Part shown: in pieces, positions 1 through 64,000 of the stretch
How positions within the stretch are numbered: position 1 is the stretch's first letter
How the letters are laid out: the number at the start of each line of letters is the position of its first letter
Source of the DNA: Agapetus fuscipes
Taxonomy: Eukaryota; Arthropoda; Insecta; Trichoptera; Glossosomatidae
Reading direction: 5' to 3'
DNA: 64,000 nucleotides
NCBI GenBank assembly: GCA_951799405.1
Contig: OX637332.1
Location: forward strand, 17,923,001 to 17,987,000
Notes under the pieces: model-generated
What the model was told of the DNA's origin: nothing
The model's database searches: none
The model's input: the letters and a program-made list of their open reading frames with translations, nothing else
Made by a program: the position numbers and the translations under genes

Positions 1-340
1 CTGAAACAGCAATAATCTTGACCTTAGTTTCATATTGTCTTGTTGGTAAATAACCTTATAATTTGCATTATAATATACTTGTATTGCACAACATCCGCAA
101 GTTCACATACAACTCGCTCCTGTCCGTTTCATTGTAACATATTGTGTAAGAATTCCTGCGACTGACAGTTTTACATGTCGACTATGAAATAATGTCTGTC
201 GCATTTGAGTAAACACAGCGAGTCCTCAATGGGATAATCATTATTGTGAGTAGGTACTAACGTTCCGCAGTGTGGAACAAAACAATCCATGCTGATAATT
301 AAACGGCCAAGTGTGAAGTAATCCTTTTCAAAAACATTTC

Positions 341-661
341 GACCGGTCCGCAGTCTAGTGGTTAACACTTCTAACTCGTAAATGGAAGGTTGTGGGTTCG
401 AATCCCGGCAAAACACAAAAAAAAAAATACCATTTATATTTTCAAATACGCTCGTCGCTGGGTGAAAAATTAATATTGTTTTACCAAAGACCAGCCACTA
501 AAGGTCCATCCAACCTTACAGCAACTTGGTATTGCTTGAGTATTGGCGCTTTATAGCGACGACCAAACTTGTAAACACCTCTGCGGCACTACAACAAGTG
601 GCATAGACCTCTATAGTCTCTGAAATCTAGGGAGTCTCCCGCACAGGATTCTTAAAAAAAG
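341..661 (+). repeat. tRNA-derived SINE1, tail type B
   Basis: The head has a pol III A-box-like stretch (AGTCTAGTGG, about 352) and a B box (GGTTCGAATCC, about 394). A body shared with the other SINE1 copies follows (CCATTTATATTTTCAAA; ACCAAAGACC; GGTCCATCCAACCTTACA). The last 90 bases, from the CTCTGCGGCACTAC region to CCGCACAGGATTC and an A-run, differ from the LINE-like tail of the copies near 50.4 and 54.1 kb, but match the minus-strand copy at 14.95-15.48 kb. It is a SINE, not a tRNA gene: the acceptor stem does not close and the body continues past the head. Confidence 0.8.
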
Positions 662-705
662 AACTTAGTATTTTTTCTTATAAAAAAGTTTCAAAGATGT
701 ATTAA

Positions 706-926
706 AATTGAAAATTCATAAGTACATGCCCACAAGCAGACACGTGCAAGTTTGCACTTACAAATGCTGTATGTGGGCTTACATATTAAAATCTAAGCCT
801 CAAATGAACATATGTAGATCCTGCAACTTTCGCCGACCTCCCTGAAACAGGGGTTACATTGGCAAAGTAAACTCTTTTTCACAATATGGGTGGTCAGGTT
901 TATACCAAGGTATAAGTTAAGGAATT
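706..926 (-). repeat. R1 interspersed repeat
   Basis: Copy of the commonest short repeat in the window. Diagnostic blocks, read on its sense strand, are GGTTGGTATGAGGCTGACC at the 5' end, then CACCCCTGTTTCAGGGAAGG, then GCGCGAACTTACACGTGTCT, and a 3' end TTTGCAACTTAGATTAGA that runs into a short TTAGA-type simple repeat. Here the 5' end is diverged. No ORF is conserved between copies and there are no terminal inverted repeats. A SINE-like non-autonomous retroposon is the best guess. Confidence 0.75.
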
Positions 927-976
927 AATTAATTCAAATTAAAAAAATATGCACCTCAACTGACAATAGAGTAGCT

Positions 977-1078
977 CGCCCAAGTAACCTTTTAGGTTTT
1001 AAAAAGGTTACAAAAAGGTTAAAAAAGGTTCTGGGACCTTTTTGTAACCTTTTTAAAACCTAAAAGGTTACTTGGGCG
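977..1078. repeat. Foldback palindrome with AAAAAGGTT motifs
   Basis: Two arms of about 43 bp (CGCCCAAGTAACCTTTTAGG and its complement CCTAAAAGGTTACTTGGGCG) flank a short centre. Each arm contains tandem AAAAGGTT units. It would form a long hairpin; probably a MITE or foldback element. No target duplication was identified. Confidence 0.7.
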
Positions 1079-3124
1079 TGTAAATTACGATAGATAAATA
1101 AATACATACATACAAAGCTTATTTGCGTTTTCTTCAGTCTTGTACGAATTTAATTAAATTAATTTGAAATTGTAAGATTTCTTTACGTAGTGCTAGATGT
1201 ATATTAATTATTATGAGGAATATCAGAAATATCGCTGCCATCTAGTAAAAGGTCATGTTTAATTGTTCAACATGAAGTTACTAGTGTTGTTAAACTTTGA
1301 GGAGTAATAAACTAAAAATTGTGTTGACAAAATAATGCCCTGATGAGATTGTGGTAGATAACTAAGATTTCATCAAGCTTCATAATATTTTTTTAATGAG
1401 TATCCGGATTGTATTATGTAGCTTCCATTAGAAATGGTTAGAATTAGATAACCATAGATTCAATTATGCTTATTATGTGAGATTACAATTGCTTATTAGA
1501 TGATATTTGATAAGCTCACGAAAATTATCTAACTAATATGCAACTTCTCGTTATCTCGGTGTTTTCCTCTCAAAGGATAACAATCTATTCAATATCAAGG
1601 CGGGTTAACCTAACTCACGACACTCACTTCACACAATGTAAGGGGTTTTTCTTGTTCCATAAAATACAGGTTTTCATCAGTTTTGAAGTTAGAAGTGTAT
1701 TTAAATTCTAACCTTAAAATGATACGTTCTGTATGGAATAAAAACGAATTTTAAGAACCGTGTTGAAGGAAGAACGGGATTCTCAACGCTTCGTTGAAGT
1801 AGTAAAGTATGCTCTTTGACGAAAAAAACCTATACCTACTTATTGTCTGAAAAAATTGCCGTTGCTTGCGATCAAAGATTCTAGACTAAAAAGAAAATGT
1901 ATAGAGTTATAAAGACATATGAACTTGGGCAAAGACGATAGTCACAGCGGTCATCATCGGTCAAAAAATGCGACACAATTAGTAGTTTTTGTACAGAGCA
2001 TCTACGACGTCTGTTGATAACATGGCGTATGCCAACCTCATGTATCTACAATCTTCGATCACGAACAACAATAATTTGATTCTGAAAATAAGATCGTGCC
2101 TCTTCGTCAAAGACGAGACATGTTTTCTGATGACGTTGGATACGATTGCGACGACGCCCGTTATTCTTTTCAACACGGTTCGTAAAATCTGTTTTTACTT
2201 TTTAGCTGAAAGATCAACGACAAGAATAATTAAACATAAAAATAGTTTTGAGCATCCCGTATTTAAAAAGCCAACTTCAAATGTTCGGCAAACAGAAGCT
2301 CTTCTCTGTCAAAGTTTTGTAAAAAAGGTACTTGTTTGCATCTAGGGATGCATTTCCAAAAAATATGCGTTTTCTTAAAAGTGCACAATTTAAAAAAGAA
2401 TCATTTAATAAACAATATTTGAAAAAGAGAAACGATTTCCAGAAAACAATCCTTTGAATTTAAATTCAATTAAGTCTGCAATAGCTTAATAGAAATGACG
2501 ACCGTTTAGTACAAAAGAGATCTGAAATTAAATACTGACACAAAATATAATTTTGTCTTACAATTTTACCAACAAATAAATACAGAGTGTTTACACGGAA
2601 TGGCAATTACTTCTACTGAAATGAGCTGGTTAACATTTTAGGCGATAAAGTAATACAGCGTTCCCAAAACCTATTTACTTGTTTCACTTTTATGTTCCTT
2701 TTAGGAATGCAGTAAATACTACACCCAAACAAACAAACATTTCCATTTATTAATGTATATTTTTTTAAGTGTACTGCTGGATTTGTTTCCATGCGACTTG
2801 CCATATTTGTTCGACTTTAGATTTGGTCCATCACAGAGTAATTACCTAAAACCTAGCAGGCTATCCCACATGATGAGTTTTACGTCAACCAAAGTGCCTT
2901 TCTGTTGATTCTCTGCCGTTTTCATTTCAAGAAAGTTTGACACACTTCATGTTTACGCTTAAAAAACTTCATAATTCTTTAATATGGTTGCTCCACAGTT
3001 ACCAACTCAGTTATTTTAACAAAAAAATATTTAATTTAAAATTATCTCCTAACAAGCAGGCATTAATATATTTTTAGAATGTGTTCAAAAATATAAAAAA
3101 GACGAAAATCTATAATTTGCGTCA
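1079..3124. other. AT-rich unassigned interval
   Basis: No recognisable gene or repeat. Overlapping frames of up to 118 codons at 1979-2345 lie on both strands and resemble no family. The + strand frame has no ATG in a good context at its start. Treated as non-coding. Confidence 0.5.
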
Positions 3125-3232
3125 CAAAGATATATTGACATTTAAAATTCAAAACAAATACCTACATGCCTACAAGTAGACACGACTAAAATCAGGCTTA
3201 CGCACATTCCATGTCAACAAAAAATTACATGT
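3125..3232 (-). repeat. R1 repeat, 3' part, split by a SINE
   Basis: R1 sense-strand 3' half (simple-repeat end at 3125). It stops where the SINE2 copy at 3233 begins. The matching 5' half (CCTGAAACAGGGG block) resumes near 3540, so the SINE inserted into an existing R1 copy. Confidence 0.6.
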
Positions 3233-3539
3233 CGGTGTTATGGCCGAGGGGGCCAAGTAGACTGATCTTTCTGGCGTGTTTGGAATAGAACAACGTTGGT
3301 TCGATCCCCGCCTGGGTCATTTGACGATAACTTTGACCCTGGTTCGACAGATGTTATTGGATAATTATTAATTAATAATAATTCATTAAAATAAACTATA
3401 ATGAATTATTAATTGATAATATTAATACCTGTTTCTGGCAAGGCAGAATAGGTTGGTGCATTGCATTCCTCTTCAGAAATCTATTTAAAAATTATAATAA
3501 TAATAATAATAATTTTAAAATAAGTTTTTTTACTCTTGC
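3233..3539 (+). repeat. tRNA-derived SINE2
   Basis: Starts CGGTGTTATGGCCGAGG and has a B box (GGTTCGATCCCC, about 3299-3310). The 3' part contains AGGCAGAATAGGTTGGTG and GCATTCCTC, followed by an A-rich/TAA tail. The copy at 49.09 kb shares both ends. An AT-rich self-complementary stretch (3362-3425) lies in the middle and is absent from the other copy, so it may be a further insertion. The head resembles a class II tRNA (Leu/Ser type), but I cannot assign the isoacceptor. Confidence 0.7.
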
Positions 3540-3590
3540 CATTCTTCCCTGAAACAGGGGGGACTTTGGCAGCCAAATTTTATCAATTAA
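3540..3590 (-). repeat. R1 repeat, 5' part, split by a SINE
   Basis: Continuation of the R1 copy interrupted at 3233: TTCCCTGAAACAGGGG followed by TTTGGCA, as in the middle of other R1 copies. The terminal 5' block is lost. Confidence 0.5.
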
Positions 3591-3724
3591 GTAAGTAAAG
3601 CGTGAAAAAGAGACAGTGCAGCGTGGGCCAAAGGAATTTACGGAAACAACCGAGGTCTTCCAAAGTTCAAACTCTCCAGAATGCTACATCAGCTTTGGCT
3701 TAGCAGTCTTTGGCCAGACTTATC

Positions 3725-3880
3725 GAATCATGACTAATCGGTCACAGACAACCCCGTCCACAGACAGCTCGGCAATGGACAAATCAGTGGTACGAGAGCT
3801 GTGCATCCACACGACTTCTCAATTAACAACATTTTGGACACAGACAACTCGGCCACAGATAATTCGTCCACAGATATATT
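3725..3880 (+). repeat. Degenerate minisatellite (CACAGACAACTCGGC-like)
   Basis: A unit of about 15-18 bp recurs with drift: CACAGACAACCCCGTC, CACAGACAGCTCGGC, ACACAGACAACTCGGC, CACAGATAATTCGTC, CACAGATA. A 91-codon frame across it is a by-product of the repeat. Confidence 0.55.
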
Positions 3881-4879
3881 TATCAAATTAAATTATGTAT
3901 CATTTCAAGTGTACAATAAATACAAACTGTTTAATTTTGGAAATAAGTGCAAAATACCTGCAATTATTTAGATAAGCATGTTTTACCTATAGATGGTGGC
4001 TGTATACAAATTCTCACTATCCATTGATTATTATGAGTACCCCGTGTACAAAACTTCCATAAGTTCTTCGTGATCGCATAGATGGAAAAATGTATGGAAT
4101 ATCCAACAGCATCCCTGTTGAGTAATTTAATTTTCCTACATTTATTCTATTTACATGATCAAAGAGAGTTTATATAATGTTGTATACTAGTCACTTGCAA
4201 TAATTAATACTACTCTGAACAAAGTCAATTGAAATTATTTTTCTACCAACACTTTCTTGTTATACTCGTTTAAAATGTACGTTTTGTTTATCCATTTCAT
4301 AAATCGTTAACAAGCAACCGTAGTAATTACTTTTTCTTGATGAATTCTTGTAAATGTGAAAACAAAACATGTGTATTTTGTAAGCCAACATCGTAGAAGA
4401 GTTATTAATTTTGTAAAAACACTTTTAAATTGACGTGCAATTTTCTCAAAACAAAAAACACACTTGATTCATATATCTAAATTGAGAAAATAAATTCAGT
4501 AATAACGCAAAATGAATTCTACCAGAAACTCAGTATTTAAAAATCGTTTGGAAAAATGTAAAAATTCCAATACACTTTGAACAAAATATAATTATTATTA
4601 AAATACCAGGATTGCTCCAACCGAGGCATTTATTAAAAATAAATTCATGTTATTTTCGCCTCTTACCCACTCATGGACTTAATATTTTATCGTGCTTGCA
4701 ATCAGTTTCTTTTTTTCATTTCAGAAGGAAATATTTTCCAACATAGCTTTGGCGTGTAAGTCTTTTCAGACATATAAAAATACTCAGATGTAGATTCTTA
4801 TGAATATTTTAAGAGGCCAATTTATTATCTTATCTTTTATTCGCATATTGTAAAGTTATGGTGACATTATAAATTCATA
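3881..4879. other. AT-rich unassigned interval
   Basis: No gene, RNA or repeat recognised apart from simple A/T runs. Confidence 0.5.
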
Positions 4880-5335
4880 TTCAGTGCACGCACACAACAA
4901 CGCTTTTTTCTAATTCACGAAAAAAATTGACACTCCAATGAACATATATTCTGCAACTCCAACCATATTTTCTGAAACAGGGATATTATTGGAAAAAGAA
5001 CAGTACTATATGAGGTCAGGAGGTCAGCTTTATACCAACCTATAGGTAAAGGGACAATCAAGGCCAAAATATTTGTCACGTCTAAATACATCTATAATAA
5101 GCCTACATAATTTGAAAAGAAAGATTCAAATTGTTTTTTTGTTTTTTAATTTACATCTATAATCTATAATCTAATAGTTGCAAAAATATATTAACATTTA
5201 AAGTTCCTATTTAATGCATGCCCAGAAAAAGACACGTGTAAGTTCGCACTTAAAATGCTGCATGTGTACTCAAATGAACATAAATCCTGCAACTTTGGCC
5301 GACCTTCCCTGTAACCAAGCTATAAGTCAAGGTAT
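4880..5335 (-). repeat. Two degenerate R1 copies in tandem
   Basis: The first copy (4880-5065) is heavily diverged but keeps AATGAACATATATTCTGCAAC, CTGAAACAGGGATA and ACCAACCTATAGGTAAAG. The second (5155-5335) begins with the TCTATAATCTATAATCTAA simple tail and keeps GACACGTGTAAGTTCGCACTT and CCTATAAGTCAAGG-like ends. Both lack part of the middle. Confidence 0.6.
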
Positions 5336-5650
5336 TTTTAAGTGTATATCTGTTCACACAGTGAAAGTTCATTGTATTTTTAAATAAATCAACTGGAAAA
5401 AAATTAAAAATGAATTTTCCCTGTGTGGATACACAAACCCTAAAAAGTTTAATGGGAAAACAATGTTGTAATTCACTTTTATTTTATTTTTTGCTCAAAC
5501 GTTTTCGCCTTATAAGGGCACAACTTTTGAAATTTATTTCACAAAAATATTTGTAGCAATCATGCACCTGAAGATGCCTCATTAGGCGAAAATGTTTGAG
5601 CAAGAAATAAAATAAAATTGAAAGATTTTTCAATTTATCTATAATGTGAT
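5336..5650. repeat. Foldback/Penelope-type fragments with hammerhead-like core
   Basis: 5336-5450 contains the terminal module GAATTTTCACTGTGTGAATA in both orientations (minus then plus). The same module ends the large palindromes at 15.1 and 25.5 kb. 5491-5603 is a second hairpin: TTGCTCAAAC pairs with GTTTGAGCAA. Just inside its right arm is a hammerhead-like core: CTGAAGA (5568-5574), a helix GCCT/AGGC (5576-5587) and GAAA (5588-5591). No NUH cleavage triplet could be placed with confidence. Confidence 0.55.
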
Positions 5651-5793
5651 GGGCTGATATTTATTTGCCTTTATGAAGTACCTGCTCCTCCATTAATATA
5701 ATGTGTCATTACATCTAGAGTGTTGACGGTCTAGATAAAACCATAAATTTATTATATTTTTAAGTGTAAATCAATTTAAACAGTGAAAATATT

Positions 5794-6047
5794 CCTTGGC
5801 TTATAAGTTGGTATGAGGCTGACCACCCATACTGTAAAAAATGGTTCACTTTGCCAATGTCACCCCTGTTTCAGGGAAGGTCGGCAAAAGTTGTGGGGCT
5901 TATGTTCATTTGAGGTTTGGATTTTATTTGTAAGTACACATTCAGCATTTGTAAGCGCGAACTACACTTGTTGGTTTGTGGGCATACATCTGAGAGCTTT
6001 AAATGAATATATCCTTGCAACTTAGATTATATTATATTATAGATTAT
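5794..6047 (+). repeat. R1 interspersed repeat, near full length
   Basis: Starts CCTTGGCTTATAAGTTGGTATGAGG and keeps all diagnostic blocks through CCTTGCAACTTAGATTATA. It ends in an ATTATA simple tail. Confidence 0.85.
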
Positions 6048-6099
6048 AAAGTCCATTTTTAATTAATTAAAAATTAAATTTCAATTCACTTACTTATTT

Positions 6100-6160
6100 A
6101 TTTTTTTGTTTGCTCAAACATTTTCGTCTAATGAGGCATCTTCAGGAGCAGAATGGCTAC
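6100..6160 (-). repeat. Hammerhead-like core, second copy
   Basis: Reverse complement of the motif at 5568-5603: minus-strand CTGAAGA (6139-6145), helix, GAAA (6122-6125), then TGTTTGAGCAA. One helix II base is changed (AGAC for AGGC). Flanked by AT-rich sequence. Confidence 0.5.
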
Positions 6161-8374
6161 AAATATTTTTATAAAATTTTATTTTAATTTAAAAAAAAAA
6201 ACGGTTTTTTTCAAAACAAAAACAAAAATTCATAGACAAAATTTAATCCAGATGAATGTGACATATGAACTTTTACATAATATAAGTTGGATTAGATTAA
6301 AATTCCAGAATGTTCCGTTAGTTAAATTTTGGAAACAAGACGAAAACAATCGAAAAGAGAAAATTATTCAGTCAATTAAAGTTTAGACATTTTTTCACTC
6401 AATCGAAACGAAGTCAAAAATCATGGCCGGATTAAAATTAACAAAATACTGCACGAACCAATAGAATATTCATTCCTCTTCATGATATGGATAAACTTTA
6501 ATGGTAAATAATATATACTTTTGTATTGATGATAAAGATTCAATTATATAACTTGAATGTTCAGAGTGATGGGAGAGCAGAAAGTTTATTCGGTATCCTT
6601 GAATAATTAGATTCGTCATTTCGGTATCAAAACATTTTTAGAAAAATGTTTCAACGAGCCATTTACGAATGGAACTATTTTTCCAAAGTTGACGAATATG
6701 TTGCAAAATTTGTAATTATGTTTTCCTGAAAGCTTAAAAATAAATTTGTTTTTTTTTCAGTCTACTCCAAATATTACATGAATTTCAAACGACTCAAGGA
6801 ACCTGAAAAACTTTTCCATTTTTAAATATTTCGTTTTCATTATGTTTTTGTGAAGATATTTTTGTCGACATGGGAGTTGTATTGGAAAAATATTATTTTG
6901 TTTTGGAAATATGAAAGAAACAAACTACATAATATACTCACCTCCCAAAACATAAAAAAATCATCGAATTACTTATAGATGTAGCTATGTCAATTGATTA
7001 TTATCAATTGCCTGGAAAAAAAATCTGAATCTATTTTAAAAAAAACATTCAATTTTTGTAATTGAAACTTACTGTGAAGTATAACTGTGATTGTATATGT
7101 ATCTATCTCCATCTCAGTTTTAAATTTTCCGTTAGACAGATTTGTCTTTTTTTTTTTAATCATGCGAGGTAAGTTATGTAACCCTTAATTTAGAGAAAGT
7201 TCATTGAGAAAACATTTTTTGTCTTAAAAAAGTTTTTAAAAAGGTTGCATTAAATAATTTACCTTTTTACCATCAGTATTTATTTATATCAATAACAATG
7301 CTTATTTAAAAACTGTCACAAACAAACATTCCTGGGCATATTTGCCCTTATAGGGTTCGAAACAACGGGTAGGTTTAAATATTTGATATTCAAAAATATA
7401 CAAGCGAGACAATAACACAAAAGAAAAAATAATCGAAATTTAATGAATTTTTCAATACAAAAGAACACTGGCAAGCTGAAAACGTGAAAGATTATTTGTT
7501 TATTGCATTCATTGAAGGGAAAATTGTACATTTATTGTCCAACGCCCATATTATTGATTTGTTAACATCTCACAATACTTATAAATAGATATATATTCTA
7601 ATTTTGTGCACCAAACAATTTGCGACATCAATGAAACTGATAAATTTTATCTTAATTGTGTGTATAGCTTCTTATATAACGGAGCTTTGTTTTCAAAAGT
7701 TTCGAGAAATTACTTTTCAATGGTTAGCATTCAAGTTATCCATTGTCCACTTCATCCGTAAAATGGAAGATTCTGTGAATATCTCTGGCAAACGAAATAA
7801 AAACACAAATACAGTACACTTGACTTGATTTTCTTTCATGTAATATTCATCAAAATATTTGGAACGAGCAAACAATATATTTTTTTAAAACATAGAATTA
7901 TGAACAAGCCGTTTTATGTTGATGATAAAACAAATAAGTGAATTACTTTTTGGAAGCTTCTTTGGTATTTCGTTGTAGATAAAATTCAAAGCAGTTTATG
8001 GATTTTTTGTTATCGCTGTCAAGGATAATATAATTAAAAATACACCCTGTTAAGGGGTTGAAAGTCTTCAGTGAGGGCTAGCTATAACTCGCGATGGAGA
8101 GGAAAAAATATGGAACGGAGGACGATTATTAATTAATTGAGACAGAATCTTTCACCAACTTTTGGATATTCTATTACCCATAAAAAAAACAATCTTTGGA
8201 ATACATCTTTTAACTGCAACTCTGTTGCCATTCCATTTGTAGTGCCTAGAGCCATCAAGCCTTGTAAACCTCTTTTAAACTATCTATATATACCTCTTTT
8301 TTCAGAGAATTACATATTTTTTGTTCCTTCTGTATGTTCCATTAATTTATGTAACATTTCACTAATCTGATCAA
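6161..8374. other. AT-rich unassigned interval
   Basis: No homology recognised. The only frame with protein-like character is 7631-7828 (+): 65 codons from ATG with a hydrophobic start (MKLINFILIVCIASYITELC) that could be a signal peptide. The ATG context is weak (T at -3) and there is no splice or promoter support, so I do not call it a gene. Confidence 0.4.
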
Positions 8375-8628
8375 GGCATCTATAAATCTATAATCTAAGT
8401 TGCAAGGATATATTCATTCAAAGCTCTCAGATGTATGCCCACAAACAAACACGTGTAGTTCGCGCTTACAAATGCTGATTGTGTACTTACAAATAAAATC
8501 CAAACCTCAAATGAACATAAGCCCTGCAACTCTTGCCGACATTCCCTGAAACAGGGGTGACATTAGCAAAGTGAACCATTTTTTACAGTATAGGTGGTCA
8601 GCCTCATACCAACCTATAAGTCAAGGAA
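8375..8628 (-). repeat. R1 interspersed repeat, near full length
   Basis: All diagnostic blocks are present on the minus strand, from the TCTATAATCTAAG simple-tail end to CCAACCTATAAGTCAAGGA. It is nearly the same sequence as the copy at 24.81-25.06 kb, so both are probably recent. Confidence 0.85.
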
Positions 8629-8753
8629 TACGAGTAAAAAATAACATTTAAGTATAAGAAAACAACAAAACCTTAAAAATAAATCTATACAAAAAAAGTT
8701 AAAAAAAAAAGAAATGTCTTATGCAAAAAATGTAGCAAGCCAATAAACCAACA

Positions 8754-10655
8754 TTAAAAATCAGCATTGCAGATTAGCCGCCACTTCTTCCTGTCCTTGC
8801 ATACTTCTTTCATTTCATCCAGAGTCATAACCTTTTTCATACAAGTCCTCCTTTTATTATGACTCTGGATATCCCATTCATTCGCTATTTCAGAGATTTG
8901 ATCCTTCCATACTTTTCTCGGTCTTCCTCTACTACGACATCCATCTATTCTAGCAACATATACTTTCTTCGTCAATCTTTCATCACTCATTCTCTCCAAA
9001 TGCCCGAACCATCTTAACATACTTCTTTTAATCTTCACTTTCACACTTTCCCTTACACCACATTCTTCTCTTACAAAATCATTCCTCACCCTGTCACTTC
9101 GTTTTTTCCCAATCATACTTCTTAGATAGTCCATTTCTACTGTATGGACTTTACTAATTTCCCTTTCACTCACCGTCCAGGCTTCACTTCCATACATTAA
9201 GGTTGGCACTAGTATACCACCGTGCACCGCCAATCTAACATTTTTTGAGAGATTTTGGTTCCTGGCGATGCAAGCGGTCGCACCCAGTACACACCTGCCT
9301 TTTATTATTCTTCTTTCAAATTCACCGGCCATTTTTCCATCCTTTTCAAACTTACTTCCCAGGTATACAAACTCATTTACGACATCAACATTCATTCCAT
9401 TAATTTTAAATTCATAATTCATATTTTCATCATCTCTTTCAAAAATCAATACTTTCGTCTTACTTGCATTCAACTTCAAATGGTTACCTAACAAAGCTTC
9501 ATTCAATCTGGAGAGCATTGTTTGCAATTCTACTGCAGAATCAGATACAAGAACTGCATCATCTGCATACAGTAGAACACTCACTTTGCTCTCTCCTATC
9601 ATCAATCCACAATCATGAAGTCTAGCATCCCTGACACACTTGTCCATAACTATGTTAAATAGCCATGGACTCATCACACATCCTTGCCTCACACCCTTAT
9701 ACACTTCAAACCACTCACTATACTCACCATCAATACGGACACATGCCTTACTATTTTCATAGTTTGCATGCACCGCACCTAGGAGAGCCCCATTCACTCC
9801 GTATGCTTTCAAAACATCCCATAACATACCTCTGTCCACTGAGTCAAAAGCCTTTTCCAGATCTACAAAGGCCGTGAACAGCTTCCGCCTCATCGACAAT
9901 TGTTTTTCAACAAGTTGTCGTAGAGTAAAAATCTGATCAACACAGCCTCTACCGGCCATAAAGCCGGACTGTATATCGGAAATCCTTTCACTAGTAGTCA
10001 GAATCACATTTTTTATAATCACCTTACAGAAGACTTTTCCTGGTATACTGAGTAGACTGATTGGTCTGAAGTTCTGACAGTCTTTTTTGTCCCCTTTACC
10101 TTTGTAAATGGGAACAATGACTGCCTTCCTCCAATCCATCGGTACTACTCCTGCATTCACACAAAGCTTACATAATTCGTACATCCAATCTATCACACAT
10201 TCACCTCCTGCTTTCAACATTTCACCATTTATACCATCAAACCCAGCAGACTTCCCATTCTTCAGACGTGAAATAGACACTTTCATTTCTTCTTTCAAAA
10301 TATTCAATTCATTCTCTTCATCTATCTGTTCATAAATTCTTCTTTCACCCTGACCAAAAATTTCTTGAAAATAGTTCTTCCATCTCTTGCATACTTCTTC
10401 ATTCTCCCATACCATCTCACCGGCAGCACTTTTGACTCCTGGAGTGGTCAATGCAGAAGATTTCTTTTTATCCGCATTGATCCACCTCCAAAATTCCTTC
10501 TTACTGTCGGTGAAACTTCTGTTAATCCTTTCATCAATCTTTCTTTGTTCATTCATCTTGCTTTCATAAATTATAGTCTTCTTTATATAGCATACTTTAG
10601 TAAAATAGATTTTTCCATTCATTTCTTTAACATTTCCTCTGAATAAACACTTCAA
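8754..10655 (-). CDS. RTE-like LINE reverse transcriptase, 5'-truncated
   Basis: A 633-codon open frame for a non-LTR reverse transcriptase, which would copy its own RNA at a nicked genomic target. RT blocks occur in order: IVPIYKGKGDKKDCQNFRPISL (about 180-201), FVDLEKAFDSVD (263-274, catalytic Asp 265), GVRQGC...SPWLFNIVMD (321-338) and YADD (363-366). The C-terminal region contains RRIIKGR and MLRWFGHLERM, then GRPRKVWKDQI, typical of RTE-type and related elements. No apurinic endonuclease domain precedes the RT, and the frame's left side is just short linker sequence, so this is a 5'-truncated copy although the RT frame has no stop. The AT-rich 3' region (8629-8753) runs into an R1 copy. 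I infer the RTE assignment from the C-terminal motif only. Confidence 0.8.
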   Translation of the reverse strand: MKCLFRGNVKEMNGKIYFTKVCYIKKTIIYESKMNEQRKIDERINRSFTDSKKEFWRWINADKKKSSALTTPGVKSAAGEMVWENEEVCKRWKNYFQEIFGQGERRIYEQIDEENELNILKEEMKVSISRLKNGKSAGFDGINGEMLKAGGECVIDWMYELCKLCVNAGVVPMDWRKAVIVPIYKGKGDKKDCQNFRPISLLSIPGKVFCKVIIKNVILTTSERISDIQSGFMAGRGCVDQIFTLRQLVEKQLSMRRKLFTAFVDLEKAFDSVDRGMLWDVLKAYGVNGALLGAVHANYENSKACVRIDGEYSEWFEVYKGVRQGCVMSPWLFNIVMDKCVRDARLHDCGLMIGESKVSVLLYADDAVLVSDSAVELQTMLSRLNEALLGNHLKLNASKTKVLIFERDDENMNYEFKINGMNVDVVNEFVYLGSKFEKDGKMAGEFERRIIKGRCVLGATACIARNQNLSKNVRLAVHGGILVPTLMYGSEAWTVSEREISKVHTVEMDYLRSMIGKKRSDRVRNDFVREECGVRESVKVKIKRSMLRWFGHLERMSDERLTKKVYVARIDGCRSRGRPRKVWKDQISEIANEWDIQSHNKRRTCMKKVMTLDEMKEVCKDRKKWRLICNADF

Positions 10656-10660
10656 AAACC

Positions 10661-11129
10661 TTTAATCATACATTATTTTTTTAAGTGTCCTTGAATAAAT
10701 TTTATTTAATTAGATCAAAAAATTAGTAACATTTTCTTATTATGAAAAATTTAATGCAATTTGATTTTTACTAATTCGAACCCTCTTGAAATAACAAAAA
10801 TGCTAACAGAAATTCGAAATGTGTCTACAAACGATTTGTTATTATTGATGCTAAAGAATGCTAAGTTGAGAATTTTTATACAGATGTTAATAAAAAATAA
10901 CGCAAGTAGGCTACACATACAGTGCTAATTTTTACCTTTTTATCCCCGGGATGTCGCATGCGGCGTGGGTCAACTATTCATTTTTACAGATAAGAGCGCT
11001 GATCTTACTCCAATCCCTTCTGTGGAAGTTGGGATTTTTTAGCTCACGAGGGCTGTTTTATTACATATTGTGAATTGATTGCCAGTTCAATGTTTTGAAA
11101 TAAACATCAAAATGAGATATCGTTTGTTA
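10661..11129. other. Unassigned interval upstream of the RTE-like LINE
   Basis: Begins with TTTTTTTAAGTGT, the outer edge of the foldback terminal module, so the LINE may have inserted into or next to such an element. Nothing else recognised. Confidence 0.4.
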
Positions 11130-11200
11130 AGGCCTTGGGGGAGATCGACCCCTAGCCTTTTGGCGTTGAATGCATCGCTCTACCTACTAATCTATTAACT
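11130..11200 (-). repeat. tRNA-like fragment, probably SINE head
   Basis: The minus strand reads TAGTAGGTAGAGC (A-box-like, 11177-11189) and GGGGTCGATCTC (B-box-like, 11141-11152). The spacing is short and no clear acceptor stem forms. A decayed SINE head is more likely than a functional tRNA gene. Confidence 0.35.
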
Positions 11201-11204
11201 TGAC

Positions 11205-12215
11205 TTTTATGTATGCTTGTAAATTTGTTCGATTTTTTTTGCTTAAATGTCCTAAAAAGATTCGTGTACTTTTTTCCTTACTTATTACAATGCATGTAGT
11301 TAATAGTGACTTATATATTGATATTACTATGTGCATTTATCGGCCAGATAGTTAAAAAAAATTAAATGATAAACTTTTATTGATTTTTTTATTTTCATAT
11401 TGAATATTATTATTTTGAAATAAAAAACTTTTTATTTTATAAGAAAACACGTTTTCTCAGTTCGAACTTGGCAACCCAAGTCACATATTTTAAAGTTTAC
11501 CAACTGGATTGGGAAAGTCAAGTTGAGACTCTTAACCCGAAGGCATTTCTACCATCAATATTAATTAGTCATTAATATTCACGATTTTAACTTTTCAGTG
11601 TTTCGTTAAATATTTTCTTAAGATCTTATGTCTTTTTTGTGAACAAGTGATAATAAAAAATCAAAATTTGTATAAATTATAATGAATCAAACATGATTAT
11701 TAATGTGTTTAAGCTTTCGCGACCGGATTCAGATACGTGAGATTGTACTTAAATACTTCCGGGTCTTGACCGTGGTCCTTTGATTTTTTTCATCATCTTT
11801 TTTGTTGTGTTTTTGCAATGGACTGGAAAAGTTTTCAGCATAGAAGTTCAAATGCAGATTTTTTCTCGGTCAGCGAACCTTACACATCTATGCAACTTAG
11901 ATAACAGTAAAAAAATATTTTGGTTAGCCTTTGTTATGACAATTTGATGTCACATTATTTTTATCCATGTCCAATGTGTAGACTCTATTGTCCAATCAAA
12001 TGTTCGCGACTTTCCAACTATACTTTATTGAAAGAGAATTATACTCGTACTAGGTGGTAATAAATAATACTTATACTAGCACGTGCATCAAGCTTTCATT
12101 ATTTTCACACCAAATTTGGAAAAAATTTATAAACATCGTTTTATTTTTCTTATTATATGTATACATAATGCAAATGTGTTATGTTTTGCATCATATTACT
12201 ATTTTTAAAAAAATA
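11205..12215. other. AT-rich unassigned interval
   Basis: No gene, RNA or repeat recognised. Confidence 0.5.
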
Positions 12216-12579
12216 TTCAAAACCTGAAGGGAAGCGTATCTTAATTGATAGTTAGCCTGTCTGTATTTCAAAACCTGAAGGGAAGCGTATCATAATTGAT
12301 AGTTCGCCTGTCTGTATTTCAAAACCTGAAGGGAAGCGTATCTTAATTGATAGTTAGCCTGTCTGTATTTCAAAACCTGAAGGGAAGCGTATCATAATTG
12401 ATAGTTCGCCTGTCTGTATTTCAAAACCTGAAGGGAAGCGTATCTTAATTGATAGTTAGCCTGTCTGTATTTCAAAACCTGAAGGGAAGCGTATCTTAAT
12501 TGATAGTTAGCCTGTCTGTATTTCAAAACCTGAAGGGAAGCGTATCATAATTGATAGTTCGCCTGTCTGTATTTCAAAA
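12216..12579 (+). repeat. 51-bp tandem array, seven copies, two unit types
   Basis: Seven 51-bp units start at 12216, 12267, 12318, 12369, 12420, 12471 and 12522, followed by a 7-base partial unit. Unit core: AACCTGAAGGGAAGCGTATC, then CCTGTCTGTATTTC. Two linked single-base differences define type A (GTATCTTAATT with GTTAGCC) and type B (GTATCATAATT with GTTCGCC). The order is A-B-A-B-A-A-B. No other differences are seen between units, so the array is recent. Confidence 0.95.
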
Positions 12580-12645
12580 ATTGAGCGGCCTCCTTCATTA
12601 CACACAATTTTGATGCATTTTTGTTAACTTTTTGTTGTTTTTTGT

Positions 12646-12901
12646 TCCTTGACTTATAGGTTGATATGCGGCTGACCACCCATACTGTATAAAATGTTTC
12701 ACTTTGCAAATGTCACCCCTGTTTCAGGGAAGGACGGCAAGAGTTGCAGAGCTTATGTTCATTTGAGATGGATTTTTATATTTTAGGTCCACATGCGGTA
12801 TGTGTTAGCGTGAAATTATACATGTCTGCTTGTGGGAATGCATTTAATATAAATCTTAAATGATATATATCTTTGCAGCTTAGATTAGATTAGATTAGAT
12901 T
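12646..12901 (+). repeat. R1 interspersed repeat, full length
   Basis: Reads from TCCTTGACTTATAGGTTG to CTTTGCAGCTTAGATTAGA. It ends in four TTAGA units, the clearest example of the simple-repeat tail. Confidence 0.88.
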
Positions 12902-12948
12902 ACGAATACCAAAAAAGTGCTATAATTTAAATCATCAAAGAGATTAAT

Positions 12949-13160
12949 GACTATAATCTTTAATCTAAGTTGCAAAGATATCTCAGCATTGTAAGTGCAT
13001 GCCTACAAACAGACACGTGTAAGCTTGAGCTTATAAACGCTGCATGTGTACTTACAAATTAAAATCCAAACCTCGAATGAACATAAACCCTGCAACTTTT
13101 GCTGACCTTACCTGAAACCGGGGTGACATTGGCAAAGTGAACCATTTTTTACTGTATGTA
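12949..13160 (-). repeat. R1 interspersed repeat, 5' end missing
   Basis: Minus-strand copy that starts at the TAATCTTTAATCTAAG tail and stops in the ATGGTTCACTTTGCC block. It faces the preceding + strand copy tail to tail. Confidence 0.78.
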
Positions 13161-13164
13161 ACTC

Positions 13165-14340
13165 GATATTATATAGTTTTGAAGCCCAGCAGATCATTAA
13201 TTCTTAAAATATTGAAAACCGTATAACATGTGCATTGTGCATAACCCCAAACATTTGATCCTAATAAAAATAAAAATAATTCCAATTAACAGTATCAAAC
13301 TTAATGGCGTTTTGCAATTACGGATAATAGCAAAATATTTGGATTTTATATATTTACAAACTAAAAAATCATCAGTTGTGACTACAAATTAGGAAATTAA
13401 TTCAAAAGATAAATAAAACACTTTTTCATACTTTAAAATAATCGCTGTTGTTTGCTTCATTTTTCCATTCATAATTCAGTGACTGAATCTTTGGTTTTAC
13501 TTTACTGAAATTTTACAAGAAAATGACATGTCATTGAAGGGTTCCTAAAAAACAATCTACTTATGAAGTTTAAATGCTCGAAATAGACTTTTCTTCAACT
13601 CAGATAATGAATTCCATGGGACAAAAAACAATGCAATTTTTATGAGGTACAACGCTCTGTGACTACTGATTCAATACGTCTGTTTTTCAGTATTTTTTTC
13701 CGTCACCGTGATTCTATTTATTCTACAGAGGAATAAATGGAAAAACGGTGATGAAAAAATAACATGCTTGGTAGAATCACACATTGAACAACAACTTTAT
13801 AATTATTGTCTCTTAAAAAAACAAAAACAAAAACAAAAACATCATTTCTAATTCTGAACTATCTGACAAAACGTGCCAAAAATGATTGATGAAAATTAGT
13901 AAGTGAATAAGACTAGAAAGTTTGGTTACTAAAGTAGGTAATTAAATTTTGTAAAATATATGTTTTTGTGACCAAGAAGTTAACTTTGTATGCAATAAAG
14001 TGACTAGGAGAGGAAATAAGAAGTTAAAATCCTGAACGGTAATATTTTTTATTAATGAAATAAAAAAAGTGAAATTAACAGTGTTATGAGTTCTAAATAA
14101 CATGTTTTTATTTATTAAATCTCTTTGACGTACAAATTTATTTTCAAAATATAATACACACACCATTAAAAAAGTATATTCATAAATGAAAGTTATATTT
14201 TAACGGCAGTAAAATAATGAATGTTTTTAATATTATTCGATTCTTTCAAATTAGATTTTTACTCCTTGACTATACAAGCCCTTGAAAGTTACGCAATTAG
14301 TTATTAAAAGTCTTTGGAGAATTTAAAAAAAAATGAAATT
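13165..14340. other. AT-rich unassigned interval
   Basis: Contains an AAAAC microsatellite (13818-13842). Nothing else recognised. Confidence 0.5.
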
Positions 14341-14342
14341 AC

Positions 14343-14610
14343 CTTGTTTGGTAATGTTTTCCACTCGCCTTCCGCTACGATTTTCCCCAAACTTTAGTTT
14401 GACCAGTTGTAAAGGGGAACGCTGAGCGCGGTTATACGAGAGGATGTGAAACACCAACACCGTGAGCGGACCAAGAGATACTGAAGGAAACGGCGGCGGC
14501 GGCACGTTGGGCGCACCGACACGCGCGCTGCTGTGGGAGCGCCTACCTGTGCGGTTACATCATGACAAGTGCTGACAATGAGCTCCTAGCCGCTGCAATA
14601 TGATCCAAAC
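14343..14610 (-). promoter_or_regulatory. CpG-rich patch, possible promoter and first exon
   Basis: A sharp rise in G+C and CpG compared with its surroundings, including a CGG trinucleotide run (about 14488-14501) and GACACGCGCGCTGCTG. On the minus strand it holds two plausible splice donors: CACAG/GTAGGC near 14550 and AACAAG/GTAATT at 14342. The composition fits an insect promoter with a 5' untranslated exon on the minus strand. A short frame runs across the patch on that strand but resembles no protein. Confidence 0.35.
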
Positions 14611-14945
14611 TTCTTTTTGTCTAATCATAAATCCAGTCTTTAAAAGTGGAGTATCCAAGAAGATTGAAGTGATATGGTGACGAATGATTTAGTGAGAGAA
14701 AAATGCGGTGATTGAAGCACTATTCTGCTAAATTCCTTACACTTTGGGATATTCATACAAGTCGGAGATTGCTAGCGCTTGCAAAAGAACTCCAAATATA
14801 ACAAATCACACTACATATTATTTTTGGACACGAATCGCCAGCTCGCCGCCTTAAGATCGTAAGGAATTTAGCAGAAAAGCGCTTTTGATTCTAAGTTTTC
14901 CTCATTTCAGGCTGTAGTATGTTCCGCGCCACTTATAATCCAAGT

Positions 14946-15475
14946 TTTTTTTTTTCAGAAATCCTGTGCGGGAGACTTCCTTGATTCTAGAGACTCTAGG
15001 GGTCTATGACACTTGTGGTAGTGCCGCAGAGGTGTACGGACCGGATGGACCTTTGGTGACCGGTCATTGGTAAAGGTTTTATGAATTTTTCAACCCAGCG
15101 ACAACAACAGAGCAAATTTGAAAATATAAATGGTATACTTACTTTTTTTTAAATAAAATTAGTTTTTCTTTAACGTAGTTTAATTTTCACAATAATATTT
15201 TATATCTCGAGCACTTTCGACCATCAATATTCAGGTCATTATCAAGAGTGACCTGAATATTGATGGTCGAAAGTGCTCGAGATATAAAATATTATTGTGA
15301 AAATTAAACTACGTTAAAGAAAAAATAATTTTTATTTAAAAAAAATGAATTTTCACTGTGTGAATACACAAACCCTACAAAATCTAATGGTATACTTTTT
15401 GTGCTCCGCCGGGATTCGAACCCACAACCTTCCCATTCAGAGTCCGCAGTGTTACCACTGAGCTACGGACCGGTC
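14946..15475 (-). repeat. SINE1 tail type B, interrupted by a foldback element
   Basis: The head at 15389-15475 has a B box on the minus strand (GGGTTCGAATCCC); the body and tail resume at 15141-14956 and end in an A-run (T11 on +). The tail matches the copy at 341-661. The 244-bp palindromic element at 15142-15385 sits within it, flanked by AATGGTATACTT on both sides. Confidence 0.85.
15142..15385 (+). mobile_element. Foldback element with 12-bp target duplication
   Basis: Arms of about 90 bp (15151-15248 against 15253-15340) are nearly perfectly complementary, for example CTCGAGCACTTTCGACC with GGTCGAAAGTGCTCGAG. A one-sided tail follows: GAATTTTCACTGTGTGAATA, ACACAAACCCTACAAA. AATGGTATACTT occurs at 15130-15141 and 15386-15397. 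The arm tip contains a helix GACC/GGTC followed by GAAA, as in hammerhead cores, but the CTGANGA box is not intact. No coding capacity. Confidence 0.85.
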
Positions 15476-15479
15476 AAAA

Positions 15480-15718
15480 TATGCAAATTTATATCAACAT
15501 AAGGTTCATATTAAATGCATGCCCACAAACAGACACGAGTTGGTTCACGAATACACATTCTACAAGTATCCTTACAAGGTAAGCCAAATTTCACATGAAA
15601 ATGAACCTTACAACTCCTGTCGCCTTTACCTAAAACACCGGTGACATTGGCAAAAGTGAATCAAGTTTTTACAACATAGGGAGTCAGCTTCAAACTGATC
15701 TATACCTAAGTCAAAGAA
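15480..15718 (-). repeat. R1 interspersed repeat, diverged
   Basis: Keeps CATGCCCACAAACAGACACG, CTTACAACTCCTGTCGCC and GGTGACATTGGCAAAGTGAA. Both ends are diverged. Confidence 0.65.
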
Positions 15719-16432
15719 CTATAAACCCGGAAAGCATGGCCCTCAAAATAGTAGTGACTTAACTGAACAATCTGTCAATACCGCAGACCTGAGTTTCCAG
15801 CGCCTCATTCTCATCTCATCGGATGTAATTCTGTCAACCAGACGTGATAGATCAATAGTCCTGCTGTTGACAAATACATTTCAGTAACGTGATATTTATA
15901 TTACAAGTAAATGTATGTATATTGACTTGGCAGAAACCTTAGTTGGTACAGCGCTAAAATTTAAAGACGAAGAGTTAAGTCTTGATTTCTAATACGCAGA
16001 AATTCACAATTGCCGATGCAGCTCCTCTTTCAGAAAAAAATCCAACTCTTCCGCCTTTGAGTGAATTTGTGGTTCTTTTTGCGAAGCGGATTCTCAGTAA
16101 TCCTATCCTTAGTTTTTTTCTCTTATTATTTTTGAAAAATTATATTCTTTATGTTACCCGTGCTCTAGCAACAATTCCGCAAGCTAGCTTCAGTAGAACC
16201 AAAAAACTTTTTAGAGTCATGGACACGCCTCTGACCTAGATGTTCTTGTTTTGTCGCACCGTTACTTCACGGAAAGGCCTTCCGTCACTTGAGAAAATAT
16301 ATTGCTTTGCATGAGCATTCATGTGCTGTGGGTCCTTCTGACAGACACATACAGAATGGATTTGAGGAGGGTGTGAGCATACTATAATCAAAGTTGCACA
16401 TGTATACAAACATTGAATATCAAATATGAATT
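15719..16432. other. Unassigned interval
   Basis: A frame at 15982-16239 (+, 85 codons) has no recognisable domain and does not start with ATG. Nothing else seen. Confidence 0.4.
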
Positions 16433-16690
16433 CCTTGACTTATAGGTTGGTATGAGGCTGACCACCCATACTGTAAAAAATGGTTCACTTTGTCAATGTC
16501 ACCCCTGTGCCAGGGAAGGTCGGCAAAAGTTGTAGGGCTTATGTTCATTTGAGGTTTGGATTTTATTTGTAAGTACACATTCAGCATTTGTAAGCGCGAA
16601 CTACACGTGTTTGTTTGTGGGCATACATCTTAGAGCTTTAAATGAATATATCCTTGCAACTTAGATTATAGATTATATTAAATTATATTA
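16433..16690 (+). repeat. R1 interspersed repeat, near full length
   Basis: Starts TTCCTTGACTTATAGGTTGG and ends TCCTTGCAACTTAGATTATA. Very close to the copies at 5794 and 8375. Confidence 0.87.
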
Positions 16691-17514
16691 TTATTTTATA
16701 ATTTTTATTTTATTATTTTTTTATTTATTATTTTATAATTTATTATTTTAAGAGCAAAGGACAAAAAAATATTTTTTGGAATAGGTATACGTAGTAAGTA
16801 CCTATTTACAGACGCGTGCATAGTGTATAGGTACAAATACATTTCAAAATAAATATTTTCTCCAATTCTTTTATAATAACTAATTTTCAATTGACTGACG
16901 GGCTAATGATGGCTCCAATCGAACTTAAATTTTTAATTTTTAATCTCAATATTAAGCTTAAATGCATTTTTCAACAATATTGCCTACCTATTAGGCGCAT
17001 GTGCCTGTATGGGATGTACGCCCGTGCGCCTATTTGGCGCTATCCAGTGCTGTCGTTTGCATTCTATGCTAGATGATATTATTATTATACTCTACGAAAG
17101 CGCTAATACCAATATAAAATTTCCACTCTTTTCTAGGAAACTGCATTTCACTTCAGTTCATCGTTGACAGTACAGTATTAGCAATTCAATCGAGCATGTG
17201 TTTGCTTTTTCGAATAATTTAAAAATATGTATTTTCAGTCGAGAGCTACCAAAATTCTTACGCAATGTGCACATTTGACATGGAAAATAAAGTTATGCCG
17301 GATAACTCAGTGAAAGGCCAAATAATATTGGTTTTATTAGTTTCATAGACATGTGACGTCTGCTTGTTGAATAATAAACCAAATTTAGAGCTTCCGTACC
17401 GAAACATTCCGACTAGGTTCAAAAGATTTCCAAAGTTTACGTTGATGATAGTTAGTGGCATGTAAAGTATTTAAATATTCTTTATAATCATCTTCAAAAG
17501 GGGCAAATTCTCGG
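16691..17514. other. AT-rich unassigned interval
   Basis: No gene or repeat recognised. Confidence 0.45.
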
Positions 17515-17640
17515 CAAGTGGTTGACAGAAAGCCGGCCCTTTTACCTGTTAAATTAAAAATGATCCACTCGCCACATGTGATGCTTCGGGCAGAACGCGG
17601 CGAGAAGTTACCTTATATTTGTAGCTTAGTCACGTCACGG
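17515..17640 (+). repeat. SINE3, 3' part
   Basis: Shares the order GCAAGTGGTTGACAGAAAGC, ATGCTTCGGGCAGAACGCGG, GAAGTTACCTTATAT with the 3' region of the SINE3 copy at 24.40-24.73 kb (GTAAGGCTGGCC, CCCCTTCGGTCAAAACGCGG, AAAGTTACGCTGTAT). The tRNA-like head is missing. Confidence 0.45.
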
Positions 17641-18495
17641 AATACAACAACAAAAAATGTGATACGATTCATGTAATCTAATCTACTTGATTCATCAACT
17701 CATCAACTCAACATCAACATCAACTTAATCTACTCGATTCATCAACTCAATCAACTCGATTCATCCAGGAGATTTTTAGCATCCGACGGTATAGTCACAT
17801 TTCAAAGACAGTGATTTTATTCTCGGGCACTTGGTTAGTGTTTACCTCTCAAATACCTTATTAACGAAAACTTTGTTGACGTCATATACAAAAAAAAAAA
17901 AAAAACAACGTGTACAACTAGGATGCCTTGAGGTATTGTACAATGTACATTGAGTATTACCAAAGAGCCACAGGAATAGTTGTTTTCTTTCTTCAGTAAC
18001 TCGTGAAGTATTTCTCAATTTCACTGAAATGAGGAAAAAAATATAACAGTGATGCATGAAATTTTTTTTTTGGTAAGAAAAGATTTGCACATTAAATATG
18101 ATTTCAGGCTTATGTTAATCAAAATTTTCATTTCAATAAACACTCCTCTTGCGTGCTCTATTCGGTTTTCAATTTCTTGGGTCATGTCCTAACTTTATTT
18201 GAGTGAACTAGGTATTTGAAGCTATGACAATTTTTCCATTTTTTACGGTTCAAGAAGAGATTTAAGAGAATTATCAAAAATTATCATCATCTTGGTCTTC
18301 TAAGTATTAATTTTCAAATCATAATTGTTATACGCTTCATCTACTTTGTTGACAAGTACGTAAGTAAGTAAGAAAAGAGCATCCTGATGGGCCTGATTCA
18401 AGAAAATAACATATTCTCAGACCGTCATTAGGTATCACGGATCAATGATATCTAATGGTGGGGATAAGGACCACAAACGTATTATTTTTTACAAA
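17641..18495. other. Unassigned interval with ATCAACTC low-complexity repeat
   Basis: 17680-17770 is a degenerate run of TCATCAACTC-like units. The rest is unassigned. Confidence 0.45.
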
Positions 18496-18790
18496 AAAAA
18501 GGTAAGTAGTGCGTAATGAATGATGATAGACTGACAAAATATTTATATGGAGGAAGTGCGAAAGGAAAATTAGTAAAGGGACTACCGAGAAAAGTATGGA
18601 GTGATTAGATTAAGGCAATTGTAAAAGAATAGGATTTAAAAAGTGAGTGTTAAAGAAGAAAATGTATGAAAAAGGTGATGGATATGAATGAATTGAAAGA
18701 GGTGTGTAAGGAATGGAAGAATTGGAGGCAGCTCTGTAGAGGTTCTGGCCACCCCTAGCAGAATGATGTCAGAGTAACAGTTACAGTTAC
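18496..18790 (+). pseudogene. RTE-like LINE 3' end, decayed
   Basis: With stops and frameshifts this translates in the order RMNDDRLTK, GLPRKVWSD, CMKKVMDMNELKEVCKEWKN and WRQLCRG. This matches the C-terminal part of the reverse transcriptase frame at 8754 (ERMSDERLTKK, GRPRKVWKDQ, CMKKVMTLDEMKEVCKDRKK). The end GGCCACCCCTAGC differs from that copy and recurs near 61.55 kb, so at least two RTE-like subfamilies are present. It ends in a TTACAG/AGTTACAGT simple tail. Confidence 0.75.
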
Positions 18791-20626
18791 AGTTAAGAAT
18801 AAAGATTTCTTTTCACATATATTTCTTTAAAAAAAATTAACACAACATAAAATAACGTAAATAAAGTGAAGAGTTACAATTTATCATATTTTCAGGTTGA
18901 AAAGTAAAACTAGGTTATTTCGTGACAGAATATTATTTATTCTCTCTATACAATAGTTTATAAGACCAAGTAATATTTTCAAATAAAAAAAAAATATTAC
19001 TTAGAAAATTTAATAATATGATTTAGTTTTTCACCATCTTCAGATTTTCGAGTCAATGTTACACATTGCCCCAATTTTCGGAGTACCTACCTAAAATGTA
19101 AATCTTTTATGCACAGCGTGGGGCAGTTTGCAAATCCCACCTAAAGCAACCTCTCCTCCGCTTCTTATGTATAGCACATTGTCAGTAATAATCTGAACAT
19201 AACAAGAGTCTTGTTAAATGAGGTAATCCATATCTTTTGTTGCAGAGACACAAAAGATTGAAGACAATCTTCTTAATGCTGAAGATTTCTTGTGTAACGA
19301 ACCAACAGATAGGCCTCGGGAAATATGTCGAGACATTTACCGAAGACTGTTGTAAGTCGGATAAAAAAATGAGGTATTTTAAGGGAGTTGCATTTTTTCT
19401 GTGCAGTAGACATTTAGAATTTTTATAAAAGAGTATGCAACATAATTTAGCTGGGAAAACGTAGGCCTATGTAGAGTGCAATTTCAAAAACTCGGACTTT
19501 GTATACAATAGCAGTGGCGTGCATATCATAAAGACCTTTAGTCCTTACCGAACTTACTTTTTAGATAAGAAAAAATATTTTTGTTAGAATAATTTTAATA
19601 AGAAACAATAATCATCGACGACCAAAAGATAGGCAATTTTCGTAGCCCCGAATCAGACATTTGTAAGTCAGCGCCTACCGTTTTTGCGCATACAATACGC
19701 TCTGCGCAGCCCATGTACTATGTTCTACCCATCGCAGCAACGAGAGTTTGAACTAACGCCCGGTACTGTAAAATATGTAGGTATCTATAATCAATCATCT
19801 AAGTAACAAAGATATGTTAACATTTAACATTCATATAAAATGCCATGGGCGAGAATGAATATAGGTACAAATAAAAAAGTCCTAAGGTTTGTCAGTAAAA
19901 AATATAATAATTCAAATGAAGGTAAACTATCATTGGTGGAGTAATATTTTAATGACGTTCAAAACGCTTGAGAAATTCTATCTGATTTTTATTTAGACTA
20001 TGTTTTCCACAAACAGAGCCTTTTGGAAATTAAAAATGTTCTCAGTCTCAACAAACACATGAAAAAGCTTTGTAATATTCATTACATATGGAAGCGTTTT
20101 TTAATTGACAAATATTGAGAATGAGTGGCTTACCTCTTTTTGTCATTTATTTAAAGTTTTCTCTACAAATTTTAAATGTGGCATACCTACTATAACTTAG
20201 TACTATTAAGTCATTAACATGAGTGGGTGTGTAATTTATTCATTTACATACTAATTTACTAACTTACTAAATTACAAACTTTTCTTTTAAACTACCCGCG
20301 TCCTTCAACTCAAAGTTTATTAATTTGTCAAGTGTACACACTTAAAAACGTACCACATTGAGGCATTGTTACGTCTTACCGTTTTATATCCAAAGATGAA
20401 CAGTTACGTACACGACTTGTGAACTTTTTAATCTTAATGCATGTTTTGAAACAAGAAATGTTAATTTTTCAAATATCACAGTGTTTCCTGAAATTAATTT
20501 TATTCTGTATGATTAGAATTAATGTCGTAGATTAATTATTTTATTCTTGGTACATTACAAGGCATTTAATGGAAATAAAAACATTTTTAGCACGTCCGCC
20601 CATCTGATAGGACACGTTATCAGTAC
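18791..20626. other. Unassigned interval, includes a hAT-like end and an R1 fragment
   Basis: CAGTGGCGTGCATATCATAA at 19512 matches the left terminal repeats of the non-autonomous hAT elements at 44647 and 59061, but no matching right end was found downstream. 19788-19855 is a piece of R1 3' end (minus). The remainder is unassigned AT-rich sequence. Confidence 0.4.
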
Positions 20627-20888
20627 AAGAAATCTAAATCTAAATCTAAGCTGCAAAGATATGTATCATTTGAGATTCATATTAAATGCATTCCCACAAG
20701 CAGACATGCATAATGTCGCGCTTACACATGCCGCATGTGGACCTACAATATAAAAAAACCCAATCTCAAATGAACATAAGCCCTGCAACTCTTGCCGACC
20801 TTCCCTGAAGCAGGGGTGACATTGGCAAAGTGAACCATTTTTTACAGTATGGGTGGTCAGCCGCATACCAACCTATCAGTGAAGGAAT
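20627..20888 (-). repeat. R1 interspersed repeat, full length
   Basis: Minus strand, from the AATCTAAATCTAAATCTAAG tail to CCAACCTATCAGTGAAGGA. All blocks present. Confidence 0.87.
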
Positions 20889-21108
20889 AAGTTGATAGGG
20901 AAGAGATGTGATACACACAAAAACAGCGCTCACCAAATATATCATCCCATATAATATTATTATTAAGGATCTGTGATGTCCAACTGAGAAATTTAGAACT
21001 CTATGATTACCTCTGAAATACTTTTGCACATTCGTGATTCCTAGCTCCACTTCCCATCTTTCCTTGTCTTTATTTGTCCTGTCCCTAACCCTGGAGTACT
21101 AGTGCCCC

Positions 21109-21354
21109 CTACTGTTTGGGCGTAGCCTCCTGCTCCACCTATTTCCTCAGCTTGTCTGTATCCTGGAGCCCCACGAGGCGCTGCTCTGGTTTCCCATTAC
21201 GGATGGAGAGCAGCACGGGCACTGAGCTGACATCGTAGTCCAGGGCGAGGTCGGTGTGCTCATTTATGTCCACCTTAGCCAAGTTCACCTTCCCCTCGTT
21301 CTTCGCCATCACGGCCTCCAGGCGGGGAGTGAGGGCCTGGCAGGGATTGCACCA
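21109..21354 (-). pseudogene. Thioredoxin (mitochondrial type), partial, premature stop
   Basis: Thioredoxins reduce protein disulfides through a CxxC pair. The minus-strand frame begins exactly at the active site (WCNPC) and continues LTPRLEAVMAKNEGKVNLAKV, DINEHTDLALDYDVSSVPV and LVGLQDTDKLRK, matching the C-terminal two thirds of animal mitochondrial thioredoxin 2, including the cis-Pro (SVPV). The TAG at 21139-21141 falls where the family usually has Trp or Phe; nine more codons (VEQEATPKQ) lead to a second TAG at 21109. An AATAAA follows on the minus strand near 21075. The N-terminal third is absent: directly upstream lies the repeat with the hammerhead-like core (21357-21430). G+C is well above the surroundings. 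It is either a broken last exon or a gene fragment carried by a repeat; not a working gene as it stands. Confidence 0.75.
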
Positions 21355-21356
21355 CA

Positions 21357-21435
21357 TCATTCTCGACGTTTCGTCGGCGACGTGGCCAACGTCTTCAGGA
21401 GAACATCCTCTCTGCACGACGACTGAGATGAACAA
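21357..21435 (-). repeat. Hammerhead-like core repeat next to the thioredoxin fragment
   Basis: Minus strand: CTGAAGA (21392-21398), helix GTTGGC/GCCGAC with six pairs, GAAA (21369-21372), then CGTCGAG. A close copy lies at 61.05-61.11 kb. The core layout matches hammerhead ribozymes of Penelope-like elements; the partner strand with the cleavage triplet is not seen here. Confidence 0.55.
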
Positions 21436-23273
21436 GAAGGCTGTGTAAATTTAATGATTTGACGATGTTATCCCTATTTCTGAAAGAGAAGGTCCTCAAT
21501 TATATTGAATGCTATTTTGAAAGTAAATCTTATTGGAAAGTCTTCTTAAAGGAAGGTAAAAAAGGATATCATAATGAAAGTCCGATCAAATAAACATTCA
21601 CACATTTTACCAATGAAACGATCAAATGTGCTTTGAAATTATTACAAATTGTATTTCAAACGCATACACGTACATGTGTCTAAATTATGGATTCATATTT
21701 CAAGGCCATTTATTTTTATACTGAAACAAATAAAGGTTTGAGTATGTTCACGATTAGGTACTATAAGCTTATTTATTATTGGAAACAAAACTTAAATTAT
21801 AAGTACGGTTGCTGAGCATTCCATTCAATCCTGACTTTCGTGGTGAAAACATAATTAAGTAACCTTTTACCACGTTATACCCGTGGTAGGTGGAACATAT
21901 TTATCTCTATCGTGAGGGAGGCTAACGTTACGCCACGACGTTAACTTAACTTAAAGTAGAAATTTTCCTCTTTCTGAAGCATTAGGATTTCATTTCTTGT
22001 AAAGGATTAGTAAAAATACCGGTAGCATGATTTGGACTAAATGAAAGTGCAGTCGGTTAACCATGCTTCGCAACGCAAACAACTAACACCCGCAACGGTA
22101 TTCGTACGCTAGCCCTCTGACTTGGAAAAATAAACAGTTCAACAATATGTGAAGATGGGACTACTTTTTTAATCGGAGCTTTAGACTTACACGACCGGCT
22201 GATGATGTTTTCCTTTCTGGTTTCCGAGATATGTGGTCGTGGTCTGTCCGATTGGCCAATCCGATACCAACCCATGACGGCGGCAGCAGTTCTCGGAAAG
22301 CTACTGACCCTGTGTAAATCTGACTTTAAAACTTATTTTTGTTTTTATTTACGCACAATATGTTCAATCATCGTATATTAATTCATTTCAATTTAAATGA
22401 AAAAAGAAACGTATCTGTAAGTATCACAAAAAATATAAACCATATTTCAGTCATATAGATATAACTTCTAAGTGAACATCTAGCAAAAAATACGTACATT
22501 TCATAGCATTCATAGACTGTATAAATTTGATCGTTTATATTTTTTTATTAGATAAATCTGTTGCTTTCATCAGACCGTCGCGACATCAATTGCATAAACA
22601 TCTTACTTAATAACTTTTGATATAAAAATAAAAATGGCGTTTTTCCATCATCCTTGGAAAGCATTTTATAAAACAACATTAATAAAAAAATTATGTAATT
22701 AATAGACTCTGGAAATGGTTTGGAGTAGCGGTAGATAGAAATGTTCACATAACATGCCATTCGCAAGTCTTTTGAGTGTTTTAAGCATTTTTTATTGAAG
22801 TTGTTACGGATTTCTGTGGAACAGACGGGGATATGGTAAAAATGAAGATTTTAATAAAAGTTGAAGAAGTTGCTTCGGAATCTTTTAAGAGTCCGCGGGG
22901 TAAGGAGTGACTGGAGGACTCTCGAGTGCTTACGGACGTGACCGAAGGTTTCCGACGATTATTATACCTGTCCATGCGGCTGAATAAGATCACTGGGATG
23001 GGTGAATCTGAAAAATATATATAATCCGGTGCGCGTCGCTTTTTTGAGACAAAACATGCAGATGTCTACGATTTACAGAACATACTTTGTAGAATAGTAA
23101 AGTAAGTTGAAAGGTGAAAAGCATGAGAGATGAGATATTATCCAAAAACAAACTACTAATCCAAATTTCCCGTCCACAGAGTGTCAAACAAAAATACCAG
23201 GAAATTCACTATGCAGTCAGTGTTCTCGACTAAATTTGCGCATATTTTTTCGAATGTACCTACCTATTAACTT
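21436..23273. other. Unassigned interval, includes a foldback-family fragment
   Basis: 22190-22250 (CGACCGGCTGATGATGTTTTCC, GTGGTCGTGGTCTGTCC) resembles one arm of the palindrome at 63.58-63.76 kb. No gene recognised. Confidence 0.4.
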
Positions 23274-23325
23274 ATTGGTTGGTATGAGACTAACTGCCCA
23301 TATTGTAAAAAAAGGTTCACTCTAA
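23274..23325 (+). repeat. R1 5' fragment
   Basis: TTGGTTGGTATGAGACTAAC and the ACTGTAAAAAATGGTTCACT-like block only; truncated next to the SINE1 copy. Confidence 0.5.
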
Positions 23326-23343
23326 CCCCTAATAAATAATATT

Positions 23344-23614
23344 AGGATGATTTATTTGGTGAGCGCTGTTTTTGTGTGAATCACACCTCAAGAGCCCTCT
23401 GCGAGCTTAGTTGTCACTAAAGAAAGCGCTAATTCTCAGTCAAGACCCAGTTGCTGTAAGACTGGGTGGACTTTTGATGACCGGTCTTTGGTAAAGGTGT
23501 ATGAATTTTTAATGCAAAATAAAAATTATATATTTTTTGTGCTCCGCCGGGATTCGAACCCACAACCTTCCATTTACGAGTCAGAAGTGTTAACCACTAG
23601 ACTACGGGTCGATC
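23344..23614 (-). repeat. tRNA-derived SINE1, tail type A
   Basis: On the minus strand the B box is GGGTTCGAATCCC (near 23550) and the body is as in other SINE1 copies. The 3' end carries the LINE-like tail GGGCTCTTGAGGTGTGATTC, GCGCTCACCAAATAAATCATCCT, which matches the 3' end of the CR1/L2-like LINE in this window. The head is mutated at its start (GATCGACCCG). Confidence 0.85.
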
Positions 23615-23854
23615 TTAAACTATTCTCTGTTAGTCAGTTTTTTCTGATGTTTTATTGTCAGTTGGTTTTTTCTTGTGTTTTATTTTTAACCTTGTTATTT
23701 TTTCCTTCGTATTGCTATGTGTAGATATATGGATTGTTTGTATCTTTTTTTTAAGTTAACGAAACCTATTATTGGCCTTAAAATATTTTTCTTGTGAATT
23801 TATGTTTTGTATGTATGTGCTGTTGTGTTTCTTTAAATAAAAAATAAATAAAAA

Positions 23855-24040
23855 GTGCATGCAACCATTGTGTCAGGGAAAGTCAGCATAAGTTTCAGGG
23901 TTTACATTCATTTGAGATTTGGATTTTGATGTTGTTAGTTCACATGCGGCATGAGTAACCGCGAACTTATATATATTTGCCGATGGGCATAAATTTAACA
24001 TGAATCCTAAATAGCAATTTATATCTATAGATTAGATCAG
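23855..24040 (+). repeat. R1 repeat, 5'-truncated
   Basis: Starts inside the middle block (GTGTCAGGGAAAGTCAGC) and continues to the ATAGATTAGATCAGATTG tail. Confidence 0.65.
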
Positions 24041-24403
24041 ATTGTTACATAATTATTGTATAAACCTTTTTTAATGAAGAAACACAGACGACACGGTTCA
24101 TTAAAACTCAACTTATGGTGTTTTTTTATATAACCACTGTTATTTACATTCACCACATTAGGTTCACCACAGAGTTTAACACAATATAATATTATTTAAT
24201 CTCTTTGAAATTGTATCTTTTGATACCAAACCAATCAAAAAAATATGGTACGTATTACAAAGTAAGGATTTACTTCCAGGAAGGATCAAAAGGAGGATGT
24301 AAGAAAAGTAGCTCGCAGAGAAGGGAAAATAATTTAAACAAAAAGTCATTCCATTGTTTCTCTTCAAATATGATATACAATAAGATTTTCACATACATGT
24401 TCG

Positions 24404-24730
24404 TCCGGTCAGTAGCTCAGTTGGTGGAGTGCTTGCATTCCATGCCGAGATCTCGGGTTCGGTTCGAATCACACAGAAGGTGTCAGAAATAATTGCCGTT
24501 TTGGTGTTTATTTCAAACCCAAAATAAAATACCGGAATCGTTTACTCAGCCAACAAGAAATGAGTACCAGAAATCTCGGAAGCTGGAAAACCCCCACTTC
24601 AAAGTAGTTGGCGTAAGGCTGGCCCCCAGGTAAAAATAAATAGGTTAAACGCTTTCCACATGCGACCCCTTCGGTCAAAACGCGGCAAAAAGTTACGCTG
24701 TATGTGTTTATTTTAGTAGCGTATTAACAT
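24404..24730 (+). repeat. tRNA-derived SINE3
   Basis: The head has an A box (AGTAGCTCAGTTGG, about 24412) and a B-box-like GGTTCGGTTCGAATC (about 24456-24470). The tRNA-like part is about 70 bp and is followed by an unrelated body (AAATCTCGGAAGCTGG, GTAAGGCTGGCC, CTTCGGTCAAAACGCGG). The 3' half recurs at 17.5 kb. Not a tRNA gene: the acceptor end does not pair. Confidence 0.65.
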
Positions 24731-25060
24731 TTAAGATTAATGATTAATGGATGCCTACAAGCAAACACATGTCAGTTCACGCTGCCAAAATACACATGCC
24801 GCATGTGTCTATAATCTATAATCTAAGTTGCAAGGGTATATTCATTCAAAGCTCTCAGATGTATGCCCACAAACAAACACGTGTAGTTCGCGCTTACAAA
24901 TGCTGATTGTGTACTTACAAATAAAATCCAAACCTCAAATGAACATAAGCCCTGCAACTCTTGCCGACATTCCCTGAAACAGGGGTGACATTGGCAAAGT
25001 GAACCATTTTTTACAGTTTGAGTGTTGAGCTTTATAACAACCTATAAGTCAAGGAACCAA
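24731..25060 (-). repeat. R1 fragment followed by near full-length R1
   Basis: 24731-24803 is a short 3' piece; 24808-25060 is a nearly complete minus-strand copy that closely matches the one at 8375-8628. Confidence 0.8.
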
Positions 25061-25229
25061 TTCATAATAAATGTTTAACTTTATAACAAAAAATCTGTAA
25101 AATATACGATCCAACAATAAAAGTGAACGTCTAAAATTTAAAAGCCAGCTAAGTATCCAAAATTGCAGGGGCATATTACATGTTCTTGCATAGGTACTTC
25201 TTTCGTCTCATCCAGAGTCATAACTTTTA

Positions 25230-25436
25230 GGTTCCTGAACATACCTCTGTTTTAGGGAAAGTCAGCAAAGAGTTGCAGGGTGTTTGCTCATTTGAGATTT
25301 GGGTTTTTATGTTGTAGGCTCACATGCGGCATGTGCAAGCGCGAACTTATACGTGTATGCTTGTGAGAATGCATAACGATATATGAATCACCAAAGTTTA
25401 ATATCTTTGCAGCATAGATTAGATTTGATATACTTT
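25230..25436 (+). repeat. R1 repeat, 5'-truncated
   Basis: CCTCTGTTTTAGGGAAAGTC, then CACATGCGGCATGTGCAAGC, and a TTGCAGCATAGATTAGAT tail. Confidence 0.7.
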
Positions 25437-25451
25437 TTGATACAAACATTT

Positions 25452-25708
25452 TATAAATAATTATAAAAAATTATAAAAAACACAGAGTTTTATTTTCACA
25501 AATTGAGTATTTATTTCCCCCAAGTACTTTCGACTTATTCACGTCATTATCCTGAGTATCCTCTTGATAATGACGTGAATAAGTCGAAAGTACTTGAGGG
25601 AAATAAATACTCAATTTGTGAAAATAAAACTCTGTGTTTTGTATAATTTTTTATAATTATTTATAAAAATGAATTTTCACTGTGTGAATACACAAACTTT
25701 AAAAAGTC
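25452..25708 (+). mobile_element. Foldback element, second copy
   Basis: Arms 25452-25550 and 25566-25665 are almost perfectly complementary over about 100 bp, with a 15-bp loop. Arm tip on the right: TTGATAATGAC, short loop, GTCGAAAGTACTTGAGG, which recalls a degraded hammerhead core. The same one-sided tail as the 15.1-kb copy follows (AATGAATTTTCACTGTGTGA, AATACACAAACTTT). The arm sequences of the two copies differ, although layout and tail are the same. Confidence 0.82.
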
Positions 25709-27690
25709 AAACATTTTAGTGTATAAAAATTGTGAAATTAAATCATAGCATGTCATTTGGGAAATTATTAGTAAGAGGATAGGACATTTGTTTTATTTTC
25801 AAAACCGTACCGTATTTAACAATTTATAATCGAAGTTGCAAAGATATAATAACATTAAGAGGCCGGTTACAAAAAAAAATGACCGTTGTTTTTAAAAATA
25901 TGTTTCTTATACTTTATGGCCTTAGTAAATAAGTGAAAAAAATGACGCCATAAAAAATATTTAAAAAAAAACTATTTTTTCACATTTTCTTGTTCTTATT
26001 TTGTTGTTTCTTACACGCTGCAAGTGTAAGTACGAATTTGTGCGTGGCTGCTCATGGGCATACATAACATTTTAACATACATCATCTTAAATGTTGGAGA
26101 GATATATTCCGGCAAGAAGCAAAAATTATTGTCAATAGCAGCATTGCTTCGACAGCATCTCAGACTATATGTTTTGAGTTTGCGTTGTGCAACTCAGATT
26201 ACATATACGTATATACTTACATGTATTTATTTATGTATAAATATTAGACAGTAGGGTTGTAGCAAGGGTGTGGTAGACATTGAAGAGAATTGAGATTCTT
26301 GGAAATGACGACTGTGCAGTATCGTGAGCCAATTAAGCTCACACTATGAAAAAGTGTTGTTTTTTTCTCAAGAAAAATATAATCTACTGTCAAACTTCTC
26401 GGTAGACTACATAAAATATAAACGTCCATAAAACAATTTCATCTGTAATCTAGATAAGTTGCTAACAGTAGCGGCTCAAGCTAAAATCTACGAGAGGGGA
26501 AGACATTGAAATATATGTAGTTAATAACCACCCGTTAGCACCCCAGGTAGTATATACCAACGAATTGTTACGTATAAATTTAAATCAAACACGTTCATAA
26601 TATCCAACAAAATGTTTGTGGTACTTTGTATGATTTGATGTGAACGTGAGCATACAATTGAGAAGAAAGAAAGTTTTGTTGAAACACTGTTTTACAAAAA
26701 TTAGCAACTTGATAATTTTCTTGGAACTAACAGAAAAAATATTGGAAGAGAGAATAGGAAAATATCATTCCGCTAAATTTTCACACTTGATCAAACAATA
26801 AACAAAGAGACAAGTAAAAATAAAAAAAAACATAGGTTTAAGCATACTAATACAGAACATGTGTTTTTTTAAACCATTAAATAAATCACAAAATAAGAAA
26901 TAATTCTCATTTTCATTTCATTTCTCAGAAACCCTTTACGGCAACCTAGAGGTAGGTACCTACACTTAATAAAACAAAATAAATCTTCAGATGTCATGAA
27001 AACCTATTCCCACGAGGAAAACATAATAAATGTATTTTTTTTTTATGAGATCCATCCATCTCACTTGTGAAACAAAATCCGCTCCTTGAGTGCATAGAAA
27101 ATCTTATGTTTTATAAAGAATTATGAAGGTTGTGTTGTATTTTTCAAGGACGAGCACTATATGAATCCCAAAAATGCAATTAAAAGTAGAAAATGAACTT
27201 TTAATGAAAGATTATTGCTCACAAGTAATTTATTTTACCTTTACCTCAGTCATCAACACATTAATCCACTATCCCGATGAGGGTCGTCCTTTTTTCCATT
27301 TTACAACTTTGTCCCTATAGAATTTGTGTAAAAAAGTTTTTGGCTGAAATTAAAGCATCAAATTCAGCTGTTCAAGAGGCAAAATGAACGCGCGAGCATT
27401 AAACCTATGTATGTAGCTGAATGATACAATTTCGTGCTCCTTGCCGAGTACAAGCACAATGAAAAGGGCGGGCCTCAGACTATCAATATTAAATTTCAAT
27501 TCCTATTCAGTAATTTCCCTTCAAACTGTATCAAATGAATTTCTAAGAGAGCGGAGAGTAAAATCTAAAAGCGCATGCTGAAGATGGAGGCAATCTTAGA
27601 ATTAGTAGGTTCCCCGTTGCATGTATTTAAGTCCAAAACATTCACTTAGCAAACAAATGCATGGAATGTATTAACGTGAGACAGGAGCTT
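25709..27690. other. AT-rich unassigned interval
   Basis: 25850-26000 shares the TACTTTATGGCCTTAG block with segments at 28.2, 42.6 and 58.7 kb (TTACACTTTATGGTCTTAGC), so it is an old repeat. The frames at 26.05-26.43 kb resemble no known protein. Confidence 0.4.
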
Positions 27691-27865
27691 TGCGGTGGCC
27701 GGGCCGTTGCCCGTCGGTGTTCGCCTATCACCACCTTCAAAAAAGGATCGAAGACACTGCTTTTCTCCAGAAGCCATGGCGCCCTTGAGATGGTCCTGGA
27801 CCATTAAATGGCACCACAGGAAAGAAATAATCCATCATCATCATTATCATCACTACTAACCACAT
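27691..27865 (+). repeat. Possible LINE or SINE 3' end with ATC tail
   Basis: A GC-richer piece (GTGGCCGGGCCGTTGCCCG, GAAGCCATGGCGCCCTTGAG, GGCACCACAGGAAAGAAA) ends in an ATCATCATC run. This resembles a retroposon 3' end with a simple-repeat tail. There is only one copy here, so the family is unassigned. Confidence 0.35.
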
Positions 27866-27934
27866 AAAAAATGGAAAATTCATACAAAGATCTTGACAGA
27901 AACACAAAAAATTACAAAATTTGTAGTTTAATCT

Positions 27935-28150
27935 GTAATATTAAGAATTAAATTTAAGATTCATATAACATGCATTGCCACAAGCAGACGCGTAGAAATT
28001 GGCGTTTACACATGCCGCGTGTAGACTTACAACATACAAACCCAGTCTCAAATTAACATAAGCCCTGCAAATTTCGCTGGCCTTCCCTAAAACGGGGGTG
28101 TCATTGGAGAAGTGAAACATTATTTTACAGTATCGGTGGTCAGCATGTGA
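27935..28150 (-). repeat. R1 interspersed repeat, diverged
   Basis: Minus strand. Blocks from TTTAATCTGTAATATTAAG to ATTTTACAGTATCGGTGGTCAGC, with several substitutions and no terminal block. Confidence 0.7.
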
Positions 28151-28179
28151 ATCATAAGGCGCGCTATAAAGCTAAATCT

Positions 28180-28520
28180 GCCGTTATTATTTTTTACACT
28201 TTATGGTCTTAGCAAAAAAGATAAAGTAATGCAAAAAATCAAGCATGTTTACTAATTTTTATTTGAATTATAAAGCTTAAACAAAATATATAACTTAAAA
28301 ATTGCCACCACAAAAAAATATTTTAAAAAACGCGTTTTTTGTACAATTTTATAAAAGCTTTTTTTTCGTGTGTGCTGTATTTCGGATTTGTTTTTTTTTG
28401 CTTTTTAATTACAGAACTATACATTGTTTAGCTTCCGTACTTAACATTTTTTTATAGTGTCAATAGTTTTTGAGTAAATATGGAAAAACTGAAACTACTT
28501 AATGAATTAAATTGTAATTA
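28180..28520 (+). repeat. Interspersed repeat, inverted copy at 42.36-42.69 kb
   Basis: Reads AAATCTGCCGTTATTATT, TTACACTTTATGGTCTTAGC, ATCAAGCATGTTTACTAA, and ends GTAAATATGGAAAAACTGAA. The region 42355-42690 carries the same order on the other strand. Related to the terminal arms of the MITE at 58.65 kb. No coding capacity. Confidence 0.65.
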
Positions 28521-28539
28521 AATCAAAGAACCAACTTTT

Positions 28540-29519
28540 TTTAACATATATTAAGTATGAATAACACGGCATTACACCAACTTTAAAATTCAAGATGGCT
28601 GCCATACAAAAAAAAACATAAAACTGAACTTTTCTCAAAAACGGCTCCAATAATTTTTCTTAAATTTTCAGAATTGCAGTAATAAATTTTTATTATAATA
28701 AATTAGTTATGGCAATACTCTTACAAATCTGTGTCTATGGGTGGCCATATAAAAAAAAACAAACGATTGTGATTTTCTCGAAAGTTAAAGGGTTAACAAA
28801 AATATAATTTTCTACAATATTGTTAACAACATAAATTTCTACAAAATAAAAAAATAAAAAATTGAAAAAAATATAAAGCAACATTTACACGACCTCAAAT
28901 TTGAAAACGAAAATATAAAAAAAAAACATTAAAATGCATAATATTTCAATTTTTTTTAGACTTGACAGAAAAAACAACTTTATCACTTTAATTCTAATTA
29001 GATACTTTGCTTTTTTGAAAATTCGAGATGGCTTCCCAAGAATTGAAAATTTAAAATGCGATTTTCTCAAAAAAACGGCTCTGACGATTTTTCTTAATTT
29101 TTTTGCGAATCCATTTATAAAATAATTCTATCTAATAATAAAAATAATTTCTTTATCAGAATCTCGGTTTAGGGAGATGCCATATAAAAGAAAAAAATAT
29201 TGGAAAAATTCTCGGCAGTTAGCGGGTTAATAAAAATATAACGTAGAACAAATGTAAAACAATAATAATAACTTATAATATATTGCTATCATTATTTTTT
29301 CCAAAAAGTGAATCAAAAGTATAGCCACCATACAAAGTGAAAAAAAAAACATATTACAAAATGTTTTCGTAATTTTCTTGGAATTCAAAGGGTTAAAATT
29401 AAAAAAGGCTGTGATTCTAAAAAAAATATCAATAACAATCAGTCGTTACTTTTTCAAAATATAACTAAAAAGTTTACCCACATTACAAAGTCCTAGTTTG
29501 CATACAAAAGGGTTCAATG
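28540..29519 (+). repeat. Duplicated 1-kb non-coding segment, copy 1
   Basis: Parallels 61885-62770 base for base over long stretches (for example TTAAGTATGAATAACACGGC, CAAGATGGCTGCCATAC, AAGTTTACCCACATTACAAAG). Within it a loose pattern recurs: a GCCATAC/ATATAAA block, a TTTTCTCG/TTTTCTTGG block, then GGGTTAA. Both copies end in an R1 repeat. Probably a long non-autonomous transposon whose ends I cannot define. Confidence 0.6.
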
Positions 29520-29736
29520 ACCATCTATAATAATCTAGAACCTAAGTTGCAAAGATATATTGACATTCAAAACTCATATCAAATGCATGCCCATAAACAG
29601 AGACGTGTAAGTTCGCACTTACAAATGCTGAATGTGTACATACAAATTAAAACAAAATCTCAAATGAACATAAAACCTGCAACTCTTGCCGACCGGCAAC
29701 CCCTAGTGGAACGGCGGCAGGATACAGTACAGAGGT
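29520..29736 (-). repeat. R1 repeat and RTE-like tail fragment
   Basis: R1 3' half and middle on the minus strand, broken at GCCGACC. It is followed by CGGCAACCCCTAGTGGAACG, which resembles the RTE-like 3' end at 18.75 and 61.55 kb. Confidence 0.55.
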
Positions 29737-29740
29737 AAGC

Positions 29741-31282
29741 TTCATATATATATGAGGATAATTTATTTAATTAAAAATTAATACATGACAAAAGAGCGCC
29801 GTTTTTGTGTATGTCACACCTCAAGGGCCCTCCTAATCATAAATAAGATGTTTTAAAAAGGTGCTGTTTGAGTGCTTTCTTAAAAATGCCAACAGATTCC
29901 GAAACCCTCACTCCGGGTGGCAGTCTGTTCCACTCCACTGGTCCCGCAAACCGGAAAGCGCGATCCCCAAAATTAGTGCATATTTGACGGCGAGGCTGCA
30001 CCAACCTGACAGCTCGACACCCCGCTGACCTAAGTGTCCGCCCCCTCACACTCACCTCAACGGGGGAAAACATGTCTGCCAGATATGATGGAGCCAAACC
30101 ATTTAGGGCTTTAAATACCATCAAACACACACGGTAGACCACCCTCTCAGGAAAACGAAGCCAATGTAGTTCTTTCAACAGCGGAGTGATGTGAGAGAAT
30201 TTGGACATCCCGAAGATCAGTCTTGCGGCCGCATTCAAAACAGACTGAAATCTGTTCAGTTGCTTCTTTGACTGGCCGATATAAAGTGTGGAACAATAAT
30301 CAATTCGGGACATCACAAAAGCACTCACCAATGTTTTAACCACACCCGGCGGTAGACACCTCCTGATAGCCCTTATTTGGCGTAGGCCAAAAAATGAAGC
30401 GGCTATTGTTTTGTCAACCTGCTCCTCCATTGTGAGATTTAGATCCAGCATAACTCCCAAAAGTCTCACAGAGTTAGAAGGCTGGATCAAACTTCCCCCA
30501 ATGGAGAGAGGTACCTATTATCCAGGAGGTGATCGCGCCTGGATGTGGCCGACCACATAAGTTCGGTCTTGTTGGCATTGAGGATAAGGCCGTTTTGCTT
30601 CATCCATCCACCCACCTCCATGATGCAAGCAGACATCCTGCCTTTAAGGTCTTCAGTCTCATTGGGCCGACACTGAGAGAAAATCTGCCAATCATCAGCA
30701 TAAGAATGAGCAGAAAGGCCGTACTTTTCGACTATACTCTCAATGTCGGCTGTGTAAAGTAAAAAAGGACCGGACCCAGCACGGACCCCTGCGGAACCCC
30801 AGAGGTGAGTGAATAGACAGGTGAGACATCATCACAAATACGTACCGCCTGCTTGCGACCTACCAGGTAGGAGGTCATCCACTCCAGGGCCCCATTTCTC
30901 AAACCATACGAGCCCTCCAATCTATTTATCAGTATATCATGACTAACAGTGTCGAAAGCCGCACTCATGTCCAGAAGTGCCAACAAAGCAAGATTGCCCT
31001 GCTCCATTGCCGATATCATATCAGACGTGACCTTGAGCATACCAGTTTCTGTAGAGTGACCTTTTCGATATGCTGATTGCCATTTCGGCATGAGGTTATT
31101 AGTTTCCAGATACGATACCAGCCGGAGAGAGACAATCCGCTCCAACACCTTGGACAAGAACGGCAAATTCGACACCGGTCTGTAGTTAGAAGGATCACAA
31201 GGACTAAGTTGGGGCTTTTTTAAAATGGGAGTTAAGAATGCCATCTTCAAAGACGCAGGGACAGTGGCCTCCACTAGACTAA

Positions 31283-31337
<55 letters not shown>

Positions 31338-32270
31338 AGATTACATTATTTATTTACATTTTTATTTATAAACATTGTTATAAGAATCTAACCCTCAGGC
31401 GAAAGCGAATGCTTGTGTGCCTTGAGGGCGAGAGCTTTAATATTTAATGTTCATTTACATAACTATTTTTTTATAAAGGTATAATATGTCTGATTCATTG
31501 ATAACCTTTACAATAAATGGGGCCAACTGTAAGATGCATTCTTTCAGAACCCACGTCGGCACAGGGTCAAGATCGCACTGCTTATTGGGTGACTTCGCTA
31601 TTACACCTGAGATCTCCTCAAAGTTAGTTTCATCAAAATACCCAAGACGTGAATTGCCACCAGTTACAAAACCAGCAGAACCCACGCCCAAGGTAGAGCG
31701 CAATTGGAGAATTTTATTCTCAAAGTGCTGTGCGAAATCAGTGGCAGCCGAAGTCACGACCGGACCGACCCGAGATCCGCCAGATAGGTTCTCCAGAAAT
31801 TTCCACAGTTGTTGAGGATTTTTAACCCCAGAAAATTTATTACGAAAATAGATGGATTTTTTCTGGAGAAAAGTAGATCTGTACTCCCTCTGAGCACTGA
31901 TCCACATGTACCGGGTGCAACCTGGTTTGCCATTCCTGAAATTTTTTTCGTGCTTGCGCATACTGCGCTTCAAAACGCGGCACTCATTGTCAAACCAAAT
32001 TGCACTTCTGCGATCTTTAACAATTTTCACAGTTATCGGAGCATGCTGATCAATCACCACTAGCCCGTCCGGATGCATCGAGACAAAGGTCTCCGGATCA
32101 CAAACTGGTGAGAGCGACAAATCAAATTTAAATTTGTTAATGTCAAAACCGTTCCAGGATCTGGTAATAATTTTCCTGTAAACTGGAATCGGGCGTCCTA
32201 TATTAAGGTATGAAATCACCAGCCTGTGATCCGAGAGACCCACGTCTTTAACCTCCGTCCTGGAAGGCGC
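29741..32270 (-). mobile_element. CR1/L2-like LINE, 3' portion (copy A), disrupted
   Basis: The endonuclease C-terminus (VKDVGLSDHRLV), a linker and the reverse transcriptase read on the minus strand from 32270. Frames: 31492-32270 (end of endonuclease, linker, start of RT including QCDLDPVPTWVLK), 30732-31274 (RT blocks LTPILKKPQL, FRPVSNLPFLSK-like, LDMSAAFDTVSHDIL, SGVPQGSVLGP), and 29837-30490 (RT thumb and C-terminal region ending GIFKKALKQHLFKTSYL). The YADD block lies between them in a shifted frame near 30690. The 3' region GGGCCCTTGAGGTGTGACAT, GGCGCTC ends at a TATA run. Frameshifts and a poly(A) insertion at 31285-31489 make it inactive. Its 5' portion is at 41831-42340, separated by the nested transposon. 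Confidence 0.88.
31285..31489 (-). repeat. Poly(A)-tailed insertion in the LINE
   Basis: An insertion of about 205 bp breaks the RT frame between INES and SLVEATVPASLK. On the minus strand it ends in an uninterrupted run of 49 A (31285-31333 on +). Inside is a stable hairpin, CCCTCAGGC (31392) with GCCTTGAGGG (31419). No tRNA or 5S boxes were found, so the family is unknown. The target duplication is not clean enough to call. Confidence 0.6.
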
Positions 32271-32605
32271 GTCCTCCCTAGGTTGGAGCGTGCTTGTATG
32301 GAGTTTTTTTTTTTTTTCGAATTTAAAAAAGGCGGGGTGCGAAATCGGTGCTCTGGTACACACATATTAAGCACAGAAATTTTGGATTCAATATCTTATC
32401 TGCAAATTGTGCCCCAAAGCCCTTGAAATATCACAAATATTCAAAAAAGTGGGTAGTGCAATAACTGGTTTCGTATAAATTCTAACCATAAATTATACAA
32501 TTTCTCACTTGCTATTGACTAACGATAAACACAACTAAAGAATAATAGTGAACAAATCCTAAAAAACATGTGTTTACCCGCGAAATATCGTTGTCGATTA
32601 AGTAA

Positions 32606-34258
32606 TTTTTCGCGAAAATTTGCTATATTCAAAACAGGGAAAACTTGTCGGGTGGAGATCAACCATCCACGTTTGGCAGTCCAGTAGTTGTAGTAAACTC
32701 GGATACAGCTACTACAGCTACTGCTATAGCAAGCAAGCAGCTCAATAAACTTAATTTGCCAGTTGTAGCCAGAACACTGGATCGTTATGGCGTTTCCGAT
32801 CGGGCAGGAGCTGCCATCGTGTCTGCTGCATTACAAGATATCGTATTGGTGACTGAAGATGATTGCAAGAATGTTGTAGATCGCAGTAAGATCCGCCGAG
32901 CCCGTACTCAAACTAGGAACGTGCAGATTTCCACTCAGCTTGACCTAGGGTAGTCCATTTGTATCTCGTTTGACGGACGAAAGGATAAAACGTTAGTCAT
33001 GGAAGGCAAGCGCAGAATATTGGTAGTAGAAGAACACATCACTCTTTTAAAAGAACCTGGGTCACAATACATTGGCCACATTATATGCAAGTCAAGCGAT
33101 GCTAAAACTATTGCCAACAAAGTTTTAGCTTATTTTGTAGCGAAATCGATCAATACAACTACAATCACAGCCATCGGATGCGACGGTACTGCCGTTAATA
33201 CTGGAATTCATTCAGGTATCATACGCCTTATAGAAAAAATATTTAAACGACCGCTCCAGTGGCTAGTGTGTCAACTACATGCGAATGAATTGAGCTTGCG
33301 TCACCTTTTTGAATCTATCGATGGGACGACAACAGGACCCAAGAGCTTCAGCGGTCAGCTGGAAAAACAGCTGAAAAACTGCGAATACCTCCCAGTAGTT
33401 GATTTTATACCAATAACATGCAACCTGCCAGACATTACAAAAGTTCACGGGGATGTAAGCACAGAGAAGCAATATTTGTTGGAAATATGTCAAGCTATTA
33501 GTGCAGGACATAGTGATGAAAACTTGGCTAAGAGGTCTCCAGGAAAAATATGTCATTCGCGTTGGTTGACGACAGCCAACTCACTTCTCAGGCTATACAT
33601 TTCTACCAATAATCCGACTGAAAAACAGATGACTGTGACTGAATTCGTCTTGAAGGTTTACGCACCGATGTGGTTCCACATTAAAACAAAACCTTTGTGC
33701 GTTTACGGGGCAAAACACCTACACGAAACCATTAAATTGACTCGGTATCTTCCAACACATTTGAAAGAAATTGTCGACCCCGTGATACAAAGGAATGGTT
33801 ATTTCGGTCACTGCGAAAATGTACTAATCGCAATGTTGAACGACGAGAGAAGCCACATCCGAGAACTAGCTGTCAGGCGAATCGTGAAGATCAGGGAACA
33901 AACGTCGGGGTTCCGAGTCTTCAAGGTGTCAAGCTTGAACTTCAACGCAGAGCAATATTATGACCTGATTGAATGGGACAAAGTTTCTGAACCACCAGTC
34001 CTGAAACAAATTAGCACCGAATTATTGAAGGACGCCATCGTCAATCCAGATATAGTGGAAACTCAGATTTTGATACTCTTTCGCCAAATGCCCTGTCACA
34101 CTCAAGTAACTGAAAGATGCATCAAACTTGTGACTGAAGTGTGCTCTGCTGTATGTGGCCCCAAAAGACGGGTAGGATGGATAAAAAATAGTTGGAATCC
34201 TGTAAAATTATGCCGATTTTCAATACCAAGAGAGAATACAAAACTAAGTAATTTTTAG
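32606..34258 (+). pseudogene. Divergent hAT-like transposase with one in-frame stop
   Basis: A DDE-type transposase would cut and paste the element. One frame runs from 32606 to 34258 and is broken only by TAG at 32951-32953. Features downstream of that stop: SFDGRKD (candidate first Asp, about 32970), IGCDGT (candidate second Asp; residue 62 counted from the ATG at 32999), CQLH (C91-H94, the CxxH seen in hAT proteins), HSRWLT (R188-W189), and a conserved-looking C-terminus PCHTQVTERCIKLVTEVC. No ATG opens the frame upstream of the stop; a separate frame starting at 32570 (MCLPAKYRC) might be the original N-terminus after an indel. I recognise this layout as a transposase-like family but cannot give it a family name. 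The mutated stop suggests a dead copy, though the ATG at 32999 would still allow a 419-residue product. Confidence 0.65.
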
Positions 34259-34358
34259 AAATTTACCGTATTTTCAACCATTTTTCAAAAAATAAACCTT
34301 GTGTTAGTTGTATAAACTGTTTCACTTTATTCTTTTGTTGGTAGTCAACAAACAATAT

Positions 34359-34831
34359 TGTTACGAAATTAGGGTTCAATTGTCTTCAAATAAAAAAATA
34401 CACAGGTCTTCTTCAATAGTTATTTATTTTACACAGTTACAAAATTTATTTTCACACTACTTTCTCGATTATTCCACTTGGTTTTGGTTCACTGATCAGA
34501 TGACTTCGATGTGTTTGTAAGTCTCTATGATACTGGCCGCTCTGCAGGCCATTTGCACCCTTTATACTCTTTAGAGCAGTATAATCTAGACCTATAGTTG
34601 CTAGAAGGTTCCAGAGTAATTATTACTTCTCGATGTTTCACGTACTACCTAGACACAACCAAAATCCTACCTACCAATGCAATACAGTATTCCTATAATT
34701 ATAACAAATACCTACTTAGCCTAGAGAATTCTATACTTATACATAATTATCGATCTTACCTACCAATACTTTTGAGGATTCTTATAACTATAACTACCCA
34801 TACTTATTTCAATATTTATATTTACATAACA
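34359..34831 (-). repeat. 3' LTR of the Gypsy element
   Basis: 473 bp. On the minus strand it carries a TATA box (TATAAA, 34561-34566) and an AATAAA-like polyadenylation signal (34423-34428). The polypurine tract GGTGGGGGGTAG lies immediately upstream on the minus strand (34832-34843). Confidence 0.93.
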
Positions 34832-37800
34832 CTACCCCCCACCTAGACTGTTTCGTCCCGGAACAGTCTTTACTCTGTGTAGGTAGGGGCATGCTGATCC
34901 ACGTCGACACCCTGTGGTCAGGAAGAAGTGGCAGTCCACGGATTTCTCCCCACTGGCTCTCGGCTGCGCTTGCTCGCAGCACACCATGACGCTGATGCCA
35001 ACTCCCGAGAACACTGCTTCAATCATACTCCGGATTATCCGCCAGTCTCGATTAGCGCGGCCGCCACCCATCTTCGGTATTGCCAGACGCGCCTGCTGAT
35101 CCTCCAACATGTAGTCACGCAGCTCAACAAGGCCGTCCCACAATGCCTTGTAGTCCTCTTCCAGGTTGCTGGAATCCGGGACAACCAGGCAGTATGCTTG
35201 TTGACGCCCCTTCGGTAGTCTCAGAGCTCTTCCTTGCGGGCTGCTCGAGGGTTGCGGTTCTCCGAATTTGTATCGGAAGACCCGTGCAATTCCTCTAGAC
35301 ATATCTAGATCTTCCGGTACACAGCATGCCAGTGTGTGGTCCCTAGTGACCTCAAATAAGTCCTTGTGGACTTCTGTGGTCACTCCATGGCGAAACTTCT
35401 GCCCTGCCTTCGCGTTCTCCCAAAACGTCTCAAAGGCTGGTGATCTTTCGGATGCGACGCACTGTCGTACTTTTTGGGCTGGTTGGTCATCATTATCGCC
35501 TAGGTATGGTGAGAGGCGATTGTAGTGCACGACCCTTGGTTTTCCGTTTGGTCTCTTTTTTATGCGGTAGACCACATCGTTGATGCGCTCCAAGATCTCG
35601 TACGGCCCGTCCCAGGAACGCTGAAGTTTCGGACAGTATCCTTGGCGCCTCTTGGGGTCAAAAAGCCACACCCAGTCACCAGCTTTGTACCCCATGCTGT
35701 CAGCTCTGGTGTCATAGCGCTCCTTCATTTGATCGCTGGCTTCCCCGATGTTCATGCGGACCTGATCATGGATGTCATCCAGCCTCCTGCGAAGGTCTGT
35801 CACATAGTCTTCTCCGGCTAGGTCTTCACCTGGTTTGCAGCCAAATTTGAGATCACAAGGAAGTCGCATTTCTCGCCCAAACAGTATGCTGCTGGGAGTC
35901 TTCTTCGTCGTTTCCTGAACAGCCGACCGGTAAGCCAATAAGAACAAAGGCAGATGTCGGTCCCAGTCCCGCTGATGGCTGGACACTACTTTGGCTAAGT
36001 ACCTCCCCACGGTACGGTTCATCCTTTCCACCATTCCATCAGACTGTGGATGTAGCGCAGTGGTCCTGGTCTTGTAGATCCCTAGCCGCTCACACATTTG
36101 CTGGAAGATAGCAGCTTCAAAGTTCCTTCCCTGATCAGAATGTAATTCCAGGGGTACGCCAAACCTGCTGATAAATTCGGTAACTAGAACTTCAGTCACG
36201 GTTACGGCCTCTTGGTTAGGGATTGAGTAAGCTTCCACCCACTTGCTGAAGTAATCCATCACCACCATGATGTACTTGTTACCCTTCTCAGTTGTAGGAA
36301 ATGGGCCAGCTATGTCGATGGCAATTCTTTCAAAGGGGCTGCCAACGTTGTACTGACGCATTGGTGCTCGCCTTTTCCTTTGCGGTCCATTGGCCGTTGC
36401 ACAGGTTACACATTTTCGACACCAATCTTTGACGTCTTCGCTGCAGTTGATCCAGTAAAATCGCTCTTTCACTTTCTCCAGCGTCTTCTTAACGCCTAGA
36501 TGTCCTCCAGAAGCTCCTCCATGCAGCAGTCCAAGGATTTCCGGTATTCGGCTCCTCGGAACGAGGGTTTGCTTTCTTCTAAGTGTGCCGTCTTCCTTCT
36601 CGATCTTTCGTTTCAGAAACCCTCCTTCTATCACTATGGATCCCCATTGAGCCCAATAAGCCTTGGCAGTTGGTGATAAGGGGGCGAGTTTTTCCCAGGT
36701 TGGCCTTTCTCCTTCTCGCGCCCATTCCATCACATACTTCAAGTCCGGATCATTCAGTTGGTCTTGCGCCAATTTTTCATCTTGCCAGTCCTCATCTTCG
36801 GTGGTCGTCCTTTGGACAATTGCTACCTTGTCCTCCATCTTGCTGCAATGTTTGCAGTCACTGGCGCATGGTCGTCTGGATAATGCATCCGCATTTCGAT
36901 GAAGCGTGCCAGGTCTATGTTCGGAGTCATAATCATACTCCTGGAGCCTTTCAATCCATCTAGCCACTTGCCCTTCTGGGTTTTTGAATTTCAGAAGCCA
37001 AACCAGTGCAGCATGATCAGTCCGTAGGGTGAATTTTCTCCCGTACAAGTATTTGCGGAAGTGTTCCACTGATTTTATCACGGCAAGAAGCTCTCGTCTG
37101 GTCACGCAATAATTTCGTTCTGGCTTGGAAAGCACTTTACTGAAGTAACCCAGAACAGTCTCATGCCCATCCTGTATTTGGGAAAGGACGCCTCCTATCC
37201 CCACATTACTAGCGTCGGTATCCAGGATGAACTTTCCATCTTTTCGTGGGTAGCTCAAGATGGGGGCACTTGTTAATCTTCCCTTAAGCTCTTCAAATGC
37301 TTGTGCGCAGGAATCACTCCAATGGAAGCGAGTGTTTTCTTCCGTAAGCTTGGTGAGCGGTTTTGCAATGTCCGCAAATCTTGGCACAAACCTCCTGTAA
37401 TAAGTGCACAGCCCCAGGAAACTCCTAGTTTCATGTTTGTCCTTCAGCACGGGCCAGTCTCTTACTGCCTTGATTTTGGCAGGGTCAACTTCAACTCCAC
37501 GTTGAGAAACTATGTGTCCCAGGTAATTTACTTGTTTCTTGAACAGGTTACACTTTTTCGGGTTGAGCTTCAGTCCAGCGTCTTGTAGTCGCCCGAAAAC
37601 TTGCTCCAGATTTCTCAACTGATGGTTGAAGTCCTTTCCCAGGATGATTATGTCATCCAAGTATACCAGGCAGGTTTCCCATGACAGTCCTCGCAGCACA
37701 TTCTCCATCAGCCTTTCGAACGTGGCGGGGGCATTGCATAAGCCAAATGGCATCACGGTGAACTGCCAAAGTCCAGATCCAGTCGAGAATGCAGTTTTCT

Positions 37801-39094
37801 CCTTATCTTTGGCATCCAATTCAACTTGCCAGTAGCCACTTTTCAGGTCCAATGTGGAAAAAATGGTGCATCCTGCCAATGTGTCCAAGGTGTCGTCAAT
37901 CCTTGGCAGAGGGTAACTATCCTTTTTCGTAACATCGTTGAGCAGTCTGTAGTCCACACAAAATCTCGTGGTACCATCCTTCTTTTTCACCAGTACCACC
38001 GGGGATGTCCAAGGGCTACTTGATGGTTCTATGATGCCATCCTTGCTCATGTCTTTGATGATCTTGTCAGCTTCTTCCCGCTTTGCAAAGGGTAGTCTTC
38101 TTGGAGCCTGTTTTATTGGTCTCGCTTCTCCGGTGTCTATGCTATGTCGCACTACCTTGGTTCTTCCCAGACGGCCATTAGAGTCCTCGAAAATGTTCTG
38201 GTAGCGGCAGATCAAACTCCTCACTCTCCGTTTGTTTTCCTCGGTTAGACCTTGGGAAGCGTCGTGGACCAGGGCTTCCAATTGTGTTGACAATTTGTTT
38301 CCTTCGCATGACATGTTTGTCATCTGTTGCACAATGGAAGTTATCCTCTCACATCTGCCCAAAACAAAACCTTCATTCATTTTAACTGGGTAGCTGTTCA
38401 CATTCATGATCTTGACAGGAATGGTCTCCTTTGCGCGAATCACTGTTCTTGCCACCATGACTCCTTTGTTAACATTGTCCATGTTCTCCGGTTCTATCAT
38501 ACAGATTTGGTCATTTGTACTACTGGAATCCAGGCGGGCACTCACTATCATCTCGGATCGCCCCTTCACTTCGGTATTCTTGGCTAGGATAACACGTGCA
38601 GCCAGTTCTTTCCGTCTTTGCAGGATGACTTCTTCATTTCCAATTTTAATGGACCCTTTCTTTAAATTTAAACTGCACCCAAATCTGTCCAGTATGTCCA
38701 TTCCCAGTATAACGTCTTCTTCAATGTTGGCCACCAACGTCCGATGATCAAAAGTGGTGCTGCCAATTTGGAAGGTGGCAATCGTCTCCCCATACACCTG
38801 TGCTGACTCTCCCGTGGCGGTGTGCAGAGACCACTTTGTTGGTGCAATCTGCTTACCTCGTGCCACTATGTCGCGTCTCAGAATTGTCCTGGTTGCTCCC
38901 GTGTCCACCAGTAGTTCACGAGTTACTCCATCTATTATGCCATTGATAAAAATGCTGCTGGCTTTTCCTCTCACGGTTGCGACAGTAGCAGCAGATTTCA
39001 GGGCCTCTCCAGCGTGGGTCAACGGTTGCCCCTTCCCATTAACCCTTTCTAGTTTTCCGCAGCCTGTTTTCTGGGTTTCTGAGGCTTGGGACAC
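34832..39094 (-). CDS. pol: Gypsy Pol polyprotein with C-terminal macrodomain and CCCH finger
   Basis: 1420 codons. Protease (DTGA, 64-67); reverse transcriptase (about 330-520: FSTLDLKSGYWQ, YLDD 478-481); RNase H (DTDAS 625-629, TDH 692-694); integrase zinc motif (H858, H865, C895, C898), catalytic D927, D987 and E1023 with D,D(35)E spacing; GPY/F module (GPYEILERI from 1163). After this, where most Gypsy Pols end, there are about 220 further residues. 1241-1372 reads as a macrodomain of the TARG1 type (KDLFEVTRDHTLACCVPEDL, DMSRGIARVFRYKFG, YCLVVPDSS, LAIPKMGGGRANRDW, IEAVFSGVGISVMVC). 1388-1406 is a CCCH finger (C-x7-C-x5-C-x3-H). The frame overlaps gag by 46 nt in the -1 frame and starts without ATG, so it is probably made by -1 frameshifting. 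In the macrodomain, the position matching the catalytic Asp of TARG1 appears to be Ala, so ligand binding is more likely than hydrolysis. Confidence 0.93.
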   Translation of the reverse strand: MSQASETQKTGCGKLERVNGKGQPLTHAGEALKSAATVATVRGKASSIFINGIIDGVTRELLVDTGATRTILRRDIVARGKQIAPTKWSLHTATGESAQVYGETIATFQIGSTTFDHRTLVANIEEDVILGMDILDRFGCSLNLKKGSIKIGNEEVILQRRKELAARVILAKNTEVKGRSEMIVSARLDSSSTNDQICMIEPENMDNVNKGVMVARTVIRAKETIPVKIMNVNSYPVKMNEGFVLGRCERITSIVQQMTNMSCEGNKLSTQLEALVHDASQGLTEENKRRVRSLICRYQNIFEDSNGRLGRTKVVRHSIDTGEARPIKQAPRRLPFAKREEADKIIKDMSKDGIIEPSSSPWTSPVVLVKKKDGTTRFCVDYRLLNDVTKKDSYPLPRIDDTLDTLAGCTIFSTLDLKSGYWQVELDAKDKEKTAFSTGSGLWQFTVMPFGLCNAPATFERLMENVLRGLSWETCLVYLDDIIILGKDFNHQLRNLEQVFGRLQDAGLKLNPKKCNLFKKQVNYLGHIVSQRGVEVDPAKIKAVRDWPVLKDKHETRSFLGLCTYYRRFVPRFADIAKPLTKLTEENTRFHWSDSCAQAFEELKGRLTSAPILSYPRKDGKFILDTDASNVGIGGVLSQIQDGHETVLGYFSKVLSKPERNYCVTRRELLAVIKSVEHFRKYLYGRKFTLRTDHAALVWLLKFKNPEGQVARWIERLQEYDYDSEHRPGTLHRNADALSRRPCASDCKHCSKMEDKVAIVQRTTTEDEDWQDEKLAQDQLNDPDLKYVMEWAREGERPTWEKLAPLSPTAKAYWAQWGSIVIEGGFLKRKIEKEDGTLRRKQTLVPRSRIPEILGLLHGGASGGHLGVKKTLEKVKERFYWINCSEDVKDWCRKCVTCATANGPQRKRRAPMRQYNVGSPFERIAIDIAGPFPTTEKGNKYIMVVMDYFSKWVEAYSIPNQEAVTVTEVLVTEFISRFGVPLELHSDQGRNFEAAIFQQMCERLGIYKTRTTALHPQSDGMVERMNRTVGRYLAKVVSSHQRDWDRHLPLFLLAYRSAVQETTKKTPSSILFGREMRLPCDLKFGCKPGEDLAGEDYVTDLRRRLDDIHDQVRMNIGEASDQMKERYDTRADSMGYKAGDWVWLFDPKRRQGYCPKLQRSWDGPYEILERINDVVYRIKKRPNGKPRVVHYNRLSPYLGDNDDQPAQKVRQCVASERSPAFETFWENAKAGQKFRHGVTTEVHKDLFEVTRDHTLACCVPEDLDMSRGIARVFRYKFGEPQPSSSPQGRALRLPKGRQQAYCLVVPDSSNLEEDYKALWDGLVELRDYMLEDQQARLAIPKMGGGRANRDWRIIRSMIEAVFSGVGISVMVCCEQAQPRASGEKSVDCHFFLTTGCRRGSACPYLHRVKTVPGRNSLGGG

Positions 39095-40449
39095 TTGGTG
39101 CTAAGGTGGCCCAGCTGTCCGCAGTTCCAGCAGCGTGGGTCTCGTCTTCGAGGTCTCAGACGTTCCAGCACTTTTTCAATTAGCTCCTCGGTTGTAGGTA
39201 GCTTGACCTCCTCTGCCTCGACTGCACGAACCCTGGCGTGGCCCCTGATGGACTGTTTGACAGCCTCAAACTCGAGAGCTTGGCTGAGCGCCTCGTTCAA
39301 AGCCTTGGGATGGGCCAGTTTTACGGCTTGTTGCGTCTCCCATTCCCGCAATCCATTTAGGAACTTGTCCACTGCCAAGCTCTCACAGATGTCGTCGGAG
39401 GCTGTCGGGTAAGCGTCTCGTACCAGGCGGGCGATGTCCATTTCAAACTCCTGGAGGCTCTCGTTGGGCTTCTGCACCCTTGTGTTCAGCTGCGACTTGT
39501 ACAGCTGCTCCAGGCACTTGTGGCCATAGCGCATATCCAAGCGCTGCTTCAGCTGCCCAAAGTCACCACGGTTGTCCAGGGGTATGGCCTGCAGAACCCT
39601 GAGAGCGTCTCCTCGGAGCGACAGGCTGAGAACCGAAGCCTTCTTCTGCTGGCTCCAGGCTCCCATCATGGCAGCCGTCTCAAAGAGGGTCAAGTATTCC
39701 TCCCACGACGTCTTCCCGTCGAAGGTTGGGAGGTTGTGCTTGGCTAGGGAAGGGTCATCATCCCCTCTTGTGATCCTGGTTGGAGTTGAGCATCCCTGGT
39801 CGGTCTCGTCGTGAAGGCCTTTGGGGGATATTCTGGTGGACTCCATCTGGCCCTTGTCGGTCAGCTCGGCACGCAGATGTACCTCCAGATTTGACATCCG
39901 AGTCTCCATTTCCCCCTTCAGGGCTGTCATCTTCTCCTCCATTTCTCCCTTCAGGGTTGTGAGATTCTCGCTCATCTTCTCTTTCATGTTGGCGAGGTCT
40001 TCCTTCATGGTGGAGAGGTCTTCCTGCAGAGCCTTGGCGTTTTCAGCCATCTCCACTTTCAGGTCCGACAGGTTCTCCTGCAGGGTCTTGGCGTTGTCAG
40101 CCATCTTCTCCTCCAGGGTCTTGGCATTGTCAGCCATCTTCTCCTCCAGCCCGGTCAGGTCCTCCTTCACGGTCTTGGCGTTGTCAGCCATCTTCTCCTC
40201 CATGGCAGTGAAGTTTCCCGTGAGCTCCTCCTTCATGGATTTTGTGATGCTGATGTTCAGCTCCTCAAGGGCGCGGTCTCCTCCAGATGCCATGACAAAG
40301 TATGCCGGGTCTTCACCTGACCGTTCCAAGGCCTCTATGAGGCGTGCTTGTAAGGCTGCCTTTCCTCCTGAGGTCTCCAGGTCCCTCTCCAGAAGCTCAT
40401 TTTTAAGCTCAGTGACTTTGAGGTCCTTGACGTTCACTTTAGTTGCCAT
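39049..40449 (-). CDS. gag: Gypsy Gag with N-terminal SAP motif
   Basis: 466 codons from ATG at 40449. Structural protein of the retrotransposon particle. Residues 8-42 (DLKVTELKNELLERDLETSG, then KAALQARLIEAL) fit the SAP motif, a DNA- or chromatin-binding helix pair. Residues about 72-195 are a long coiled coil built from repeated MADNAKT/KEDL and MKEKM/LKGEM units, visible at DNA level too (40.0-40.25 kb). About 245-400 is a retrotransposon Gag core (WEEYLTLFETAA, LQAIPLD, ESLQEFEMDIARLV). CCHC zinc knuckle at 440-453 (CWNCGQLGHLSTKC). The 5' leader lies at 40450-41103. Confidence 0.92.
   Translation of the reverse strand: MATKVNVKDLKVTELKNELLERDLETSGGKAALQARLIEALERSGEDPAYFVMASGGDRALEELNISITKSMKEELTGNFTAMEEKMADNAKTVKEDLTGLEEKMADNAKTLEEKMADNAKTLQENLSDLKVEMAENAKALQEDLSTMKEDLANMKEKMSENLTTLKGEMEEKMTALKGEMETRMSNLEVHLRAELTDKGQMESTRISPKGLHDETDQGCSTPTRITRGDDDPSLAKHNLPTFDGKTSWEEYLTLFETAAMMGAWSQQKKASVLSLSLRGDALRVLQAIPLDNRGDFGQLKQRLDMRYGHKCLEQLYKSQLNTRVQKPNESLQEFEMDIARLVRDAYPTASDDICESLAVDKFLNGLREWETQQAVKLAHPKALNEALSQALEFEAVKQSIRGHARVRAVEAEEVKLPTTEELIEKVLERLRPRRRDPRCWNCGQLGHLSTKCPKPQKPRKQAAEN
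39052..39072 (-). other. Candidate -1 frameshift region between gag and pol
   Basis: Within the 46-nt gag/pol overlap two A-runs could allow slippage: AGAAAAC (39066-39072), where the Lys AAA codon can slip one base back onto AAA, and GGAAAAC (39052-39058), just before the gag stop. Neither is a perfect X-XXY-YYZ site. No ATG opens pol. Confidence 0.4.
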
Positions 40450-41103
40450 TTTTTTTTTTTAAATTTACTTCAAAACAAAAAAAATATTTTCAAATTTATT
40501 TAATACGAGTTTTATATATAGAGCTGTTTTGAATACGTACTTTAGCAAAATAATAATTTATCTGATTACACTGTGAGTAGGTACTGTCTTTTAATATTTA
40601 TTTTTAATTCACCAATATTTTTTTACATAATAATGTCTGATAGTACATAATTATTTATTTCGTCTCAAGTCTTTCAAACACACAGGTAGGTACTTAATGT
40701 ATATTCACACACTTGTAAACAAAGGATAGTTATTCAAAAACTTTTTCTCGATGAATCTGGAACGTTCTTTTGTAATATTTTTCAAGATTTTTATTTATTT
40801 ATTTTATTTTTTTTAATCACACACAATAATAAAAAAAACTATGGTCCAATTTGATGACTTTCTCAATGCGGTAAAATAGTCATTATGTTATGTCCAGAAT
40901 TATGTCCAGAATTATGTTCCATATGATGTTCCAGAATTTATAAGCAACTTGCTTTTGCGTCTTTTCTTTTAACAAAAATTTATTTAAACACTTGTTTTCA
41001 CAAAAGTCAGTTCACACAAAGTTCAATTTGAATAAAGTTCATTTTAACACTATTTAATTTATTTTACTTATTTTTAGACAGAAGATCTTAATTTTTCTTG
41101 ACA

Positions 41104-41121
41104 ATTCCGCACCTGACGCCA
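41104..41121 (-). other. Primer-binding site of the Gypsy element
   Basis: Two bases after the 5' LTR the minus strand reads TGGCGTCAGGTGCGGAA, which begins with the expected TGG and would pair with a tRNA 3' end. The tRNA species was not identified. Confidence 0.75.
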
Positions 41122-41123
41122 AT

Positions 41124-41596
41124 TGTTACGAAATTAGGGTTCAATTGTCTTCAAATAAAAAAATACACAGGTCTTCTTCAATAGTTATTTATTTTACACA
41201 GTTACAAAATTTATTTTCACACTACTTTCTCGATTATTCCACTTGGTTTTGGTTCACTGATCAGATGACTTCGATGTGTTTGTAAGTCTCTATGATACTG
41301 GCCGCTCTGCAGGCCATTTGCACCCTTTATACTCTTTAGAGCAGTATAATCTAGACCTATAGTTGCTAGAAGGTTCCAGAGTAATTATTACTTCTCGATG
41401 TTTCACGTACTACCTAGACACAACCAAAATCCTACCTACCAATGCAATACAGTATTCCTATAATTATAACAAATACCTACTTAGCCTAGAGAATTCTATA
41501 CTTATACATAATTATCGATCTTACCTACCAATACTTTTGAGGATTCTTATAACTATAACTACCCATACTTATTTCAATATTTATATTTACATAACA
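41124..41596 (-). repeat. 5' LTR of the Gypsy element
   Basis: 473 bp, apparently identical to the 3' LTR. Promoter elements on the minus strand: TATAAA at 41326-41331; polyadenylation signal at 41188-41193. It drives gag-pol leftward. Confidence 0.93.
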
Positions 41597-41830
41597 ATAT
41601 CAATATATAAAATATGTAAAAATACTTATAGTTTTTTTTTTACTGATTTTAATTTGAACCCCTGTTTTTGGACTTTTTTGTTTTTTTCAGTGGCCTTGTG
41701 GCACAATTTCCACTGAAAATATTGAAATCTCGTAATAGTGTCTTTGTTCGTATCCCTATGGAGCACCAATTCCCCACTCCGCCCAAATCAAAATCCCAAA
41801 AAAAAGTTCACGCTCCACCTTAGTCCTCCC

Positions 41831-42340
41831 CCCTGGTAACGACCACATCCAGCAGGCCGCCCGCATCATGAGTGGGAGCATTGACCCACTGGATACAGCC
41901 ATAGTCAGCAAGCAGGGCAGTGAGATGAAAACTATTTGCGTCATCTCTACGCTCAAGCCTGACATTGACATCCCCGACCACCAGAAACATCTGATTTCGA
42001 GTCACGAGAAACTCAAAAAGTTGACGAAATTCCGAGAAAAATTCAGCCGTCACAGGCCTAGAGCCCGGACGGTAGACCACGGCGACGGTGAAAGATGTTA
42101 CTGAGGACACCCGACACACAAGACACTCAAAGGTGGTAGTGGAGAAGATATTTATCTTCTCCATACGGAAACCTGAGCGCGCCAATAAAGCAACGCCGCC
42201 GTGGTTGACCCAAGAGATACTCTCTGACCCACCACCGCGCCGCGGCTTCACCCGCGCTTTCTCGAGCGTCGCGTATCCCAGAGCACGCAGTCCGCGTGTT
42301 CCCATTCCTAGACCTAAAAGGAATGTTTACTCAGACAAGC
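41831..42340 (-). mobile_element. CR1/L2-like LINE, 5' portion (copy A), endonuclease
   Basis: Minus-strand frame from 42305: LRALGYATLEKARVKPRRGG, WVNHGGVALLARSG, FTVAVVYRPGS, FLVVGDVNVRLERRDD and LLDVVVTRGED are blocks of an apurinic-type endonuclease. The frame continues at 32270 (DAPSRTEVKDVGLSDHRLV) once the nested transposon is ignored. The N-terminal catalytic blocks before GTRGLRALGY are missing, so the element was 5'-truncated on insertion or rearranged. Confidence 0.85.
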
Positions 42341-42820
42341 ACACGGAAAAAATTTAATTCATCAAGTAGTTTCAGTTTTTCCATATTTACTCAAAAACTA
42401 TTGACATTATAAAAAAACGGTTTCGATACTACACAATACAATGTATAGTTCTATAAATAGAATGAAAAAAAATATTTCCAAAACATAGCACACACGAGAA
42501 AGTAGCTACAGAAGTGAAAAAAACGTATTTTTTTTAAATATTTTTTTGTGGTCGCAATTTTTAAGTTATATATTTTGTTTAAACTTTATAATTAAGATAA
42601 AAAATTAATAAACATGCTTGATTTTTTTCATTACTGTCACTTTTTTGCTAAGACCATAAAGTGTAAGAAACAATAACGGCAGATTTAGGGTATGATACTT
42701 CCGTGTGCATTTCTGAGTGAACATTCCTTTTAGGTCTAGGAATGGGAACACGCACGCAGTCCGCGCAAAGCCACTGAGTCGTGACTCTCATGCCACGTCT
42801 CGACCAGGGCAAGGATGCAA
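42341..42820. repeat. Inverted duplication around an interspersed repeat
   Basis: 42296-42335 (GTGTTCCCATTCCTAGACCT, AAAAGGAATGTTTACTCAGA) is repeated in inverse orientation at 42712-42765. Between them (42355-42690) lies the reverse complement of the repeat at 28180-28520. So the 5' edge of the LINE is present twice, head to head. Confidence 0.6.
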
Positions 42821-42822
42821 TT

Positions 42823-43150
42823 CATACCAACCTATAAGTCAAAAATCTTTTTCCAGCGCTTTTTCCAGAGAAGACCAACCTCGCAGAGGGCTCTTGAGGT
42901 ATGATTCACACGAAACGGCGCTCACCAAATAAATCATCCAAATATTTATACTGATTTAAGTATTTATATGGCTGTTTGCGTATTGTACGAGTATATAGGT
43001 ACACCGCGGTGGAATAAAATTGATTTATTATTGGTTTAATATATTTTTGTTGAAACTGCATAAGTAGGTAGATGATTGTAGCTTTGCACACAATGGGTTA
43101 ATTTATGCAAGAAAGTCGAGTTCAGATCCTGTACTATTTATTTCTGTGTA
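42823..43150 (+). repeat. Duplicated segment with SINE1 tail A, copy 1
   Basis: An R1 5' end (CCAACCTATAAGTCA), then the SINE1 body end and LINE-like tail (AGAGGGCTCTTGAGGTATGA, CGGCGCTCACCAAATAAATC), then AT-rich sequence with CACCGCGGTGGAATAAAA. 63035-63330 has the same order, so both derive from one composite or duplicated unit. Confidence 0.65.
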
Positions 43151-43778
43151 TTAGTATTATTTGTATAACTATTATTTATTTATAATCGTCTCTTTCCTCC
43201 AACACTTTCAATCCCCACATTTAGTGAACTTTAAACTGGCGCTCCTGCTCTCCGCGGGAATTGTCATAAAGAAGAAAATGAAGAATTTTAGTTATTAATG
43301 CAGCCGACAGAGGCGCGTTAACCTGTGGCAATCAAACCTCGATTACGTATTTGGCTTGTGAACAGCAGGCTACCATTTATTTTCCCGATGTCATTTTTTA
43401 AATATATTTTTAGCGATAATGAAAAAAATCTGAGAGCATTTAAGTAGTTAGTTTTCCGTTTATACATTAAATGTTTTTTTCGTATGTTTTTACTTGTTTT
43501 GAAACGCTTATGATAAAAACTTACACAAAACTGACAAAATATATCAAAATATAAATGTTTTTATTTTCATACATATGGGGAATAATAGTTTACAGCATTG
43601 CAAGCATCGAAGAAAAATATAAAATCAGGCGTAATTTAGCCTATCAAGTACCAACAAACATTTCGTCTGTGGTTGGATGCCGCCGATCGCCGAAAGTGAC
43701 GCATCACGCATGCCTGGTCATTGGTGTGAAAACTGTGTGTTGTTTTAGAATCAACGGAGTGTTTATCAATTATTGATT
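43151..43778. promoter_or_regulatory. Upstream region of the proline-rich gene
   Basis: AT-rich with a CpG-richer stretch at 43675-43715 (GCCGCCGATCGCCGAAAGTG). TGTGTGTTGTTTTAG at 43734-43748 could be a 3' splice site for the coding exon. No TATA box stands out. Confidence 0.35.
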
Positions 43779-44552
43779 ATGGTAATACCAAATACAATGA
43801 AGAGACGGCAAAGCAACAACCGAACGTCAGGAAAAAAGTTCAAGCCGAACGGTAAACAAGATGGCTTTCCACCGAATGGATGGTTTAGTCCACACTCCAT
43901 GATGGAGAGGCCGTACCGCCCTGGACAGTATCCTCCTATGCACCCTGGGCACTATCCGCGTATGCCGCCGCCACCGCCCCACATGATGTTTCGTGGCCGC
44001 ATGGGTCCACCAGCACCACCGCCCTACCCGCCCATGGGGGGTGTTCGCCGCCCTATGCGCCCACCCCTGCGGCCTCCCATGATGCGCCCCGGGCCCATGC
44101 GCCCGCCCTTCATGCCACCTGGACCACGAGGCTTCGGACCCCCTCTGGTCCAACAGCAATTTCGTAAAGCAAATTTTCGTAAAACTCCTCGAGGGCACAA
44201 GAAACGTGGTGGCGTTAAGGCCGGCACTAAGACTGCGGCTTCTACAAATGCGACGCCAGCAAACCCAGATTTGGTTTTCCTCAATGACATGAGCAAGCCG
44301 TGGATCACTGAAGGAATCCGAGCTGAGAATCTGAAAAAGCAACAAATGAATAAAACTGCAAGAGAAACCCGCTCAGATGAAGCGTGGGCATTGTTCAAGA
44401 CTCAGAGAGACAAATGCCACAGCCTAGTTCGCGAAGCACGGCTTAAATACCTTGCTAAATATCCTGAAATGTCACAAATGGCTCCTTTTCAAATAAATCC
44501 AAATACTGCTGACTCCAAAAAGATGGATTTTACGGAAGACACACTATTATAG
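43779..44552 (+). CDS. Proline/methionine/arginine-rich protein, probable host gene
   Basis: 257 codons. Start chosen at the first in-frame ATG (43779), which has A at -3 and G at +4. Residues 1-30 are basic with a KKFKPNGK stretch; about 33-125 are rich in Pro, Met, Arg and Gly (PPMHPGHYPRMPPPPPH, MRPPLRPPMMRPGPMRPPF), low-complexity and probably disordered, as in RNA-binding or nuclear proteins. About 130-155 is Lys/Arg-rich (FRKTPRGHKKRGG). The C-terminal part is helical (KPWITEGIRAENLKKQQ, RSDEAWALFKTQRDKCHSLV, REARLKYLAKYPEM). TAG at 44550-44552 directly precedes GTGAGC, a strong splice donor. G+C is far above the surroundings and the reading frame is clean, both against its being repeat sequence. 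I do not recognise the family. Confidence 0.72.
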   Translation: MVIPNTMKRRQSNNRTSGKKFKPNGKQDGFPPNGWFSPHSMMERPYRPGQYPPMHPGHYPRMPPPPPHMMFRGRMGPPAPPPYPPMGGVRRPMRPPLRPPMMRPGPMRPPFMPPGPRGFGPPLVQQQFRKANFRKTPRGHKKRGGVKAGTKTAASTNATPANPDLVFLNDMSKPWITEGIRAENLKKQQMNKTARETRSDEAWALFKTQRDKCHSLVREARLKYLAKYPEMSQMAPFQINPNTADSKKMDFTEDTLL

Positions 44553-44646
44553 GTGAGCTTTTGTATTTATTTCATTGAGGATTTATTTACATATTTGTAT
44601 TATGTATAGTCATGAATTTATGCGGAGATAACAGACAGGTAACATG

Positions 44647-45360
44647 CAGTGGCGTGCCTACGGTTTCTGCTATACGCATGCTGGATAATTAAAGTTGCAC
44701 GAAATCACAAATAATAAATCTTACCCCTTTGTTTCTTTTCTCAGTGTTTCTTAATCTCTTCAGACTTCGATTTTGGATTAATTAATAAATCTTTACATAC
44801 TTAAGATCCTTACTGAGTACAACTATATTTTCACAGGAATTCATTGTTTACTATAAAAACCGGATTCTCGATCGCAAACAAGGAATAAGTTATTTATTAT
44901 GATATTTGAACCTGACGCGACAGTGTTTTCAAAACACAATACATAAGTCATTCATAAATCTGTCAACAGCTTCAGTCTGGAATCGTAAAATTTAATCGAC
45001 GAAAAGCTTAGCCTATCCGAATATTATTATCATGCGCACTCCAAGCCACAGCTTCAAGCAATATCTGTGAATGTGTGTTTTCATTTAGAATTAAAAGAGC
45101 TTAAGCGACTATATTCATACAAACTTACAGAGGTCAAGCTTTTTCATACGTTAAACAAAGACAGGCATACAATTCTCAATCACGTTTGAAGAACAGAGTT
45201 TCGTTCGGCAATGACTAATATTAATATCCCACTTTACCTCACAGATGGCAGTAGCAGGAATATTGATGTATATCTTAAATCTACTCAAAAATATTCATTA
45301 TTTTCATTTCTGAGCGTACGCATGCTTAGCTTTTTAGCTTGTAAGGTAGTCACGCCACTG
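44647..45360. mobile_element. Non-autonomous hAT element, perfect 8-bp duplication
   Basis: 714 bp. Ends CAGTGGCGTGCCTAC and GTAGTCACGCCACTG; target duplication GTAACATG at 44639-44646 and 45361-45368 is exact. No transposase. The CAGTGGCGTGC end is shared with the elements at 19512 and 59061. Confidence 0.9.
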
Positions 45361-46175
45361 GTAACATGTTTTGATAGCAGGTATTATTATAAATCACCAA
45401 TTTCTTCTAAGTAATATTATTCAATGATTGTCTTCAATTTTTTTAAGGAACTAAGTAATATAACATAAAACTTCTTAGTATCTCATAACATTTCCAAGTA
45501 GGAGTTTTTTAAAATGAAATATCTCACTTTGTTACTACAACTTTTAGTGTTGTGATGCAATGGATTAGCAGATAAAACAGGCATTCACAACTCATGTACC
45601 AAGCACAAAAAATCATACCTGTTTTAATCTGTTTCAAAACCCTCAAAATGAACAACAAACGTTTCGGGAGCTCACCGTGAGCAAATATTATCAGCAGTGA
45701 TGGCACGCAAGGCAGCTTGGCTATTCGCTAATTTTGCTTATTTGCTAAGGTGGGTCGGCTTAAGCATTCCTAACTTCTCACCAATGGTTCATAACTGTTC
45801 AACTGACAGTTGACAGCTAACCTCAACATGAATATTAGCCACAATTATTTGTGTTCATTAAATGGATTAAAGCTATCAAAAGCACAAAATTCTGATGAAA
45901 ATAACAGAATCGTGACAAATGATGCATTTTGAGATAAATCTACATCAATTCTGCCGAGCTTTGACAGCTGCTGTCTGGTTGACATGAAGTTTGCTTATGA
46001 TAGTCCGAAGTGCTTTGCTACCGAGCTACCCCCACCATGATTTTTACTGTAAGCGCTCACAGTGCTCAAACAAGCTCCCCGAACACGGCCCAAGTTTTCT
46101 GCTAAACATAGGGTTGGCTAATATCTGGTGCTTCGGTTCAGAGCTTGGCCAAATATTTCTTTTTTGTGCTATCAC

Positions 46176-47774
46176 TAGGGATATCACAGGTAGTGCGTAC
46201 TTGTGACTGTGTCTCACCTTCCTATTCGCTGATCTCCGGAGTGCCGCAGGGGTCTGTGTTGGGACCGATCCTGTTCATTTTATACACGGCCGACATTGAG
46301 AGCATAGTCGAGAAATGGAGCCTTACTACACATGCATATGCAGATGACTGGCAGATTTACTCTCAGTGTCGACCACACATGGCGGGAGCTCTCAGTAACA
46401 GAATGGCAGCTTGCATTGCGGAGATCGGTGAATGGATGACAAGCAATGGCCTAATCCTTAACATGGGTAAGACGGAAATTATGTGGGCGGCTACGTCCAG
46501 GCGTGATCATCTCCTGACAACTCGCGTACCACTCTCCATTGGGGGACAGCTGATTCAGCCGTCAGATTCAGTGAGACTTCTAGGAGTCACACTGGATCGG
46601 AACCTCACAATGGGAGAGCAGTTGAATAACACGGTATCCTCCTCGTTTTTTGAACTTCGCCAGATTAAGGCAATCAGGAGATGTTTACCATCAGGGGCGG
46701 TCAGGACCCTGGTTAACGCTTTTGTGATGTCTCGGGTTGACTATTGCTCAACGCTGTATATAGGTCAGCCGAAAAAACAGTTTAGCCGACTACAATCTGT
46801 GCTGAACTCTGCAGCAAGACTCATTTTCGGGATGTCCAAATTTAATCATATTACTCCATTGTTGAAAGAACTGCATTGGCTTCGTTTTCCGGAGAGGGTT
46901 GTCTACCGTGTTTGTTTGATGGTTTACAAAGCTGTCAATGGTACGGCTCCTTCATACCTGTCTGACATGTTCTCACCTATTGAGATAGATTTGAGACGCC
47001 AAACTCTCAGATCTGCAGGGTGTGGGGTGGTTGACTTAGTCCAGCCGTCACGTCAGACACGCACTAATTTTGGGGACCGTGCTTTCCGGTTTGCGGGCCC
47101 AATGGAGTGGAACAGACTACCACCTAATGTGAGGAAGGCAGAAACTGTTGGTGTCTTTAAAGGAGCACTAAAGACGCATCTTTACAAAAAATCTTATCCG
47201 TGATTTGAGAGGGCCCTTGAGGTGTGACACACACAAAAACGGCGCTCTTCAATTATGTGTACCTTATAAATAAATTATCCTTGTAAATATATATATATAT
47301 AGGCCGAACGTGGTTTGAACCGAATACGAACTTCGGCCGAACATTCGGTTAAAATAAAAAAATTCGGCCAAACTTATTCGGTTCGGTAAAAAAGTTACGC
47401 AGTATAGTTTCTAGTTACTGTTATTTGTTAGAAAAATACTAAATTTATTTAAGTTTTTTTCAATCAGATATCTACATAGCGGAGTAGAAAAAGATTTAAT
47501 TTTTATCAAATTGTGAGTTTATTTTCACTTGTTCCTACTAAAAGAAATGACCATGAGTGAGTATATAAAGACCTAATTTTTATTTTGCGGGTATAAAAGA
47601 GACTATGATATCAAATTATAACAGTCAAAATGGTGCAAGTAGGTATTTTGCTTTAATTTTTCTTACACCGAATGTTCCGCATTTGAACCGTATTTCGGCC
47701 AAATTCCGAAATTCGGTTCAAGCTGCCGAAATTCTGGTTAAACCGAATGTGAAACGAACTTCAGCCCATCCCTA
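46176..47774. mobile_element. Second hAT-type element, split by a LINE
   Basis: Begins TAGGGAT (46176-46182) and ends ATCCCTA (47768-47774), with an exact duplication GCTATCAC at 46168-46175 and 47775-47782. The inner right end reads, complemented, GGGATGGGCTGAAGTTCG; the left resumes after the LINE as AGGCCGAACGTGG. TTCGG-rich inner sequence (CGAATACGAACTTCGGCCG) is self-complementary. Without the LINE it is about 490 bp and non-coding. Confidence 0.85.
46184..47298 (+). mobile_element. CR1/L2-like LINE, 5'-truncated (copy B), RT frame intact
   Basis: A single open frame to 47203 covers the second half of the reverse transcriptase: SGVPQGSVLGPILFILYTAD, YADD (residues 65-68 of the frame), thumb (RRCLPSGAVRTLVNAFVMSR), and the C-terminal region ending GVFKGALKTHLYKKSYP. 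It is closely related to copy A at 29.8-32.3 kb. The 3' end GGGCCCTTGAGGTGTGACAC, GGCGCTC, AAATAAATTATCC runs into a TA microsatellite. 5' truncation near CRTCDCV-equivalent codons is typical of incomplete reverse transcription. The first 15 or so codons of the listed frame come from the host hAT element and flank. Confidence 0.88.
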
Positions 47775-47782
47775 GCTATCAC

Positions 47783-49088
47783 TGGTTAGTTGTATTTTGA
47801 TTATGTTACAAGACTATTTGATTTTGTGGTTCAAGACATACAATTTTTATCTGTAACCACCCTACCAATACAAACATATGTGATGCGTTCGCTATATTGT
47901 CGCCCAAACGCAACAAGCCGTGTCACGTACGTTCATGCAAAAAAATGTCTATACCTAAAAACGCAAGAACGGATTCTATACGTTCATATGCATCAAGTTT
48001 GTTCCTGCATTATTGCGTTTAGTGTTTCAAGGTCAGCCGAAGCCAACAAATCGCACATTTAATAATAAAGAGCAATAACTCAAAAATTGGAAAAATCGAG
48101 ATTTTGTAATAAAACGCAAGAACAATGCGAGAAGAACAGGTAGAATGCGACAGCCGTTCAATTTGGACGAATATTACCGAGATAAAACATCGGTCGCCTT
48201 TTTCATCCCATACAAGTTGTACTGGTTATCTGAACTTCAAATGTGATTTCCCAACATTCTTCTTTTTTGAGTTATTTCTCTTTATGATTAAGCGTGCGAA
48301 ATGTTTTCAGGGAATTTTCGTCTGCACCATACATTTCACGCCGCAAATCCGTGATTCTGCGTAATCTATTGAAAAAAAAAAATTTTTTTTACACACTTTT
48401 TGAATAGGTAGGGAAAAAAAAGTAGGGTGGTTAAAATACAAATTTATAATGATTTTTTTTGGCATAGTTATATAAAGTTTAGTATGATAATAGATGGCAT
48501 GTTATATTTGTATTTGCTTTCTTTCAGGCTACTTTCTTAGAATCTGTCCAAAGGAAAACCAGCGACTTCAGGAAGATGTATATACCAGCTAAGTAACGGT
48601 ATATCTTTTAAAATATATTAATCAAATAATCATGAGAACTTCAAAATGACACTTCTAAGTGGTTGTTTTAAGAAGGTAGTTTATATTAGTATTTATGAAT
48701 TTGTTTTATTAACAAGTCTCTTCTTCTACCCAAAAACCTCTCCATAGGCTATTCATCAATCAGCATCTATGAATTTGACTGAAGTATATTTTTTAATTTG
48801 CTTTGTTGGACTAAATACACACTTTTATCTCATTGTGTCTTTTTAACATGTGAAAAATAAATCTGCCAGTTGAGCGAATATTCAGGATCACACATGGGCA
48901 ACTGTAGTATGAGTCCTATAACAGATCACAAGTTTTATTCCATAACTTGTAAAACACAATCCATTATTTAATCAAATTCAAAATGGTCTTCAAATCTAAT
49001 AAACAATAAGTTATTGAATTTATCTTATCAAATTTCTGTGAATAAAAAAACAAATCTAAGCTGCAAAGATATATATCTATATATATAT
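47783..49088. other. AT-rich unassigned interval
   Basis: Contains the putative exon at 48528. Frames of 79-90 codons at 47790-48364 resemble nothing known. Confidence 0.4.
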
Positions 49089-49300
49089 CGGTGTTATGGC
49101 CGCGGGGATCAAGACAGGTTATTTGGAACCGGGATAACGATGGTTCGAATCCCGCAACGATAACTTCGAACCTGGTTCAACAGATGCCGTTGCATGCACA
49201 CAAGCTTCTGCTTTCGCATGAAGACAACTGGCCAGGCAAAATAGGTTGGTGGATTGCATTCCTTTCCACAAATTTATTTAAAAAAAAAAAAAAAAAACAT
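49089..49300 (+). repeat. tRNA-derived SINE2, second copy
   Basis: CGGTGTTATGGCCGCGGGG head, B box GGTTCGAATCCC (about 49142), 3' part GGCCAGGCAAAATAGGTTGG, GCATTCC and a poly(A) tail of about 17. Matches both ends of the copy at 3233. Confidence 0.78.
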
Positions 49301-50406
49301 TTAAGACTCAAAACAAATGTACTGTAATTAACCCAAAGTATCAAAATATTTTTAATTTGTCAATATTGCATAATATGAAATGACATTTCTTGAAAGTTAC
49401 TGCCCAAAAACACATTCACCTGGGATGTGATAATTTTTTTGTATACATTTTTTATTTTACTTAAAATGTTGGAAAAGTATGGCTTAAAAAATCAATTTTC
49501 AAAAGTACAATCATAATTTTTTGTTTTTTTGTTTTGTTGCATGTTCATAATAAAGGCGTTTTGTGGTGAATCCTTCAGAAAATTGTCAAAAAAATTACAA
49601 AACAAAAAATAATATAATGGATTTTTTCTGATCTTGGTATTTTAATTTTGTATGAAATCAAATTTACCTGTTCTATTTAAGACCCCATAGAGCGAATACG
49701 TCCAAAACGGTGTTCCGGGTTTTAAATGTCCATAATGTTTACTTTTTTTTTTAAATCTTTTACTGTCAGAATACAATAAAGAAATGTATAAACTACAGAT
49801 TGACCGTTTCCAAAAATGATAGAAGTTATTTGAATTCTGTCAAAATGAACACAAACTAATGAAATATTACGAAATAATGCTATCTGGGTTCAATGAATAA
49901 CTTGAATTTTTTGAATGGAAGGATACAAAAAATATGTATAAATGGTAAGTTTATTAATCAAACTCAAAATTGATCGCATTTTTTTTTCGTAATAATGCAT
50001 GTAAATTGTACAAAATAAAATAAACAAAACAGCTTCAAAAATCCCATACTAATTTTGTAGGGAAACAATTTGACAGAAAAACGCAGTGGTTTGCTCGGCG
50101 TTCCCGCCAGTCTGGAGCAAACTGTGAAGGCGAGAGGACGTCTGTTCGCTCCGCATGAATTCTAGCGCGCAGAAAAAAGAATACAGGCTTCAATTAAAAA
50201 AACCCGATTAGTATATAAAAATATTTTCTTCACGTAAAATATTATTTGTAAATAAATGTGTGTCAATTAATCAAAAATGTCTTTCGTTTTTTTTTTTAGA
50301 AAATATGGGAGTACGAAAACAAAAATACTATAATAAAAAAGTAATCGAAGATTGTTTAGAAAAAAAAAGGTAAATTTTTCTACTTCCATATGATAATAAT
50401 AATATC
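49301..50406. other. AT-rich unassigned interval
   Basis: No gene, RNA or repeat recognised. Confidence 0.45.
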
Positions 50407-50700
50407 AGGATGATTTATTTGGTGAGCGCTGTTTTTGTGTGTATCACACCTCAAGAGCCCTCTGCGAGCTTGGTCGTCGCTGTAGAAAGCGCCAATTCTC
50501 AAGCAAGACCCAGTTGTTGTAAGGTTGGATGGACCTTTCAGTGACCGGTCTTTGGTAAAGGTTTATGAATTTTTCAACTCAGCGAGAGCACATTCGAAAT
50601 ATAAATGGTATATTTTTGTGCTCCGCCGAGATCCGAATCCACAACCTTCCATTTACGAGTTCGAAGTGTTTCCACTACGGACTATACTACGGACCGGTCC
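50407..50700 (-). repeat. tRNA-derived SINE1, tail type A, full length
   Basis: On the minus strand: GGACCGGTCCGTAGT head start, a mutated B-box region (GGATTCGGATCTC), body, then the LINE-like tail (GAGGGCTCTTGAGGTGTGAT, GCGCTCACCAAATAAATCATCCT). The head abuts a 5S rRNA-derived segment at 50701. Confidence 0.85.
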
Positions 50701-50780
50701 AAGATGCCAACGACGCGCGGTGTACGTGAGCGGTCACCCATCCAAGTACTGTCCGCGCCCAATGTTGCTTGATAATTCCC
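50701..50780 (-). pseudogene. 5S rRNA fragment, 3' part, fused to SINE1
   Basis: The minus strand reads AAGCAACATTGGGCGCGGAC, AGTACTTGGATGGGTGACCG, CACCGCGCGTCGTTGGCATC, which matches the last two thirds of animal 5S rRNA including the internal promoter C box (GGATGGGTGACCG). The 5' third is missing, so it is not a working 5S gene. The 3' end joins the SINE head within a base or two. A T-run follows at 50785 on +. Confidence 0.8.
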
Positions 50781-50900
50781 ATGTTTTTTTTTGCATTATT
50801 GAACTATACACGGATGCATAAATGAACGTGATTACTTTTTTAAAATACAAAAATGTATTTACATAATGGCGCTGAAAATGCTCATAGCAGATATAATAGT

Positions 50901-50945
50901 AGGATGATTTATTTGGTGAGCGCTGTTTTTATGTGTATCACGCAG
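50901..50945 (-). repeat. SINE1 tail A fragment
   Basis: AGGATGATTTATTTGGTGAG, then TGTGTATCACG: only the last 45 bases of the tail. Confidence 0.6.
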
Positions 50946-51337
50946 ATCACGGTCAAAACTTCCCAACTCTTGAAGCTTCAGTTACCATAGATCATGGCAG
51001 CAGTACCCCGAGTGTACATAACTTGTGTAAACTTATCTCGATTGTCTAAATCGAAAAAAAAAAAAAAACAAAATCAAGACGTGCCGTCGTATATTTCATT
51101 CATTTTCGATTTACGCAATCGAAGGGAGTTTATATTATTATATACTCGAGGTCGAGGCTGCTCCAGTGAGATACATATTATAATTCACGCAAGCCCTACG
51201 CTACGGACAACGGAATTATTATTATTGCTGATGTCAAGCAGTCAGTTCAATGATACGAGTATAATATTATGACAATCAGGTACGGCTCGTAGCATACCGT
51301 GCAAGGTAGGCTTTATTCTCAAAAATATTTTAATTTG

Positions 51338-51547
51338 TATAAAAGGTTGGTATGAGGCTGACCACCCATACTGTAAATAATAGTTCACTTTACGAATGTC
51401 ACCCCTGTTCTAGGGAAGGTCGGCAAGAGTTGCAGAGCTTATGTTATTTTGAGATTGGGTTTTTATGTTGTCCTTATACATGTCTGCTTGTGGAAATGCA
51501 TGTTATAGGAGTTTTCAAATGTAAAATATCTTTGCAACTAAGATTCA
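51338..51547 (+). repeat. R1 interspersed repeat with internal deletion
   Basis: GGTTGGTATGAGGCTGACC at the start and TTTGCAACTAAGATTCAAAT at the end. The CACATGCGG-to-GAACTTAC portion is missing. Confidence 0.75.
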
Positions 51548-53969
51548 AATTTGGATGAAATTTGATTAATGCCTTACATTGTATTTGCCCGTCTGAAAGA
51601 TAGTACTAATAACAAATATAAAAAACCATTTGTGCAGATATTAAGACAAAACAATTGAAAATACATTCAAGGTTTTTTTATTTAAAAATTGTGGAATGCC
51701 ACATTACTAAAGCATTCACCCTTTTTTATTCCAAACTTGAGATGTTAAGTTTTGTCGAAGTCTTTATTATCACATTTATTTTACCTATTGCATTTAGCTC
51801 TTCGTGTGTCCCGTGAAAAAAAGTAATGTTATGCTTTAAAATGTCAGAAAACAAGAAAAAAATCAAGTAAAAAGTGAAAAATTAGAGTTTTTCATGTTTT
51901 TTTTATCGAGCAAACTTTTCAGAATCGTGCTGTCAAGCGATTGCAACTCTTTATTATAATGGCAGTAAAAAAGTCTGATGTGTATGAATAATAGTGTTAA
52001 AATTTTCATTGATTTGGATCCTTTACTTTCCGAAAAATGTAATTTGGTTAGGCAAACATGTTTGCCATTTATATCGCACGGCACCGCTTGACATTTTGCG
52101 CCGGGTAGCGCTTCGAGTTGAAAAGAGACAAACATATTCGATTCGAATAGATTTGCCACTTGCGCCAAGTATTTACTTTTTTAATATATACTTTTGACGT
52201 ACCTTTACCCGCAAATGTATGAAAACTTAAATAGCGTTCCTAGTTAGCGTTCCAGTTTCCTTGTTTTTTTAAACGTTGTTGTTTAGTTTACACGTATGTT
52301 TTTTTTTACTTAAAAGGTACTTCTCTGAAGAGAAGAAAAATATAATAGATAAGAGTAAATTCGTTCTCGCATGCGATCGTTGTTTCGATAATAAAACTTT
52401 TGCAAAACGTAACAAGGAATTCTTCTTCTTCTTTCAGTAGGTACCATTTTTAACAAATATCGGCGATGATCATGGATATTTTTACTATGTATGCTACAGG
52501 TCTAAATAAGGATTTGGTGCTTTTGTTAACTACTAGGTAGGTCCATTTGCGGCATGTGTAAGCGCGAACTTATACGTGTCTACTTGTACAAATGCATGTT
52601 ATATAAGTTCCTAAATGTACTATATCTATGCAACTTAGATTCTTATTTAGATATTGCCCTATATTCTAATAAATTGAACGGCCTGTCTACTGATAGAACA
52701 CTTGAGCTATGATAGAAACAAAAACAATGCTTACCGAATAAATCATTCTGTAAATTTATTATAAATAAAAATGGAAATATTATTTGGTTATACAGCCGTA
52801 CAGTATATATTTTATCACGTTGAGTTTACTGTTTGCATGTAATTCACATCTCAATGGCCCGAACTGAAATGCCACCGGTATAATCCAACTTTAATTTTTA
52901 CAATAGGTATGTAACAGTTTACAAAAATGAAATTTATCTCTGTAAAAAAAATTATGCAGGCATCACACGCAGTATGTACACCTTTAACCTTATATTCTAC
53001 ATCCATATTCCTCAAATGTATGAGGTATATAAAAATGCAAAATATAAGCCATAATGATTATCAAAAATGAACACTTCCATTTATGTTATGATTTATCTGA
53101 GTTTGAGTGATCGCGCGTGCACGGAGCGGTAGAGTCGATGCGCGCGCCGCAGCGCGCGGGAACCGAAGCAATTAGAGGTCAAAACTCAAAGGCATATTTG
53201 GAAGGCGCCCTCTTAATTTTATGCATGTTTTATGATTTTGCTGAAAGTAAATAATTTTGAAGAGTTTTCAATTTGCTTAGAAAACTGAGTTTATTCCCTC
53301 CTATTTTTCGAATCGTCAAAGGGAACATCCTGCAGTGGCTCAAGCATATCTTATGTATGGAAAGGTACGAGGTTTGGTTCACATGAGAACTCCAAATTTA
53401 TCTTTTACCTTCGCGTTGTCTTGAGGCAATATTTGTGAGCCTTTCTGAAAACTGGTCAGGAAAGCTTGGATAGTTTCTGTTTATGTTTAAAATTTCTCCT
53501 ACAACCAGAAGTCAAGTTCTCTGCACCATAATATACCTTTTAACCTTTACCACCCTAAGTATCTAAAAATTACACATGGTCCGAAGTGGGGTACCGGAGG
53601 ACCCCAGCTACTTTTCATACAAAATAATCATAAGGCAGAGAGCCCGCCAGACGTGCGTTTCGCTCCGCATACGCCGTGGGAATGACGCAAATAGGACAAA
53701 CTCAACCAGTGTTTCCTAAACGGTGGAAGAGAATTTAAAATAAACATTTTTATAATAATTTTTGTTTCATTTTCAATTGTATAATAGTGAAATATGCAAC
53801 ATAGGAAATTAAAAAAAAAACATAAATAAAGTTAAAATCCAATAAAACATAAATACAATTTTTCAAGTTATGTACAATAGTGTTGAGAAATATCAAGCGA
53901 AGGCATCTTTTATTATCTGGGCGTAGTTTATATCTGCAACAAATTAACGAATGGTTTGTTATTTATTTA
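51548..53969. other. Unassigned interval with an R1 fragment
   Basis: 52543-52650 is an R1 3' half (+). 53105-53170 is a short CpG-rich patch (CGCGCGTGCACGGAGCGG, GCGCGCGCCGCAGCGCG) of unknown role. No gene recognised; frames at 51863-52197 on both strands resemble nothing known. Confidence 0.4.
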
Positions 53970-54118
53970 AATACTCTAAATCTAAATCTAAGATGCAAAT
54001 ATATATTAAAATTTACAATCCACATCTTACATCCACACCCACAAAAGTAAACATACGTAGGATTTTCGCGCATACAAATACAATTTCAAATGTGTCTACA
54101 GTAGGAAATACCGCAAAT
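53970..54118 (-). repeat. R1 repeat, 3' half, split by SINE1
   Basis: AAATCTAAATCTAAGATGC tail then diverged R1 sequence. The complementary 5' half lies at 54428-54520, after the SINE. Confidence 0.55.
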
Positions 54119-54427
54119 GACCGGTCCGTAGTCCAGGTGGTAACACTTCGGACTCGTAACTGGAAGGTCGTGGGTTCGAATCCCGGCGGAGCACAGAAAA
54201 TATACCATTTATATTTTCAAATTTGCTCTTCGCTAGGTTGAAAACTTCATAAACCTTTACCAAAGACCGGTCATCAAAAGGTCCATCCAACCTTACAACT
54301 GGGTCTTGCTTGAGAATTGGCGCTTTCTACATCGACGACCAAGCTCTCAGAGGGCTCTTGAGGTGTGATACACACAAAAACAGCTCTCACCAAATAAATC
54401 AGCCTAATTTTTTTTTTTTTTTTTTTT
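54119..54427 (+). repeat. tRNA-derived SINE1, tail type A, full length
   Basis: The clearest copy. GACCGGTCCGTAGTCCAG (A box region 54129-54140), B box GGTTCGAATCC (54173-54183), body (TTTACCAAAGACCGGTCATC, TCCATCCAACCTTACAAC), LINE-like tail (AGAGGGCTCTTGAGGTGTGA, TCTCACCAAATAAATCAGCC) and a T-run. Inserted in an R1 copy. Confidence 0.9.
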
Positions 54428-54520
54428 AAATGAACATAAGCTCTGCAACTTTGCCGCCTTTCCTTGAAGCAGGGGTGGCATTGACATAATTGAAACATTT
54501 TTTTTACAGTATGCAGACTC
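54428..54520 (-). repeat. R1 repeat, 5' half, split by SINE1
   Basis: AAATGAACATAAGCTCTGC, CCTTGAAGCAGGGGTGGCATT and TTTTTTACAGTATG; it stops where the piggyBac-like frame begins. Confidence 0.6.
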
Positions 54521-54667
54521 AGATTCATCAGACTCAGATTCAATAATATCTCCGACTTCAGAATCATCCGAATTACACAATTCGAATTCTAAGTCACTGT
54601 CAATAACTTCGTCATCACTAAAGTCTTGCAATTTTTCTATTTCTTCATAGGTATGTTTTCTAGCCAT
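54512..54667 (-). pseudogene. Acidic N-terminus, piggyBac-like, truncated
   Basis: ATG at 54667 opens MARKHTYEEIEKLQDFSDDE, VIDSDLEFELCNSDDSEVG, DIIESESDESESAY: a short basic/aromatic start then an Asp/Ser/Glu-rich stretch. This is the usual look of piggyBac transposase and PGBD-type N-termini, which have no catalytic residues in this part. Further codons come from an R1 repeat, so the rest of the gene is missing. A TTTTTTTCTCTCTCTAG acceptor ends 4 nt before the ATG, and a GTAAGT donor lies 86 bp upstream (intron 54671-54756), so a spliced 5' leader is likely. It could instead be the first coding exon of another acidic protein. Confidence 0.4.
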
Positions 54668-54670
54668 TTT

Positions 54671-54756
54671 CTAGAGAGAGAAAAAAATCAAATGTTTGGC
54701 ACATATCACAAAGGAAAAACAATTTACCTATTCAGAAAAAAAAACAACGAACTTAC
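54671..54756 (-). other. Putative 86-bp intron in the 5' leader
   Basis: Minus strand: GAGAAAG/GTAAGTTCG donor at 54757/54756, pyrimidine-rich TTTTTTTCTCTCTCTAG acceptor at 54671. Size and signals fit a short insect intron. Confidence 0.45.
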
Positions 54757-54779
54757 CTTTCTCTTCACAAAAATATATT

Positions 54780-57700
54780 TATTTTATATGTGTAAATTAT
54801 TATAGAACGTTTTGGGAACCACAGGAATGACAGGACTGTTCCACTCGCTTACCCAGAAAGACGGAGTAAAGTCGTCAGCGGATAATATAGTTGACTCTCT
54901 TCCGCACAGCTGTGACGCGGTAAGCCCGCGTAAAAAAGTGAAACAAGTAGCTTATCTCTGGACCCACCACACACACAATGGCGCGCCAGCCCTTCCCGTC
55001 CCTCACATGCTCCAGCGCTCCCCCCGCGAGGGCATAATGTGACGTGTTTCTGACCACGTGATTAGTAGAGTACGCGAATATTTATCAAAAACAATTATTT
55101 GAAGACTACATGCCTTGAATACTTAAAAACAAAAAATACAGAAATGTTTCTAAGTAGCTTTACGAAGATTACAAAAAGTTTCAATTGAATTGCTCGATTA
55201 ATTATTGAGTAATCAAATAAAACGTTTTTTTGGGGTATCTCATATACCCCGCTTCGGCCAGGGAAGGTTAAAGTCTTGAAAGAAGCAGACATTATTATCA
55301 TTCTACTAGATTTTAGTATTTACTTCATTTTAAATTTCTTAAATTTTTCCTCTATGACTATATGTTTTACTGGTTTTATAGAACAAATCAAATTATACCA
55401 GCATCTAATTCTTCCATAAACATAGTTATTTCATGCAAAGGATTTAACTGCATTTGAATTTCTTGATTAAAAGGCATTCATTGAATTTAAAACATTTAAT
55501 CATGAGGGAACTCTGTTTATTGCCTAATAATTTTGTCTCCTCTTTCTCCACTTAAAAATACAGGGATGATCATATTTTCTTTCAGTTTTACAATTTTTAA
55601 CACTATGTATGCGGGCACTTTCCCGCCAGATGGCGACGTAGAGTGGGTGTTTTTTGAAATTTTCACCTTTTCATTTTTTTAATTTTTTTTTTTTTTTTAT
55701 TATTTTGCCACGTTTTTACAAGTTTCCGGCGCCCTACCGCTAGGCGCGACGAAATGAGCTTACACGTCTCCGCACGTTACTATAAAAAAGTGTATGACGA
55801 GTTAACTAGTTTCCCGCAAACTATGTGTTAATCTTCATTATCTAGAAAGCCATACATTCTGCCAATACTGGCGGAAAGGTGAATCTTTAATGAATTATTC
55901 TTAATTTTATTGATTTATTCAATAGTTGTTCACATGGATTTCAATTCATGTGTAAACTGATGCTAAATTGAATAAAAAGAGTCTCCTTGTTTTATATATT
56001 TTCTAGATTCAAGAACATTCTTAACTCAATTGTTGAACAAAAGGCGTATTTGTGATTTGTGCTTTGTCACAAAATAATTGAATAATGTATATTTCTGGAT
56101 CTTAAACATAATCTGATATTTATGCAAAAACTGAAAATCTAGCAGGAAAATAATAATCCAGCCCATGTTTATCTTGATGTGGATATTTCCTGTCTCACAT
56201 TTGTTAATTGAAAATATTACTGCACTTGTTTTTAATTTTAAAACACTGACTTTTCATTTTTAAGCATCAAAATATTGACTAATGGCATAAAGACAATCTT
56301 TTTAATTTCAACTGAAATACCCATATTTTGTTTGCATACTTTTTTAACTCTAAGGAAATATTCTTGATTGTAGGATTATCAAGGGATATTTAATTATTTT
56401 CAATAATTAAATTGTATTACGCATTGATTTGTAAAGAACTTTTTAAGTACCAAAACATTTATTTTTTCTAAATTCAAAAGATTTTGAATTACAATTTTTG
56501 TGTTTTTTTAGATGTTTGACTTTTTAAAATCAAATTGATGAATTCAATATGTTTTTATAAGTATCAATTAACATTATAGATATTGAATAATAAACATTCT
56601 AGTACATTTTGCAGTGTATGAATTGAGTACTAATGTTCCTTTTTCTTGAAAATCAAGCTCTATGTAATAAAAAATGGTGCAGAACAATTTAAAGTTTAAA
56701 CATATATTAATGACTAGTTATTCATTTACATATGTCCACAATACTGTTTTAAAAAATGATGTCTATGACATTTTTCAGATAAAAATTCCATTTTTCTGCT
56801 GTTCCAAAAACAGCCAATAAAAGTAACTTACAAAATTGAAACACCTATTGATCTGTAATATGCAAAAAAAAATTGATATGAATTTCATACATGTTTCTCC
56901 AATCATTAATAGTTCATAATTAATAATATTTTTTTTATGATATAAATATTTTTGGTTTCTAACACAATTATTCTTTTTTCTTAGAGATAGTGGATTTTAT
57001 TTCAATAGTAGGTATATTATAATGGGTAAATAGCAGTGAAGAAAATACTTTTATTTTTTTGTATAACACATTGGTTTAGTGTGGACGTTTGGTTACAAGT
57101 ATGATGCTGAATCAACTACACATGTTAATTACCTTCAATTATGATAATTATACATAGAATTAATATCTGAATTTGTTAAAATGAATTATAAATTAATAAT
57201 GAATTGATAGAACTTCTTCTGGTTAGTTTTTATGTATAAAGCGTGGGCTTCTCAATTTTTGTATTTAAGTATATTTTGCAAATCACTGAAATCCTAATAT
57301 TTCTTTGGTACCCAAAATGAATTCTGAATCATTAACTTCTGTATCACAGGCAACACAGTTTTGTAAATTCATTGTTACTACCTTGTCATGTAATCAAATG
57401 ACACTAAAGTTGTTCACTTTTACCTCTGAATGAATTTCACTAAAATATTTTTGGATAAGTATCTAAGTAAAAAGCAAAGTTTCTTTTTAAACATAGAAAT
57501 ATTTTTAATTGCAAATTTGCATATAGTTTTTGTGTGTAGTTTTAATTGTTACTTGCACTTGATATTTTTGAAAAAGTGCTTAGAACGTATTCATTGGTGT
57601 AATGTTGTAATTTGTAAACCACAAAAATATGGAAATAATTAAAAATAAATTATGGTTACCAATTATTGTAGGTACTTATTATGAACATATTGGTAAATTT

Positions 57701-58524
57701 TTGACTTCTTGTACTTCAAAAGCATCACTTGTGCAACTAATGGTTGTCTCAAGGTGTGCTAAATGAAGTTATTGAAAAATCAATGAGAATAATGATCATT
57801 TGGGACTCTAAATATCAAAAGTTTTATGCAACTGATATGAACAGTTATCTTTGCATAAGGATAACATTAGTAAGTACCTAAAATGGGTAAATTCTTGAGT
57901 ATTTGAATAAGTAATCCTTTAAAATATATTGTAACAGAAAATCCTTTGGAAATTTATTTGCTTGTATATATTGGCAAATAAAATGAAAAATATACAAAAG
58001 TATCAAAATTTGTGTTCTTCATTTCAAATAAGTATTTATTTTTATTTTAGATTATTCAAGTATCTTATATTTTTTAAATCAATCTCTTAATGATTGCCAG
58101 GTGCAAAGAATGGCCTATACTGATTTTGCTTGTCATTTGCATGTAATGAATCTGTCCCGTAGGTTCATTGCACCTCCACTCTATACTCATCACACTTTAA
58201 TCAAAAGGATCAAGATTACAGATACTTGAATATCTATTTCACAATATGAACAAGTTATTACCAACCAAATTCTTTCCATATGGTATTATGAAATTCAGAG
58301 TGTATTCCTAAGTTCACACACATTACACACTGCTATGTTTTGCCTGTGAAATGGACCCACCTGCTGACTAAAAGTGCATTTAACCTAAGTCTCGCCAGAC
58401 AAATTTAATAATTGGATCAAGAGTAAGCTTTATTATTTCACTAAATTGAATTTTGTAGTTAGGATTTTATCATCATTAACCATGTATTTGCATTTGTTGA
58501 AAATATAGTATATTTTGTTTTCAG
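54780..58524. other. AT-rich unassigned interval
   Basis: No gene, RNA or repeat recognised over about 3.7 kb, unusually free of the repeats that fill the rest of the window. It could be a long intron upstream of the exon at 58525. 54900-55040 and 55600-55790 are somewhat richer in CpG. Confidence 0.4.
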
Positions 58525-58629
58525 GAAAGTCATAAAAGTAAATCATGCTTTATCTTATACAATGAACAAGAATGAAAGTATGCCGCAGTCAGAGCTCAAT
58601 AGAAGTGGATGTAATTACTACAAAATCCT
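58525..58629 (+). CDS. Putative first coding exon, unknown protein
   Basis: Acceptor TTTTGTTTTCAG ends at 58524; donor CCT/GTGAGTAT at 58630. ATG at 58562 (A at -3) opens MNKNESMPQSELNRSGCNYY, KI and two bases of a Leu codon. The next candidate exon at 61016 continues in frame. No family recognised. Confidence 0.4.
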
Positions 58630-58654
58630 GTGAGTATACTTATGTTATACAGTA

Positions 58655-58890
58655 CCCTTAGTACGAGTTGCAAAACTTGAGAAAAGTAAAGTTTACGGAA
58701 AATATTAAAGAGTGATTTCTCCCAAAATCTGCCGTTTTTGTTTCTTACACTTTATGGTCTTAGCAAAAGAGTTACAGTGATGAAGAAAATCAAGTTTAAA
58801 CAAACAAAAATGGCAGATTTTGGGGGAAATCACTCTTTAATAATTGCCGAAATCTTTACATTACTCAAGTTGTGCAACTCATACTAAGGG
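58655..58890. mobile_element. Tc1/mariner-type MITE with long arms
   Basis: 236 bp flanked by TA on both sides (58653-58654, 58891-58892). Ends CCCTTAGTACGAGTTGCAA and TTGTGCAACTCATACTAAGGG; complementarity extends about 80 bp into the element (GAGTGATTTCTCCC with GGGGGAAATCACTC). The centre has the TTACACTTTATGGTCTTAGC block also found at 28.2 and 42.6 kb. Confidence 0.85.
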
Positions 58891-59060
58891 TACAGTACAC
58901 ATTTCATAAAAGGCCTGGTCCTGCAGATTCAACAGGCGTCTGTAGATCTTATCGTATCTTAAGTATTTGTAGATAGCAAACAATAAAATTTACAGCATAC
59001 CTACAGCTCGCTGTGCACTATATTTTGTATTGAAAATACATGCAGCGATTAGCTATGTAC

Positions 59061-60020
59061 CAGTGGCGTGCATTACTTTTAGCCATGGGTAGGCAACAAT
59101 TTGGGATTTCCAGATGTAAATATATCGTAAAAAATATTCTATTATATAATTATGTACATACAATACAGTATCATCGACTTTTAAAGCTCAAAACTATTTC
59201 CAATCTGTTAGAATTGAAAGATGGACCTTGGTTTTACCAAGCAGAAGCACCACTAATATAGGGATCAATTGAATGTCTTCATTTTTAATAAGAAGCACTG
59301 AATTTTTTTAGGTTCAAAGAAAATAATTTAACGACAAACAGTTATCAAGAATTATCACAAATACATCCTCAATAAATACTATAAGCACTGCTTTTTGTCA
59401 GAAATAAGAAAGAAAAAAGAAGAAAGAAAACTGTAACAAATCCCGAAATATATTGTTTTGAGGCTCGTTTGACACAACTTATAAGTGTAAACCATTGACT
59501 TGTGTAAACAACAGTGAACAATCTAAAATATACGATAAAACAAAAGGTACTCAGTTAACAAGTGGTACATCTCTCTCACAGTATTGCATAGCTGTGTCTC
59601 ATTCTTCTATTTACTCTTTCTAACGCATTGCGTTGTCCCTTATTAGGCGCGCCTATTCAGCGTAATAATTTCGCGACACTTCTTATGCATGCACTGGGCT
59701 GAGAGTTGTGTTTGTGTTTACACACTCAGCACAAAAGGCAAATGATAATAATGACAGTGAAAGTCGCCCGCTAGCGCGCGATACGGGGGGTGGGGCGGAA
59801 AGAGCCGGAGAGAGGCGGAAAGAGGCGGAGAGAGCCGGAGTAAAGCGGAGAGAAATAGAATGAGGCGGAGTGAAGCGAAGTGACATGCGACGAGTGGAAA
59901 TGAGCTATACCGCGCGGAATTAGATTTTTTAAAAGAGCATAACATTAATATTGTTGGATTAATTGTGTGTTTAATTCAGTTCGGCAACAACTATTGAACT
60001 GTATGAGATGCACGCCACTG
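59061..60020. mobile_element. Non-autonomous hAT element with GA-rich core
   Basis: 960 bp. Ends CAGTGGCGTGCATTAC and GATGCACGCCACTG; duplications CTATGTAC (59053) and GTATGTAC (60021) match at 7 of 8 bases. 59780-59885 is a purine-rich repeat of GCGGAGAGA/GCCGGAGAG units, next to CpG-rich CGCCCGCTAGCGCGCGATACG. No transposase frame. Confidence 0.82.
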
Positions 60021-60029
60021 GTATGTACA

Positions 60030-60733
60030 CTGTTCAAAAAGTATCGCAAATTTTGAATATCCGCAGATTACACATATTTGATTTTGGTTTTTTGTTAGCG
60101 TTATGTTGGTATTTATGTCTCTTATTAATGCTGAAAGGTCGGCTATTTTGAATGTGTACTTGAAGTTTTGACAGCTGTTTTTCTTCATCTTTGATTTTTG
60201 CCTATTTCCAAAAAATGGATCTAAGAATCTATATCAAATTTTGTGTGTAATACAAAATGAAGTGAGTTGACACATTCCGAATGTTGACTGTTGCTTATTG
60301 TGAAGCTACCTCGGACCAAAGCAACGTGTTCGGTGGTACAAAATGTTCTTAGAGGGCCGAGAAGGTGTGAATGACAAAGAGCCGGATGCCCGAGCTCGTC
60401 AATAGCACACATTGTTGCTTGGGCTGCTTGTGAGCGAATATTTGGCCATAAACAATACACTAATGATGCCTCAGTAACCGTTTTCTGGGATTTCTAAACT
60501 GTTCCCAAAGAGAGAGGATGACTACGCCATAATTGAAGAGATAAAGACAGCATCAAAGGACGAGCTGAACAAAATCACAAAAAAAAGTTTATGTGCTTCG
60601 CGGATTGGAAAAAACGTTGGCATAAATGTTTTATATCCTAAGGGAACTACTTTGAAGAGGGCAGAATATATATTTTTCTTGAACAAATAAATACTCCTTG
60701 AAAAAATTAAAAATTCAAATACTTTTTGAACAG
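60030..60733 (+). pseudogene. Decayed, internally deleted mariner
   Basis: Inverted ends CTGTTCAAAAAGTAT and ATACTTTTTGAACAG. Broken frames read as mariner transposase pieces: YIKFCV, MLTVAYCEATS (helix-turn-helix region), then the C-terminal IIEEIKTASKDELNKI and KGTTLKRAEYIF. About half of a usual 1.3-kb mariner is missing, including the catalytic centre. Flanking TA at 60734 and CA for the expected TA at 60028. It abuts the hAT element on its left. Confidence 0.8.
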
Positions 60734-61015
60734 TATTGTATGTGCTGCCATGTGTTATTCCTTGCATTCTTCAAATAGACACAGTAAGGTTAACTGATGC
60801 CTGAGTTAGCAAAATATTTGAATTTGTGACAATTTAGTCACACCTAACCTAATGTGTATGGGAATTGTGTTAAAAAACCCCCACAAAGTTCTAATGAAAT
60901 TAACACATTGCTGTGAGCTCTCCTATGATTTATTTTTTCTCACAATCTGCCTCTTCCAATACTTCCTAATATTACAAAATATATAATTAATTTCAATGTT
61001 ATTTACACTTTTCAG

Positions 61016-61054
61016 ATACCAGACTAACCGGTATGGGAGAACTTACATGAATCT
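61016..61054 (+). CDS. Putative second exon, unknown protein, truncated by a repeat
   Basis: Acceptor ATTTACACTTTTCAG ends at 61015. In phase with the exon at 58525 it reads L-YQTNRYGRTYMN and then enters the hammerhead-like repeat, where a stop follows at about 61108. A possible donor CCG/GTATGG at 61031 would make a 15-base microexon. The repeat may have destroyed the original donor. Confidence 0.3.
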
Positions 61055-61135
61055 CGATGTTTCGTCGGCGACGTGGCCAACATCTTCAGGAGGCATCCTC
61101 TCTGCTCAATGACTGAGGATGAACTGATTTTTGAT
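61055..61135 (-). repeat. Hammerhead-like core repeat, copy near 61.1 kb
   Basis: Minus strand: CTGAAGA (61083-61089), helix GTTGGC/GCCGAC, GAAA (61060-61063), then CATCGAG. Nearly identical to the copy beside the thioredoxin fragment at 21.36 kb. Confidence 0.6.
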
Positions 61136-61212
61136 AACACAAAATATTGTGTACTCTGAGATGGAGGTAATAATTATGGTTGGGCGTGTAACAATAAGTA
61201 TCGCTTTGATAC

Positions 61213-61386
61213 CAGGGCTGGAAGTCTCATCACCACGGTAATTCTTCCTTACGGAATCGGTAATATTTGTATGAAGACTAATCAGCTGTTCACTTGCAGC
61301 CATCTTGGATTGATAGGTCTTCATACAAATATTACCGATATTCGGTAGGTAAGAATTACCGTGGTGGTGAGACTTCCAGCCCAGAT
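61213..61386. repeat. Foldback element, about 60-bp arms
   Basis: CAGGGCTGGAAGTCTCATC pairs with GATGAGACTTCCAGCCC-like sequence (GGTGAGACTTCCAGCCCAG), continuing through ACCACGGTAATTCTT and GGTAATATTTGTATGAAG. The ends fit a hAT-like YARNG pattern, but no 8-bp duplication is visible. Confidence 0.75.
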
Positions 61387-61509
61387 GGCTTTATGTTGCC
61401 CATACATACAGCACTGATATTACATAATGCTAATATTGAAATAAAAGTAAAAAATCTTACGGGTTTCCCCAATACCTTTCTGTCATTTTCAATAAATGTC
61501 AGGATAGGA

Positions 61510-61585
61510 AAAAATGGAGGCAACTCTGCAGAGGCTCTGGCCACCCCTAGCGGAATGGCGACAGAGTTACACTTACAGACACATT
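61510..61585 (+). pseudogene. RTE-like LINE 3' fragment
   Basis: ATGGAGGCAACTCTGCAGAGG, TCTGGCCACCCCTAGCGGAA and a TTACAC/TTACAG end, as at 18.72-18.79 kb. Only the last codons of the reverse transcriptase frame remain (WRQLCRG). Confidence 0.6.
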
Positions 61586-61734
61586 TTTATAATTAATATG
61601 TACAATTTTATTTGGTATGACAATGAGTGCACCAAGAGGTTCTCAAAAGGTATTTATCATTTTTACTTTCTTGCTATAGCTGAAGGCTATAAAGAAAGTT
61701 TTGATTTGGTGTGAAATTTTTTTTTCGAGGTTTT

Positions 61735-62774
61735 AACGGAAATGAGTTGTCCTGGTGCAGGACATGCCAAAAACACTATCTTTCAAAAACGTCCGTCTGT
61801 ATGTGTGTGTGTGTGTGTTTGTATGTGTGTCACTTTCCAAATATAAGACTTAGAGATACCAAATTTTGGCTACATCAACTTTTTTGGACATGTATTAAGT
61901 ATGAATAACATGGCATTACACCAACTTGAAAATTCAAGATGGCTGCCATACAAAAAAAACATAAAATTGCACTTTTCTCAAAAACGGCTTAAAAAGAATT
62001 TTTCTTAAATTTTCAAAGTTGCCACTAATTAGTTTTTAACTAAATAAATTAGTTATGGCAACACTCTTACTAATCTATGTCTATGGGCTGCCATATAAAA
62101 AAAAAAACGATTGTGATTTTCTCGAAAGTTAAGGGGTCAAAAAAAATATGATATTCGACAATATTATAAACAACATAAATTTCTACAAAATTAAAAAAAT
62201 ATATATTTAAAAAAATAAATATAAAGCACCGTTTACACGACCTGAAATTTTAAATCGAAAATATAACAAAAACCCATTAAAATGCAAGATATTTAAATTT
62301 GTTTTAGATTTGAAAGAAGAAATAAGTTTATCACTTTAATTCGTAATCATTTTTTTTTTACTTTTTTGAAAATTCTAGATGGCTTCCAAAGAGCTGAAAA
62401 TTTTAAATCCGATTTTCTCAAAAACGGCTCCAACGATTTTTCACAAATATTCTGTGAATCCGTTTATAAAATAGTGCTATCTAACGATTATAATCATTGC
62501 TTCATCATACTCTCGGTTTATGGAGTTGCCATACAAAAGAAAAAATAAATTGAAAATTTCTCGGCAGTTAGAGGGTTGACAAAGTGAAAAATTTCCACAC
62601 AAAATGTATTTGCAATTTTCTTGGTAGTCAAAGGGTTAAAATTAGATAAAAGGCTGCGATTCTTAAAACTTTATAAATACCAATAATAATCAGGCGTTAC
62701 TTTTTCAAAATACAACTAAAAAGTTTACCCACCATACAAAGTCCTAGTTTGCATACAAAAGGTTTCAATGACCA
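61735..62774 (+). repeat. Duplicated 1-kb non-coding segment, copy 2
   Basis: Matches 28540-29519 from TTAAGTATGAATAACATGGC to TTTACCCACCATACAAAG. Upstream it has ACGTCCGTCTG and a TG microsatellite (61800-61830) not present in copy 1. An R1 copy follows, as in copy 1. Confidence 0.6.
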
Positions 62775-63048
62775 TCTATAATAATCTAGATTCTAGAATC
62801 TAAGTTGGAAAGATATATTAAGATTAAACATATCAAATGCATGCCCTCAAACAGACACGTGTAAGTTCGCACTTTAAAATGCTGAATGTGTACTTAAAAC
62901 CAAATTAAAACAAATTAAAACCAAATCTCAAATGAACATAAAACCTGCAACTCTTGCCGACTTTCCTTGAAACAGGGGTGACATTGACAAAGTGAATTCT
63001 GTTTTACACTATGGGTGGTCAACTTGATACCAACCTATAAGTCAACGA
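62775..63048 (-). repeat. R1 interspersed repeat
   Basis: Minus strand, from ATAATCTAGATTCTAGAATC to CCAACCTATAAGTCAACGA; a short ACCAAATTAAAACAAATTAA duplication lies inside. Confidence 0.8.
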
Positions 63049-63330
63049 TCTTTCTTGTGTAATTGGCGCTTTTTCCAGAGAAGACCAACCTCGCAGAGGG
63101 CTCTTGAGGTGTGATTCACACAAAACGGCGCTCACCAAATAAATCATCCAAATATTTATATTCATTTAAGTATTTATATGGCTATTTCCATATTGTACGA
63201 GTATGCAGGTACACACCGCGGTGGAATAAAAATTATTTATTAGATGATTCTAGCTGTACTTAAGTCATACAGTGGGTTTATTTATGCAAGAAAGTCTAGT
63301 GCAGATTCTGTGCAATTTATTTTATTTTAT
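63049..63330 (+). repeat. Duplicated segment with SINE1 tail A, copy 2
   Basis: Parallels 42846-43150: GCGCTTTTTCCAGAGAAGAC, CAGAGGGCTCTTGAGGTGTG, ACACCGCGGTGGAATAAAA. Confidence 0.65.
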
Positions 63331-63410
63331 TTTAACACCTTAAAATAAACGGAATATTAAGCTAGCATGGGTTTCTCAGATAAATGCACCGTTTTTTCCT
63401 ATTTTCTAGG

Positions 63411-63493
63411 AGAGAAAACACTAAAAAGGTGTGAAATGTTTTACCCACAATTTATCAAATCAGTGAGTCAGCACTTATTCAGTTATACCTTTA
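63411..63493 (+). CDS. Putative internal exon, unknown protein
   Basis: Acceptor TTTTCCTATTTTCTAG ends at 63410; donor TTTAAG/GTGGGT at 63494. In the one open phase it reads EKTLKRCEMFYPQFIKSVSQ, HLFSYTFK. The phase (one base carried over) does not fit directly onto the exon at 61016 as drawn, so an exon is missing or the two are unrelated. Family not recognised. Confidence 0.35.
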
Positions 63494-63579
63494 AGGTGGG
63501 TATTTCATCCTTTGCATTGATCCCAGTATAAAAATGCTATTTAATAAGAGTATTAGGCTTACACAGCCGGCTGGTGATG

Positions 63580-63760
63580 CTGGAGAGATGTTTTCCGGGA
63601 TCTGTTGCCGTGGTCTGTGGGAGCTAGAGCTTCCGGACGTTTTGCCCATGTCTACGATGGGCTTCTTCAGCGTGAAGTGTAATGATGAAGAAGCCCATCA
63701 TCTGTGGAAGCTCCAGCTCCCATAGACCACGGCAACAGATTCCGGAAAACATCTCTCCAG
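63580..63760. repeat. Palindrome with hammerhead-like core
   Basis: CTGGAGAGATGTTTTCCGG at the left pairs with CCGGAAAACATCTCTCCAG at the right; arms are about 55 bp or more. Near the centre the minus strand has CTGAAGA (63664-63670), helix GCCCAT/ATGGGC, then AAAAC where GAAAC is expected. Confidence 0.75.
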
Positions 63761-63863
63761 AAAAATGCTATTTGTTCTTCGTAATAGACTCAACCCTTAA
63801 AATATTTGTGTAAGTTCAATTATTTTTTATAGGTTTTTTTTTCAACTTCCAGTGTCCACTTGA

Positions 63864-63911
63864 TGCTAAAGAATCATCATACTTATCATCAAAGAACTGA
63901 AGTGCTATAAT
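63864..63911 (+). CDS. Putative terminal coding exon, unknown protein
   Basis: Acceptor TTTTTTTTTCAACTTCCAG ends at 63863. In the phase set by the exon ending 63493 it reads CPLDAKESSYLSSKN and stops (TGA). A strong donor-like AAA/GTAAGT sits at 63930, so the transcript may continue into a 3'-UTR intron. Low support. Confidence 0.3.
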
Positions 63912-64000
63912 ACCTTCACATACTACACAAAGTAAGTTGGAAAAATCACTGATTCAAGGATTGGTTTTCATTTGATTATCTTGTGAATTCTATTATTTTC

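What the first reader, a model, noticed from the sequence alone, without database searches (positions are those of the whole stretch)
34877..35374. Gypsy retrotransposon Pol ends in a TARG1-like macrodomain plus a CCCH zinc finger
Seen: beyond the integrase GPY/F module, the open pol frame continues about 220 residues. Residues 1241-1372 follow the macrodomain order: KDLF..., ACCVPEDLDMSRGIARVF, a YCLVV strand, LAIPKMGGG...W, then an amphipathic helix and ISVMVC. Residues 1388-1406 give C-x7-C-x5-C-x3-H. Known: macrodomains of the TARG1 (OARD1) group bind ADP-ribose and remove it from proteins, and CCCH fingers often bind RNA. Inference: the element captured a host ADP-ribose module, perhaps to counter PARP-based or other silencing, or to target integration. 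The catalytic Asp position reads Ala, so a reader function is more likely than an eraser. I know of no described Gypsy lineage with this pair of domains.
Basis: partly seen in the sequence, partly recalled or inferred. Interest (0 to 1): 0.9.

Follow-up and report, generated by a model that had tools for sequence, protein, structure and literature searches.

The report
Retrotransposon that captured an ADP-ribose module
A very abundant jumping gene, probably of an insect, ends its main protein with a module related to the cell's ADP-ribose-removing enzyme TARG1 plus a zinc finger; related jumping genes keep the enzyme's active site, this one has lost it but still preserves the module, which suggests that ADP-ribose marks matter in the contest between hosts and transposons.

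Summary
The window holds an intact Gypsy element (34359-41596, minus strand; identical 473-bp LTRs, ATAT target duplication). Its Pol runs in one frame through integrase into a TARG1-type macrodomain and a CCCH finger, stopping at the 3' LTR. The macrodomain matches human TARG1 at E 2.6e-12; a family profile built without it gives 4e-33, the best of 1000 shuffles 0.87. Of 1413 candidate genome places, 150 were scored, all with an uninterrupted tail. Other Gypsy Pols carry the domain before RT, between RNase H and integrase, or after integrase. TARG1's catalytic Lys84 and Asp125 are kept in 26 of 28 element domains compared; the exceptions are this family (Pro, Ala) and its sister in the same genome (Arg, Ala). 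Both keep the glycine loops, and the domain shows purifying selection (dN/dS about 0.13 within, 0.23 between families). My reading: an ADP-ribose eraser taken up from a host gene became a binding module here. Binding, target and number of captures are not shown; no structure could be predicted. Macro-domain reading frames in fish endogenous retroviruses are in print; I found no paper on Gypsy elements.

The parts
41124..41596 (-). 5' LTR, 473 bp (TGTTA...TAACA), identical to the 3' LTR
   Evidence: partial repeat first seen
34359..34831 (-). 3' LTR, 473 bp; ATAT target duplication at 34355-34358 and 41597-41600
41106..41123 (-). candidate primer-binding site just inside the 5' LTR (tRNA not identified)
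   Evidence: position only
39049..40449 (-). Gag, 466 aa: SAP domain (residues 7-42), long repeat region that I read as coiled coil, CCHC zinc knuckle (439-455)
   Evidence: PF02037 E 4e-8; PF00098 E 1.8e-5
34832..39094 (-). Pol, 1420 aa in one frame (mechanical start codon), -1 relative to gag and overlapping it by 46 nt
37508..37990 (-). reverse transcriptase core (residues 369-529)
   Evidence: PF00078 E 6e-37
36062..36337 (-). integrase core (residues 920-1011)
   Evidence: PF00665 E 3e-15
35507..35608 (-). integrase C-terminal GPY/F-type module (residues 1163-1196)
   Evidence: PF22938 E 3e-12
34979..35386 (-). TARG1-type macrodomain (residues 1237-1372); Lys84 equivalent is Pro1306, Asp125 equivalent is Ala1347
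34877..34945 (-). CCCH zinc finger (residues 1384-1406)
   Evidence: PF00642 above cut-off when the tail is scanned alone; motif in 11 of 17 C-terminal-type relatives
34832..34843 (-). end of Pol: purine tract in the last Gly codons (candidate polypurine tract), stop codon directly next to the 3' LTR

Best explanation
The tail is a genuine in-frame part of Pol in a currently or very recently active Gypsy (Ty3-type) family, probably of an insect (inferred from relatives). Shown by sequence: a TARG1-type (ALC1-like class) macrodomain and a CCCH finger sit between integrase and the 3' LTR; the domain is shared by a lineage of Gypsy elements whose named insect members come from Aromia and Callosobruchus; the compared relatives outside this genome keep the TARG1 catalytic Lys and Asp, so the ancestral module was probably an ADP-ribose eraser. 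Shown: in this family and its sister family both catalytic residues are replaced, while the two glycine loops and the N-terminal Asp-Leu stay and the domain shows purifying selection. Inferred: in this lineage the module now works as a binder (reader) of ADP-ribose attached to integrase, cDNA or RNA ends, or chromatin, next to a probably RNA-binding CCCH finger and a Gag with a SAP (DNA-binding type) domain. Most likely mechanism: it tethers or protects the Pol-nucleic acid complex at ADP-ribosylated host chromatin, or masks ADP-ribose marks that host enzymes use against the element. Catalytic relatives would remove those marks instead.
For: Identity: TARG1 is the only macrodomain among the 38 PDB sequences listed, E 2.6e-12; E 4e-33 with a profile that excludes families 1 and 2, best of 1000 shuffles 0.87; a profile of nine related element domains finds TARG1 chains at E about 4e-55, the next chains (5m31, 5m3i; DarG by recall) at about 1e-11. 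Part of Pol: one frame, stop codon at the LTR; 150 of 150 scored places (of 1413 candidates) without a stop in the tail, 118 of them in frames of at least 1400 aa (counted by eye, twice). Lineage: 17 C-terminal-type rows form one clade, support 96/95. Catalysis lost only here among the rows compared: both residues kept in 26 of 28 element, 25 of 25 cellular and 2 of 2 viral rows. Retained after loss: dN/dS 0.13 (bootstrap interval 0.04-0.28, dS 0.24) between the window and the divergent subfamily copy L125; about 0.23 (0.15-0.44, dS about 1.9) between the window and family 2. Asp20-Leu21, Gly43, Ala45, Pro118, Gly121 and Gly123 equivalents are kept in both families. Context: several mobile elements are misregulated, mostly upward, in Drosophila parp-1 mutants; of ten further upregulated ones with weak statistics, nine are gypsy-superfamily (PMC7712786, passages). 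SIRT6 mono-ADP-ribosylates KAP1 to silence L1 (PMC4695847, passages). TARG1 also cleaves ADP-ribose from nucleic acid ends (PMC7050489, passages). Insect-restricted alphaviruses have lost macrodomain catalytic residues (PMC7729036, passages); for chikungunya virus, binding rather than catalysis is proposed as the selected property (PMC12632316, preprint, abstract and start of introduction).
Against: No binding or activity was measured, and no structure could be predicted. The window macrodomain has diverged faster than its relatives: 36-44% identity in 10 of 10 pairs with ten lineage members, against 47-79% in the 45 pairs among those members, although RT identities of the window pairs are 74-79%; that also fits weakened constraint. 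His32 is changed to Cys in both families; P0015, which keeps the dyad, has Asn there. dN/dS over the macrodomain (0.23) is higher than over RT (0.03 in the one window-family 2 pair that is not saturated, L118, a chimeric copy). dS of about 1.9 between families is near saturation. PARP-1 effects on Drosophila elements may be indirect, as the authors say. The alphavirus macrodomains are of another class (MacroD-type), and in that preprint mutant replication was unaffected in mosquito cells and effects in mosquitoes went both ways, so the parallel is loose.
Confidence: 0.6

Rival explanations
1. The macrodomain is a vestige: catalysis and binding are both gone and the segment persists only as a folded spacer or integrase extension, with the CCCH finger doing the work.
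For: Both catalytic residues and His32 are changed; the macrodomain diverges faster than in relatives. In another lineage of the same genome (L137, 1285-aa frame) the middle macrodomain is so degenerate that the GCGLD loop is gone, yet the frame is open. Modules do come and go: no CCCH motif was found after the macrodomain of P0014-P0017 and P0020.
Against: dN/dS 0.13 and 0.23 with upper bounds 0.28 and 0.44; two families 51-52% identical in the domain keep the same glycine loops, Asp-Leu and Trp.
Confidence: 0.25
2. The window-type domain is still an eraser, using other residues.
For: Rack et al. describe mechanistic diversification in the ALC1-like class: TARG1, DarG and SCO6735 differ (PMC7050489, passages). 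An Asp three residues after position 125 (Asp-Trp) is present in both families.
Against: Lys84 and Asp125 equivalents are replaced by Pro or Arg and by Ala, against 26 of 26 other element domains that keep both. The Asp-Trp is no new acid: 11 of those 26 relatives have it besides Asp125.
Confidence: 0.1
3. One ancient capture followed by relocation or recombination explains all macrodomain-bearing Gypsy lineages, rather than several separate captures.
For: The AU test does not reject a single clade of the 28 element macrodomains (p 0.119). A chimeric copy (L118) shows that families recombine.
Against: Different positions in Pol across deep RT branches; P0051 groups with an RNA-virus-like protein (90/79) and both with aphid cellular genes (89/81), not with other elements; two Gypsy families of this genome with RT near the middle type show no macrodomain in the part read, which may be loss.
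Confidence: 0.35
4. Chance read-through of host sequence into one copy.
For: None found.
Against: 150 of 150 scored places, the sister family, and related Pols from other species.
Confidence: 0.01

Closest known systems
TARG1 / OARD1 / C6orf130 (ALC1-like macrodomain hydrolase)
   Same: Same domain over its full length; the only macrodomain match in the PDB for the window tail; compared relatives keep the Lys84 and Asp125 dyad
   Different: Fused to retrotransposon Pol with a CCCH finger; in this family Pro and Ala replace the dyad
Fish Epsilon-like endogenous retroviruses with macro-domain reading frames (Basta et al. 2009, as cited in PMC4977317; one passage seen)
   Same: Retroelements that carry a macro-domain protein
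   Different: Vertebrate retroviruses with an additional reading frame; class, position and catalytic state of that domain not given in the passage and not compared here. Here the domain is inside Gypsy Pol and TARG1-type
ALC1 (CHD1L) macrodomain, reader branch of the ALC1-like class
   Same: May work like it: non-hydrolytic ADP-ribose reader of the same class (class description from PMC7050489)
   Different: Kinship with ALC1 itself not tested; ALC1 is a chromatin remodeler
Insect multi-macrodomain cellular proteins (for example Tribolium LOC661444, Diabrotica, Cryptotermes 'O-acetyl-ADP-ribose deacetylase 1')
   Same: Cellular proteins with this macrodomain, Lys and Asp kept; the window genome has such exons on contigs C31 and C52
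   Different: Cellular genes, no RT or integrase
Viral macrodomains of RNA viruses (coronavirus, alphavirus)
   Same: Selfish genetic element with an ADP-ribose module; insect-restricted alphaviruses also lost catalytic residues (PMC7729036, passages)
   Different: MacroD-type class, not TARG1-type; Banna virus VP5 (P0050) holds a TARG1-like one with the dyad
Chromodomain-bearing Gypsy integrases (chromoviruses; recalled, no call)
   Same: Chromatin-mark-binding module C-terminal to integrase
   Different: Chromodomain binds methyl-lysine; here a macrodomain plus CCCH finger

Membership tests
Ty3/Gypsy LTR retrotransposon | LTR pair with target duplication; Gag; Pol in order protease, RT, RNase H, integrase | tested here: met
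Ty3/Gypsy LTR retrotransposon | RT groups with named Gypsy reference clades | not tested
   no named reference RTs were placed in the trees
TARG1-type macrodomain | sequence match over the whole domain to TARG1 | tested here: met
   E 2.6e-12; E 4e-33 with the family profile
TARG1-type macrodomain | catalytic Lys84 | tested here: not met
   Pro in the window family, Arg in family 2; kept in the other 26 of 28 element rows
TARG1-type macrodomain | catalytic residue 125 | tested here: not met
   Ala in both families. The review prints Glu125; the TARG1 sequence has Asp there
TARG1-type macrodomain | ADP-ribose binding and macrodomain fold | not testable with these tools
   structure prediction switched off; binding needs the bench
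CCCH zinc finger (PF00642) | C-x7/8-C-x5-C-x3-H above the curated cut-off | tested here: met
   21.5 bits against 20.5 for the tail alone; 17.5 bits, below cut-off, in the whole Pol; motif in 11 of 17 C-terminal-type relatives (P0011 is cut short)
Pfam Macro (PF01661) | score above the curated cut-off | tested here: not met
   window protein not reported up to E 1; relative P0007 reaches 22.1 against 22

The most novel reading that the evidence does not exclude
Gypsy elements, probably of insects, have repeatedly taken up a TARG1-type ADP-ribose eraser from host genes and installed it at different places in Pol, because ADP-ribosylation is a general defence against retrotransposons; the most successful family here went on to convert the eraser into an ADP-ribose reader that guides or shields its integration complex.
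Probability: 0.3. Interest if true: 0.9.

Novelty: new variant of a known kind. Interest (0 to 1): 0.74.

Why it matters
ADP-ribosylation is known as an antiviral weapon in mammals, and viral macrodomains counter it. A Gypsy lineage that carries the TARG1-type module, usually with an intact active site, would point to ADP-ribose marks in the control of transposons in insects, and offers natural dyad-keeping and natural dyad-lacking versions of one domain to compare directly. It also adds a new kind of module next to a retrotransposon integrase, comparable in position to the chromodomain.

Tried and rejected
Structure prediction: switched off for all sessions, so no fold search was made and the fold rests on sequence.

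Scans of viral contigs: the window tail gave nothing; a macrodomain alignment gave 70 loci, best segments at most 41% identical. I did not annotate or use them.

dN/dS from the 30 best window-family copies (12 synonymous, 1 non-synonymous variable sites in the tail) was rejected as evidence, because those copies were chosen by protein identity. In one search rows with amino-acid identity of 0.17-0.21 (L124 and L125 upstream of the tail, frame or region mismatch) were ignored, and saturated pairs give no ratio.

Separate captures: I expected the macrodomain tree to prove them. The backbone is weak and the AU test does not reject one clade (p 0.119). A first FastTree joined P0037 with Diabrotica genes (0.913), which the careful tree does not, and P0051 with aphid genes at only 0.303; the careful tree gives 89/81 for P0051, P0053 and aphid genes together. 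So separate capture rests mainly on position in Pol. On RTs, the AU test rejected one clade of five middle-type rows (p 0.0157) but not of four (p 0.24).

Notebook errors: entry 1 says that P0001 lacks Lys84, and entry 3 gives 0.98 for P0051 with aphids; both are misreadings, corrected here.

Gag-pol slippage: AAACCCA in the overlap is not in the register expected for -1 slippage; the mechanism is open. Species: not named; no tRNA or Rfam match in the window.

Papers: searches list no title on a macrodomain in a Gypsy element; they cover open-licence PubMed Central only, and I opened only some of the listed papers. One of those opened (PMC4977317, listed, passage) reports macro-domain reading frames in fish endogenous retroviruses, citing Basta et al. 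2009, which I did not see. PMC8195603 and PMC6638189 did not mention such elements in the passages shown. This precedent lowered my interest score.

Full report
What is there. The window lies in a 618-Mb assembly, on contig C33. A complete LTR element occupies 34359-41596 on the minus strand: two LTRs of 473 bp, identical base for base, flanked by ATAT. Gag (39049-40449) has an N-terminal SAP domain, a long repeat region that I read as coiled coil, and a CCHC knuckle. Pol (34832-39094) holds protease, RT, RNase H, zinc-binding and core integrase, and a GPY/F-type module ending at residue 1196. The frame then runs 224 residues further and its stop codon abuts the 3' LTR; a purine tract lies in the last glycine codons. 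The tail thus fills the place where an env gene would sit.

The tail. Residues 43-174 of the 223-residue tail match the five human TARG1/C6orf130 sequences in the PDB at E 2.6e-12 to 3.2e-12; no other macrodomain is among the 38 sequences listed up to E 10. Pfam's Macro model does not report it, so ordinary annotation could pass over it. A profile made from relatives, without families 1 and 2, gives E 4e-33; among 1000 shuffled tails the best is 0.87. The CCCH finger passes Pfam's cut-off when the tail is scanned alone and misses it in the whole Pol.

Copies. The genome search with the tail found 1413 candidate places and scored 150; all 150 are listed at 100% identity and none has a stop inside the tail; 118 of the 150 lie in frames of at least 1400 aa (my count by eye). 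These are the best-scoring 150, so they say nothing about decayed copies. The 30 copies fetched, the window copy among them, differ from it at 13 tail sites; 25 of 30 have Ser instead of Cys at tail residue 61.

Relatives. Protein searches returned one protein for the window tail, 51 for the P0001 tail and 13 for the P0044 domain, four of them new: 55 different proteins. They include Gypsy Pols or Pol-derived gene models with the same C-terminal tail (P0001-P0011, P0013-P0017, P0020) from Aromia, Callosobruchus, records labelled Erysiphe pulchra (a mildew; I suspect insect contamination, not tested) and unnamed sources; cellular insect proteins; Banna virus VP5; and an RNA-virus-like protein (P0053, my reading; no Pfam match). 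Other Gypsy Pols, all from unnamed sources except the Athalia gene model P0041, hold the domain elsewhere: before the protease (P0037, P0052); upstream of RT, probably after the protease (P0051); between RNase H and integrase (P0043, P0044, P0055, P0041); and at the C-terminus in a different RT clade without CCCH (P0036, P0054). The window genome itself carries the middle type in families 3 and 4 (L120, L121, L122), with both catalytic residues, and a very degenerate middle type in a 1285-aa family (L137; Lys kept, Asp loop lost). Two further families, RT 58-60% identical to family 4, show no significant macrodomain between RNase H and integrase or after integrase (L138, L139); their N-terminal parts were not read.

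Trees. The C-terminal lineage is one clade in the macrodomain tree (17 rows, 96/95) and the window pairs with family 2 of the same genome (100/99). The RT tree puts the window among C-terminal-type elements, with the middle-type P0043 as nearest outside row, and the other types on deep branches. With six labels (five positional types and 'no macrodomain') the RT tree needs five changes, the least possible for six labels; the middle type alone needs three. Whether this means several captures from hosts or one capture and later moves and losses is not settled: the AU test does not reject one clade of all 28 element macrodomains (p 0.119).

Active site. In 55 aligned macrodomains Lys84 and Asp125 of TARG1 are kept in 25 of 25 cellular rows (human TARG1 included), 2 of 2 viral rows and 26 of 28 element rows; the exceptions are the window family (Pro, Ala) and family 2 (Arg, Ala), both also with Cys for His32. 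Six near-duplicates (P0009, P0010, P0024, P0042, P0046, P0047) were left out beforehand; all six keep both residues. L137 (Lys kept, Asp loop lost) and L127, a broken family-2-like relic with Arg, were not among the 55. The equivalents of Asp20-Leu21, Gly43, Ala45, Pro118, Gly121 and Gly123 remain in families 1 and 2. That these parts hold the adenine and the phosphates is recalled knowledge.

Selection. Between the window and the divergent subfamily copy L125 the macrodomain has dS 0.24, dN 0.03, ratio 0.13 (bootstrap interval 0.04-0.28); both carry the changed dyad, so this constraint acted after the change. Against family 2 the ratio is about 0.23 (0.15-0.44) at dS about 1.9. L125 was drawn from a search with a beetle cellular macrodomain, not with the window, which lessens but does not remove selection of intact copies. 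Against this, the window macrodomain has diverged more than its relatives for the same RT distance: 10 of 10 window pairs at 36-44% against 45 of 45 other pairs at 47-79%. The best reading is a changed, weaker but real constraint.

How it may work. From papers, seen as passages or abstract only: TARG1 removes ADP-ribose from acidic residues and from nucleic acid ends and belongs to a class that holds both readers and erasers (PMC7050489); in Drosophila parp-1 mutants several mobile elements are misregulated, mostly upward, and nine of ten further upregulated ones with weak statistics are gypsy-superfamily, perhaps indirectly (PMC7712786); SIRT6 mono-ADP-ribosylates KAP1 to silence L1 (PMC4695847); insect-restricted alphaviruses have lost macrodomain catalytic residues (PMC7729036), and for chikungunya virus binding rather than catalysis is proposed as the selected property, with mixed effects in mosquitoes (PMC12632316). 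Inference: the ancestral element used the domain to strip ADP-ribose from its own integrase, its cDNA or RNA ends, or silencing factors. The window lineage replaced stripping by binding, with the CCCH finger and the SAP domain of Gag as nucleic-acid contacts. None of these steps is shown.

Precedent. A review passage says that Epsilon-like endogenous retroviruses of ray-finned fish occasionally carry reading frames for macro domain proteins (PMC4977317, citing Basta et al. 2009).

Verdict. Observation confirmed; interpretation partly supported and extended. The eraser-to-reader switch is testable with natural proteins.

Noticed in passing
L137 (G000:C7:4054900-4059400): A 1285-aa-frame Gypsy family with a heavily degenerate macrodomain between RNase H and integrase: Lys84 kept, GCGLD loop gone, same frame length in several copies. 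A second loss of a catalytic residue.
   Followed up: partly
L118 (G000:C17:10820000-10827500): Chimeric copy: RT is 94% identical to the window family (family 2 proper 85-86%), integrase and macrodomain are family 2 like (81% and 52%), suggesting recombination between families.
   Followed up: no
window 40324-40431 (-): SAP domain at the start of Gag, also in the Aromia relative P0009.
   Followed up: partly
P0050 and P0053: Banna virus VP5 and an RNA-virus-like metagenome protein carry TARG1-type macrodomains with both catalytic residues.
   Followed up: no
L116, L117 (contig C31) and L130 (contig C52): Near-identical copies of cellular TARG1-type macrodomain exons, catalytic dyad kept: perhaps a duplicated host gene.
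   Followed up: no
L138, L139: Gypsy families without a recognisable macrodomain have another, unidentified stretch of roughly 150 residues between RNase H and integrase.
   Followed up: no
P0001, P0014: Gypsy Pols annotated in the mildew Erysiphe pulchra belong to this lineage; contamination suspected, not tested.
   Followed up: no
window 8754-10655 (-), 29837-32363 (-), 46145-47203 (+): Reading frames that look like non-LTR (LINE-type) reverse transcriptase remnants (read by eye).
   Followed up: no
window 32999-34258 (+): A 419-aa open frame next to the element, not identified.
   Followed up: no
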